Origin: a virus
Direction: 5' to 3' (one strand)
DNA: 40,389 bases
IMG/VR virus record: IMGVR_UViG_3300034198_023065
Coordinates: 1-40,389 of that record
Shown: positions 1-40,389 of the stretch, in pieces
How positions within the stretch are numbered: position 1 is the stretch's first letter
How the letters are laid out: each line of letters begins with the position of its first letter
Program-made: the position numbers and the translations under genes
Notes under the pieces: model-generated
Seen by the model: only the letters and a program-made list of their open reading frames with translations
Told to the model about the DNA's origin: nothing
Databases searched by the model: none

Positions 1-22
1 AAAACGTAAAAAAGTATAAGCA

Positions 23-277
23 ATGACTGCAAACGCATGGACTGTTACAACAACGCACTTTGATACGACGCGCCGATGGGGCGCTAGGTTTGAATGGATG
101 GGTACGGGCTGTATTTTGCATATCGGTGTATCTACCGCGCCAGCCATGCGGCTCTGCTTGTTCGGCTGCGGTATTTGGTTTGGTCGTATTCCGCCAAAGC
201 CGAAGGTGCAGGTGTTAAGCACAAAGACTGTGACGCCCGGCGGTGACTACTCTAGCGGCGCGCTGGTGACAAAATGA
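23..277 (+). CDS. Hypothetical protein, 84 aa
   Basis: Small unrecognised protein. The middle (about residues 24-60) is rich in Gly, Cys, Trp and hydrophobic residues, and the tail is Thr/Ser-rich. I see no signal peptide, clear membrane helix or known motif. The upstream sequence is A-rich with only a weak ribosome binding site. The stop overlaps the next start in an ATGA arrangement (274-277), which implies translational coupling and is the main support for a real gene. Confidence 0.6.
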   Translation: MTANAWTVTTTHFDTTRRWGARFEWMGTGCILHIGVSTAPAMRLCLFGCGIWFGRIPPKPKVQVLSTKTVTPGGDYSSGALVTK

Positions 278-477
278 GCGACATTGTAAAACGTTTGACG
301 TTGTGGGCGGCTAAACAACCACGCGCAGACGGCGCGCAGCTGGCGTTAGAAGCCGCGGCGCACATCGAGGCTTTGCGCCGTGAGGTTCGAACGCAGCGCG
401 CAGAAATTGCTCAGCACGTTAATGTGCGCAACGCGATTCTGGATATGGACACATTACCGGTGAAAGACACGCTGTAA
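274..477 (+). CDS. Hypothetical small helical protein, 67 aa
   Basis: Unrecognised. Residues 1-50 look entirely alpha-helical with Ala, Leu, Arg and Glu in heptad-like spacing, so a short coiled coil or helical dimer is likely. It is coupled to its upstream neighbour by an ATGA overlap, and its stop shares a base with the ATG of the next gene. This tight three-gene chain supports it as coding. Confidence 0.65.
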   Translation: MSDIVKRLTLWAAKQPRADGAQLALEAAAHIEALRREVRTQRAEIAQHVNVRNAILDMDTLPVKDTL

Positions 478-1598
478 TGGCGCTTATTGACTTTGCGGAG
501 TTTGTCCGCCGTTACCGATTAAAAACGTGGCGCGTTAATCGCGTCAGCGTCCGTATGGCGCATGTGTTTGCGCAGCACTTTGTACTGGGTTTGACTAGTG
601 CCAAGACACACGACGCCGTAATCAGCCGGACAAATACGGTGCGGCAGCGCTGGGCCCTCAAATTGAAAGAGTTAGCAATTCGCGCGCTGTGGTTGCCAGT
701 GGCGCGGCTGGCACATCCCGACGACGCTGATTTTGATTTCAAAAAGTTTCGGCTGTCGTTTCAGCGGTGTCTGTTCTGCCGTCCGACGTATATGTTTTTT
801 CGTTGGAAAAAAGATGTGGCGTTGCGGCCGTGTAACTGGGCGCACATCTGTCCGTTTTGCTACGCGCGTATCAGTACGGCGCAGTATCGTGACGTTAAAA
901 ACAAATTACGGGCGCTGGGACGTCACAATAAAGACACTAAGCTTATTGTCACTTGCCGCGTTGCCACTCGATTTATCGCCGCGCCTGAATGGGACCCGCG
1001 CGTTGGCTGTGGGCTGGACGTGGTAAAGCAGTACGAGCGCTTAGTGTGGGGCGAGCTGCAGCGCGAGCGCAACGCATACAACAAGCAGACAAAGCAGCTC
1101 GGGCGTAAAACGATGGGTTCGATGTGGCGGTTGGCTGTTGTTCCACAGGACAATGGCTGGCTGATCGAGGCCCGGCAGTTTTTCTTACACGCCCCAAAAA
1201 CAAAGCTGCCGTGTGTTCGTGTTCGCGGGAGCCGGGTAACGTATATCAAGTCACTCAAAGTCGCCGCGTGTTACGAACAGCCTGATACAGAGTTTTTCTA
1301 TCTGTTCGGCGAGTTCAACAAATATCCAATGCCGCTGCTAGACGGCTACGATGAGCTTGTCGCTGCTTACTTGCGTGCCGTACACGGTATGCGACTACTG
1401 GCCGGAACCGGTATTCTGCGCGCTGTAGGTCGCGGACTTGTAGACTCGCAGAAACGAAAGGGCGACGATGCCAAGACCAAAACGCAGTCACCTGAGCGAT
1501 CGGCAGCGGCAGAGGCGCGAATTGCGCAGGCGCAAGATCGCGCACGCGGACCAGCCATGGCTGCAGAGGTTGGAGTATCTGTGCGCGACTCTTTTTAA
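477..1598 (+). CDS. Cysteine-rich protein, possibly Rep-like (rolling-circle initiator relative)
   Basis: A 373-aa basic protein. Two cysteine pairs (RCLFC near residue 97 and CNWAHICPFC near 117-126) are followed by an Arg/Lys-rich helix and a beta-strand ending in VTC. This order resembles the zinc-binding N-terminus of rolling-circle Rep proteins. The HUH metal motif expected after the later strand (about residues 225-245) is not present: the matching stretch reads GWLIEARQFFLHA. It could therefore be an inactive Rep-like DNA-binding protein or an unrelated zinc protein. The last 44 codons are Ala/Arg-rich and overlap the next gene by 131 bases in another frame. Coding is likely; the Rep relationship is inference. 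Confidence 0.7.
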   Translation: MALIDFAEFVRRYRLKTWRVNRVSVRMAHVFAQHFVLGLTSAKTHDAVISRTNTVRQRWALKLKELAIRALWLPVARLAHPDDADFDFKKFRLSFQRCLFCRPTYMFFRWKKDVALRPCNWAHICPFCYARISTAQYRDVKNKLRALGRHNKDTKLIVTCRVATRFIAAPEWDPRVGCGLDVVKQYERLVWGELQRERNAYNKQTKQLGRKTMGSMWRLAVVPQDNGWLIEARQFFLHAPKTKLPCVRVRGSRVTYIKSLKVAACYEQPDTEFFYLFGEFNKYPMPLLDGYDELVAAYLRAVHGMRLLAGTGILRAVGRGLVDSQKRKGDDAKTKTQSPERSAAAEARIAQAQDRARGPAMAAEVGVSVRDSF

Positions 1599-2685
1599 TA
1601 ACAATGTGCCGTCGTTTGCGCGCGCCATTGAACTAGAATCAACGCATCTTGGCAAAGTATTCAAGCGGCAGTACGCGGTGTCTGCGCAACTGCTGGCGCA
1701 GATCCTCAGTCACACGCATGTCAATGCTGACTGGCTCTTGTGGGGCAGCGGACCGATGCTGCGCACGCCGACCACTGAACATCCCGGCGCGCTTGTATTA
1801 CCCCAACGCTTAAACAGCGCGTTCCCTGTTTTCGACACCCTTCGAGCGGCGACACCGCCGTGTGACGCCATGCCGCCAGAGATTGCCGATGCGCTGTGTT
1901 TAATCAAAGAAGTTCACGTCAACGCCGCAAGCCTGATTCACACAGCTCGCGTTGAAAACCAGCCGGTAATGTTATTTATTTCGGCGCCGGCGATTCATTC
2001 TGGCGCGGGTATCGCCGCAGTTGAGCTGCTGCGCAAGAAGTATGTCACGTCTGTTGCCACCACCGGCGCTGGGCTGGTGGCCGATGTGCGCTTGGCAGAG
2101 CGCGGCATGACGCACGACTTGAACTACGTTGCGCGGCTAGCCGCCAATCAGGGTCTTGGTTACGGCGAGGCCGCCGGGCGCTGGGCGTATTCTCCGCGGG
2201 CGACAACGGAGCGCAGCTTGCTGCACTCTGCTTACACGCTGGGTGTTCCCGCCACCGTGCACGTCGAGCTAGGCGAGATGGCTGGGCACATCTATCCTGA
2301 TGGTCCGGGAGCAGAGATCGGCGCCGCGTTTGGTGCTGCGACGTACGTAGACTTTCTCGTGTTTGCGGAGCAGGTACGTCAGCTATGTCAAACACAATGT
2401 GGCGTAGTGTTGTTTATAGGCGACGCTATGCGCGGCCTGCAGTTGTTTCTTCAGGCTCGGTGCGCGCTTTCAGACAGCGAGCGCGCCCCGAATTTTCACG
2501 CTGTCCTTATCGACAGTCACGTTCAACCTTCTTTTGCGTCATATGTGAATAGCCATAACGGCACAGCACACAACATTTTAGGCACTTTCAAAGCGAACGT
2601 GATGACACTTTTAAACGCTTGTGACGGAGTATTCAGTGGACAAATCACCAAAACCATCAGTTCATGTTCGGGAGTTTCTAGGTAA
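1468..2685 (+). CDS. HTH (XRE/CI-type) fused to deoxyhypusine-synthase-like domain
   Basis: A 405-aa protein. Residues about 30-98 look like a phage-repressor helix-turn-helix domain ending in NADWLLWGSGPML, close to the WLLtGeGPM ending common in CI-type repressors. Residues about 150-385 match, by eye, the NAD-dependent deoxyhypusine-synthase-like/LOR-SDH Rossmann superfamily. Segments seen are PVMLFISAPAIHSGAG, a TTGAGLVADV glycine turn, GLGYGEAAGRW, GVPATVHVELGE, GAEIGAAFGAATYVDF and GVVLFIGDA. The eukaryotic catalytic lysine region is not conserved, so deoxyhypusine synthesis on a protein is doubtful. The ATG at 1468 has AAAGGG upstream; a TTG at 1570 is a weaker alternative. It might sense NAD or a polyamine to control transcription (inference). 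Confidence 0.75.
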   Translation: MPRPKRSHLSDRQRQRRELRRRKIAHADQPWLQRLEYLCATLFNNNVPSFARAIELESTHLGKVFKRQYAVSAQLLAQILSHTHVNADWLLWGSGPMLRTPTTEHPGALVLPQRLNSAFPVFDTLRAATPPCDAMPPEIADALCLIKEVHVNAASLIHTARVENQPVMLFISAPAIHSGAGIAAVELLRKKYVTSVATTGAGLVADVRLAERGMTHDLNYVARLAANQGLGYGEAAGRWAYSPRATTERSLLHSAYTLGVPATVHVELGEMAGHIYPDGPGAEIGAAFGAATYVDFLVFAEQVRQLCQTQCGVVLFIGDAMRGLQLFLQARCALSDSERAPNFHAVLIDSHVQPSFASYVNSHNGTAHNILGTFKANVMTLLNACDGVFSGQITKTISSCSGVSR

Positions 2686-3781
2686 ATTTCGCACAACGGA
2701 CGACCTTGGGCAGTTGCGGCTACTGGCCTGCACGCTCGAATTGTTTCGCCAGTCCTGCACGCCGAAGAAAGATCCGGCGTTCTTTAAAGCGCTTTGGCAG
2801 TTTGCTCAAGTTTCGGGCAACATCAACTGGGGCGCAGTACCTTTTTCAATTACGCAGGCGGCTCTTTCGCGCGGTATCACAGTCGCAAAACAATACGGCG
2901 CCACTGATCAAACGGCGCCGGCAATTGTTAGCGCGGCGCTCGTTCTGTTCGCCGATCTGATCGAGAACGGGCTGGCTGATGCGGACGTGCCGGCTCAAGA
3001 TATCTTTGATGCCGTAATCGCAGAGGTCGCGGAGTCCCCAAAAAATCCGCTAATTGTGCACCCGGTTGCGCCTGAGATTTACAACGAGCGCATGCTGTCT
3101 CGGGTGTTCGCTCCGGCTCAGTTCACCGACACAATGGCATCTGCGTTGTCGGCTAGCCTTGTCAACTTTCGTGACAAGCTGCCCAGTGGCGAGCTAGGCC
3201 CGGCGTATCGTGGCATCTCGTTCGACAACGGCACCAACACACATTTTGTCTTTTTGGAGACAGGCGAGTTCTTTCAGGTCAGGCCGCGCAACTCGCCGGC
3301 AATCACCGGCACAAACACGGCTGAAGACTACGCGGCTATTTCTCCGGCGCTGCTGGCGTACATAAACATCGCCGCGCGGCATCTTGAGATCGCGGCAGTC
3401 ATCAGCGAAGAGCAGCGCAAGCAAATTGAGCGTGCTGGGTATCTTGGTGAGTTTACAAAGCCCGTACATTGGGCTTTTGTGCCGCGTGAAGATGTGGCGT
3501 CGCTGGAGCGCGTTATTGACGGCGGCAAAGAAGCCGCTAGGCTGGGAATCACTGGCGCTACAGGGCCGCATGGCGCGTCTGTGCAAGTGCCTGTCCCCGG
3601 TACAGATTATGTTATCTCACTCGACGCTTCGGTTTCGTCAACCGGGCCCTATGTCGTAGCGACACTTTTGCACTCTGGCCGCGTAGTCATGCGGCTGGAA
3701 CGCCCAAGGCAATTCTCTGCGCGCGGGGTGTACCTGTTCCCGCTCACCGACTGCGCTGTTTCATTGACCGTTATTTATTAA
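2636..3781 (+). CDS. Hypothetical protein, 381 aa
   Basis: Unrecognised. The GTG at 2636 is preferred because GGAG lies seven bases upstream; a GTG at 2621 would add five codons. Either start overlaps the end of the HTH-fusion gene (to 2685), so the two are probably translated together. The N-terminal 270 residues are mainly helical. The C-terminal 120 residues, after a short GITGATGPHGA collagen-like stretch, look beta-rich, as in a small receptor-like or structural domain. No catalytic motif is recognised. The close link to the fusion gene suggests a shared role, but nothing in the sequence defines it. Confidence 0.75.
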   Translation: MDKSPKPSVHVREFLGKFRTTDDLGQLRLLACTLELFRQSCTPKKDPAFFKALWQFAQVSGNINWGAVPFSITQAALSRGITVAKQYGATDQTAPAIVSAALVLFADLIENGLADADVPAQDIFDAVIAEVAESPKNPLIVHPVAPEIYNERMLSRVFAPAQFTDTMASALSASLVNFRDKLPSGELGPAYRGISFDNGTNTHFVFLETGEFFQVRPRNSPAITGTNTAEDYAAISPALLAYINIAARHLEIAAVISEEQRKQIERAGYLGEFTKPVHWAFVPREDVASLERVIDGGKEAARLGITGATGPHGASVQVPVPGTDYVISLDASVSSTGPYVVATLLHSGRVVMRLERPRQFSARGVYLFPLTDCAVSLTVIY

Positions 3782-3790
3782 GGCAACACC

Positions 3791-4069
3791 ATGTACAACG
3801 AAAATTTTGACTTCGGCGGGTTTATCGACGACGAGAACCCGTACGAAGAGGACAACGTCGAGGAGGGCTACGAAGAGTATCTGACCGTGGAGGCGTTGCT
3901 GTGCATCAAGTTTGGCGATCAACGCGGGTCAGCAATCTACAAACTGTTGAAAAAGTACGCTCAGCGCGCAGCGGAAGCGGCAGGAGACGGCGGAGATCCG
4001 GGCGTACTGTTTGACGACGATGGCGGCGAGTTTGTCAGCTTCAACGACGTAGCGGCAGGAGAAGAGTAA
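3791..4069 (+). CDS. Small acidic protein, 92 aa
   Basis: Unrecognised and strongly acidic at both ends: the first 35 residues are rich in Asp, Glu and Asn, and the C-terminus is DDDGGE-like. A helical centre (about 35-65) contains a short basic run, YKLLKKYAQR. Acidic phage proteins of this size are often DNA mimics or partner-binding factors, but this one has no identifying feature. It starts 10 bases after the previous gene and ends a run of tightly packed genes before a non-coding stretch. Confidence 0.75.
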   Translation: MYNENFDFGGFIDDENPYEEDNVEEGYEEYLTVEALLCIKFGDQRGSAIYKLLKKYAQRAAEAAGDGGDPGVLFDDDGGEFVSFNDVAAGEE

Positions 4070-4240
4070 ATACACGGGAGGGCGAGCCGGCGTCCCGTTT
4101 CCGCCACAAAGCCGTTGCAATCATCGACGGCCCGGCACCCAAACCGTGAGTGGGTCATAACCACGAGCTGGCGACGCTTGTCATGACGGTATCCGAGGTG
4201 GGCGCCAGAAGATCGTAAATGAATGGATTCAATGCGCGGT
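4070..4240 (+). other. Non-coding stretch with a hairpin, upstream of tRNA-Gln
   Basis: No convincing gene in 170 bases. An imperfect hairpin is visible, with ACGGGA (4074-4079) pairing with TCCCGT (4093-4098) around a GC-rich loop that can pair further. No T-run follows, so it is not a standard terminator. The frame of the preceding gene stays open for 38 codons after its TAA, without a start codon of its own except a late TTG. It could be a leader or processing region for the tRNA transcript. Confidence 0.35.
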
Positions 4241-4311
4241 TGCCCGATGGTGTAACGGTAGCACAAGAGATTTTGGTTCTCTTTGTCTAGGTTCGAATCC
4301 TAGTCGGGCAT
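4241..4311 (+). tRNA. tRNA-Gln (anticodon UUG)
   Basis: Complete cloverleaf. The acceptor TGCCCGA (4241-4247) pairs with TCGGGCA (4304-4310). The D-arm is 4250-4264. The anticodon stem AGAGA/TCTCT encloses TTTTGGT with anticodon TTG at 4273-4275. The T-stem CTAGG/CCTAG encloses TTCGAAT. The U1-A72 pair is typical of bacterial glutamine tRNAs. The base after the acceptor stem is T, and CCA is not encoded, so host CCA addition is needed. It would read CAA codons in phage messages. Confidence 0.93.
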
Positions 4312-4334
4312 TGGTTTTAAACATGGAGGTTTTT

Positions 4335-4958
4335 TTGCTAGAGGCACAAACTGACGCTGCAATTCTGAAATTTGTGGCGCAAAACTACAAACGATTAAAG
4401 CGGGAGTGTGCTATTGCGCAGCAACAAACACAGATTCATTGCAGAAAATCTAACAACGCAAAAATACAGCGTACAAAAACCGCCGCGCGACAAAACCAGA
4501 CTCATTTTAATCGTGAAAAATACGCAAAATCTTTTGTGGGCCGATGCGCGGCGCAATTAGGGTGCGGGCATACAAAAATTGTTCGCGCTAAAAAACTTAT
4601 TGAAACGTTGCAACAGAAAAAAATTACGCGCGAAGTTGTTATCAAAATTATGCGTGGACAGGCTTCTTTTCGTGACGTAATTTACGGCGCTGGTTGTGTG
4701 TATTTGTTGGCCGCAGGCAACGTCATCAAAATTGGTTGCACAAAATTAGCGGCGGCTGAACGTGTTGCGCGCATTAAACCGGACACCGCTGCCAGCGGCG
4801 GCGACGCCACATTGCGGTTAATTGGATATGTAAAAACTAACGATCCGCACGCGCTTGAGCTTATGTTGCATCAACAATATAAAAATCAACGCGTACGCGG
4901 CGAATGGTTTAATTTAACAGATGACGATATTGCCGCAATTTTGACTATTAAACAGTGA
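4335..4958 (+). CDS. T5orf172/MUG113-type GIY-YIG-like domain protein
   Basis: About 207 aa. The C-terminal half (from about residue 120) shows the T5orf172/MUG113 pattern: CVYLLAAGNVIKIGCT, an Arg-containing helix, LRLIGYVKTNDPHALELMLHQQY and a terminal GEWFNLT. This family belongs to the GIY-YIG nuclease superfamily. The N-terminal half is very basic and helical and probably binds DNA. The TTG at 4335 is chosen because GGAGG (4325-4329) sits five bases upstream; an in-frame ATG at 4323 lacks a ribosome binding site. The gene is visibly AT-richer than its neighbours and starts just after a tRNA, which suggests a mobile or homing-type acquisition. Nuclease activity is not proven by the motif. 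Confidence 0.8.
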   Translation: MLEAQTDAAILKFVAQNYKRLKRECAIAQQQTQIHCRKSNNAKIQRTKTAARQNQTHFNREKYAKSFVGRCAAQLGCGHTKIVRAKKLIETLQQKKITREVVIKIMRGQASFRDVIYGAGCVYLLAAGNVIKIGCTKLAAAERVARIKPDTAASGGDATLRLIGYVKTNDPHALELMLHQQYKNQRVRGEWFNLTDDDIAAILTIKQ

Positions 4959-4974
4959 GTTTTAGGAGCTTTTC

Positions 4975-5241
4975 ATGGCTGATCGCTTTCAACTTGAGAC
5001 GGATATCACAAACCTCTACAACATCGCCGACGATATTGATCTGGTGGTAGAGGCGATCTTAGAGCGCGACATGGATACGGATGCTGTCGCTAATGCGTTG
5101 CTTGGTATTTCGACAATGACAAAACTGCGCGTTGATAAGGCTTTTGATAGCTATAAAGCGGCGTTCAAGCTTGACGAGTTCAAACCAAGCAATTCGGACG
5201 ACGACACGACTACGCGCGTAGAACACGGCGTTTACAATTGA
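4975..5241 (+). CDS. Hypothetical acidic helical protein, 88 aa
   Basis: Unrecognised. The first 70 residues appear helical and acidic, with a DDIDLVVEAILERDMDTDAV stretch; the tail is polar (SNSDDDTTTR). A clear TAGGAG ribosome binding site lies upstream of the ATG. It sits between the GIY-YIG-like gene and the second tRNA. Base composition returns to that of the main genome, so it does not appear to belong to the AT-rich insert. Confidence 0.75.
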   Translation: MADRFQLETDITNLYNIADDIDLVVEAILERDMDTDAVANALLGISTMTKLRVDKAFDSYKAAFKLDEFKPSNSDDDTTTRVEHGVYN

Positions 5242-5252
5242 CTATTTTCTTG

Positions 5253-5282
5253 CCCGGCGGCACAATGAGGGCTGCCGCCGGG
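5253..5282 (+). other. Perfect hairpin overlapping the tRNA(CAU) acceptor strand
   Basis: CCCGGCGGCA (5253-5262) is the exact reverse complement of TGCCGCCGGG (5273-5282), giving a 10-bp GC-rich stem with a 10-base loop. Its 3' arm contains all seven bases of the tRNA 5' acceptor strand (5276-5282), so hairpin and tRNA cannot form at once in the precursor. No T-run follows, which argues against a simple terminator. Confidence 0.7.
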
Positions 5283-5351
5283 TAGAGGAGTCTGGTCGTC
5301 CTCACTAGCCTCATAAGCTAGGGATCGTGAGTTCAAATCTCACCCCGGCTA
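5276..5351 (+). tRNA. tRNA with CAU anticodon (Met- or Ile2-type, initiator-like 1:72 mismatch)
   Basis: Complete 76-base cloverleaf. The acceptor CGCCGGG (5276-5282) faces CCCGGCT (5344-5350) with an unpaired C1-U72. The D-stem is GAGG/CCTC, and the anticodon stem CTAGC/GCTAG has loop CTCATAA with CAT at 5312-5314. The T-stem GTGAG/CTCAC encloses TTCAAAT. Discriminator A; CCA not encoded. The 1:72 mismatch and the T-loop resemble bacterial initiator tRNA, but the three G-C pairs of the initiator anticodon stem are missing. Elongator Met, lysidine-type Ile (AUA) or an initiator variant are all possible. Confidence 0.9.
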
Positions 5352-5382
5352 TTCGGAGGCTGACGCTAGCTACGGAGTGTTT

Positions 5383-5625
5383 ATGACAGGAGCTTATTTG
5401 CGCGTTGAGCGCGACGGTGAATGGCACAATATAGAAGTTGAGCATCTTACGGAAGAGGAGCTAAAGGCAAAGTTTTTAACGCGTTCGCCAGAAGAGTTGG
5501 TGGGCTGGTTAAACATGACTTGTTCATTCTTGCGCAGGCTGCAACCGCTCCTCGAAAGTCTCGAACGGGACGGTATAATTCAGCGCGCAGGCGCCGCAGA
5601 TACGGATGACGCGCCGGCTGAGTAA
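5383..5625 (+). CDS. Hypothetical protein, 80 aa
   Basis: Unrecognised. The ATG at 5383 is chosen because CGGAG ends five bases upstream; a GTG two codons earlier overlaps that site. A short beta-strand start (YLRVERDGEWHNIEVEHL) is followed by helices with acidic and leucine-rich faces (LTEEELKAKFL, LVGWLNMTCSFLRRLQPLLESL). The layout suits a small regulatory or partner-binding protein. It follows the tRNA by 31 bases and precedes an unknown gene in the same direction. Confidence 0.75.
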   Translation: MTGAYLRVERDGEWHNIEVEHLTEEELKAKFLTRSPEELVGWLNMTCSFLRRLQPLLESLERDGIIQRAGAADTDDAPAE

Positions 5626-5659
5626 TTGTTAACAACGTGCGTGTGATCAAGGCTGCCGC

Positions 5660-6280
5660 ATGTTCAATCCAAACAACATATCTAAATCAGAACAGCAGTT
5701 TATTCGGACGTACGTCGCGGCGATGAAGCGCGACTACCATCTGCTGTGGTCGGTTCTCGATCTGATGAACCCGACGCATCTGGGCGTCAAAGAGATTGTT
5801 GTGGCTGCTCGGCTGGCCAAAGAATTGCAGCGGTCGCAGGCAGACTTTGACGCTGAGTTGTTGGCGCTGCAGAAAAAGCACAGACTGAAACACAAATCAT
5901 TTAGTCCGCCCGCGCCTACTACGGAAGATTTGGCGGAGCTTTTCACCCTGTCGTTTTTCAAAGTGATTACCACAACGCCCAAGGGCAAAAAGAAAAACGA
6001 CGGGTGGTTCAGCGGCGAGCCAGAGTCGTGGAAAGAGATGGCGCATACCATCCAGTCCATTGATGTAAACACGCTGCCAAAAATAATCGGGTCGTACATT
6101 GCGACGTTGATAAAACTGTTTAAGCCGTTTGACTACACGCCGGGAATGTCCGATGTCCCGGTCAATCCTTATTGGCAGCTACCGCACGGTACAAAAAACA
6201 ACAGCAAACTGTACAACGAAGAAGAGTATTTTGAAGACAATGAAGACGTTGATTACGAAAACGAGGACGACAAAGACTAG
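5660..6280 (+). CDS. Hypothetical protein with acidic tail, 206 aa
   Basis: Unrecognised. The first 170 residues look helical, with a basic linker around KKHRLKHKSF and a GKKKNDGW loop. The last 30 residues are almost purely Asp, Glu, Asn and Tyr. Such tails are common in phage proteins that bind basic partners or mimic DNA. It lies nine bases upstream of the SbcD-like nuclease and is probably cotranscribed with it, which makes a recombination-accessory role conceivable, though unproven. Confidence 0.8.
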   Translation: MFNPNNISKSEQQFIRTYVAAMKRDYHLLWSVLDLMNPTHLGVKEIVVAARLAKELQRSQADFDAELLALQKKHRLKHKSFSPPAPTTEDLAELFTLSFFKVITTTPKGKKKNDGWFSGEPESWKEMAHTIQSIDVNTLPKIIGSYIATLIKLFKPFDYTPGMSDVPVNPYWQLPHGTKNNSKLYNEEEYFEDNEDVDYENEDDKD

Positions 6281-6289
6281 GAGCGGTGT

Positions 6290-7477
6290 GTGAGACCTCT
6301 TTTTGTGTTTACAGCCGACCTGCATCTTGAGGACGGCGCATGGTCTACGCGTCCCGGTATCTACGGCGACGCGTATTACAGTTTTAAGCAGATCATAGAT
6401 TACTGCATTCGGCACCGCTTACCGCTGATTCTCGGCGGCGATGTTCTTGAGAAAAAAAGCAATGCCGCACGCCCGATTGCAAAACTGTGCGAAGGGCTCA
6501 CAGAAATGCAGCACGAAGAATTAGAAGTCTTCTACATTCAGGGTAATCACGAGTATGACCGTAATGCTCCGTGGCTGAGCGTGCATCCGTGGCCTATACA
6601 TATTCACAAAGTGCCGTACAACATTCGCGGCGCGCAAGTATACGGGCTTGACTGGCTGCCACGCGGAGAGATTCAGGCAGCGTTTAAAGAAGTACCGTCT
6701 AATACTGATGTCTTGATCGTGCATCAGGTATGGAAAGATTTTATGGGCAACGTCGGCCGCACCGAGTGCGAGTTGACTGACGTTCATCACGTGCGCACGG
6801 TACTAGCCGGCGATTTCCACGTAACAAAGACCGTAGAAAGTCAGAACGCGCAGGGGCAGCCTATTAAGATGCTGTCGCCCGGCTCGATCTGCATGCAGGA
6901 CTGCGGCGAGGATCCGTCAAAGTTTTTCTTTGTAGTCGGTCAGCGTACAGACGGCATCGACGGATTTGAGTTTGCGCCTGTTCCGCTCAAGACGCGGCGG
7001 TTTTTGGACTATCGCGTCGAAGATCAAGAACTACTCGACAATCTTTGCGCAGAGTGGTTAGTTCGCGATATTAGCGCCGTTTGCTCGGAAGCTACACAAG
7101 CTGCGCATCCGACAGAAATTATTAAGCCGATCGTGCGCATGAAGTTCGATAAGCAGCTGCCCGACGCCTACATCCGGTTGGTCACGGCAGTTGGCGACAC
7201 AGCGCATGTGTTCTGTGAGGCGCTGACCAACAAGTATGACGCCGACAGGCGCACAGGCACCAGAGACGGCGCCAAGAACGATTTGCTGTCCGCGCTTGGC
7301 GACCTGCTGGGTGATGGTACAGACGCCTACAAGTTGGCTGCGGCGTTACTCGCAGCCGACGACGCAAACAAAGAGCTTGATGTACAGTTTTCAAAATACA
7401 TGACGGGAGAACCTAACGATGCAGCTCTTGCGACTGGAAGTGAAGAACTGGGTACACCACCGCTATCGAGTGTGTGA
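6290..7477 (+). CDS. sbcD: SbcD/Mre11-like nuclease subunit (T4 gp47 type)
   Basis: A 395-aa calcineurin-like metallophosphoesterase. All phosphoesterase motifs are visible: DLH (residues 10-12), GGD (49-51), GNHEYD (85-90), VHQ (144-146) and GDFH (174-177), which together bind two metal ions. In family members this subunit is an exonuclease and endonuclease that works with the Rad50-like ATPase on DNA ends, feeding recombination-dependent replication. The start is GTG with GGAG upstream. The gene overlaps the ATPase gene by 59 bases, as expected for an obligate complex. The residues after about 320 are less conserved and probably form the partner-binding and tail region. Confidence 0.93.
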   Translation: MRPLFVFTADLHLEDGAWSTRPGIYGDAYYSFKQIIDYCIRHRLPLILGGDVLEKKSNAARPIAKLCEGLTEMQHEELEVFYIQGNHEYDRNAPWLSVHPWPIHIHKVPYNIRGAQVYGLDWLPRGEIQAAFKEVPSNTDVLIVHQVWKDFMGNVGRTECELTDVHHVRTVLAGDFHVTKTVESQNAQGQPIKMLSPGSICMQDCGEDPSKFFFVVGQRTDGIDGFEFAPVPLKTRRFLDYRVEDQELLDNLCAEWLVRDISAVCSEATQAAHPTEIIKPIVRMKFDKQLPDAYIRLVTAVGDTAHVFCEALTNKYDADRRTGTRDGAKNDLLSALGDLLGDGTDAYKLAAALLAADDANKELDVQFSKYMTGEPNDAALATGSEELGTPPLSSV

Positions 7478-9572
7478 GTTTACGCGCGGATTGGTGGCGA
7501 TTCTCGGCGAAAACGGTTCGGGCAAGAGCAGCTTGTTCGGGGCGATTCGGTGGCTGCTCACCGGCGAGAATCCAAATTTTGGCGTAAAGTCCGATAACAT
7601 TTCGCAATACGCTCGCGAAGGTGAACCTGCGTACGCCACGCTAGAGTTTGAGCACAACGGGCATATCGCTGTTGTGACGCGGCACCTACTGCCGGAGAAA
7701 GAGCAATCCACGCTGCTCGTGGACGGCAAAGAAATAGGCCGCGGCGACAAGAGCGTAACCGCCGGCATCGAAAAACTGCTGGGTGTTGACGCCAAATTTA
7801 TCAGCCGGTTTATCATCGTCTCGCAGACCGAGATTTTTTCGTTTATCGACGACAATCAGACCGACACTGATAAGTTTTTTCAGCGGCTGTTTAACACGTC
7901 GCGGGCGGACAAGTGCCAAGACGCAATCGGCAAGTCTTTGGCCAAACTGAGCATCCCAGAGATCGTGCATACCGCTGATGAACTGGAAGCACAGGCCAAC
8001 GACGCGGCAAAGCGTGCGCAGGCGCTGGCGGAGCAAATCGCCCAGCTGCCAAACCCAGATAACATTCTGGCGCTCATGCGAGCCGACCAGAAGACAATTC
8101 AGCAGTGGGACGCCAGAGAGCGCGGCGCTAGTGAGCTGTCCAAGCTGGAAAAACAGCTTGAGCAGCAACAGCAAGCACTTGAAACACTTGTAAACTCTTC
8201 TGCCCAGTATGACGCAGATCTGCTGGCGTTGACGCAGGCGGCTGACGGGCAAGAATCAGCTCACGCTGCTGCCCGGGGCGCGCTTGGGCACTGGGCAAGC
8301 TACAAGAGCGTTGCGAAAGCCAAAGAAAATTTTCAGGCTACGCGCGCACAACTCGCCGCTGAATGCGAGAAAGATCAGCAGCCCGAAAAGCCGGGTTTGC
8401 CGACTGCTGAAGAAATGCGGCGCGATCAGCATTCGCGTGAACAACGTATCAAAGAAACCAAACGATTTATTGATATGTTTTCGGCAGACGGCTGCGCCGA
8501 GTGCCCCACATGTCATACGCCGTCGTCGCAGTTGGCGGCGCAGGTTGAGCAGTACAAGCTTGATCTCGTGAAAATGGAAGAAGACTTAGTGGAGTGGAAA
8601 AACGCCGCGAGTCGCCAGACATTCAAAGAAGGCGTGTGGCAGGACTGGGAAAAGCGGCAAAAAGCGCGCGAAGCTAAAGAACAGCAGCTTGACGCAGCTG
8701 AAAAAGACTTACTCGCTGTAAAGCCGCCCGAATCAAGCGAGTACGAGCTGCAGCAGGTTGTTGTAGATTATGAGGAGTTTCAGCGCGTCAAGAAAGAGAT
8801 TGAGCCGTTGGCTCAGAAAGCTCGTGAAGAGCGGGCGCAGGTTAGTGGCTCCATCGAAGCGCTCAGGTCACGCAAGAAGCAGCTCGAAGAAGAGTTGGCG
8901 GAGATATATGTCACGCATGCTGACGCGCATCTGGCCCAGACGCGGTTGCAGCAGTTACAGGAGCAGCTAAAAACGCGCACGGGGTTAGTAGACCAGCGGG
9001 CGCAGATTCTGTTTGAGAAGAAGCGGTTTGACGAGCAGCGCGCAGAAGTACGGGCGCAGGAAGTTAGGGCCGGTAAGCTGCGCCGTTGGTCTGGACTGGC
9101 AGAGACCGCGCGCGAGGCTTTGAAGAATGCGCCGCGACTCGTAGCGCAGCGCAACCTTCAGCGGCTCGAAACAGCTATTAATGAGTTGCTGCAGGTGTTT
9201 CGTGTAAACTTTGTTATTAAGGTAGCCACGGATGGAACACCAACATTTATCGCCGAGTTCTTTGACGGACGACGACAAGTCGCTCAACGACTGTCAGTCG
9301 GGCAAAAAACTGTCTTGGCTCTTGCGTTTCGAGTCGCCGTCAACGCCATGTTTGCCGAAGAAATTGGTTTACTCGCGCTGGACGAGCCGACTGCGTCTTT
9401 GGATCAGCCGCGTATTCAGGCGTTAGCGCCAGTTCTAGAAAAGTTACGCGAGTTATCGACAGCAAAAGGGTTGCAGTGTTTGCTTGTCACGCACGCAATC
9501 AATCTTTCGCATCTGTTTGAATCAGCAATTGAATTAGAGGCACCGGAGTTACGGCATGTACAGCGTAGTTGA
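7419..9572 (+). CDS. sbcC: SbcC/Rad50-like SMC-type ATPase (T4 gp46 type)
   Basis: A 717-aa protein with split ATPase halves around a long coiled coil. Walker A is GENGSGKSS at residues 30-38. A zinc-hook segment with cysteines in a CxxCxxC pattern lies near 358-365 between two Glu/Gln/Lys-rich coiled-coil arms. The signature LSVGQK lies near 622, Walker B LLALDEP near 650 and an H-loop VTHA near 690. At about 700 residues it is shorter than bacterial SbcC (about 1000) and nearer the phage versions. It pairs with the nuclease subunit encoded just upstream and would hold and process DNA ends. The ATG follows GGAGAAC. Confidence 0.94.
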   Translation: MQLLRLEVKNWVHHRYRVCEFTRGLVAILGENGSGKSSLFGAIRWLLTGENPNFGVKSDNISQYAREGEPAYATLEFEHNGHIAVVTRHLLPEKEQSTLLVDGKEIGRGDKSVTAGIEKLLGVDAKFISRFIIVSQTEIFSFIDDNQTDTDKFFQRLFNTSRADKCQDAIGKSLAKLSIPEIVHTADELEAQANDAAKRAQALAEQIAQLPNPDNILALMRADQKTIQQWDARERGASELSKLEKQLEQQQQALETLVNSSAQYDADLLALTQAADGQESAHAAARGALGHWASYKSVAKAKENFQATRAQLAAECEKDQQPEKPGLPTAEEMRRDQHSREQRIKETKRFIDMFSADGCAECPTCHTPSSQLAAQVEQYKLDLVKMEEDLVEWKNAASRQTFKEGVWQDWEKRQKAREAKEQQLDAAEKDLLAVKPPESSEYELQQVVVDYEEFQRVKKEIEPLAQKAREERAQVSGSIEALRSRKKQLEEELAEIYVTHADAHLAQTRLQQLQEQLKTRTGLVDQRAQILFEKKRFDEQRAEVRAQEVRAGKLRRWSGLAETAREALKNAPRLVAQRNLQRLETAINELLQVFRVNFVIKVATDGTPTFIAEFFDGRRQVAQRLSVGQKTVLALAFRVAVNAMFAEEIGLLALDEPTASLDQPRIQALAPVLEKLRELSTAKGLQCLLVTHAINLSHLFESAIELEAPELRHVQRS

Positions 9573-10491
9573 CGAAAACGTAATTAAACTGCACACCCAC
9601 ACAGATGGGCGGGTCTGGTTTTCTGTCGGCATCGGTCCGGCTACAAACTCAGACCAGTTGTTGGATTCGTTTTTGTTGTCTCCTGTCATAAACGGCATGA
9701 GTTTGCAGGTACGCGTACTGGGGCTGCCGCAAAACGCAGAGCTTATCTCGGCGTTGTATTTGCGGCACTACAAGAATGAGATCAACCGCGTCGAGGTTGC
9801 GGGGCCAAACGTGCTGCATACAGCAGAAGATATCGACGATCCTCAAATCGTGCTTCGTCGTATGCGCAGTGTAGATGTTGCTCCGGCCGCCGGCGGTTGG
9901 CACAAACTCTCGACGCATGACTATCCAACGTACGCCATTCTTGGGCGTATGCAGCGTACAAGCTTTGTGTTTGACGACACTGCAAAAGCGTATTTTCGCA
10001 TGCACCCAGCACACAAAGCGCTGGCGTTTATACCGACGTTGGATGTTGAAGTAGCGGCGCAATTACTAGCCACAATCGTTGACCCGCGATGGTATGTCGA
10101 TAGAAAAGCACCTGACCGAGCTGCCAAGTTGGAGTTGTTTTTGGGGTTAACGCCGCAGGTACAAGACCGCGTTTCGACGCCGACGCGGTTGTTGCACAAA
10201 GGACGTGAGTTGCGCTGCGCTAACGTGTTACGTACGTGGAAAACAGTCGACTCCGCCGAGATAGATTTACAGGATCCGGCAAACTTTTTGTATCGCATTC
10301 ATAAGGCTGTAAAGGGTGGTACAAAGGGTGACCTGCGTGCGTCACAGGCGTTTGTGCGCTATTTACGTTACAACTGGCTCGACGGGCTAGAAAACCGACA
10401 AGGCGCAAAAGACGGTTTGTTTGCGCCTAACTTGTTTTTCAAGACTCCGGCTGAGCGCGCAGCGTACGCTGAACACATGCGCAAGAAGTAA
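9556..10491 (+). CDS. Hypothetical protein, 311 aa
   Basis: Unrecognised. Mixed alpha/beta composition; the C-terminal third is basic (KAVKGGTKGDLRASQAFVRY, then HMRKK), which suggests nucleic acid binding. Its start lies inside the end of the SbcC-like gene (17-base overlap), so expression is probably coupled to the SbcCD pair. Position alone suggests a recombination or replication accessory protein. No catalytic motif was found. Confidence 0.8.
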   Translation: MYSVVDENVIKLHTHTDGRVWFSVGIGPATNSDQLLDSFLLSPVINGMSLQVRVLGLPQNAELISALYLRHYKNEINRVEVAGPNVLHTAEDIDDPQIVLRRMRSVDVAPAAGGWHKLSTHDYPTYAILGRMQRTSFVFDDTAKAYFRMHPAHKALAFIPTLDVEVAAQLLATIVDPRWYVDRKAPDRAAKLELFLGLTPQVQDRVSTPTRLLHKGRELRCANVLRTWKTVDSAEIDLQDPANFLYRIHKAVKGGTKGDLRASQAFVRYLRYNWLDGLENRQGAKDGLFAPNLFFKTPAERAAYAEHMRKK

Positions 10492-10498
10492 CAATGAC

Positions 10499-10996
10499 AT
10501 GCAAGAAATAACTATCAAAATTCGATTCAACCGTGTCTGCCTTGGCGCAGCAAAAAAGCGGCGTCACGGGCAAGTCATCTTCTGCTTCGACCGTGACCCG
10601 AGCCAGCGGGTTATGTTTCTGCCGTCTGCGTGGCTGTCGTGTATGCGCTATGCTGCCAAGATCGCGAACCGGCATCACAACGAAGTCAAAAAAATCGACT
10701 GGTGCCCGATCGTCATGGGCGAACCTAGAAACGACTGGCGCCGCACGATTTTGACGCCGCAGGCCGACAATCAGATGCGCAGCCACTACGCGCTGCACGA
10801 GGCTTTTCGCCCCGGCGACATTGTGATATTGTCGGCGGTGCTTCCAGAGGAGATTTCGTTGGGAGATTTTGTGCACCTACTCACTTTAGTTGGAAAGTAT
10901 CGGGGCTTCTCCCCGTTTAACAACGCGCAGGAAAAGTATGGGACATTTGAAGTCCTTTCCGTCGAGCCCGTCTCAGGACCGGGAAGCGACGGATAG
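10499..10996 (+). CDS. Hypothetical protein, 165 aa
   Basis: Unrecognised. The ATG at 10499 follows an AAGAAG-type weak ribosome binding site; extending the frame further upstream only covers the end of the previous gene. The protein begins with a beta-strand (MQEITIKIRF) and has a basic first half and a hydrophobic middle (GDIVILSAVLPEEISLGDFVHLL). Its stop lies one base before the helicase start, so it belongs to the same operon. It may be a small replication accessory protein; this is inferred from position only. Confidence 0.78.
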   Translation: MQEITIKIRFNRVCLGAAKKRRHGQVIFCFDRDPSQRVMFLPSAWLSCMRYAAKIANRHHNEVKKIDWCPIVMGEPRNDWRRTILTPQADNQMRSHYALHEAFRPGDIVILSAVLPEEISLGDFVHLLTLVGKYRGFSPFNNAQEKYGTFEVLSVEPVSGPGSDG

Positions 10997-10997
10997 C

Positions 10998-12536
10998 ATG
11001 ATCGTCCAACCTGTAACAATTACACGCGTTGGCAACGTTTTAACGCTTACCGGCGCAGATAACGCCCCGTTGAACGACGAGCTGATCAAACGGCTCACGC
11101 ACGACCTGCGGTACTCGCATGTCGAGCAGGTTCACGGGCAAGCGCGCCGAGATCCGATTACTGGGCAGCGAATGTTCTTTCAAACGAAAGAATACAAGCT
11201 GCACAGGGTCGAGCGCGGGCATGTGATTGTGCTTAGCGGGTATTTAGCCCGCATGGTGAATAGGCTTAAGAAACTTGGCTGCCCCACGTTGCTCGTTGAC
11301 AGATCTGGTCAAAGAAAACGCCCAGATTGCTTCACGCCGCAGTGGGAAAACCTCGACGGCCGGATTACGTTTCGCGCCCGACAAGAAGAATGCCTACGTA
11401 CGATTTCTCGCGTACCGTGCGGGATTATCAAAGCCGTCACGGGGTTCGGCAAAACGACCCTGATTGGCGCGGCAGCGCTGTTGTTTCCGAATGCCAAGAT
11501 CCACGTCGTCACCAAGTCAGTTGACGTAGCCGATCGTATCGTGCGCAGCCTGAAACGGCTTTTGCCGAAGGTGGGTCGCGTCGGTGACGGTTGGAAACAG
11601 TGGGAGCGCGTGACGGTGATCACGGCTGGCAGCTTGGCGCATTCAGACGGCGACGCAGATTTTCTGTTTGCTGACGAGGTTCACCAGCTTGCCACGTTGA
11701 ACTTTTCCACTGCGTTGGCCGCACGGTATCGAACGAGCCGTAACTTTGGTTTGAGCGCAACACCATATGCGCGGATGGACAACGCTCATGCTGTGCTTGA
11801 GCCTATGTTCGGTCCGATGGTGTTTGAGCTGACCTACCAGCAGGCTGTGGAGCTTGGGTTGGTTGTGCCCGTGCGTGTGAATTGGTTGCCCATGCGGCTA
11901 CGGTCAAACCCTGCAGAGCGCTACGGCAACCGCGTGGCGCGAAAGCGATACGGCATCTGGACAAACCACGAGCGGAATCGTATCATCGCCGAAGCCGTGC
12001 GAGGATATCCAGAATCGCATCAGATTTTGATCCTCGTAGAGACGATTGAACATGCTGTTCATCTCGGCGCGCAATTGCCTGATTTCAGTCTCGTATATGG
12101 GAACATGTCGCCGTATGACTGCGCGGGGTATCGGAAAAAGGGTTTACTGCCCGCCGATTACAAACCGCTTACAGACATACAGAAATACGACATGCGTTCT
12201 AATTTCGAGTCTGGACAACTCAAGCGCGTAATCGCCACGGACGTATGGGCCACCGGCGTTGACTTTGAACAATTAAACGTTCTTGTCCGCGCCGATGACC
12301 GCGATAGCGACATTGTGGACGTGCAGGGTCCGGGTCGTGTAAGCCGCATTTACACAGCCCCTGACGGCACGCGAAAAGAGTTTGGTGAAGTACTGGATTG
12401 CATGGACACGTTCGACCCGACCTTCTACCGGAAGAGTCTGGGTCGACGAAACAGCTATAAACTCCTCGGATGGGAGCAGAATTGGCATGACGCACAGCGC
12501 TCTTGGCGAAACCGCGACGCAAACAGCGGAGATTGA
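10998..12536 (+). CDS. Superfamily 2 helicase (DEVH-box, UvsW-like)
   Basis: A 512-aa helicase. Visible motifs are Q-like RARQEEC near 128, motif I TGFGKTT near 148, motif II DEVH near 225, motif III SAT near 254 and motif VI QGPGRVSR near 443. Motif order and length fit SF2 DNA helicases such as T4 UvsW and the ResIII-type family, which remodel branched DNA and promote the switch to recombination-dependent replication. The ATG at 10998 was chosen because it follows the previous stop directly. An N-terminal region of about 120 residues resembles the substrate-binding domain position of UvsW. The exact activity is inferred from the family. Confidence 0.9.
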   Translation: MIVQPVTITRVGNVLTLTGADNAPLNDELIKRLTHDLRYSHVEQVHGQARRDPITGQRMFFQTKEYKLHRVERGHVIVLSGYLARMVNRLKKLGCPTLLVDRSGQRKRPDCFTPQWENLDGRITFRARQEECLRTISRVPCGIIKAVTGFGKTTLIGAAALLFPNAKIHVVTKSVDVADRIVRSLKRLLPKVGRVGDGWKQWERVTVITAGSLAHSDGDADFLFADEVHQLATLNFSTALAARYRTSRNFGLSATPYARMDNAHAVLEPMFGPMVFELTYQQAVELGLVVPVRVNWLPMRLRSNPAERYGNRVARKRYGIWTNHERNRIIAEAVRGYPESHQILILVETIEHAVHLGAQLPDFSLVYGNMSPYDCAGYRKKGLLPADYKPLTDIQKYDMRSNFESGQLKRVIATDVWATGVDFEQLNVLVRADDRDSDIVDVQGPGRVSRIYTAPDGTRKEFGEVLDCMDTFDPTFYRKSLGRRNSYKLLGWEQNWHDAQRSWRNRDANSGD

Positions 12537-13257
12537 TTCAGATATCTTGTCGGTCGATTGGTACCAGACTCTGACAGATACGCAAAAGCTTGCGTATATC
12601 AGGTACCAATACATTCATTTAAACGAGCGCGTTGCTGACTGGGAAGCGTCGGCTCATCTGAAACGTAGACCGTCGTGGGACGGCGGTAAAGATAACTTTG
12701 GCGTAAGACACACGCCAGTGTGGGGCAAAATTCTACGCGCCGCAGAACGCGCCGGCGCTGATCTGGGCGGCTGGGTTTATGCGCATTTCTCAGCGCTAGC
12801 CACAGAACGCATTTCGACAGGTCACCAGCGTCTAACTGAAATGCGCCCGTCTGTTTTATACAGCGCTAAATCTGCTGAAATTTACCGCGATTATATGACG
12901 CATATGCCGCGGATTCTTAAAGATCGTTTTCACGTGGCGGCAGAGACATTGCATCTGCGTATGGCAACAACTGCGATATACAAAATGCCGCAGGTTGCGC
13001 AGGAACTATACGTATTCTGCGACGAAAGTTACGTCACCGCTACACCGTTTTTTCGAAACGCATTTGCGGCGAGCCGTAACTGCGACAAAGCAGTAGAACG
13101 TTATTTGTGGAAAGCCGCGCTCGATTATGAGGCGCAGCAACGGTCATATGACGCGGTAATGGACGCGCACCCAGAATACAAATGGTGGATAGAAAACGAC
13201 ATTAAATTAGGCGTTGTCGAGATACGGCAGCATTGGAGAAATTACGATGCCGAGTGA
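12487..13257 (+). CDS. Hypothetical protein between two helicases, 256 aa
   Basis: Unrecognised, mostly helical, rich in Tyr, Trp, His and Arg. The ATG at 12487 lies inside the helicase gene's last 50 bases, with GGAG 11 bases upstream. Notable segments are WDGGKDNFGVRHTPVWGKIL and a C-terminal HPEYKWWIENDIKLG. It lies directly before the replicative helicase and overlaps it by 11 bases. Phage helicase loaders such as T4 gp59 are similarly small, helical and basic, so a loader role is a reasonable guess. No sequence motif proves it. Confidence 0.8.
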   Translation: MTHSALGETATQTAEIDSDILSVDWYQTLTDTQKLAYIRYQYIHLNERVADWEASAHLKRRPSWDGGKDNFGVRHTPVWGKILRAAERAGADLGGWVYAHFSALATERISTGHQRLTEMRPSVLYSAKSAEIYRDYMTHMPRILKDRFHVAAETLHLRMATTAIYKMPQVAQELYVFCDESYVTATPFFRNAFAASRNCDKAVERYLWKAALDYEAQQRSYDAVMDAHPEYKWWIENDIKLGVVEIRQHWRNYDAE

Positions 13258-14923
13258 ATTCATGGATGAAAAGCCAAAAACAGTTGACGCAGTAACAGCG
13301 TCTGAAATCGGCACAATGCTTTCGGGTCTTTTGCGGTACCCAGCGTTGCTTCGCGATTCGTTGCGGGTTGGTCTTTCGCATAATCATTTCGGTCACTCGA
13401 CGGATGAGCTGCCGTTTTATTATCTATTTGCCGCAACAAAAGAACTGCATGATCAGTTTGGCGCCCTCACGGCCGAGATGATCACAACTCGGTTGCTTGC
13501 GTGGCGCGATAGTGCGGCTGCCGGCACGGCGGCGCTCGCTTTAAGCGACGAAGCTATTGAAGCGTTGGTTCGTTTTGTTGACGAGTCTTTTGGCGTTACG
13601 CCGCCAGCGGAAGTTGAAGCCCGCGCCGAAAAGTCATACATCGAGGATATTGTTCGTCGATTCATTCGGGAGCGGATGGTCAAGGGTGAGGCGCAGGCAG
13701 TATTAAACACGGTAGGCGGCGCGCCCGAGAATTTAGAGGCGCAGCTAGCGCGGTGGACAAGGAAAGCCCAAGCGGTCGACGCGCTGGGTAAGAGCTTTGA
13801 AAATGCTGCCATGATGCCCGAAGTTGGGCAGCCCATCGCTCTCCCGCCGGTCGCTGTCCCGACGACGCTCCCGTTTATTGACGAGTATCTGCAGGGTTTT
13901 CGACAAGGTGACATTATTGGCGTCTTGGGCCCGTATGGTGGCGGTAAGACGACACTGCTGGCAGTTACGGCTGTCCGCATGGCGCAGCAATACGCCGCAA
14001 ACTCGCCCAATAAGCTGTCCGTGTTTATCGGCTACGAAGACCCCGCCGAAAAGATGAATCCTACATTTTGGTCTGCCGCCGCGCAGATCGATCGCTCGTT
14101 ATTTGCCGTCGGTCGCGACTTTTGGACCGAGCTGTCTACAGCCGACAATCTCAAAGATTACGACCGCGAGTTGCCTGTAAACAGAAACGGCGAAGTAATG
14201 TTTGGCGAGCGCGAACGTTGGGTGGCGGCTAGTTCGTGGTTCAACAACAACTTCATGTATCTGGACTTTTCGCAAAACGAAAAGACCGGTAATCGCGGTG
14301 CTGGCGGCGTGGCGGAGATTGTTATAGCGGTTGAACAGCTGGCCCGCGAACGCGGCATGGAAATCGGTTTTATCGCCATTGATTACTGCGGCGTCATGGT
14401 GGAGCGTGAAATGAACGCAAACGTCAAAACGAAGTACGCAGAGTCGCTAGCGCGGCCGATCAAAAATGCCGTGGATCAGTTGCGTGCGCGGATTGCTGTA
14501 CCAACAGGCGCGGTGATTATGCTGGCGCATCAGCTTGCGCAGGGCGAGGTCAAAAACATTCCGGCGTATAGGTACGTCTCGCATGCCGACGCGTCCGGTT
14601 CAAAGTCATTCGCGGAGAACCTTCACGCGTGCCTCTGCGTCAACGCGCGCGACGAGTCGTGCCATGTATCGACGATTTATTGGTCTAAATTGCGGTATCT
14701 TCGCGCAGATAACCTCAAGGGTTTAATCAAGATTGATGATAGAGTCGCAGAGATTCGTCTTGTGAATGACGAGTACACTGCATCTGAAGCCGCTAAACGG
14801 ATCATTCAGCGCGGCGACATCGCTCCGGTTACGCCGGAAGAGGCGCAGGCGCTTACGCGGCCGCGGTCAACACCACGGCGAATTATGCCGGTGGACACAT
14901 TTGCTGAAGACATGATGTCGTGA
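13247..14923 (+). CDS. Replicative DNA helicase, DnaB-like (RecA-fold)
   Basis: A 558-aa protein. The N-terminal 200 residues are helical, as in DnaB N-domains that bind primase. The C-terminal ATPase starts with GDIIGVLGPYGGGKTT (Walker A near 227-235), followed by a conserved acidic GYEDP segment, Walker B FIAIDYCGV near 375 and a MLAHQLAQGE sensor segment near 425, all typical of hexameric DnaB-family 5'-3' helicases. The ATG at 13247 has GGAG upstream. The primase gene follows immediately, so the pair would form the phage primosome. The final 60 residues are variable. Confidence 0.9.
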   Translation: MPSEFMDEKPKTVDAVTASEIGTMLSGLLRYPALLRDSLRVGLSHNHFGHSTDELPFYYLFAATKELHDQFGALTAEMITTRLLAWRDSAAAGTAALALSDEAIEALVRFVDESFGVTPPAEVEARAEKSYIEDIVRRFIRERMVKGEAQAVLNTVGGAPENLEAQLARWTRKAQAVDALGKSFENAAMMPEVGQPIALPPVAVPTTLPFIDEYLQGFRQGDIIGVLGPYGGGKTTLLAVTAVRMAQQYAANSPNKLSVFIGYEDPAEKMNPTFWSAAAQIDRSLFAVGRDFWTELSTADNLKDYDRELPVNRNGEVMFGERERWVAASSWFNNNFMYLDFSQNEKTGNRGAGGVAEIVIAVEQLARERGMEIGFIAIDYCGVMVEREMNANVKTKYAESLARPIKNAVDQLRARIAVPTGAVIMLAHQLAQGEVKNIPAYRYVSHADASGSKSFAENLHACLCVNARDESCHVSTIYWSKLRYLRADNLKGLIKIDDRVAEIRLVNDEYTASEAAKRIIQRGDIAPVTPEEAQALTRPRSTPRRIMPVDTFAEDMMS

Positions 14924-14934
14924 GAGGAGTCAGT

Positions 14935-16005
14935 ATGAAAATGGCGGTTTCAAAAGCGCCAAGTTCAAATCCCCTGAATCCCGTACTGTATGGCCTGCTC
15001 GCGCACAAATTTGGCGAAGTAAACATCGCAAACGAAGGTGTGCCCGCGCAGGTCGAACAATTTGATGATCCCCTCCGCCGCGGCAAATCTACATATCGCG
15101 GCAGTTGGGGTGAGTATTACTGCGTGTGTTGTCCGTTTTGTCGTGACCAGCGAAATCGTCTGTGGGTGAATCACAGGTACGGAGCAGACATTCGCAACGG
15201 TCGTCGGGCAAACACGCATCTGGTCGTGTGCTACAACGAAAACTGTCTTGATAAGCCCGGACGGCTAGAGCAGTTTGAAGATATGGTGTTTGGCGCAGGT
15301 CGGCGGGTTATGTTGCGAACCCCAATCAGGGCAGTACCGCTCGACACCGTACATGAAACGATTGAACCGCCCGGTGAAATCCTGCCGATCGAGTCGCTGC
15401 CGGAGTATCATCCGGCTATTGAGTATTTGGCGTCGCGCGGGTTTACAGATATCAAAGAGCTGGCCGATATTTTCAAAATCGGTATTTGCGTAAACCCGCG
15501 GCTGGACAAGCATCGGATTATGCACGGGCGTATTTACATTCCTGTGCATTTTCACGGGCAACTTGTCGGCTGGCAGGGTCGTGTAGTTGGAGAGGGTAAA
15601 AACACCGTCAAATACTACAACGGCATGCGCAAAAGTCAGGTGCTCTACAACTATGATAACGCGGCGTTACAGCCCGTAGCCGTTGTTGTAGAGGGTGTAC
15701 CAAGCGTGTGGCGGCTGGGAGTTGCAGGCGTCTGCATTTTTGGTAAGACGTTATCTGCGTGGCAGTGCAACACAATCGCGACGACATGGGCGAATAAGCC
15801 TGTGTTCGTCATCCTCGATCACGACGCGCAGACCGAGCTTGAACATGTCGTTGCAGCTCTTTGCCAGAGAAACGTTAATGTCGTTCCGGTCATTCTCCCG
15901 GACAATCGTGATCCGGCCGATTATTCGCGCCCGGAACTGTTTGAGATGTTGTCATCTGCCGCCGACGCTGTTGACGTCACGGCTGATCTTTCGTTTTTGT
16001 TATGA
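14935..16005 (+). CDS. DNA primase, DnaG-like (zinc finger plus TOPRIM)
   Basis: A 356-aa protein. An N-terminal zinc-binding region has CVCCPFC near 63-69 and CYNENC near 99-104. A central basic core contains RIYIPVHFHGQLVGWQGR. The TOPRIM fold shows VVVEGVPSVWRLG near 250 and an acidic LDHDAQ near 294. These are the metal-binding residues for RNA primer synthesis in DnaG-type primases. The ATG at 14935 is preceded by GAGAGGAG. It is shorter than bacterial DnaG (about 600) because the C-terminal helicase-binding domain is missing, as in many phage primases. It lies between helicase and polymerase, completing the replisome core. Confidence 0.88.
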   Translation: MKMAVSKAPSSNPLNPVLYGLLAHKFGEVNIANEGVPAQVEQFDDPLRRGKSTYRGSWGEYYCVCCPFCRDQRNRLWVNHRYGADIRNGRRANTHLVVCYNENCLDKPGRLEQFEDMVFGAGRRVMLRTPIRAVPLDTVHETIEPPGEILPIESLPEYHPAIEYLASRGFTDIKELADIFKIGICVNPRLDKHRIMHGRIYIPVHFHGQLVGWQGRVVGEGKNTVKYYNGMRKSQVLYNYDNAALQPVAVVVEGVPSVWRLGVAGVCIFGKTLSAWQCNTIATTWANKPVFVILDHDAQTELEHVVAALCQRNVNVVPVILPDNRDPADYSRPELFEMLSSAADAVDVTADLSFLL

Positions 16006-16011
16006 GGCGTT

Positions 16012-19000
16012 ATGACACAGGGTATTTCGCTCACGCATCGTCTGACACAGACGCTGTATGACCCGAACACAGAAGATTTTACGGCTGCGGCATACCCGTT
16101 CATTCCGCTTACGGAACCGGGTATGCCGCCAGCCGGTCCAGACTTTATTGCGCACGCCGTCGTTCTCGGCGACGAGATTGACGAAGCTAGCGCCAAGAAA
16201 AAGAAGGCTGTACCTGTCGGTACTCACCTGACAAACCTCTATCGCAACGCGCTGTATCGGCCCGACTTTCATTTGCCGATTTCGCACAAATCTTCTAAAG
16301 ACTTGATTCCGGTTCCGTTTCTTCCCGGGCATCGCTGGGGGAAGCGCGGGGCTGCTGTAGAGACATATGGCCCGTGGCATAAAGCCAAGGTGATGGTCGT
16401 CGGCAAACTCCCCGGCTATTACGAGATGGAGAGTTTGAACGCGACGGCTGGCCCGGCGATGAACTCGCTTGCTGATATCTTTGAAGAATGCGGTATCGGC
16501 CCGGAAGCGTATGAGGATTGGTACGTAACATTTGCGTGCAAGTTTGCGCCGCCGATGGAAATTACGGCTGTACCGGCCGCGTGGATTAAAAACTGCGCAA
16601 TTCTGCTGGAGCAAGAAATTCGCATCGTCCAGCCGGAGTTTATTCTGTGCCTCGGCAACGAGGCGACAAAAGCAGTCATGCGTACGACGGGCGCCATCAC
16701 CGGCCTCGCCGGCCGCATCCTCGACGTCTCGTCCGTAGACACAGACGGCAATCCCCGGACGATGAAAGCGCTGTCGGTAATGCACCCAGCGTTCGTCGTG
16801 CGTAAGCCAGAAGTGACCGAAGACTTCATCGGACAGATCCGTCGATTTAAAGCCCTTATTCACGACGAGATTCTAGATGAGGAAGCCGTTGACCATGCTG
16901 ACGTGTATACAGAAGCCGCGTTGGCCGAAATTGTTGACGAGATGGTTAACGATCCTGATCCAAACGCCAACATCATCGCAATCGACTGTGAGTGGCACGG
17001 GGAGTATCCGACGGAAGAGGGCGCTTACTTACGCACTGTTCAGATATCAAATAAAGACAAGTGGGCGCGCACAATTGTTTTGCGGCATCAGGGCGGCGCA
17101 GAAGCGTTTCAGCCAAATCTGGACGCTGCGCGCAGACTACTCACGCGGCTACTCAAAAGCACGCCCGAAAGAAACGTTCGTGTGGGTGGGCACTTTTTCC
17201 GTGCTGACTTGCCATGGCTTTTTGATTTTGGCGTAGATGTACGCCCGGAGTACGCTCCCGCCGAAGATCCCGATGACCGCATGCACGGCGGTTGGGATAC
17301 AAGTCTCATGTACCACGCCGTCAACGAGTGCGCCCGCTACGGCCTCGACGAGTGTTCCATGCGATTCACAGCTGCTCCCACTTACTGGGAACCGCTTGAT
17401 CACTGGAAAAAGAAATACCGCACTGATAACAAATTAAAAGCCAGTGAGATTGGTGGTTACGGTGAATGCCCGGCGCACATTCTCCATCCATACGCCTCAT
17501 ATGACGTCGACGTAACTCGACGAATCATGATGAGGTTTTACGGCACCAACGGTAAAGACGGCCTTATTGGGCGGTCTAGCACCGGTCACGATTGCTGGTT
17601 GCCGTACTGGACTGCGCACAACTCGTCGTTGGCATTTCTAGAAATGGAAATGACCGGTCTTGAAATCGACCGCAACCGCGCGGACGAGCTGACCACGCTG
17701 TTTATGAACACGCAGGAACGACTGCTGGCCGAGATTCGCGAAGAGTTACAGTGGCCAGCGTTTAACCCAAAGTCGCAGCCCCAATTGGCGATAGCGCTTT
17801 TCGGCCGCGACTTTGCCGACCGATACACGAACTCTCCGCCGATTCCAGCCGAAGCCCAGACTCTCGATCTGCGTCCAGTGAAGACAACCGGTAAGCGCCC
17901 TGTGCTGTGGAACGAGTTGTCTTATCGCGGCGTTAATCCCGAGACTGCGACGCCCAGCACTGATAAAGAAAGTCTTGGTATTCTCGGGCACATGAACTCG
18001 ACTGCGGCTAAAATCCGTGACTATAAATTCATCAGTCAGGTGCTGCAGTCAGTGTTGCGCAAGCCCGCTGAAACAGAAGACGGAGAATACGAACTCGATG
18101 AGAACGGTAATTACACGTATGAAAAAGGTCTTGTCGGGTGCGTCCACTCTGATGGCAAAGTCCGTACGCACATGTTTCAAACCAAGGAAACAGGCCGAGC
18201 AAGCAGTAGCCGACCTCCCCTACAGAACCTTAGTTCGCGACGGGAAGACGACTACAAGCGCATCCTCGGAAAAGACAAGTACCAGCATCCCGTCCGATCA
18301 ATTCTTCGAGTACCAAAGGGCTGCGTCGGTATCGAAACGGACCTCACTGGTGCGGAATTGGCGGTCCTCGCGTGGCTGAGTCAAGATAAAAATATGATCG
18401 AGCACGTTCGGCGTAATCTTCTCCCAGAGGATCACCCGGACCACTATGACATCCATAGTCAGCAGGCAGTCAAGACATTCCGGCTTAGCGGAGTTACGCC
18501 CACGAAACAGGGCATGGCTGACGCTGGTGTAAAGGGCTTGCGTGTGGCAGCCAAAAACGTGAACTTCGGTATTCCGTATGGCCGCGGCGCAGAAGCTCTA
18601 GCGCGGCAGTGCAAAGAGGAAGGTCACGACGTCACGGCCGATCAGTGCCAAGCGATGATCGACGCCTACTTCCAGTCTTATCCCGGCACGAAGTCGTTTC
18701 TGGCCGAGTGCCGTATGCGGTCGCAAGATCCGGGATGGCTGGTAGGTCCGTACGGTCGGTTTCGCCGGTTCATGCCGACGAAGGACCGCGCTGTACGCGG
18801 CGAACAAGAACGGCAGGCGCAGAACTTCCCGATTCAAGGCGGAGTTGCTGACGCCGTGTCGATTGCGCTTTACAACTTCTACAAGTACCGTGAAGAACAC
18901 TCGGATATTGATTACAAAATTGCGCTGCAGATTCATGACGCGATTGTGTTAATTGTGCCGCTAGAGCACGCTGAGCGTTTGTACAAAGAAATTATTCCGG

Positions 19001-19179
19001 CGTGCATGATTGATGGTGTGCCGTTCTGGCCGCACAGGCTCGACGGCACCAAAATCGAAGTGGCTGCGCCTTACCACTTTGGTATGAGCCGAGACGTGTT
19101 TTTCCACTGGGGAGAGAACCTAAAACCCGAGAAATCTAGGGGTTTAGGTGTCGATTGGTTTTGTGACGAGAAGGGCTAG
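16012..19179 (+). CDS. Family A DNA polymerase with 3'-5' exonuclease and N-terminal UDG-like domain
   Basis: A 1055-aa fusion. Residues about 115-290 resemble family 4 uracil-DNA glycosylase/SPO1 polymerase-related proteins: VMVVGKLPGYYE, CLGNEATKAVM and MHPAFVVR. The glycosylase GEAPG motif reads GKLPG, and the N-terminal iron-sulfur CxxC is absent, so repair activity is uncertain. A DEDDy-type exonuclease follows: DCE near 325, HFFRADLPWL near 395, YDVDV near 497. Polymerase motif A is DLTGAELAVLAWL near 780, motif B RVAAKNVNFGIPYG near 845 and motif C IHDA near 975. Motif C keeps the catalytic Asp but replaces the usual Glu with Ala. This would be the main replicase. Confidence 0.93.
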   Translation: MTQGISLTHRLTQTLYDPNTEDFTAAAYPFIPLTEPGMPPAGPDFIAHAVVLGDEIDEASAKKKKAVPVGTHLTNLYRNALYRPDFHLPISHKSSKDLIPVPFLPGHRWGKRGAAVETYGPWHKAKVMVVGKLPGYYEMESLNATAGPAMNSLADIFEECGIGPEAYEDWYVTFACKFAPPMEITAVPAAWIKNCAILLEQEIRIVQPEFILCLGNEATKAVMRTTGAITGLAGRILDVSSVDTDGNPRTMKALSVMHPAFVVRKPEVTEDFIGQIRRFKALIHDEILDEEAVDHADVYTEAALAEIVDEMVNDPDPNANIIAIDCEWHGEYPTEEGAYLRTVQISNKDKWARTIVLRHQGGAEAFQPNLDAARRLLTRLLKSTPERNVRVGGHFFRADLPWLFDFGVDVRPEYAPAEDPDDRMHGGWDTSLMYHAVNECARYGLDECSMRFTAAPTYWEPLDHWKKKYRTDNKLKASEIGGYGECPAHILHPYASYDVDVTRRIMMRFYGTNGKDGLIGRSSTGHDCWLPYWTAHNSSLAFLEMEMTGLEIDRNRADELTTLFMNTQERLLAEIREELQWPAFNPKSQPQLAIALFGRDFADRYTNSPPIPAEAQTLDLRPVKTTGKRPVLWNELSYRGVNPETATPSTDKESLGILGHMNSTAAKIRDYKFISQVLQSVLRKPAETEDGEYELDENGNYTYEKGLVGCVHSDGKVRTHMFQTKETGRASSSRPPLQNLSSRREDDYKRILGKDKYQHPVRSILRVPKGCVGIETDLTGAELAVLAWLSQDKNMIEHVRRNLLPEDHPDHYDIHSQQAVKTFRLSGVTPTKQGMADAGVKGLRVAAKNVNFGIPYGRGAEALARQCKEEGHDVTADQCQAMIDAYFQSYPGTKSFLAECRMRSQDPGWLVGPYGRFRRFMPTKDRAVRGEQERQAQNFPIQGGVADAVSIALYNFYKYREEHSDIDYKIALQIHDAIVLIVPLEHAERLYKEIIPACMIDGVPFWPHRLDGTKIEVAAPYHFGMSRDVFFHWGENLKPEKSRGLGVDWFCDEKG

Positions 19180-19204
19180 ACAGAATGGTTTTGTCTGCTA
19201 TAGT
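19177..19204 (+). promoter_or_regulatory. Candidate sigma70-type promoter for the SSB-like gene
   Basis: TAGACA (19177-19182, five of six to TTGACA) and TATAGT (19199-19204, five of six to TATAAT) are separated by 16 bases. This is one of the few intergenic gaps in the block, and the -35 overlaps the polymerase stop codon. A 7-bp inverted repeat, TGTCTGC/GCAGACA (19192-19212), encloses the -10 and could be an operator or hairpin. Host-polymerase promoter use is inferred. Confidence 0.55.
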
Positions 19205-19256
19205 TGCAGACATCCACACAGGGCAATAGGGCCCTTAATTACATAGAAAGGTTTGT

Positions 19257-20627
19257 ATGCCACGCTATAACGCGGCTAATTTTGCAGCGATTGATCCTGA
19301 GTACCGCAAGGCCAACAACATCGGTACTGGCGGCTCTAACAGTAAGAGTCGTTACGCCTACGGCAAACAGAACAACATTCTGATTGCAGCGGGCGGTGAA
19401 CTCCTCGGAAACGGCCTCTGCCTTCGGCTGCTCCCCATCTACGAGGAGGGCAAAAATGGCGAAACGTTTGCCAGCTTCCGCGAGGGGCACGACAACGTTG
19501 CTATGGGCGATTGGAGTCGGTTGCTGACCTGCGCGCACTGGGTAGGTAACCCGGGCATCTGCTTCATCGTTCACGACGGCAACCCCGAAGTGAATCTGTA
19601 CGAAAGTCCGCTGCACGTTCTGCGCAAGGTCGCCTACGACAGTTCCAAGGACAATCCGCACCCGACGCTGGGCCGGTTGTTCACCGAGTTGCTGTCGAAG
19701 GAGTTTGTGCGAAACTCGCACATCGGGTCGCTCAAAAAGCCCGAGAAGACAATGTTTATTTCGGCGACCGCCGTTTACGTTGACGAACACGGTAAGATTC
19801 AGCTGGGCGCGTTTTCAGATGATAACAAGCGCAATGCGCGCATCATCGGTTTGAAGACCAGCGCGGCTGAAGCTTTGCATTCGGCGCTCAACGTTCGCGA
19901 CGAAAGCACCGGCGAGTTTTTAATCAACGATATGCTGTCACTCGGACCGGCGAAGTTGTTTACGATTTTGCCGGAAGCGTTCAAGAGTGGCGCCGCCAAT
20001 CTGATCGCAACCGGCATCGAGGGTCCGACGACGTTCCAGTGCCCAAAGTTCGCTCGCGGGCCGCAGGGCGCTCAGTACATCGTTGGTTACCCGCACTCGC
20101 GAAGTGATTACACGCATTTCGGCATTCTCCATGACACGTTTAACGGTCAGGAGATTTCGTTGGAGCCGTATGCCGATCGCATCGTTGCGGAAGCCGGCAC
20201 GTGGGAAGACTTTCTGCGCCTGCCGTCGTATGAGGAGCAGGCTGAAATGCTGGCTCCTGTGTTCCCTCGCGAAGCGCTTGATTTCGCTTGGCGTGACTTC
20301 CCGCAGTACCTTCGGGCACTGCCGAAGGGCACGTCGACGTTTCAGGGCGTAGAGACGCCTGTAGAGGAGCTGGAAGCCCCGCCGGCGCCAGCTCCACGTG
20401 CAGCAGCCTCTGCCCGCCGCCCGGCCCCACAGCCCGATCCTGTGGCTCCGTGGGACCAGCAGCCGGAGGCTGAAGTTTCGCCGGAGGTAGATGCCAGCGT
20501 TGCTGATATCTTTGCTTCGGCTCCGCCCGCGCCTCCTGCCCCGCCGTCGATGGCGCAGGCTGGACCCGCGAAGCGCGACTCTGCTGACATTCTGGCCCGG
20601 GCTCGTGCTCGCGCAGCGCAGAAGTAA
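19257..20627 (+). CDS. Probable single-strand DNA-binding protein (gp32-like role), 456 aa
   Basis: No clear sequence match to a named family. The N-terminal 340 residues are mixed alpha/beta with many aromatic residues. The last 110 residues are a Pro/Ala-rich, partly acidic linker ending in a helical ARARARAAQK tail. A low-complexity flexible C-terminus is typical of SSB proteins that recruit partners. It lies between polymerase and recombinase genes, where phages often carry SSB. It has its own likely promoter and a strong downstream hairpin, consistent with a separately controlled, abundant protein. AAAGG precedes the ATG. The SSB role is inferred from position and architecture. Confidence 0.75.
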   Translation: MPRYNAANFAAIDPEYRKANNIGTGGSNSKSRYAYGKQNNILIAAGGELLGNGLCLRLLPIYEEGKNGETFASFREGHDNVAMGDWSRLLTCAHWVGNPGICFIVHDGNPEVNLYESPLHVLRKVAYDSSKDNPHPTLGRLFTELLSKEFVRNSHIGSLKKPEKTMFISATAVYVDEHGKIQLGAFSDDNKRNARIIGLKTSAAEALHSALNVRDESTGEFLINDMLSLGPAKLFTILPEAFKSGAANLIATGIEGPTTFQCPKFARGPQGAQYIVGYPHSRSDYTHFGILHDTFNGQEISLEPYADRIVAEAGTWEDFLRLPSYEEQAEMLAPVFPREALDFAWRDFPQYLRALPKGTSTFQGVETPVEELEAPPAPAPRAAASARRPAPQPDPVAPWDQQPEAEVSPEVDASVADIFASAPPAPPAPPSMAQAGPAKRDSADILARARARAAQK

Positions 20628-20638
20628 TCTTTTCGCTT

Positions 20639-20693
20639 CAGCTCCGGCACCACGTTGTTCTCTGGGTGCGTGCGTGCCGGAGCTGCGGCTTTT
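20639..20693 (+). terminator. Strong hairpin, likely terminator or attenuator after the SSB-like gene
   Basis: CAGCTCCGGCAC (20639-20650) pairs perfectly with GTGCCGGAGCTG (20674-20685), and an inner CACG/CGTG (20651-20654 with 20669-20672) extends the stem. A short TTTT run (20690-20693) follows after four bases. The weak T-run suggests partial termination or protection of the SSB message, reducing expression of the recombinase gene downstream. Confidence 0.7.
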
Positions 20694-20711
20694 CATATCA
20701 GAAGGGAATTT

Positions 20712-22082
20712 ATGGGCAGGAAACGTAAAGAAGATCACGACGAAGTTGATGTGTTCGCCCGCAATGGCGAGCATCCGGTTATCACGGAAGTGCTCAAGGC
20801 GACGGCGGAAGACCAAGATCCGCTGATCGGCTTGCCGCTTCCTACGCTGGCAGCGCGCTATCTGCTGCAGGCTAACATTTTCCCGCTGTCGCGCTTCACG
20901 CAGCTTCGCGGCGAGTTCAGCGCTGGTAAGTCCGCGCTTCTCATCGAGATTATGCGCTGGTTCCACATGTACGGCGGCGGCGCCATCATGATCGACACCG
21001 AGAACAAGGGATCGCCGACCATGATGTCGGGCCTATTCAGTCACAACCAGCAGTACATCGCTCGGACCCGCATCAAGACGGCGGCGAGCGTGGAAGAATG
21101 GCAGAAGCACTACATGGAGTTCTGTCAGGCGATTCACAAGCAGGTTGATGCAGCGAACGCGCCGGACCGTGTTATTCCTATCTGTATCGGTATCGACTCC
21201 ATCTCGGCAGTCGAGGTCGACCGGCGCGTCGAGAAAGTAGCCGACGAGGGCCACGCCGCGGCCGGGCACCCGTATCTCGCCCGCAACCTGTCTGACTTCA
21301 TGCGGACGGCGCTGGTGCCCACTCTGCGGCATTACCCGATTGCGCTCGTTGCGACAAACCATCTTAAGGAGGAAATTAACTCCATGGGGTTTGGTCCGCC
21401 CAAGAAGTACGCTCCCGGCGGCGCCAGTTTGGATTACTACCCGACGCTGATCCTCGATATGTCTAAGGCGTCGCAGAAGAACATCCCGCCGCGCTACGAG
21501 GGTGCGTCGATTCGTATTGCAGCGACTAAAAACAATCTGGGCGCTCCGGGGCGCAAGATCGTTGTTAATCTGCTCTGGTACAACGAGATCGTGCCGGCCG
21601 TCGATAAGAACGGCAACGAAACTTACAAGAATCAGCAATTCCATTTCTGGGATTGGCACACTGCGTCCATCCGGTTGCTCATGGAGCTGCAGGCGGGCGA
21701 CGGTAAGCAGGTTCCGGGTATGGATCCCAAGCTGCCCGGGCTGCTTAAGCAAGTCTGCGATCTGGAATACAAGCATGGCACCAAGAACGCTGAAACACCG
21801 CTCGTCTTTTCTAAGGCGCTCGGTATTTCCAAGCAAGACGCCGTGTCGGAAGTTGAGGCGTCCATCATGCTTGAAGACAATCCCAAGGTCCTCGGCATGC
21901 TGCACGGCTTACTCGGCGTAAACGACTACACGATCTGCGACCCGGCGCGTAAATATCGCGAGCAGGTGATGGAAGAGTTAAAGAATAATCAGATGACCGA
22001 CGTGCCTGAGCTTATGGCGGCGTCAAGCACGGTCGGCGAAGTTGTCGGAGCGGATCTGGATCCCCTTGGACAGGTAGATTAA
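20712..22082 (+). CDS. RecA/UvsX-like recombinase
   Basis: A 456-aa recombinase. Walker A is GEFSAGKS at residues 67-74, the catalytic Glu is in IMIDTENKGS near 97, and Walker B is ICIGIDSIS near 160. The PKKYAPGGASLDYYPTLIL segment matches the RecA loop region PGGnALkfyaS, and ATKNNLGAPGRK matches the RecA KNK segment. It would coat single-stranded DNA and carry out strand exchange for recombination and repair. The ATG at 20712 follows GAAGGGAA. An extended C-terminal domain of about 120 residues, absent from standard RecA cores, may bind partners. It sits with SSB, SbcCD and SF2 helicase genes in one recombination set. Confidence 0.9.
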   Translation: MGRKRKEDHDEVDVFARNGEHPVITEVLKATAEDQDPLIGLPLPTLAARYLLQANIFPLSRFTQLRGEFSAGKSALLIEIMRWFHMYGGGAIMIDTENKGSPTMMSGLFSHNQQYIARTRIKTAASVEEWQKHYMEFCQAIHKQVDAANAPDRVIPICIGIDSISAVEVDRRVEKVADEGHAAAGHPYLARNLSDFMRTALVPTLRHYPIALVATNHLKEEINSMGFGPPKKYAPGGASLDYYPTLILDMSKASQKNIPPRYEGASIRIAATKNNLGAPGRKIVVNLLWYNEIVPAVDKNGNETYKNQQFHFWDWHTASIRLLMELQAGDGKQVPGMDPKLPGLLKQVCDLEYKHGTKNAETPLVFSKALGISKQDAVSEVEASIMLEDNPKVLGMLHGLLGVNDYTICDPARKYREQVMEELKNNQMTDVPELMAASSTVGEVVGADLDPLGQVD

Positions 22083-22084
22083 CT

Positions 22085-22411
22085 ATGAGTGACGCGTCAA
22101 CCGTCATAACAGAATACAGACCAGCCGGCCGCCCGAAGCCGGCTATACCGTTGTTGACACAACAGGCGGTACATAAACGGGCGGCCGGCCGGTGCGAAGT
22201 CTGCGGCAGTGTTTGCGGTATAGGCCAACGCCTTGAGCAGCATCACCTGCACTATGAAAATGAAGGCAACGAGCGCCCCGAAGATTTGCAGGCACTATGC
22301 CGGGCGTGTCATCGTTCACGGCATGTGGACGCAAATAAAGATTTTTGGCCCGATCCGCAGGAAATGCAGGCTCACTGGCGTCGCTTCTACGAGGAGTTGG
22401 AGGCAGAGTAA
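22085..22411 (+). CDS. HNH endonuclease-like protein, 108 aa
   Basis: Residues 35-80 show the HNH pattern with structural zinc ligands: CEVC near 37-40, QHHLHY with the catalytic-type His near 53, an Asn/Glu segment GNERPEDLQALC, then CRACHRSRH near 72-80. Such small free-standing HNH proteins in phages can be homing endonucleases or DNA-nicking factors. It starts two bases after the recombinase stop, and its stop overlaps the next ATG. It is in register with the operon and its base use matches its neighbours, so recent invasion is not evident. Confidence 0.85.
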   Translation: MSDASTVITEYRPAGRPKPAIPLLTQQAVHKRAAGRCEVCGSVCGIGQRLEQHHLHYENEGNERPEDLQALCRACHRSRHVDANKDFWPDPQEMQAHWRRFYEELEAE

Positions 22412-22785
22412 TGTATGACGAAAACGAAAACGAAGACGAAGACGACGGCGTTATTGAGCATGAACTTATGGGCATGCAAAAAGGACTGTTTCAATTGGCC
22501 GAGTGTTTTGGCGGCCCCGTAGACGGCGCAAAGCTGCCGGTTCCTATTCCAGAAGCCGACACCATCATCAGCGGTTACGACCACGAAACCGGCGACATGA
22601 TGCACTATCGTCTTGTTGAGCGTGCTGACGACGAGACGGGTGAGCGCAAGTTTGTGTATCAGTTTATGGAATGTGTAAACGCGCCCGGCATGAGCTTTGA
22701 CGACTTTATGGAAGCAGTAGACGACTACGACGAAGAACACAATGCGGACAAATATGACGAAGAAGACGAAGAAGAAGACAGCTAA
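22411..22785 (+). CDS. Acidic hypothetical protein, 124 aa
   Basis: Unrecognised, strongly acidic at both ends (DENENEDEDD at the start, DEEDEEEDS at the end). The middle has a beta-rich section around MMHYRLVERADDETGERKFVYQF. The ATG is at 22411, with GGAGG nine bases upstream and TAATG overlap with the previous stop. The acidic ends suggest a DNA-mimic or partner-binding protein. Its last 44 bases also encode the very basic start of the next gene in another frame. Confidence 0.8.
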   Translation: MYDENENEDEDDGVIEHELMGMQKGLFQLAECFGGPVDGAKLPVPIPEADTIISGYDHETGDMMHYRLVERADDETGERKFVYQFMECVNAPGMSFDDFMEAVDDYDEEHNADKYDEEDEEEDS

Positions 22786-23035
22786 AGTCAAGCCGGTCAG
22801 CATCTCGATCTCGTTTACGCGAGAAGAAGTAGACTGGCTGGCTTGGGTGGTGCGAGATGTGCTGGAAACGCATCAATGTATACCAGCAGGTGAATCGGCG
22901 TGCGACAAAATCATTAACGCCGAAGGATTACTCAAAGACGTAGAGAAGGTGCTTCATGAAGGAACCAAAGTTCGGAAGATGGACGCACGTAAACGACAGG
23001 CTTCCCGGGCGCGACGAAAAAGTACTCGCCGCTGA
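22742..23035 (+). CDS. Small basic hypothetical protein, 97 aa
   Basis: Unrecognised. Both ends are highly basic (MTKKTKKKTAKVK near the start, RKRQASRARRKSTRR at the end), with a helical centre including REEVDWLAWVVRDVLETH. Nucleic acid binding is likely from charge. The start is ATG 22742 or ATG 22754, and the exact choice is uncertain. It overlaps the acidic gene upstream by 44 bases and the next gene by 80 bases. Confidence 0.7.
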   Translation: MRTNMTKKTKKKTAKVKPVSISISFTREEVDWLAWVVRDVLETHQCIPAGESACDKIINAEGLLKDVEKVLHEGTKVRKMDARKRQASRARRKSTRR

Positions 23036-23165
23036 CCCCGTCACTCACGACCAGTTCATGGTGACTGGCGGGGAATTGGCAACGCGGACAGAGTTGCTTC
23101 TGTGGATGCCACTCCCGCCGCCAGAGTCTATTGCGAGCTATTTTGATAACAACACGGCGCCCTGA
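22956..23165 (+). CDS. DUF551-like small protein, 69 aa
   Basis: Pattern GRWTHVNDRLPGRDEKVLAA, then an internal variable part and a closing LLLWMPLPPPES. These are the hallmarks of DUF551 (W.pV.dRLP...VL...WmPLPePP), a small domain of unknown function common in phages and prophages. It overlaps the preceding basic gene by 80 bases and its stop overlaps the next ATG. No biochemical role is known for the family. Confidence 0.8.
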   Translation: MKEPKFGRWTHVNDRLPGRDEKVLAADPVTHDQFMVTGGELATRTELLLWMPLPPPESIASYFDNNTAP

Positions 23166-23731
23166 TGATGGCAGATCCACGCGATCAGTTCTTCAACGAA
23201 CTGTTTAATCAGGACAGTCAGGGCGCTGAAGCCATCCGGTTTCAGCGTCAGCTCGCTTTTGAGGAGCGCATTATTAAGCGCGTCTTCAAAGAGTGCGGCA
23301 TTAAGATATCTGGTTGGGGCAAGATGGCGAACGAGTGCCGCGACATGACCGGCCACGACAAATTGAACTTTAGTTGGTTTAACTCGGAGTTTCACCGCTT
23401 CCCCGGCGTCTTATGCGGTCGGCGCATTCCCAGACTGCACGAACTGACGATAGCTGATCTGTTCAAAATCCCGAAAGACGGTAAAAACAGATTACTCGCC
23501 GCGGTGGCTAAAAACCTGCACAAGCTGGAAATCAATACAGAGCGCCGGTTTATTATGTGCTTTCCCGTAGTGCGGACAATGCTGTGCGCCCACAACCATA
23601 TAACGGACGACACCGGCATCCCCCGAGTCCAGTGGATCTGCAGCTTTCCGCCAACCGTCAAGAATATGTTTACAGTTGAGCACACCGCAACGCTTTTTAA
23701 CGCCATAGGCTCAGACTGGTATTACGATTAG
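23165..23731 (+). CDS. Hypothetical protein, 188 aa
   Basis: Unrecognised. Mostly helical with a hydrophobic/aromatic C-terminal half. The start may be either of two adjacent ATG codons (23165 or 23168), overlapping the preceding TGA. The stretch around KMANECRDMTGHDKLNFSWF is well ordered but not diagnostic. It ends the tightly coupled chain that began with the recombinase gene. Confidence 0.78.
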   Translation: MMADPRDQFFNELFNQDSQGAEAIRFQRQLAFEERIIKRVFKECGIKISGWGKMANECRDMTGHDKLNFSWFNSEFHRFPGVLCGRRIPRLHELTIADLFKIPKDGKNRLLAAVAKNLHKLEINTERRFIMCFPVVRTMLCAHNHITDDTGIPRVQWICSFPPTVKNMFTVEHTATLFNAIGSDWYYD

Positions 23732-23749
23732 TTCGGCACGGAGGCCCGG

Positions 23750-24904
23750 ATGTTGTCGGCAACTACAACTGTGCGCAGCGTATTTGCGCCCGTGCCGGCG
23801 TTCTCGTTCTCGGCCAGCCAGCTAGAAGAGTGCCGGAAGTTTCTGGAGATGCGCTCCGCCAGCACGGAGTCGGTCCCGGTCGTCGAGGAATCCCAGTTGG
23901 TCATGGGACCCGATGGCAGCATTGTCGAGAACGGCTACCGGTTTAACGCTATAGGTTTCCGGGCGCTATCGTCTGTTTTGTCTGTCGGGCTGGCGCAGTT
24001 GTTTAACGAGCTGTCGGGCGAGAACGTCCGGCAAGTTCGTACGACTACTCGCGCAAACGACATTGCCGCGGCGGTCAGTATTTACAACACGACGCTACGT
24101 GTTAGATTCGATGCGTTGCGCGAGCGCACTCTGCTGGTGAACCACCGCGAGCGGTCAGTCGAAGGCTTTCTGGGCCTCGATCACCGCATGCTTGACAACA
24201 GTTTGTTTATGGAAACCGTCAGCAACGAACTGTACGATAAACAACCGCAGGCCGAGTTTTTTCGCGCGGAACTTCTGGGGCGAGAGCTGCGGCTGTATTT
24301 CATAGATCCCAAATCGCGGCGTACAGATATCTATACCGATCCGCGGCACACTTTTGCGGCTGGTTGGTATTTCTCAAACCGCGAAGACACGGGGAACGCG
24401 ATCCGGGCGTCTACGTGTTTGTACACAAAGTTTGGCGCAGCGTTGTCTCCAGCAGGTAAAGGTGGCCGGCTGAATCATACCGGCGCCGACCTTGTTGGCC
24501 GTACAGCGATTCTGGCGTCCAACGTGGCCGAGCGCAGTATTGATATGACCACCGTGGCAAATCGCGTCTCAGCACTCATGGGCTTGTCGCTGGAATTTTC
24601 GCCAGACAAGACAACCATGGACGCCGCGACCGATAAGTGGACTTCGTACCTGATGAAATTCAAGGTCACGCGAGAAGACGCCAAACAAATTATCAAAAAC
24701 ACGGCAATGGTGGGTGCGGACATAGAGCCGCGCGACGCTATTGACGTTTACACAAAAGAAGTGCTTAGGCAGCGAACAGCCTACGACTTGTTTTGTTCCG
24801 TGTTGCGGTGCTCGCGCGGGCATTACCACACCCTGCGCGACCTACTGCAAACAACCGCGCTTGAATTGCTGCTTCCTGCTCCGAAAAGCAGAAAGCGAAA
24901 ATAG
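23750..24904 (+). CDS. Hypothetical protein, 384 aa (weak DUF932-like appearance)
   Basis: Unrecognised by firm motif. The segment NGYRFNAIGFRALSSVLSVG followed by a helix and a VSIYNTTLRVRFDALRERTLLV strand-loop pattern is reminiscent of DUF932 phage/plasmid proteins, but this is only a faint resemblance. The tail is basic (PAPKSRKRK). The protein begins with a Thr/Ser/Ala-rich stretch. It lies between unknown genes and is followed by a 27-base gap holding a possible phage promoter. Real gene, function unknown. Confidence 0.8.
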   Translation: MLSATTTVRSVFAPVPAFSFSASQLEECRKFLEMRSASTESVPVVEESQLVMGPDGSIVENGYRFNAIGFRALSSVLSVGLAQLFNELSGENVRQVRTTTRANDIAAAVSIYNTTLRVRFDALRERTLLVNHRERSVEGFLGLDHRMLDNSLFMETVSNELYDKQPQAEFFRAELLGRELRLYFIDPKSRRTDIYTDPRHTFAAGWYFSNREDTGNAIRASTCLYTKFGAALSPAGKGGRLNHTGADLVGRTAILASNVAERSIDMTTVANRVSALMGLSLEFSPDKTTMDAATDKWTSYLMKFKVTREDAKQIIKNTAMVGADIEPRDAIDVYTKEVLRQRTAYDLFCSVLRCSRGHYHTLRDLLQTTALELLLPAPKSRKRK

Positions 24905-24927
24905 TTAACCTCACTTATAGGGAGAGA
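24902..24927 (+). promoter_or_regulatory. Possible T7/T3-type RNA polymerase promoter
   Basis: GTTAACC, then TCACT, then TATAGGGAGA lies immediately upstream of the ATG at 24932. It closely resembles T3 (TTAACCC, TCACT, AAAGGGAGA) and T7 (CACTATAGGGAGA) promoters with one extra T before TATA. The GGGAGAG part also serves as the ribosome binding site, so chance similarity is possible. No single-subunit RNA polymerase gene is in the window. Confidence 0.4.
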
Positions 24928-24931
24928 TTCA

Positions 24932-25819
24932 ATGGGTAGGAAGTCTAAGGCAGCGGCGATGATTCAGGCTGACATGGTCGAGTCTCGTAATTCGCCGCTC
25001 TTAGTAGCAACGGAGAATTTGACGCCTGAGTTGCAGGACGTCGTTTCCGAAATCGACGGTCTGTTCAGTGACGCACAGGAAGCTAGCCTGCGCGCGTACT
25101 GGCGGATCGGGAAGCTTATTTCGGAGGTAAAAGGAGATCCAGAACGCTATCTGACGCCGGAACAGCAAGCGCAGCACATTGACGGAGCATCGCTGCTCAT
25201 GTCGATCTTTGCGCCTGTTTACACCGTGGAGCAGATGCGCGGTGCCGTGAGCTTCTTCGAGAAGTACCCGAGCGAAGCCGAGATTATTCGGCTGCTCAGC
25301 CTACGATGCCCTGACCGCCCTCGCTGGCGGCTGACGACATCGCACGTGCAACTTCTCACGCAGATTCCCGACGACCAGCAGCGCGCTGCGGTCGAGGAGA
25401 AGTGCGCTGAGGAGGCTTACACGGCCCGCACGCTGGCGACTGAGCTGCAGGAGATGCGCGGTAAGCAGAAGACAAGCGGTCGCACGCATCAGTCGCCCAA
25501 GGGGCTCAAGCAGCAGCTTCACGATCTGCTGCAGCATCAGCGGCGCTGGATTTCTCGTTCTGATTCGCTCTGGTTGAGCGAAAAGCGTGACAACATTTAC
25601 GACGACATTGTAAATGCTGCACCGTCAAAGTTCGATGCAACTGTTCAAGGTTACTTTACCGAGATCATCGAAAACTTTGAGAAGCTGTCTGACATCGTGG
25701 CGGATCACCGCGCGATGTGCGCTAAGGTTCGGGAGGAGCTGGACAAGCGCGAAGAGGTTGATGACGATACGGAAGAGCAGGAAGCCTCGCCGCGTCGCCG
25801 GTCCAATATGACGCGTTAG
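24932..25819 (+). CDS. YhcG-N/DUF1016-N-like protein without nuclease domain, 295 aa
   Basis: Residues about 45-180 resemble the N-terminal helical domain of YhcG/DUF1016 proteins: RAYWRIGKLISEV matches the LYWeIGk.I motif, and LTTSHVQLLTQIPDDQQR followed by YTARTLATELQEM matches the SH..LL....WsvR.L..qI pattern. The PD-(D/E)XK nuclease half of YhcG is missing. Instead the C-terminus is helical, Glu/Asp-rich and ends in a basic PRRRSNMTR tail. The ATG follows GGGAGAG. It could bind DNA or interfere with host nucleases; this is inferred, not shown. Confidence 0.75.
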   Translation: MGRKSKAAAMIQADMVESRNSPLLVATENLTPELQDVVSEIDGLFSDAQEASLRAYWRIGKLISEVKGDPERYLTPEQQAQHIDGASLLMSIFAPVYTVEQMRGAVSFFEKYPSEAEIIRLLSLRCPDRPRWRLTTSHVQLLTQIPDDQQRAAVEEKCAEEAYTARTLATELQEMRGKQKTSGRTHQSPKGLKQQLHDLLQHQRRWISRSDSLWLSEKRDNIYDDIVNAAPSKFDATVQGYFTEIIENFEKLSDIVADHRAMCAKVREELDKREEVDDDTEEQEASPRRRSNMTR

Positions 25820-25827
25820 GAGGTTTT

Positions 25828-26376
25828 ATGTTTTCTGTACGTAATGTTCCAATTGTGATTGAGCCCGGCGTTGGTGCGCTGGAGGCCGAGTTCTATATCA
25901 AAGATAATGAACGCGGTCATCGCACATTTCCGCTGCAGCTCCAGCGCCTCGAACTTAACGAGCAGGTTGTGGAAAAGTTGCCGTTTGTTCCGGCAACGCA
26001 ATTTCCCCACGCTTTCTCGTTAGTCGGCGACGTTGATAAATCGGCGGTCATTGTGGTCTATGACTTTCTGGGTCGGATTGCCTGTGTTTACACGCGCGGC
26101 GACGATAAGTCGGCGTGGGACAGGTGCGACGTCGCAGACGAGCACGCAGGCAAAACGGTAACTCAGTTTTCGGTGCGGTTCAATTTTGCGTCGGTGAAAG
26201 AACGCACGACGTTTCTTGAACTGGTCGATAAGATGGTCAAAGACGCCAAGAAAAATATCGAGCCTGATTCACAAAACGTGATGCGGGTTTTGAAGCTTCT
26301 TGGTCGGTCGCGCGTGCCGCCGGTTGTCATGCCGGTTGCGGTAGCGAAGGCAGCGCTAGCGCCAGCGAGGCTATAA
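25828..26376 (+). CDS. Hypothetical protein, 182 aa
   Basis: Unrecognised. The first 120 residues look beta-rich (short strands with FSVRNVPIVIEPG and AVIVVYDFLGRIACVYTRG), then a helical section, then a hydrophobic PVVMPVAVAKAALAPARL tail. A strong AGGAGG ribosome binding site precedes the ATG, suggesting high expression. It is separated by only eight bases from the YhcG-N-like gene and is followed by a glycosyltransferase gene. Confidence 0.8.
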   Translation: MFSVRNVPIVIEPGVGALEAEFYIKDNERGHRTFPLQLQRLELNEQVVEKLPFVPATQFPHAFSLVGDVDKSAVIVVYDFLGRIACVYTRGDDKSAWDRCDVADEHAGKTVTQFSVRFNFASVKERTTFLELVDKMVKDAKKNIEPDSQNVMRVLKLLGRSRVPPVVMPVAVAKAALAPARL

Positions 26377-26400
26377 ATCTTTAGTTGAACGGAGTCGTGT

Positions 26401-27099
26401 ATGGCGGATGGAGCCGCTTCTGTTTGTATCTGCGTCTTATTTTACGGCGCAGAAAACAAACACTTTCAACTTGCGCAACGCGTGCTTAACGGCCCGATGC
26501 GCGAACTGGCTACACAAAACGTCTCTTTTCGTTTTGGGTGCAATGCCGTAGGGCCAGACACGACTCAATTTCTTCTCCAGCAGGTTGCTGATCATTTTCA
26601 CTCAGCAACAATTTTTCACAGCACTAAAAACCTGATGAAGTACCCGATGATGCGGCGTATGTTTTATGAGCCGCTGATCACAGAACCGATTACGATGTGG
26701 TTTGACCACGATTCGTATCTTGAGCCAGCAGATGACATTCACAACTGGTTTGCGCGTGTAACAACCAACGTAAACGGGTGCAACCTCGTCGGGTCGGTCG
26801 AACGGGCGAAACTCCCAGATGAGCAGTTGCGGTGGATGCAACAGCAGCCGTGGTTCAATCCCGCGTACGACAAGACTTATCTGCCGTATGTAATTGGCGG
26901 ATGGTGGGCAATCAAAACAGAGCTGTTGTACCAGTTCGACTTTCCGCCGGTAGGATTTCAACAGAAGTATGGCGAACGCGTTCTTGGCGCAGCATTCAAG
27001 CATCAAGACATTCGTTTTTGTCATTTTCGTGAGGGCGTGAAAATCAACGTCAACGATTCCGGCGTAGAAACTGCAGAACCAAGGACTATGACGGCATGA
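26401..27099 (+). CDS. Glycosyltransferase, GT-A fold (GT2-like)
   Basis: A 232-aa protein. It starts with the beta-strand CICVLFYGAE typical of GT2 enzymes, contains a DxD-type metal/sugar-nucleotide motif in MWFDHDSYL near 102-104, and has a GGWWAIKTELL acceptor-side segment near 165-175. It would transfer a sugar from a nucleotide-sugar donor; the acceptor could be DNA bases, a virion protein or a host surface sugar. CGGAG precedes the ATG, and the next gene overlaps in an ATGA arrangement. No membrane helix is present, so it acts in the cytoplasm. Confidence 0.82.
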   Translation: MADGAASVCICVLFYGAENKHFQLAQRVLNGPMRELATQNVSFRFGCNAVGPDTTQFLLQQVADHFHSATIFHSTKNLMKYPMMRRMFYEPLITEPITMWFDHDSYLEPADDIHNWFARVTTNVNGCNLVGSVERAKLPDEQLRWMQQQPWFNPAYDKTYLPYVIGGWWAIKTELLYQFDFPPVGFQQKYGERVLGAAFKHQDIRFCHFREGVKINVNDSGVETAEPRTMTA

Positions 27100-27500
27100 A
27101 AGTTTCTGTAGCCCGTTTAGATATGAAAAAGACCCGAGAGCGCTGGCCGGAAGGCGTTCCGTTTGAGCCGGCCCTGATCAAACCAATTGACGAGGTTGGT
27201 GGCGCTAAGTGGCACATTCTGGACGCCGCCTACAACCCGGGCGAACAGCCTGTATGGGCTTTTTCCGAGCACGACGAGTATTTACGAGTTCCGCTTTTTT
27301 CGTACGATCTTAATCCGGCAGCAGATCTTGCTATGGCGTTTCTGTTGCAGATCGGGTTATCTTGCGCAGCTTACCTGCCGCGACCAGTTCACCACTTTTA
27401 TGTGGCCACTGGAAATCCGGTTGAGTTGCTGTATGATCCCGATACCGGGTTGAACAGCGGACTACGTTACTGGTTTGGGTTTGCAGTTAAAACACTTTAA
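27096..27500 (+). CDS. Hypothetical protein, 134 aa
   Basis: Unrecognised. Mixed alpha/beta with many Pro and aromatic residues. ATGA coupling to the glycosyltransferase makes it a likely functional partner, for example an acceptor-recognition or accessory subunit. No motif supports this beyond position. Confidence 0.78.
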   Translation: MKVSVARLDMKKTRERWPEGVPFEPALIKPIDEVGGAKWHILDAAYNPGEQPVWAFSEHDEYLRVPLFSYDLNPAADLAMAFLLQIGLSCAAYLPRPVHHFYVATGNPVELLYDPDTGLNSGLRYWFGFAVKTL

Positions 27501-27510
27501 GGACGAAACA

Positions 27511-28158
27511 ATGGCAAAGACGACGATTGTAGACGCAGTAAGTGAAGCCAAGGGCGCCGCTTGCAGCACCGGCGGCACGACTAACGTAACAGTGCCGATC
27601 AAGATGGACGCGTCAGCGCTGGCAAAGGCATTGCAGACTGCTGCTTCCCAGCCGCAGACTATTAAAATAAACCCGTCGACGTTGATTAAGGAATCGGCTG
27701 CGCGGATGGAAGAGATGTACACCCGGTTTAACGCGTTACGACAGATCGGCGCGGAACTCCACGGCAAAACATTGAGCGACCCGATTCCCGAGACAATCAA
27801 GATCGAAGATATCGCGATTACGTTTCGGCCCGTCAAAGACGGTAAAGAATTGGAGCCGGTTGTCGCGCATATCAAGCATGTGGTGTGCGTCGGCGATATC
27901 GCTAATTTACTGTCGAGTGAGCTGGGGACGATTATTTTGTCGCTTGAGCAGGAAGCGCTGGCTGTCAAAGAGACCGCCACGACAGCCGAAGAGACCTGCA
28001 CCAAAGCCCGGCAGCAGTGGGAAGCCAACAACCCTGATCGCAAGGTCGTGGTACGTGGTGACGGCGCCGGGCTCAGCACTGTACCGGCAACCCCGGAACA
28101 GCTTACAACGCCTGCGGATGTAACATTGCGGGGCGCCGATGAAACGCCCTCAGTTTAG
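27511..28158 (+). CDS. Hypothetical protein, 215 aa
   Basis: Unrecognised. The ATG at 27511 follows AAGGACG, a good ribosome binding site; an earlier in-frame start would overlap the previous gene. The middle (about 60-170) is helical, with a run ALAVKETATTAEETCTKARQ resembling a coiled coil; both ends are Thr/Pro-rich and probably flexible. The next gene starts inside its last 20 bases. Confidence 0.78.
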   Translation: MAKTTIVDAVSEAKGAACSTGGTTNVTVPIKMDASALAKALQTAASQPQTIKINPSTLIKESAARMEEMYTRFNALRQIGAELHGKTLSDPIPETIKIEDIAITFRPVKDGKELEPVVAHIKHVVCVGDIANLLSSELGTIILSLEQEALAVKETATTAEETCTKARQQWEANNPDRKVVVRGDGAGLSTVPATPEQLTTPADVTLRGADETPSV

Positions 28159-28990
28159 TTATGTGCGCTTGCGCCAGTGTCGCGACAAACTCGCTGAGCG
28201 CGCTCTTCGGCCGTACATCGACGCAAATGTAGCCGGAGAGACGTTACGCGACATTTGCCGCGACGTGCTGGCCGAGTTACCATCTGCTGTGTCGCAGCCG
28301 GCGGTGTTTGATTCTGTCCGTGCGTTAGCCGGCACGCGACTGTCAAAGCGCGCCGCGTACGAGTTGGCGTGGCGACTCGCCGGTAATATTGAAACGCTTA
28401 AGGCTGGGCTTCCGGTATTGCCGTGGACGCGGCAACTGGAAGACGAGCTTGTACCGGTGTGTGTCGAAGGCGTACGACCGTATAAACGCAAGACAGTCTC
28501 GGGGTATTTACTTGAATGTCGCGCAGTCGGCGGTTCGCCGGCGGCTATGTTGTTTACGCAGTTTTTCTCGCAGAACAGTTGCCGGGCGATTTCTCAAACG
28601 CTCGGCTTTTCCGCGCCGTGGGGCGCATATCCGTATACAACGGCTATGCACTTTTTAAACTTGCTATTCTTTGCGCATGTCGAAGCGGAGCGGAGTCGAG
28701 AACAACCTGCGTTCTCGAAAGTAAGCGTCAGCAGCAGCATGCAGCGCGATAACCGCGGGCTCATCGAGGTGCGTACGCGTGCTCGACCGTGTCCCGATGG
28801 TTATGAGCATTCGTGCTTGCACTGCTGGCTGGGCGCAGACCAGTGCATGTTTGCTACCCATCAGCGCACGTACGTAACCCGGTATTGCGAGGCGTGCCAA
28901 ACAGACGCGTTTTTTGACCCAAAAGATTCTGGTTTGCTGTGTATCCGCTGCCGACAAGCGGCGTCGCGGCAAATAGAATCTGCGCCATAG
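28139..28990 (+). CDS. Cysteine-rich zinc-ribbon-like protein, 283 aa
   Basis: The first 220 residues are helical and basic. The last 65 residues contain CPDGYEHSCLHCWLGADQC, then YCEACQ and CIRCRQ. Several CxxC pairs imply one or two structural zinc sites at the C-terminus, possibly for nucleic acid or protein binding. The start overlaps the previous gene by 20 bases. No named family recognised; the zinc-ribbon reading is from cysteine spacing alone. Confidence 0.78.
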   Translation: MKRPQFSYVRLRQCRDKLAERALRPYIDANVAGETLRDICRDVLAELPSAVSQPAVFDSVRALAGTRLSKRAAYELAWRLAGNIETLKAGLPVLPWTRQLEDELVPVCVEGVRPYKRKTVSGYLLECRAVGGSPAAMLFTQFFSQNSCRAISQTLGFSAPWGAYPYTTAMHFLNLLFFAHVEAERSREQPAFSKVSVSSSMQRDNRGLIEVRTRARPCPDGYEHSCLHCWLGADQCMFATHQRTYVTRYCEACQTDAFFDPKDSGLLCIRCRQAASRQIESAP

Positions 28991-29000
28991 AAAGGACGTT

Positions 29001-29672
29001 ATGAGCAGCATTGGTTATCGCCAAAAAGGCGACAGCGGCCCGTTATACAACCCGGAGCGCGACTACGCGTACATCACGCCGACGTTGATGGTGCGTGCAA
29101 TTGAGAATCTTGACTCCGCCGCGCGCACTGGTGACGCGCTCGCTTGGTACGAAGAACACAACATCTCGCAAGACGAGATTGTAAAAATTGCGGAAGCTCT
29201 AGCTGCCGCGCAACGTGATTTTGTGAACGGCGCTGACCCAGTGCGCACGTTTGAACAAGCGCTGAACCGGCGCGACTTCTTTGCGTTTAGATATCCAGTA
29301 AGGCTAGCGCTGTTTGCGGCAATCGGCGAAGTGTTCTGCGCCGCGTGGTTTAAGGGTGTTCGCGAAGTATCTGTGATCGGCGAAGAATCTCCTGCCGCTG
29401 TCGGCATGGCGCGTTTTGCCGCGACGGTTGTTGAGTTCGCAGCGCGCAATGGTACACCGACGTACAACGCCAACTTTATGGCCGAGCATTTGAAAATGGT
29501 GAACGACGTATTGCAGACTCGGCTCAACGTGGTGTATAAGGAGTTGCAAGATACACAAGCAAAACTCAGTGAGACCGCCGCGGCGCTTGCTGAAGCGAAA
29601 CAACCTAAGCCGTCGTGGTGGCGGCGATGCGTTGCTTGGTGTTTAGATATCTTGCCGGCGTTTACGAATTAA
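29001..29672 (+). CDS. Hypothetical protein with C-terminal coiled coil, 223 aa
   Basis: Unrecognised. A helical body is followed near residues 165-200 by a Glu/Gln/Ala-rich coiled-coil stretch (VYKELQDTQAKLSETAAALAE). The tail PSWWRRCVAWCLDILPAF is Trp- and Cys-rich, hydrophobic with basic residues, so it may contact a membrane or a partner. GAAAGGA precedes the ATG. It is followed directly by the RuvC-like gene. Confidence 0.78.
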   Translation: MSSIGYRQKGDSGPLYNPERDYAYITPTLMVRAIENLDSAARTGDALAWYEEHNISQDEIVKIAEALAAAQRDFVNGADPVRTFEQALNRRDFFAFRYPVRLALFAAIGEVFCAAWFKGVREVSVIGEESPAAVGMARFAATVVEFAARNGTPTYNANFMAEHLKMVNDVLQTRLNVVYKELQDTQAKLSETAAALAEAKQPKPSWWRRCVAWCLDILPAFTN

Positions 29673-29686
29673 GTCAGGAGCGTTGC

Positions 29687-30328
29687 GTGCCCAAGTACAG
29701 AATGTACAAAGACCCCAAACAGTTTGGGGCGAAGCTGGATAAAAAGCCGGCAGACGCAATTCGGTTCCTTGGGCTTGATTTAGGTAGTAACTGCGGCGTC
29801 GCGGTTTACGACTTTATCCCCGGCAAAAAAATGCTGCAGGAAAAGCTGCAGCTGTTTCAGTGGGATCTGTCGGTACAGGGTCTCGAATCAGGAGCGTCGC
29901 GTTTTGTGCGGCTGCGCGCGTTTCTCAATACCGTAGCGCCTGACGTCGTTGGCTATGAAGACGTCAAATACACCCCACCGCGCGAATTCTTTGTAAACAA
30001 AAAGTTCGGCATTCCCGCGGTGCTGTCTCGCGTGGCTACCGCCTCGGAGGTTCTGGGTGGTATGAAGGTCACAGTTGCCACGTGGGCCGAAGAGGCCGAT
30101 TTAATATCTACTGGTTTTGCTATCAGTACGATCAAGAAATTCGCGACCGGTAACGGCAAATCGAGTAAAGAAGACATGATCGCCGCCGCTAACAAGTCTC
30201 TGGGCGCAGCGTTTGACTCAGCAAAGTACAAATCGACTGGCATTGATAACGTTGTAGACGCTGCGTTTGTGTTACTGCTGCTGATACAGACAACAAACGC
30301 CGGGCTGACAAACGCAAAAAAACAGTGA
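29687..30328 (+). CDS. RuvC-like Holliday junction resolvase
   Basis: A 213-aa RNase H-fold nuclease. The first acidic motif is LGLDLGSNCGVAVYDF (Asp near 31), then a central Glu in VVGYEDVKY near 90, and a final GIDNVVDAAF near 185-194 with two Asp. These are the four acidic metal ligands of RuvC-type resolvases. It would cut branched DNA produced during recombination-dependent replication, before packaging. The GTG at 29687 follows AGGAG by seven bases; an ATG at 29702 is a weaker option. Confidence 0.88.
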   Translation: MPKYRMYKDPKQFGAKLDKKPADAIRFLGLDLGSNCGVAVYDFIPGKKMLQEKLQLFQWDLSVQGLESGASRFVRLRAFLNTVAPDVVGYEDVKYTPPREFFVNKKFGIPAVLSRVATASEVLGGMKVTVATWAEEADLISTGFAISTIKKFATGNGKSSKEDMIAAANKSLGAAFDSAKYKSTGIDNVVDAAFVLLLLIQTTNAGLTNAKKQ

Positions 30329-30334
30329 TGCGGC

Positions 30335-30976
30335 ATGAACCGGCCGAACACCTTTGTACAAATTGACGAAATCACCGGCGCCGATTCTATTGCGCCGCTT
30401 TCGTGCGCGGACGCCCTGAGTCAGCGCGACAATCCGCTTGTGTTGTTCACTGCCGCGTTACTGTTTACGCGCGGCGGCTTTGACCGCGACCCGGTTGTCG
30501 AATTTGACGCACGCTTTCCAGCCGACTCCGATGACCTGCGGCCATTCTTTGTCGATCTTGCCCGGGAGCACCAGCGCTTCTTTTCTGGGTTCGGCGTCAT
30601 TCCGGCGCCCGGCAGGCAAAAGCCAGTCAACTGGGATAAACGGCTGTACTGCATTGACCAGCGGCGCAAAGACGAGTGCTTTGAGTTTCTAGGTGGTATT
30701 GCGTATTCCAACCCAGCGGCGCAGTTATTTGCCAATTCGTTTTTGCAGCCGGTGATGGTACCCGATCCGACGTCGCGTACCGGGCAGTTTTTAGAAATAC
30801 ACGTTGCCGGCGTTATGACCAACAAGTTTGTGTTGTATGCTGAGCCGCAAATAAACGCGCCAGCGATTGCGCGACAGGTCAGCACCGCCCAGCCGCACTT
30901 GATTCCGCACAGTATTTATCAGGCCGGCATAATGAGCGGTTTCAACGGCAAAGACCCGCTAGATATAAGGGAGTAA
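30335..30976 (+). CDS. Hypothetical protein, 213 aa
   Basis: Unrecognised. Mixed alpha/beta, rich in Asp, Pro and Phe, with a QPVMVPDPTSRTGQFLEIHVA strand-like section. Its start is weakly marked but only six bases from the RuvC-like stop, and its stop is one base from the next ATG. Position suggests the same operon as the resolvase. Function unknown. Confidence 0.77.
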   Translation: MNRPNTFVQIDEITGADSIAPLSCADALSQRDNPLVLFTAALLFTRGGFDRDPVVEFDARFPADSDDLRPFFVDLAREHQRFFSGFGVIPAPGRQKPVNWDKRLYCIDQRRKDECFEFLGGIAYSNPAAQLFANSFLQPVMVPDPTSRTGQFLEIHVAGVMTNKFVLYAEPQINAPAIARQVSTAQPHLIPHSIYQAGIMSGFNGKDPLDIRE

Positions 30977-30977
30977 C

Positions 30978-31412
30978 ATGGACGACGCGCCCACACCGGA
31001 AACCGACGCTAAGCCAGAGCACTATTACGCGGTTATCCTCACACCTGAAGGTGACTTTAAGGTTGAGGAATTTGACGCGCTGGATAAACTGACTGCGCGG
31101 CTCAAAGAACTAGTGAACCGAGACGTCAGCGTGTTCAGCTTTGCCGGCGTCCGGTTAAACATATCTAAACCGCCGTTCCGGCATCTGCTTACGCCGTGGG
31201 GCAACCTGCCGCTGTTTGATATTTCGGCAGACAGCCTTGAACCAGACGAGACGGGTTATCTCGGCGTCGACCCGGTGCATCTCGAAGCGCCGCCGGAAAT
31301 AAAAACACCGAGCGCGCCCAAATCGTCCGTAAACTCGGGCGACTTCTTTTCTGATGAAGACGACGGCTCTTTAAACGTCTTCAATGGCGTGCTGCCGGAC
31401 CCCGACAGCTGA
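30978..31412 (+). CDS. Hypothetical acidic protein, 144 aa
   Basis: Unrecognised. A compact beta-alpha start (YYAVILTPEGDFKVEEFDALDKLTARL) suggests a small ferredoxin-like or SH3-like fold, followed by an acidic, flexible tail (DFFSDEDDGSLNVFNG). A clear GGGAG ribosome binding site precedes the ATG. The gene ends a long coupled operon before a 107-base gap. Confidence 0.77.
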   Translation: MDDAPTPETDAKPEHYYAVILTPEGDFKVEEFDALDKLTARLKELVNRDVSVFSFAGVRLNISKPPFRHLLTPWGNLPLFDISADSLEPDETGYLGVDPVHLEAPPEIKTPSAPKSSVNSGDFFSDEDDGSLNVFNGVLPDPDS

Positions 31413-31519
31413 ACTAAATTTTTCAGCATAACCGGGCATATTTGTTGTACTGCGCTTTATTGTTGAGCGCGGGCAGCATTAATAACCGCAGCTATATCGC
31501 TGCAAGGGGGATCTCATGC
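31413..31519 (+). other. Intergenic leader with hairpin and three-codon minigene
   Basis: No standard gene. A hairpin, GCAGC (31488-31492) with GCTGC (31499-31503), encloses TATATC. It is followed at once by AAGGGGG and ATG CGT GCG TAA (31516-31527), a two-sense-codon reading frame after the start. The longer gene most likely starts at GTG 31520 in another frame. Weak promoter-like elements are present but none is convincing. Confidence 0.4.
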
Positions 31520-31852
31520 GTGCGTAATGTAGTGCGATTCAAAGGACGGCCTGTTCGTAGACAGGAAGTTCTCGATGTAACTCGGATTCTCGTTCAGTTT
31601 TACGACAAGACTTCAAGTGAAGACTATGAAGAAATTGTCGTAACGCCGAAAGAGTGGTCCTTATATTCGTCGAAACACTTTGAATCCCAATTCGTCAAGG
31701 ATGGGCATTTGCAAAAAGGAGTTAGTAGTGGATATCGCGAAAACACAGGCAACGATAATCGCGGCGTTCGATCGGGTAGCGGCTCGCTGCGAAGAATTCG
31801 TGGCGGTAAGTTGGCTAGCCGGCGAAGGCAAAAAGTTCGACTCGCCTCTTAG
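31520..31852 (+). CDS. Hypothetical basic protein, 110 aa
   Basis: Unrecognised. The GTG at 31520 lies nine bases after AAGGGGG. Residues 1-65 read like a normal folded protein (VRFKGRPVRRQEVLDVTRIL, then TSSEDYEEIVVTPKEW). The last 42 residues are basic and Gly/Arg-rich and overlap the following gene by 125 bases, so this tail may be less constrained. The start is uncertain because a tiny ATG reading frame uses the same ribosome binding site. Confidence 0.55.
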   Translation: MRNVVRFKGRPVRRQEVLDVTRILVQFYDKTSSEDYEEIVVTPKEWSLYSSKHFESQFVKDGHLQKGVSSGYRENTGNDNRGVRSGSGSLRRIRGGKLASRRRQKVRLAS

Positions 31853-32966
31853 GCGTTTCGGCGATAACGTTCGCCCGTCAGCGTTAGTGCTTGAAGTAAC
31901 GAGGCATGCTGGCCTAATTCTGTCTCCGGCAATGGCGCTGGCAGATCGGTCCGGCAACGTATATCTGGAAACGCTCGGCAAATGGGACTTTCGGGCCCCA
32001 ATCTCTGCCAAGGGTTTCGGTTCGCAGTTGAATATGAACAAGCAAAAGCACAGGCTAAACGCGAAGCGTGGCTGTGACATGCTTCATAACATCTGCAACT
32101 ACGGATATGCCGATAAGCGGGGCGAGAAGGTAACCTTCGAACCCTGTCGTTGGCCGACGGTGTACATTCCGGTTCGTGACCATATGCGGATTGACGAGGA
32201 TAAGTTGACCGCATTGGCTATCCAGAATGCTCCGTCTGAGTTGGTAGAAACTTACCGGCGCAAGCTGCGCGACAGCATGCTTCGGGAGTTTGGCAACAAG
32301 ACCTACATCAACGTTGCTGCGCTCACCGAAGAGTCGGCTAAGGATGTCACCAAGGCTATCAAGCACGACGCTGCGATTGAAGACTTCTCGCCTGTGTTGG
32401 GCGATATGGATCGAAATCCCTTTGGTTCGGTTAGCGACATGACCGTGTCGCTGCCGAATCCTGCCGGCAAGATTCTGGCTCGGCATGGGCTGGAGACGGC
32501 GGAGGGGATGCCGGCGTGGATTGTCGATGATATTTTGCATGGCATGTACGCCGAGCTGGGCGATATCCAGCCGGCCGAAGACGAGATGTGCGATGCGTTA
32601 TTATCGCCAGACCAGCCGCTGGAAGTAACGATTGATATCAAGACGGCTATTGAAAAGATGCCGTCTGCAGCCGCAACTTATTTGCGGTTTCACGCGCCAA
32701 AGAGGGCGCAGCGGGAAGCGCTCGATGAGGAGCTATTTACAGCCGCGCTAAATCCGGCTACACCTTTAGTGTTGAGTCGCCTCAGCGCTATTCAGGTTAA
32801 CCGGGCCGAGGAATGGCAGAACACGCCGTTCCCGTATCGCGGTGAGTTGTTAGCGCCCGTCGAGTTTGTTCCGAAGCGGTCGAGTTATCACCCTTCGGAA
32901 AACGTTGGTCCCGTAGCATCAGTTGAATGCGCAGAGAGTGTCCGTATGCGCATTGCTGGTGTGTAA
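31728..32966 (+). CDS. Hypothetical protein, 412 aa
   Basis: Unrecognised. The GTG at 31728 is well supported by AAAGGAG six bases upstream. A helical N-terminus is followed by a basic segment (SQLNMNKQKHRLNAKRG) around residue 110 and a long acidic/helical C-terminal half. There are no transmembrane helices or catalytic motifs. It is the largest unknown gene of this section, and it lies upstream of the terminator that closes the operon. Confidence 0.8.
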   Translation: MDIAKTQATIIAAFDRVAARCEEFVAVSWLAGEGKKFDSPLRRFGDNVRPSALVLEVTRHAGLILSPAMALADRSGNVYLETLGKWDFRAPISAKGFGSQLNMNKQKHRLNAKRGCDMLHNICNYGYADKRGEKVTFEPCRWPTVYIPVRDHMRIDEDKLTALAIQNAPSELVETYRRKLRDSMLREFGNKTYINVAALTEESAKDVTKAIKHDAAIEDFSPVLGDMDRNPFGSVSDMTVSLPNPAGKILARHGLETAEGMPAWIVDDILHGMYAELGDIQPAEDEMCDALLSPDQPLEVTIDIKTAIEKMPSAAATYLRFHAPKRAQREALDEELFTAALNPATPLVLSRLSAIQVNRAEEWQNTPFPYRGELLAPVEFVPKRSSYHPSENVGPVASVECAESVRMRIAGV

Positions 32967-32974
32967 TTACTAAC

Positions 32975-33262
32975 ATGCGTTACTTCATCAAACCTGAAGA
33001 TCCGGCGCTAGCGTGGTTGTTAAACATCGACGCTGCGCCGAGTACGTTACCGTTCTTCCCGGACGATAGCGGAATAGGTTTGGTAGTAGCGCAGCTCATC
33101 TCCGGTAAAGTCCTCGCCGAGGTCTTACCGACGGAAGAGCACGTTCGGTTGGTTTGCGGTGGCGGGGTTCCTCTGGGTCGGCTGTATTTTCATGTCCCGA
33201 AAACACGGCTGTATTCAGTGTGCCCCGAGTTAAGTTCAGAATCTTTCGGGGGCAACGTCTAG
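32975..33262 (+). CDS. Hypothetical protein, 95 aa
   Basis: Unrecognised. The ATG at 32975 is nine bases after the previous stop, without a strong ribosome binding site. Short beta-rich protein (FFPDDSGIGLVVAQLISGKVLAEVL). Its last codons form the 5' arm of the intrinsic terminator, and its TAG lies in the loop. This fixes the end of the transcription unit but says nothing about function. Confidence 0.75.
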   Translation: MRYFIKPEDPALAWLLNIDAAPSTLPFFPDDSGIGLVVAQLISGKVLAEVLPTEEHVRLVCGGGVPLGRLYFHVPKTRLYSVCPELSSESFGGNV

Positions 33263-33290
33263 GCTTCGGCCATTCGTTGCCCCCTTTTTT
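33248..33290 (+). terminator. Rho-independent terminator
   Basis: GGGGGCAACG (33248-33257) pairs perfectly with CGTTGCCCCC (33275-33284). The loop carries its own GGC-TTCG-GCC mini-hairpin. A run of six T follows (33285-33290). This is a classic strong intrinsic terminator and separates the upstream operon from the portal-containing section. Confidence 0.92.
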
Positions 33291-33306
33291 AGCTATTGGA
33301 GCTTTT

Positions 33307-34221
33307 ATGCCCGACTACCGAGACCCAGCAAGTGAGCGGATGGAAAACGGCCGCACCATGCTTGACGTTATGCGTGGCAGCAAGGGCCTCAAGGGGGTAA
33401 TCGTGGCGCCGGCTACCCCCGGCGGTATCCCGATTAATTTTAATCCGCACGACCGGTCAAAAATTAAAATCAATGTTGTCGATCCAAACGGCACAAACGT
33501 CGGCGGTTTAACACTCGACCAGATGACTGCCCCAGCTGTTGAACAAGCTTTGGCTACCGCGCAGGCAGCCATTTCCGGTAATGATATCAATGCTATTAGG
33601 GAGCGAGCTGCTATGGTGTTTGAAGAGTTATCAAAAATGGAAAAAGCCGGCGTACAGCGCGTGCCCGTTACCCGCGCAAAGAAACAAGTTGTGCAACCGG
33701 CGCCACAACCGGAAGAAACAGAAGAAGAGCTGGCGGCAAATTTGGTAGCGGAACTAGACCCACCGCCGGCTATGCCGCCGCTTGAAAAAATTGATCGAAA
33801 CTACAGTCCAATGGCCGCGTTTGGTTTGAAGAAACAATCAAACAATCCCGTCCCGACGGCAACAGCTACAGCGCACAAAGCAGGCCCGCCGCAGAAATTG
33901 CTGTATTTTGAAAAAGAGGGCATCGGCACAGTTCCGGCGTTTTTTCACGACGTAATTGTGTCTGTTGCGCAGGTCTCTCCCGACAGCATCGAGGAGAACG
34001 GTTTCATCGTATTAATTTACGATCTGCGTTTTGAGCAAAACGCGGCTCGATGGTTTCCGCCGTCAAATGATCCATATCAGCGGCCGTGGGCTGTGCAAAT
34101 TAACGACGATCGGCGGTTATACCTTGTCCATACGACGGGATTTCAGTATGTTTATGATAACCGCGAGTACTGTGTTTTACTCGTTGAGCGCGCCGTGCGG
34201 GCAAATTACGACGAGGTTTAA
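33307..34221 (+). CDS. Hypothetical protein upstream of portal, 304 aa
   Basis: Unrecognised. The ATG at 33307 is preceded by TTGGAGC just after the terminator T-run. The middle (about 120-190) is Pro/Gln/Glu-rich and flexible (QPAPQPEETEEELAANLV). The C-terminal 110 residues look like a compact alpha/beta domain (FFHDVIVSVAQVSPDSIEENG, then RRLYLVHTTGFQYVYDNREY). As the first gene after the terminator and two genes before the portal, it could be a structural or head-assembly protein; no motif confirms this. Confidence 0.8.
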   Translation: MPDYRDPASERMENGRTMLDVMRGSKGLKGVIVAPATPGGIPINFNPHDRSKIKINVVDPNGTNVGGLTLDQMTAPAVEQALATAQAAISGNDINAIRERAAMVFEELSKMEKAGVQRVPVTRAKKQVVQPAPQPEETEEELAANLVAELDPPPAMPPLEKIDRNYSPMAAFGLKKQSNNPVPTATATAHKAGPPQKLLYFEKEGIGTVPAFFHDVIVSVAQVSPDSIEENGFIVLIYDLRFEQNAARWFPPSNDPYQRPWAVQINDDRRLYLVHTTGFQYVYDNREYCVLLVERAVRANYDEV

Positions 34222-34224
34222 ACC

Positions 34225-34374
34225 GTGGAAAAATGTGGAGTTATAAAAGCCGGCGTCACACCCCCTGAGCACGAAGACGCCGTACAACCAGCAGAAAAGA
34301 AAGCGCAGGTTCAAGCGCTTGATAGTGATTTCCGCAAACGAGCCGCGGACACTGTGCAAACAACGGCCAAATAG
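34225..34374 (+). CDS. Small hypothetical protein, 49 aa
   Basis: An open frame from GTG 34225 to TAG 34374 fills the gap before the portal gene. GAGG lies nine bases upstream. The predicted peptide starts MEKCGVIKAG and continues as a charged helix (AEKKAQVQALDSDFRKRAADT). It has normal-looking composition and no competing reading frame in the gap. Function unknown; it may be a small head or portal accessory protein. Confidence 0.6.
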   Translation: MEKCGVIKAGVTPPEHEDAVQPAEKKAQVQALDSDFRKRAADTVQTTAK

Positions 34375-34386
34375 CACGAGGCGCCC

Positions 34387-36309
34387 GTGTCGCTCCAACC
34401 ATCTGCTTCTATGGGGTACAACTCGCTCGGCCGCGGCGTACAGGCCGACGAGCGGTTTCCCGATCCGTTCTGTGACGTAGCCAGTTTGTCGATGCCAGAG
34501 AGCATCCAGACGGCACTGCGCTGGACGGAATACATCATGAACGCGAATGGCCCGTATAGGCAGGCCATTGATCGCGTCGTGTCATACTTTATTACTGACG
34601 TTGAAATTCGGGACGTTGGCGAAAACAAAACAGGGCGCGAAGAAAAAGAAAAATACGAAACGTTTTTAGCTGACACGCTGAGCATTAAAAACGTGCTGCA
34701 CGCTGTAGGCATGGATTACATGACCTACGGAAATTCTTTTACCAGTTTGCTCGTGCCGTTTCGCCGATACTTGTTCTGCCCTAAGTGCGGGCTAGAGATG
34801 CCGCTAGATCGGGTAATGAACTCAGACCAGTGCGCGTTTTCGTGGCAGAACTTCCAGTTTCACGCGAGCTGTCCGAAATGCAAATACGTCGGACCTTGGA
34901 AACACGTTGACCGGCGCAGCGGCGACACAGGCCACATCACAGTCAAGCGCTGGAGCCCGCACGAAATTGATATCTTGTGGGACCCGTACACCGGCGAATG
35001 CTCGTACGTGTGGAAGATTCCCGAAGACTATCGCACGCTGATCAAGCAAGGGCATCTGCATCATCTTGAGCGCGCGAGTTGGGAAGTCATTCAGGCGATC
35101 AAGAACGGCCAGAACTTGATGTTCGACAAGGGCGTTATTTTTCACTTGAAAGAAGATCCACTCGCCGGCATGCGAAACCGCGGGTGGGGCATCTCGCGCG
35201 TGCTTTCCAACTTTCGAGAAGCGTGGTACTACCAGATCCTCAAGCGCTACAACGAAGCCGTGGCGCTCGATTATGTTATCCCGTTCCGCGTGATCACGCC
35301 GATGCCGCGCGGTGGCGACGCGCAGTCGTCCGACCCTGTTCACACGATTAACCTGTCAAGCTTTACGGCGCGTGTAAATTCGATGATTCGTGCGCGCCGC
35401 ACCGACCCTGCGCGCTGGAACATTCTTCCGTTTCCGGTGCAGTATCAAGCGCTCGGCGGCGACGCGTCTCAACTTGCGCCACGAGACTTGCTCGATCAGG
35501 GCTTAGAGACGTTACTGAAGTGCATCGGTATGCCGGTCGAGCTGTTTAACGGCACGTTAACTCTCCAAGCCGCCCCGGCGGCTCTACGGCTGTTTGAGGC
35601 GAACTGGAGCCACCTACCGCACAACATGAACCTGTTCCTTAACGAACTGGTGTCGGCTATTTCGCGCGTCATGTCTTGGGAGCCGGTGAGCGTCAAGCTT
35701 ATGCGCGTCACGCACGCCGACGACCTCAATCGCCAGATGGCCAAGCTGCAGCTCATGCAGGGGCAGCAGATCAGTAAGAGCACCGGCCTGTCGAGCGTTG
35801 GTCTGGATTACCGCGACGAGATCAAACAGATGCTCGAAGAAGAAAAGATCTACGCGGAAGAGCAGGAGCACATGCAGGCAGAGATGCAGCAGGCGCAGCA
35901 GATGAAAGACATGAGTCAGGCGCCCGACATGATGTCAGGTGTCGGCAACACCGGTGCCGGCGCTACGGGTATGCCGCAAGGAGGCGGCCCGCCGGCTCAA
36001 GCCCCCGCGGGTGGTATGCCGGGTCAGATGCCAAGCCCGGTCGATCAGTTCCTGTCTCAACGGCAGAATTCGCCAAACGTACCAAGAACACCAGAAGAGC
36101 TGCAGCAACAAGCACAGCTTATTGCCAATCAGCTACTGTCTATGCCTGAGTCTACAAAAGACGGCGAGTTGATTAAATTGAAACGGGCGGATTCAACGAT
36201 GCACGCGCTTGTGACCAGCATCATTGACGACATCCGGCAACAGGCGCGTTCTCAGGGCGGCGCAATGGTGATGGCGCAACAGTTTGGCCAAGGCGCTCCT
36301 GCTCAATAA
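34387..36309 (+). CDS. Portal protein with zinc-ribbon insertion, 640 aa
   Basis: Features of phage portal proteins: GPYRQAIDRVVSYFITDVEI near 55-75, a MDYMTYGNSFTSLLVPF segment near 115, LLDQGLETLLKCIGMPVELFNG near 370-392, then APAALRLFEANW and a long helical C-terminus. Between about 135 and 180 there is an insert with CPKC and, 40 residues later, CPKC again, forming a likely zinc ribbon. The C-terminal 140 residues are Met/Gln/Pro/Gly-rich and flexible. The portal forms the 12-subunit DNA gateway at the capsid vertex. Start GTG with GAGG upstream. The terminase gene is not in this window. Confidence 0.8.
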   Translation: MSLQPSASMGYNSLGRGVQADERFPDPFCDVASLSMPESIQTALRWTEYIMNANGPYRQAIDRVVSYFITDVEIRDVGENKTGREEKEKYETFLADTLSIKNVLHAVGMDYMTYGNSFTSLLVPFRRYLFCPKCGLEMPLDRVMNSDQCAFSWQNFQFHASCPKCKYVGPWKHVDRRSGDTGHITVKRWSPHEIDILWDPYTGECSYVWKIPEDYRTLIKQGHLHHLERASWEVIQAIKNGQNLMFDKGVIFHLKEDPLAGMRNRGWGISRVLSNFREAWYYQILKRYNEAVALDYVIPFRVITPMPRGGDAQSSDPVHTINLSSFTARVNSMIRARRTDPARWNILPFPVQYQALGGDASQLAPRDLLDQGLETLLKCIGMPVELFNGTLTLQAAPAALRLFEANWSHLPHNMNLFLNELVSAISRVMSWEPVSVKLMRVTHADDLNRQMAKLQLMQGQQISKSTGLSSVGLDYRDEIKQMLEEEKIYAEEQEHMQAEMQQAQQMKDMSQAPDMMSGVGNTGAGATGMPQGGGPPAQAPAGGMPGQMPSPVDQFLSQRQNSPNVPRTPEELQQQAQLIANQLLSMPESTKDGELIKLKRADSTMHALVTSIIDDIRQQARSQGGAMVMAQQFGQGAPAQ

Positions 36310-36312
36310 CAC

Positions 36313-37356
36313 ATGCGCATTGGTATCTATACACACTACGCTCACTGTGACGAAGCGTACTTTGCTGTGCGGCTGGCTGATTTTTTACGTACACAAGGCG
36401 TCGAGTACACCATTTACTCTGACGCATCGCCGGCGAAGCTTTGCACGCACCACGACCGCATTGTCATTCATAAAAAGAAATGCCCGTTTACTCACTGGGC
36501 AAAAACGTGCCACACAATTATTTACACCCAACCGCCGCGGCTTGACACGTTGAATTTTATTCGGCGTTTTGGAATACGCACAATTATCGTTCCGATGTGG
36601 CAAGAGCTTATGCGGCCGTTTCGTAAAGCCATGCAGCGCGTTGACCACGTAATTGCTATGAACTCAGAAGCGCGCGAGCTTTTTGCCAAAGTCTATAAAT
36701 TAAAGAACGTCACGTACATTCCATTTGACGTCGGTTTGCCAACCACAAAAAAAACTAAGCCGGTGAACAGTCGGCAGGTAAAGATATTTTTACCGTGGTT
36801 TGACCGGAACGCTCGCTGCGCGAACAGCCAGTTTCTCGGCCTGCTCGGCTACCTGCTTGAACGTATGCCAGACGCGCAGCTCACGGTAGCGATTACGTCT
36901 TGCCGGTTTGCCCCGTCTGTGGCCAAGTTTTTTCAAACGCTCGGTCGCAAAACAAACGGGCGCGTAAAACTGGTGCGCAACACGCCGCTCGCCAAACGCC
37001 CGGCTATGTACACGGCGCACGATTTGACGATACTGCCCGCTGAGTGCGACAACTACGGGTTTTGTAGTCTGACGTCTATCAATTGCGGGACACCAGTACT
37101 TTCATTTGCCCTGTCTCCGCAGATTGACTTCGTGTATCAAGATGCGAATGGCGTGCTTGTAAAAACGCGAGTAGACTACGACGAAAATGGCGTTCCTCAC
37201 GCAGCGCCAGATTATGAACATCTGATCACTGTCCTGCAGACATTTATTGCAGAGCCCGTGCATATCGACAACCTCAACCGCCGGGTGAACTACAACTTAT
37301 CAACGCGCCGCAAATCGTTTGAGCTAGGCTGGCAAACGCTACTCAAACTTGTGTGA
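36313..37356 (+). CDS. Glycosyltransferase, GT-B fold (GT4-like)
   Basis: A 347-aa protein. The N-terminal strand MRIGIYTHYAHCDEAYFAVRLADFL is followed near residue 240-265 by LPAECDNYGFCSLTSINCGTPVL, which resembles the GT4 donor-binding ExxxxGF...E/S region and the following GTPVL. It would transfer a sugar from a nucleotide sugar; DNA, virion protein or host glycan are all possible acceptors. It starts three bases after the portal stop, an unusual neighbour. The gene is somewhat AT-richer than the portal, possibly a later arrival. Confidence 0.8.
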   Translation: MRIGIYTHYAHCDEAYFAVRLADFLRTQGVEYTIYSDASPAKLCTHHDRIVIHKKKCPFTHWAKTCHTIIYTQPPRLDTLNFIRRFGIRTIIVPMWQELMRPFRKAMQRVDHVIAMNSEARELFAKVYKLKNVTYIPFDVGLPTTKKTKPVNSRQVKIFLPWFDRNARCANSQFLGLLGYLLERMPDAQLTVAITSCRFAPSVAKFFQTLGRKTNGRVKLVRNTPLAKRPAMYTAHDLTILPAECDNYGFCSLTSINCGTPVLSFALSPQIDFVYQDANGVLVKTRVDYDENGVPHAAPDYEHLITVLQTFIAEPVHIDNLNRRVNYNLSTRRKSFELGWQTLLKLV

Positions 37357-37373
37357 CGGCATATGGAGATGCC

Positions 37374-38135
37374 ATGAAAAAATCTGACAACCCAGTAGTG
37401 CCATTACGGCAAATACTGGCTTTCGCCGAGCAGCACTACCGAGATCTACGCACCAACGCCGGAATCAGTCTTATAGAGCACAGCAAACAGGTAGCGCGGC
37501 AAGCCGAGACAATTGCTCACAAACTGTATCAAGATGTCCGCGCTGACTACTTACCCGACGACACGAAAGACAGCATTTCGTCAATTATTCAGGGCGCTCT
37601 TTTGCACGACGTTCTTAATGTGAGCGCGTGCGCATTTGAAAACATTGCCGAGATTTCGACCGTACAAGTGGCTGCGATGGTTGCAGACATTAGCCGCGAT
37701 TTTCGCATGGTCGAGACAAAACGCGATATGGAGTTTCGGGGTCGCGTCAGCGGTAGTCCGGTCGGCGCGCAGATCATCGTGCTTTCCGACATCATCTGTA
37801 CCGCTAAAGATTTGCTGGTGCTGGTCACTGAAAATGGAACAGCGGCTGTACCAAAAGCAAAAAAGATTCTTACCCAACTTGACGGCGACTTACTGGCGTT
37901 GCGCGCAGCTGAGCGGTTCTACATGCTACGGCTGTTTTCACACGCCGCGCGCAATCTTCTGAGCGACGTAAGCCGCGCGATTAAAGAGTGTCGGCAAAAA
38001 GCCAAACTTGACAAACTCGTAGCACAATCTACAACCGGGATACGCGCCAAGGCAGCCGAAGCAGAAATAGCAAAACCAGCGGCTGTTAAAAAGAAAAGGG
38101 AGGTTCGATATGCCCGCAAGCGAAGTGTTGAATAA
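37374..38135 (+). CDS. HD-domain protein, RelA/SpoT hydrolase-like
   Basis: A 253-aa protein. HD-type metal ligands: His near 36 (IEHSKQVA), HD near 78-79 (ALLHDVL) and Asp near 139 (LSDII). The segment KRDMEFRGRVSGSPVGAQIIVLSDIICTAKDLL matches the (p)ppGpp-hydrolase HD arrangement of SpoT/MESH1 enzymes. The ED pair after HD that SpoT uses in hydrolysis is replaced by NV here. It may degrade an alarmone or nucleotide, or may have lost that activity. The ATG at 37374 follows GGAG by five bases. The C-terminal 50 residues are basic. Confidence 0.78.
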   Translation: MKKSDNPVVPLRQILAFAEQHYRDLRTNAGISLIEHSKQVARQAETIAHKLYQDVRADYLPDDTKDSISSIIQGALLHDVLNVSACAFENIAEISTVQVAAMVADISRDFRMVETKRDMEFRGRVSGSPVGAQIIVLSDIICTAKDLLVLVTENGTAAVPKAKKILTQLDGDLLALRAAERFYMLRLFSHAARNLLSDVSRAIKECRQKAKLDKLVAQSTTGIRAKAAEAEIAKPAAVKKKREVRYARKRSVE

Positions 38136-38424
38136 TATCCTCGCTGATTTTACGGCAAATAAGCCAGAACTCGTCAGCGACCAGCTAAAAGCTTTTTGCG
38201 AATACGCCGCCACGTGGTTGGCCACAAATAGCGTTGTCGGGGTCGGGCATACGCCGAACGGGCTGGCGCTTCGATTTGCCGACGGTCGCGAACTGTTGCT
38301 CTTTGAGCCGCTGGCCGAACTTGTTATCCCTGTGCCCGACGATATTGGTATCACCGGCACACAGAGCAAAATAACAAAACCCGTTGCCGGCGACACCCCT
38401 AGCTTTCAAATTACCGGTCGCTAA
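38110..38424 (+). CDS. Hypothetical protein, 104 aa
   Basis: Unrecognised. The helical first half (FTANKPELVSDQLKAFCEYAATWL) is followed by a beta-rich part (GLALRFADGRELLLFEPL). It overlaps the HD gene by 26 bases and ends just before the thymidylate kinase, so it belongs to the nucleotide-metabolism cluster. GAGG lies upstream of the ATG. Function unknown. Confidence 0.75.
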   Translation: MPASEVLNNILADFTANKPELVSDQLKAFCEYAATWLATNSVVGVGHTPNGLALRFADGRELLLFEPLAELVIPVPDDIGITGTQSKITKPVAGDTPSFQITGR

Positions 38425-38438
38425 ACGAAAGGAACCCA

Positions 38439-39068
38439 GTGTTCGTTTGCTTCGAAGGAATCGACGGCGCCGGCAAGACGACGCAGGCGCGCATGTTGTT
38501 GCAGCGGTTGCATAAAGAAGGCGTAGCCGCGACACAGGTAGCCGATCCGGGAACAACGAGCATTGGTACGGCTATACGGCAGATCCTTCTGCACAACGAC
38601 GCGCCGATCACACCCGCCGCACAAATGCTGTTGTTCTCGGCCGCCCGGGCAGAGTTATCGGCTCACATCAACGAACTGTTGGCGCAGGGGCAGGTTGTGA
38701 TATGCGATCGGTGGCTGTTGTCTACGCTCGTCTATCAGGGCGAAATAAATAACATATCAACGGACCTGATCGTCAACATTTTTCGCGAGACGTCATACAT
38801 CTGCCCTGACATTCTGTTTCTCATGGACATAGCGCCAGAGAATGTCAGGAAGCGCCGCCCCGTTGGTCACACGCGCCCCGACCGGTACGAACGGCGGTGC
38901 GTCGAGGACCAGCACAGAATGCGGGCGGCGTACAAGACACACGCGGCGCACCGCCCCCACGCCAGCATTGTGCATCACATCAATGCTGACTCGCCGGCCG
39001 ACTCGACGCACGACGAGATTTATCGGTTATTTTCTGTTGTTTCGCGTAAGACTGCCCCGCATACATGA
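38439..39068 (+). CDS. tmk: Thymidylate kinase
   Basis: A 209-aa P-loop kinase. P-loop EGIDGAGKTT at residues 6-15, DPGTTSIGTAIR near 38-49 (the dTMP-kinase REPGGT region), LLFSAARAEL near 65, DRW near 90 and a LID segment TRPDRYERR near 145. It would phosphorylate dTMP to dTDP using ATP, raising dTTP supply for phage replication. The start is GTG with AAAGGAA upstream. Its length is normal for the family (about 205-215). It sits downstream of the HD protein. Confidence 0.92.
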   Translation: MFVCFEGIDGAGKTTQARMLLQRLHKEGVAATQVADPGTTSIGTAIRQILLHNDAPITPAAQMLLFSAARAELSAHINELLAQGQVVICDRWLLSTLVYQGEINNISTDLIVNIFRETSYICPDILFLMDIAPENVRKRRPVGHTRPDRYERRCVEDQHRMRAAYKTHAAHRPHASIVHHINADSPADSTHDEIYRLFSVVSRKTAPHT

Positions 39069-39078
39069 AAGGATTCAT

Positions 39079-39576
39079 ATGCTAGTTTTGTCGCCGGAAG
39101 TTGCGCAGAAAAAAGCCGATCGCGAAAAGTTTGTTCGTATAACGCTGGAGACAGCGACGCAGCGTGAAATTAAACGGCAGCAAAAAACGGCGGGCGAAGA
39201 GTTAGCGCACCTGTGCTTAACGTTGCATCAACTTGCGCAAAAGTATGTGCCGCGGTCAGCGCAGACATTTCGCGACTTTGACGCACTTACCCGCTCTACG
39301 CGGGCTATGCAAAAGATGGGGCTTAAACCAGCGGTATCCGCAGAGATAGCTGCCCCAGCAGCCGCTGTCGAGGCATCTGTGGTTTTAAATTCGCCAGAGT
39401 ATCGGAGGTTACAGAATAGATTTGTGGCGGTTCTCGCAACTATTGCCGATATGCCGGAGAAAAATACACCCCCCGGGCACCCCGAATATCAAAAGGGCGT
39501 GCGCGAAGGCTATCGCCGCGCTAGCGATATTGCTATCTTATTTCTAGAAGATCTCCACATTGGAGTAAGAAAATGA
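39079..39576 (+). CDS. Hypothetical protein, 165 aa
   Basis: Unrecognised. The ATG at 39079 follows AAAGGA. The first 70 residues are strongly helical and basic (KADREKFVRITLETATQREIKRQQK), then comes an Ala-rich linker and another helical segment. It is ATGA-coupled to the next gene. No recognised domain; nucleic acid or partner binding is possible from charge. Confidence 0.77.
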   Translation: MLVLSPEVAQKKADREKFVRITLETATQREIKRQQKTAGEELAHLCLTLHQLAQKYVPRSAQTFRDFDALTRSTRAMQKMGLKPAVSAEIAAPAAAVEASVVLNSPEYRRLQNRFVAVLATIADMPEKNTPPGHPEYQKGVREGYRRASDIAILFLEDLHIGVRK

Positions 39577-39845
39577 CAGCACAATCGCAACGCACCCTCG
39601 CCGAACTATCCGATTTAAATCCTGAAGCCGTGTTGTTTGACAACATGGATTCGGCGCTTATCGGGCTCGGGTACATTGCCAACGAGGCGCCGGTGGCCGT
39701 TTATAGCCGCGCAAAAATTTATGCCAAGCTTTTGCGCGACGGATTTTCCCAAGACGATGCCGACGAATATTACGCCGGAAAATTTGTAGCCTTGCGCGCC
39801 GGTAATTTAACACCTGTAATTGTTGACGATTTTCAGGAGGAGTAA
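39573..39845 (+). CDS. Conserved-looking small phage protein, 90 aa
   Basis: Unrecognised as a named family, though the order FDNMDSALIGLGYI, then VAVYSRAKIYAKLLRDGFSQDDADEYY resembles small phage proteins with a D-x-A-L-I-G...VAVYdy.k...L...G motif seen in many lytic phages. Those proteins have no known function. The ATGA start overlaps the previous gene; the stop is four bases before the next GTG. Confidence 0.78.
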   Translation: MTAQSQRTLAELSDLNPEAVLFDNMDSALIGLGYIANEAPVAVYSRAKIYAKLLRDGFSQDDADEYYAGKFVALRAGNLTPVIVDDFQEE

Positions 39846-39849
39846 TTTC

Positions 39850-40155
39850 GTGGCCACAGTTGTTGTTAACAGCCTCAATCACATAGAATTTAGAAACGTA
39901 AATGCGGCTAAAGCACAAAATGACTCGCCAACTGTTAGCTTTCAGGCCGGCGAATGGGCGGCCGAAAATCACGTTGAAGCAGGAATTGTTGTTGATGTAT
40001 ACGGCCCAGAAGCGCCAATCCTAACGTCCGCGGATGCGCGCAAATTGGCAAAATGGCTTAACCGCGCGGCCGACGAGCTAGAAGGCACGCACAAGAAGAA
40101 CAACAAGCATAAACAGCGCCGGCATTATGAGTCTGATGACGACAACACGTATTAG
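39850..40155 (+). CDS. Hypothetical protein, 101 aa
   Basis: Unrecognised. The GTG at 39850 lies after a strong AGGAGGAG site. A beta-rich first half ([16 protein letters not shown]) and a basic/acidic tail ([18 protein letters not shown]) are visible. The tail looks disordered. It is followed by the collagen-repeat gene. Confidence 0.77.
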
Positions 40156-40163
40156 GTTACGCC

Positions 40164-40389
40164 ATGGCAAACAAAAAAATATCTGAACTGTCGGTTAAAT
40201 CTACACCAACCTCGAACGACATCATCCCAATCGTTGATATGGCGGCAACCCCGCCAACGACTAAAAGCGTAACTGTTGGCTCGTTGACAGCAGCCGGCTC
40301 AGCAGGCGCAACAGGCCCAACAGGTGTAACTGGCCCTACTGGGCTTACAGGCGCAACAGGCGCAACAGGCCCAACAGGTGTAACTGGCC
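40164..40389 (+). CDS. Partial structural protein with collagen-like repeats (runs off the end)
   Basis: The open frame starts at ATG 40164 (MANKKISEL) and continues to the window end without a stop. The first 45 residues resemble the start of phage appendage proteins ([14 protein letters not shown], then TKSVTVGSL). From about residue 45 the frame becomes Gly-x-Thr/Ala triplets ([13 protein letters not shown] and similar), a collagen-like triple-helix repeat found in tail fibres and head decorations. The DNA repeats with a 54-base period. Length and C-terminus are unknown because the gene is cut. Confidence 0.8.
40303..40389 (+). repeat. Direct DNA repeat in collagen-like gene, 54-bp period
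   Basis: The stretch 40303-40335 recurs exactly at 40357-40389 (33 bases), 54 bases (18 codons) apart, both encoding Gly-Ala-Thr-Gly-Pro-Thr-Gly-Val-Thr. The second copy stops at the window edge, so further copies are likely. Such exact repeats can expand or shrink by slippage. Confidence 0.85.

Follow-up and report, generated by a model that had tools for sequence, protein, structure and literature searches.

That enzymes are recruited as sensors is a widely held idea, yet few cases allow the enzyme and the regulator to be set side by side in related genomes. In the phage repressor lambda CI, the C-terminal part is a LexA-type peptidase domain. In the regulator BzdR, a shikimate-kinase-like domain is reported to have lost its activity and to serve as the effector-binding part (PMC3602430), and an engineered CI-BzdR chimera in lambda responds to benzoyl-CoA (PMC4985591). 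The Geobacter protein GSU2086 is encoded between hldE and gmhA, and has an electrode-growth score of -3.2, against -3.1 and -3.7 for these genes (PMC5585712).

Here we describe a gene that joins a helix-turn-helix (HTH) head to a domain with the fold shared by deoxyhypusine synthase (DHS) and the LOR/SDH proteins. It lies in a 40,389-nucleotide stretch of virus DNA (IMG/VR record IMGVR_UViG_3300034198_023065, positions 1 to 40,389; hereafter the window). We put at roughly 50% the probability that its product is a phage transcription factor in which a CI-type HTH is joined to a retired member of the GSU2086 enzyme family, which has the DHS/LOR-SDH fold and a link to heptose-type sugar-phosphate pathways.

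The fusion gene and its occurrence in virus records

The fusion gene is a single intact ORF (Table 1) with an AAAGGG stretch just 5' of its ATG. In the window, the 3' end of the upstream ORF extends 131 nt into the fusion gene; the fusion start is kept in the seven relatives checked, where this overlap measures 131 or 107 nt, and the downstream ORF start overlaps the 3' end of the fusion gene. Elsewhere in the window we identified a PolA with a uracil-DNA glycosylase domain, a RecA-like protein and a thymidylate kinase. Two tRNAs were the only Rfam matches above the gathering score over window positions 1-6000, and the promoter and terminator scan gave a result no better than shuffles.

Nine further IMG/VR records carry the full-length fusion at 63-99% identity to the window, which brings the set to ten; whole-protein and alignment scans of IMG/VR retrieved seven of them and a head-only scan two more. 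Near copies occur in this set (the window with L001 and L002; L003 with L004). The preliminary description had allowed for two separate genes joined by a sequencing error, which is ruled out by the ten records with an intact full-length fusion. Together with the low omega reported below, these records make any artefact, be it misassembly, sequencing error or a decaying pseudogene, practically negligible as an explanation. Contigs of 194-205 kb make up six of the other nine, and we therefore consider the 40-kb window to be a fragment of a large phage. A tblastn search of 50,697 cultured-phage records (E 0.01) returned no match. Six records other than the window, which may be incomplete, had no match to an integrase (PF00589) or to PF07022, which leaves a role as a classical lysogeny repressor unsupported.

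Table 1 Features of the fusion gene and its surroundings (positions in the window, residues in the fusion protein)
Feature	Position	Strand	Basis or remark
Upstream ORF, 373 aa	477..1598	+	Pfam and PHROG: no family
Fusion gene: HTH head, linker, GSU2086/DHS-fold domain	1468..2685	+	405 aa; ORF calling, ATG at 1468, stop ends at 2685
CI/XRE-like helix-turn-helix, residues 30-99, including NADWLLWGSGPML	1555..1764	+	PHROG families, low-confidence model helices
Variable linker, about residues 100-116	1765..1815	+	Low conservation, pLDDT <55
DHS/LOR-SDH-fold domain, GSU2086-related, about residues 117-398	1816..2661	+	Near-invariant polar residues depleted
Region of reduced synonymous change, probably an embedded cis element	2368..2619	+	Codon comparison
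Downstream ORF, up to 386 aa	2621..3781	+	Pfam and PHROG: no family
Metallophosphoesterase, SbcD/Mre11 type assigned by context (Metallophos score slightly above cut-off)	6290..7477	+	G034 anchor, 37% identity
SMC/SbcC/Rad50-type ATPase	7419..9572	+	G034 synteny anchor, 29-31% identity

The helix-turn-helix head

Using an 86-aa head segment, the best match in 4/4 phage sequences was phrog_9710, a family of 'unknown function' (E 6e-6 to 3e-5). The transcriptional repressor family phrog_2328 also matched the head in 4/4 (E 5e-4 to 0.013), and phrog_3642 (HTH DNA-binding) matched the L006 head at E 4e-4 and the other heads at 0.014 to 0.3. With the whole window protein as query, phrog_9710 and phrog_2328 were recovered at E 7e-4 and 0.011, respectively. 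Pfam gave no match for the window head, and the matches for other heads were all below cut-off (L006, iHD-CE at 0.002 and HTH_31 at 0.009; L005, HTH_3 and TraI_C at 0.11; L099, HTH_35 at 0.14). The phage repressor-type HTH claimed in the preliminary description thus draws support from the PHROG repressor and HTH families, and none above cut-off from Pfam.

In the AlphaFold model, helices occupy residues 30-43, 47-53, 58-65 and 73-81 of the head, in blocks with pLDDT of 55-70. Block pLDDT falls to 31-44 over residues 81-110, so that the tail NADWLLWGSGPML, which we take to resemble a CI-type tail, is visible in the sequence and absent from the model. A head with a WLxWGxGxM tail is present in 10/10 fusions. 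BFVD structure matches to the head were cro/C1 or repressor HTH proteins, with probability up to 0.97 but weak E-values of 0.5-1.0, and neither of the structure models had a BFVD match at E <=0.001. A phmmer search of the PDB with P0001 gave no match, and with the head alone only a chance match (E 1.5). As a separate ORF (>=70 aa, phmmer E <=1), the head was found neither in all of G034 nor in the examined pieces of G001 and G035. Overall, there is moderate evidence that the head, about residues 30-99, is a CI-like HTH, and it is the weaker-supported half of the fusion.

Family and fold of the enzyme-like domain

The C-terminal domain of the window protein matched NCBIfam NF052581 (GSU2086) with E 2e-28 and 99.9 bits, below the curated cut-off of 250 bits, as are the scores of L129, L130 and L001 (91.6-102.5 bits). 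Among viral copies that are not fused, L100 scored 311.5 bits (over the cut-off) and L103 238.4 (under). Pfam DS, the deoxyhypusine synthase family, gave 13.4 bits in the window (E 0.048) and 15.8 in the G001 search, both below its gathering score of 27. Given 99.9 bits for GSU2086 versus 13.4 for Pfam DS, the domain groups with the former and not with DHS. A quick tree places seven fusions inside the GSU2086 family, grouped with the viral copies at support 88; their stem is very long, at 5.0 changes per column, and long-branch effects are possible.

The AlphaFold model, built from a 47-sequence alignment, has an overall pLDDT of 69; ten-residue blocks from 141 to 390 reach 62-95 except for 271-280 (43), and those of 111-140 lie at 41-53. 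The domain model aligned with AgrE at Z 19.3 (206 residues, rmsd 3.3), with the LOR/SDH structure 3c2q at Z 18.4 and with human DHS at Z 17.6; identity to AgrE and 3c2q in these alignments is 12-15%. NCBIfam describes TIGR00300 as a nickel-pincer-nucleotide-dependent ornithine cyclodeaminase. The best Foldseek E-value was 2e-6, with modest TM-scores, and an unfused cellular control (L019; pLDDT 94, Z 19) recovered the same fold families. The aligned structure begins at ~residue 142; the domain start at ~117 comes from sequence alignment only (F122-D123), in a part where the model is poor.

Profile comparisons of sequence gave matches over about 60-100 positions to ArgZ/AgrE (2e-4; local, ~70 positions), 3c2q (0.003) and DHS 8put (0.042). 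In a single hhalign comparison, the alignment of GSU2086 and phage rows matched archaeal DHS with probability 94 over 286 columns (E 1e-7), and with the phage rows alone the match shrank to 45 columns (probability 47, E 2e-4). The DHS side of this comparison drew on 14/16 DHS loci (L109 and L120 were left out). Alignments A2 and A3 were made from L100, L101 and 37 of the 81 ORFs of cellular origin. No Lys of the domain aligns to the catalytic Lys of the DHS SWGK site.

There is therefore strong evidence that the C-terminal part has the DHS/LOR-SDH fold. The preliminary description had placed an HTH and this fold in one gene and had noted that the catalytic Lys of eukaryotic DHS is not kept, and the profile and structure searches agree with it on both counts. 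Its suggested link to polyamines found no support: GSU2086 is the nearest family, it occurs near HldE- and GmhA-like sugar-phosphate genes, and membership in DHS is rejected on the Pfam DS score.

Cellular relatives and their genomic context

Our cellular set comprises the best 80 of at least 415 confirmed GSU2086 relatives, which come from Planctomycetota, Acidobacteriota, Chloroflexota, Thermodesulfobacteriota and others. The neighbours in these 80 loci include PfkB (45), HAD (35) and SIS (34) proteins, with at least one of the three in 66/80 (raw counts at phmmer E 1e-5, with some loci cut by contig ends). Four PfkB neighbours of ~510 aa resemble HldE, though their two domains come in the opposite order, and three SIS neighbours resemble GmhA. 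None of the seven reaches its curated cut-off, so these labels are putative and given by likeness. L098 has a second copy that carries a SIS domain at its C-terminal end. Judged by start codon position, none of the best 80 cellular loci has an HTH extension, and L056 lacks an ATG near the expected start. Taken together, the sugar-gene neighbours and the Geobacter locus indicate that the GSU2086 family belongs to heptose-type sugar-phosphate biology.

Loss of near-invariant residues under purifying selection

To describe residue loss, we defined as near-invariant the 61 columns that are >=95% conserved across 83 cellular rows (81 ORFs from the 80 loci plus two plasmid copies). The near-copy L002 was left out of the domain alignment and residue scoring as a duplicate of L001; L129 and L130, which were found later, are absent from the scoring of seven fusions and included in the ten-fusion conservation, PfkB and codon comparisons. 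Each of the seven fusions scored keeps 8/26 near-invariant polar columns, the other 18 being changed or deleted, and 17-20 of the 35 non-polar ones, with many glycines retained. The worst cellular row in a leave-one-out analysis of the 83 keeps 21/28 polar columns. The unfused viral copies keep 25/26 (L100) and 19/26 (L101-L103, one protein); since the latter is partly depleted though unfused, such losses also occur outside the fusions.

Specifically, the replacements from L018 to the window residue include R19 to M135, H67 to P174, N92 to T199, H98 to A205, D186 to M271, E233 to Q325 and K237 to Q329. Also missing from the fusions is a segment around L018 110-128, some 19 residues long, with five columns invariant in the 83 cellular rows. 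Kept in the seven aligned rows are D206, N219, E234, S250, H265, D295 and D349. This pattern suggests that the ancestral catalytic activity has been lost in the fused domain.

The fused gene is nonetheless constrained. Omega is 0.04-0.09 in the domain core (residues 151-330) and 0.05-0.23 in the head (residues 45-100, beyond the overlap), and these low values in head and core indicate that the domain is not decaying. Elsewhere, omega reaches 0.16-0.41 in the linker, 0.35-1.07 in the N-terminal tail within the overlap and 0.10-0.42 in residues 331-398, where synonymous change is itself suppressed. Around the linker, 12/49 positions (residues 100-148) are invariant among the ten fusions. The head diverges faster than the domain core at larger distances, which is what one would expect were operator specificity to change.

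The strong purifying selection on the core, and the retention of the seven polar residues listed above, could favour a bifunctional protein in which the DNA-tethered domain carries out an altered reaction. This option, which the preliminary description had raised as an enzyme tethered to DNA, is at odds with the loss of 18/26 near-invariant polar residues and of a segment with five invariant columns, as well as with the failure to find a PfkB/HldE-type partner in the nine other fusion records (see below), and we consider it unlikely. Less likely still is an interference protein, i.e., an inactive homologue that poisons or imitates the host GSU2086/heptose enzyme complex, with a minor role for the HTH. 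The domain is indeed homologous to host sugar-operon genes, and inactive trypanosomatid DHS paralogues act through heterotetramers, according to two reports (PMC3663545, PMC7581365); the presence of the tailed head in every fusion speaks against it.

A further alternative is a DNA-binding protein whose DHS-fold domain is only an oligomerisation scaffold, with no effector. The loss of polar residues fits this explanation, as does the description of human and worm DHS as homotetramers (PMC7581365). Among the ten fusions, 12/24 switched positions, at which the near-invariant residue of the family has been replaced, are invariant versus 103/192 other domain positions (p 0.83). Conservation at the switched positions is thus no higher than elsewhere in the domain, which gives no sign of a specific new pocket, and a quarter of the weight is left on a pure scaffold. 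On the other hand, the glycine-rich stretches 217-240 and 265-300, which are among the most constrained of the gene (pN 0.01-0.02 in five sequences), are not obviously needed by a pure scaffold. The sole other stretch with equally low pN, 373-396, borders the overlap with the downstream ORF.

Suppressed synonymous change in the 3' part of the gene

Across seven fusions, positions with the same residue have an identical codon in 23/43 cases for codons 301-384, versus 9/110 for codons 45-300 (p 5e-9). Codons 301-384 precede the downstream ORF start, and synonymous divergence climbs again within the downstream gene. We saw no conserved overlapping frame in the frames viewed for 2428-2767. An RNA structure of this element is unsupported, with 76 predicted pairs, three changed on both sides and a covariation term of 0.03. 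Our simplest guess is that the element is an embedded promoter or operator.

Collinear records with unfused copies

Two records with unfused GSU2086 copies are collinear with the window. In G034, which carries L100, we found in the same order and orientation as in the window an upstream-ORF relative, the unfused GSU2086 gene, a 222-aa ORF, an HldE-type gene, the Metallophos gene and the SMC/Rad50-type gene, and 19 plus-strand ORFs match window ORFs in the same order (E 1e-5). The upstream-ORF relative is distant, with E 6e-5 against the L001 copy only, and Pfam matched nothing in the L100 protein that corresponds to the Metallophos one. The HldE-type kinase/adenylyltransferase matched NF008454 at E 6e-98 and 329 bits, under the cut-off of 521, with Pfam PfkB and CTP_transf_like both over cut-off. 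G035 is collinear with the window from the Metallophos gene to 36310-37353; a 485-aa PfkB gene lies upstream of the Metallophos gene, and the unfused GSU2086 copy is located elsewhere.

PfkB was thus found in both unfused records searched and in none of the 9/9 other fusion records, which may be incomplete. No SIS_2 gene was found in 6/6 records, so a whole heptose route is not seen even in G034 and G035. The simplest reading of the direction of change is from enzyme to fusion. It is possible, and we propose this tentatively, that an enzyme was converted to a regulator within one phage lineage: an ancestral phage would have encoded an active GSU2086 enzyme together with an HldE-type partner, and the fusion clade would have gained the CI-type head and lost both catalysis and partner. 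The protein would now make transcription in the phage (or host) respond to a cellular metabolite, either a heptose/sugar phosphate or NAD(H), and might act on the conserved cis element within the 3' part of its own gene.

Proposed mode of action and comparison with known systems

As a phage transcription factor, the fusion protein would bind operator DNA through its head, either in the phage genome, where its own region is one candidate site, or in that of the host. The enzyme-derived domain may serve in oligomerisation, and has most likely kept the ability to bind a small molecule, with NAD(H) or a sugar phosphate/nucleotide sugar as candidates. By analogy with benzoyl-CoA and BzdR, this ligand could switch DNA binding. 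Judging from the residues replaced, the ancestral reaction is probably no longer carried out.

The enzyme and regulator states apparently both exist in collinear phages (G034/G035 versus the fusion clade), so that one can test in which order the events took place and what the ancestor bound as its ligand. If the protein is a regulator, phages would hold a DHS-fold regulator with no match in BFVD or among the cultured phages searched. The comparison also draws attention to GSU2086 itself, a widespread sugar-operon protein with an electrode-growth phenotype like that of hldE and gmhA in Geobacter (PMC5585712).

When compared with described systems, the fused domain shares with the GSU2086 family the fold, the overall alignment, many glycines and 8/26 near-invariant polar residues, but differs in its N-terminal HTH, the lost polar residues and segment, and a score of 99.9 versus 250 bits. 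The closest solved folds are the ArgZ/AgrE ornithine cyclodeaminase domain and 3c2q (Z 18-19), and the fusion lacks the dihydrolase part of ArgZ/AgrE. With deoxyhypusine synthase and SpeY the domain shares the fold (Z about 17), whereas its Pfam DS score is below cut-off and the catalytic Lys site is missing. A TTGAxLVxD stretch, presumably the loop that binds NAD in DHS, is common to the domain and the archaeal DHS L104.

Lambda-type CI and other phage repressors resemble the fusion in the HTH head, its presumed CI-type tail and the phrog_2328 match, and differ in that the fusion has a DHS fold in place of a LexA-type peptidase domain. BzdR, like the fusion, consists of a DNA-binding head (predicted in our case), a linker and an enzyme-derived C-terminal domain; that of BzdR is shikimate-kinase-like, whereas the fusion has the DHS/LOR-SDH fold and is phage-borne. 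The literature searched showed no regulator of this kind, in line with the preliminary description, which knew of no phage transcription factor with this fold. Enzyme-derived HTH regulators are known as a kind, and it is the fold, the phage setting and the collinear unfused relative that appear to be new.

Synonymous change within the fusion gene

Codon comparison of the fusion gene across seven relatives showed that synonymous change is suppressed in its 3′ part. Specifically, codons were identical at 23 of 43 same-residue positions in this stretch, compared with 9/110 in codons 45–300. GC content was ~0.48 over the final 318 nt of the gene vs. 0.60 over the initial 900. Together, the suppressed synonymous change and lower GC suggest that a cis element is likely embedded here.

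Location of the features discussed.
Sequence	Position	Feature
Window	477-1598	ORF upstream of fusion gene
Window	2368-2619	Suppressed synonymous change; candidate cis element
Window	4241-4311	tRNA-Gln gene
Window	5276-5351	tRNA-Met gene
Window	16012-19179	DNA polymerase fusion, 1055 aa
Window	26401-27099	Glycosyltransferase-like ORF 1
Window	36313-37356	Glycosyltransferase-like ORF 2
L100 (phage record G034)	347-9234	Sugar-nucleotide gene set (predicted)
L098 (Ornatilinea apprima)	5845-7527	Second GSU2086 copy
L021	4279-5796	HldE-like gene
L022	4504-6027	HldE-like gene
L045	4545-6071	HldE-like gene
L049	4322-5848	HldE-like gene

Other genes in the window

The upstream ORF carries paired Cys motifs (CLFC, CPFC), has no family match in Pfam or PHROG, and shows a weak relationship to the ORF occupying the corresponding position in L100; our guess is that it could be a replication-type protein. 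The polymerase is a single protein in which a family A DNA polymerase is fused with a domain of the uracil-DNA glycosylase superfamily. All its matches in the cultured-phage collection were <60% identical (21–27% among those listed). ORF 2 matched glycosyltransferase families with scores below cut-off, and its homologue occurs in G035, a second collinear virus record. ORF 1 had no Pfam match; judged by eye, it looks like a glycosyltransferase, and homologues are present in both G034 and G035.

Sugar-related genes in phage and cells

Predicted sugar-nucleotide genes are carried by phage in the large record G034. Its gene set encodes a GSU2086 protein that scores above the cut-off for the family, together with an HldE-type kinase/adenylyltransferase, an M19 dipeptidase, and proteins of the nucleotidyltransferase (PF00483) and GDP-mannose 4,6-dehydratase/epimerase (PF16363) types. 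Among cellular relatives, the second O. apprima copy has a SIS-type stretch fused C-terminally, a hint that GSU2086 acts on a sugar phosphate. The HldE-like genes neighbouring four cellular GSU2086 genes encode the adenylyltransferase first and then the kinase, which is opposite to the domain order of the HldE model (NF008454).
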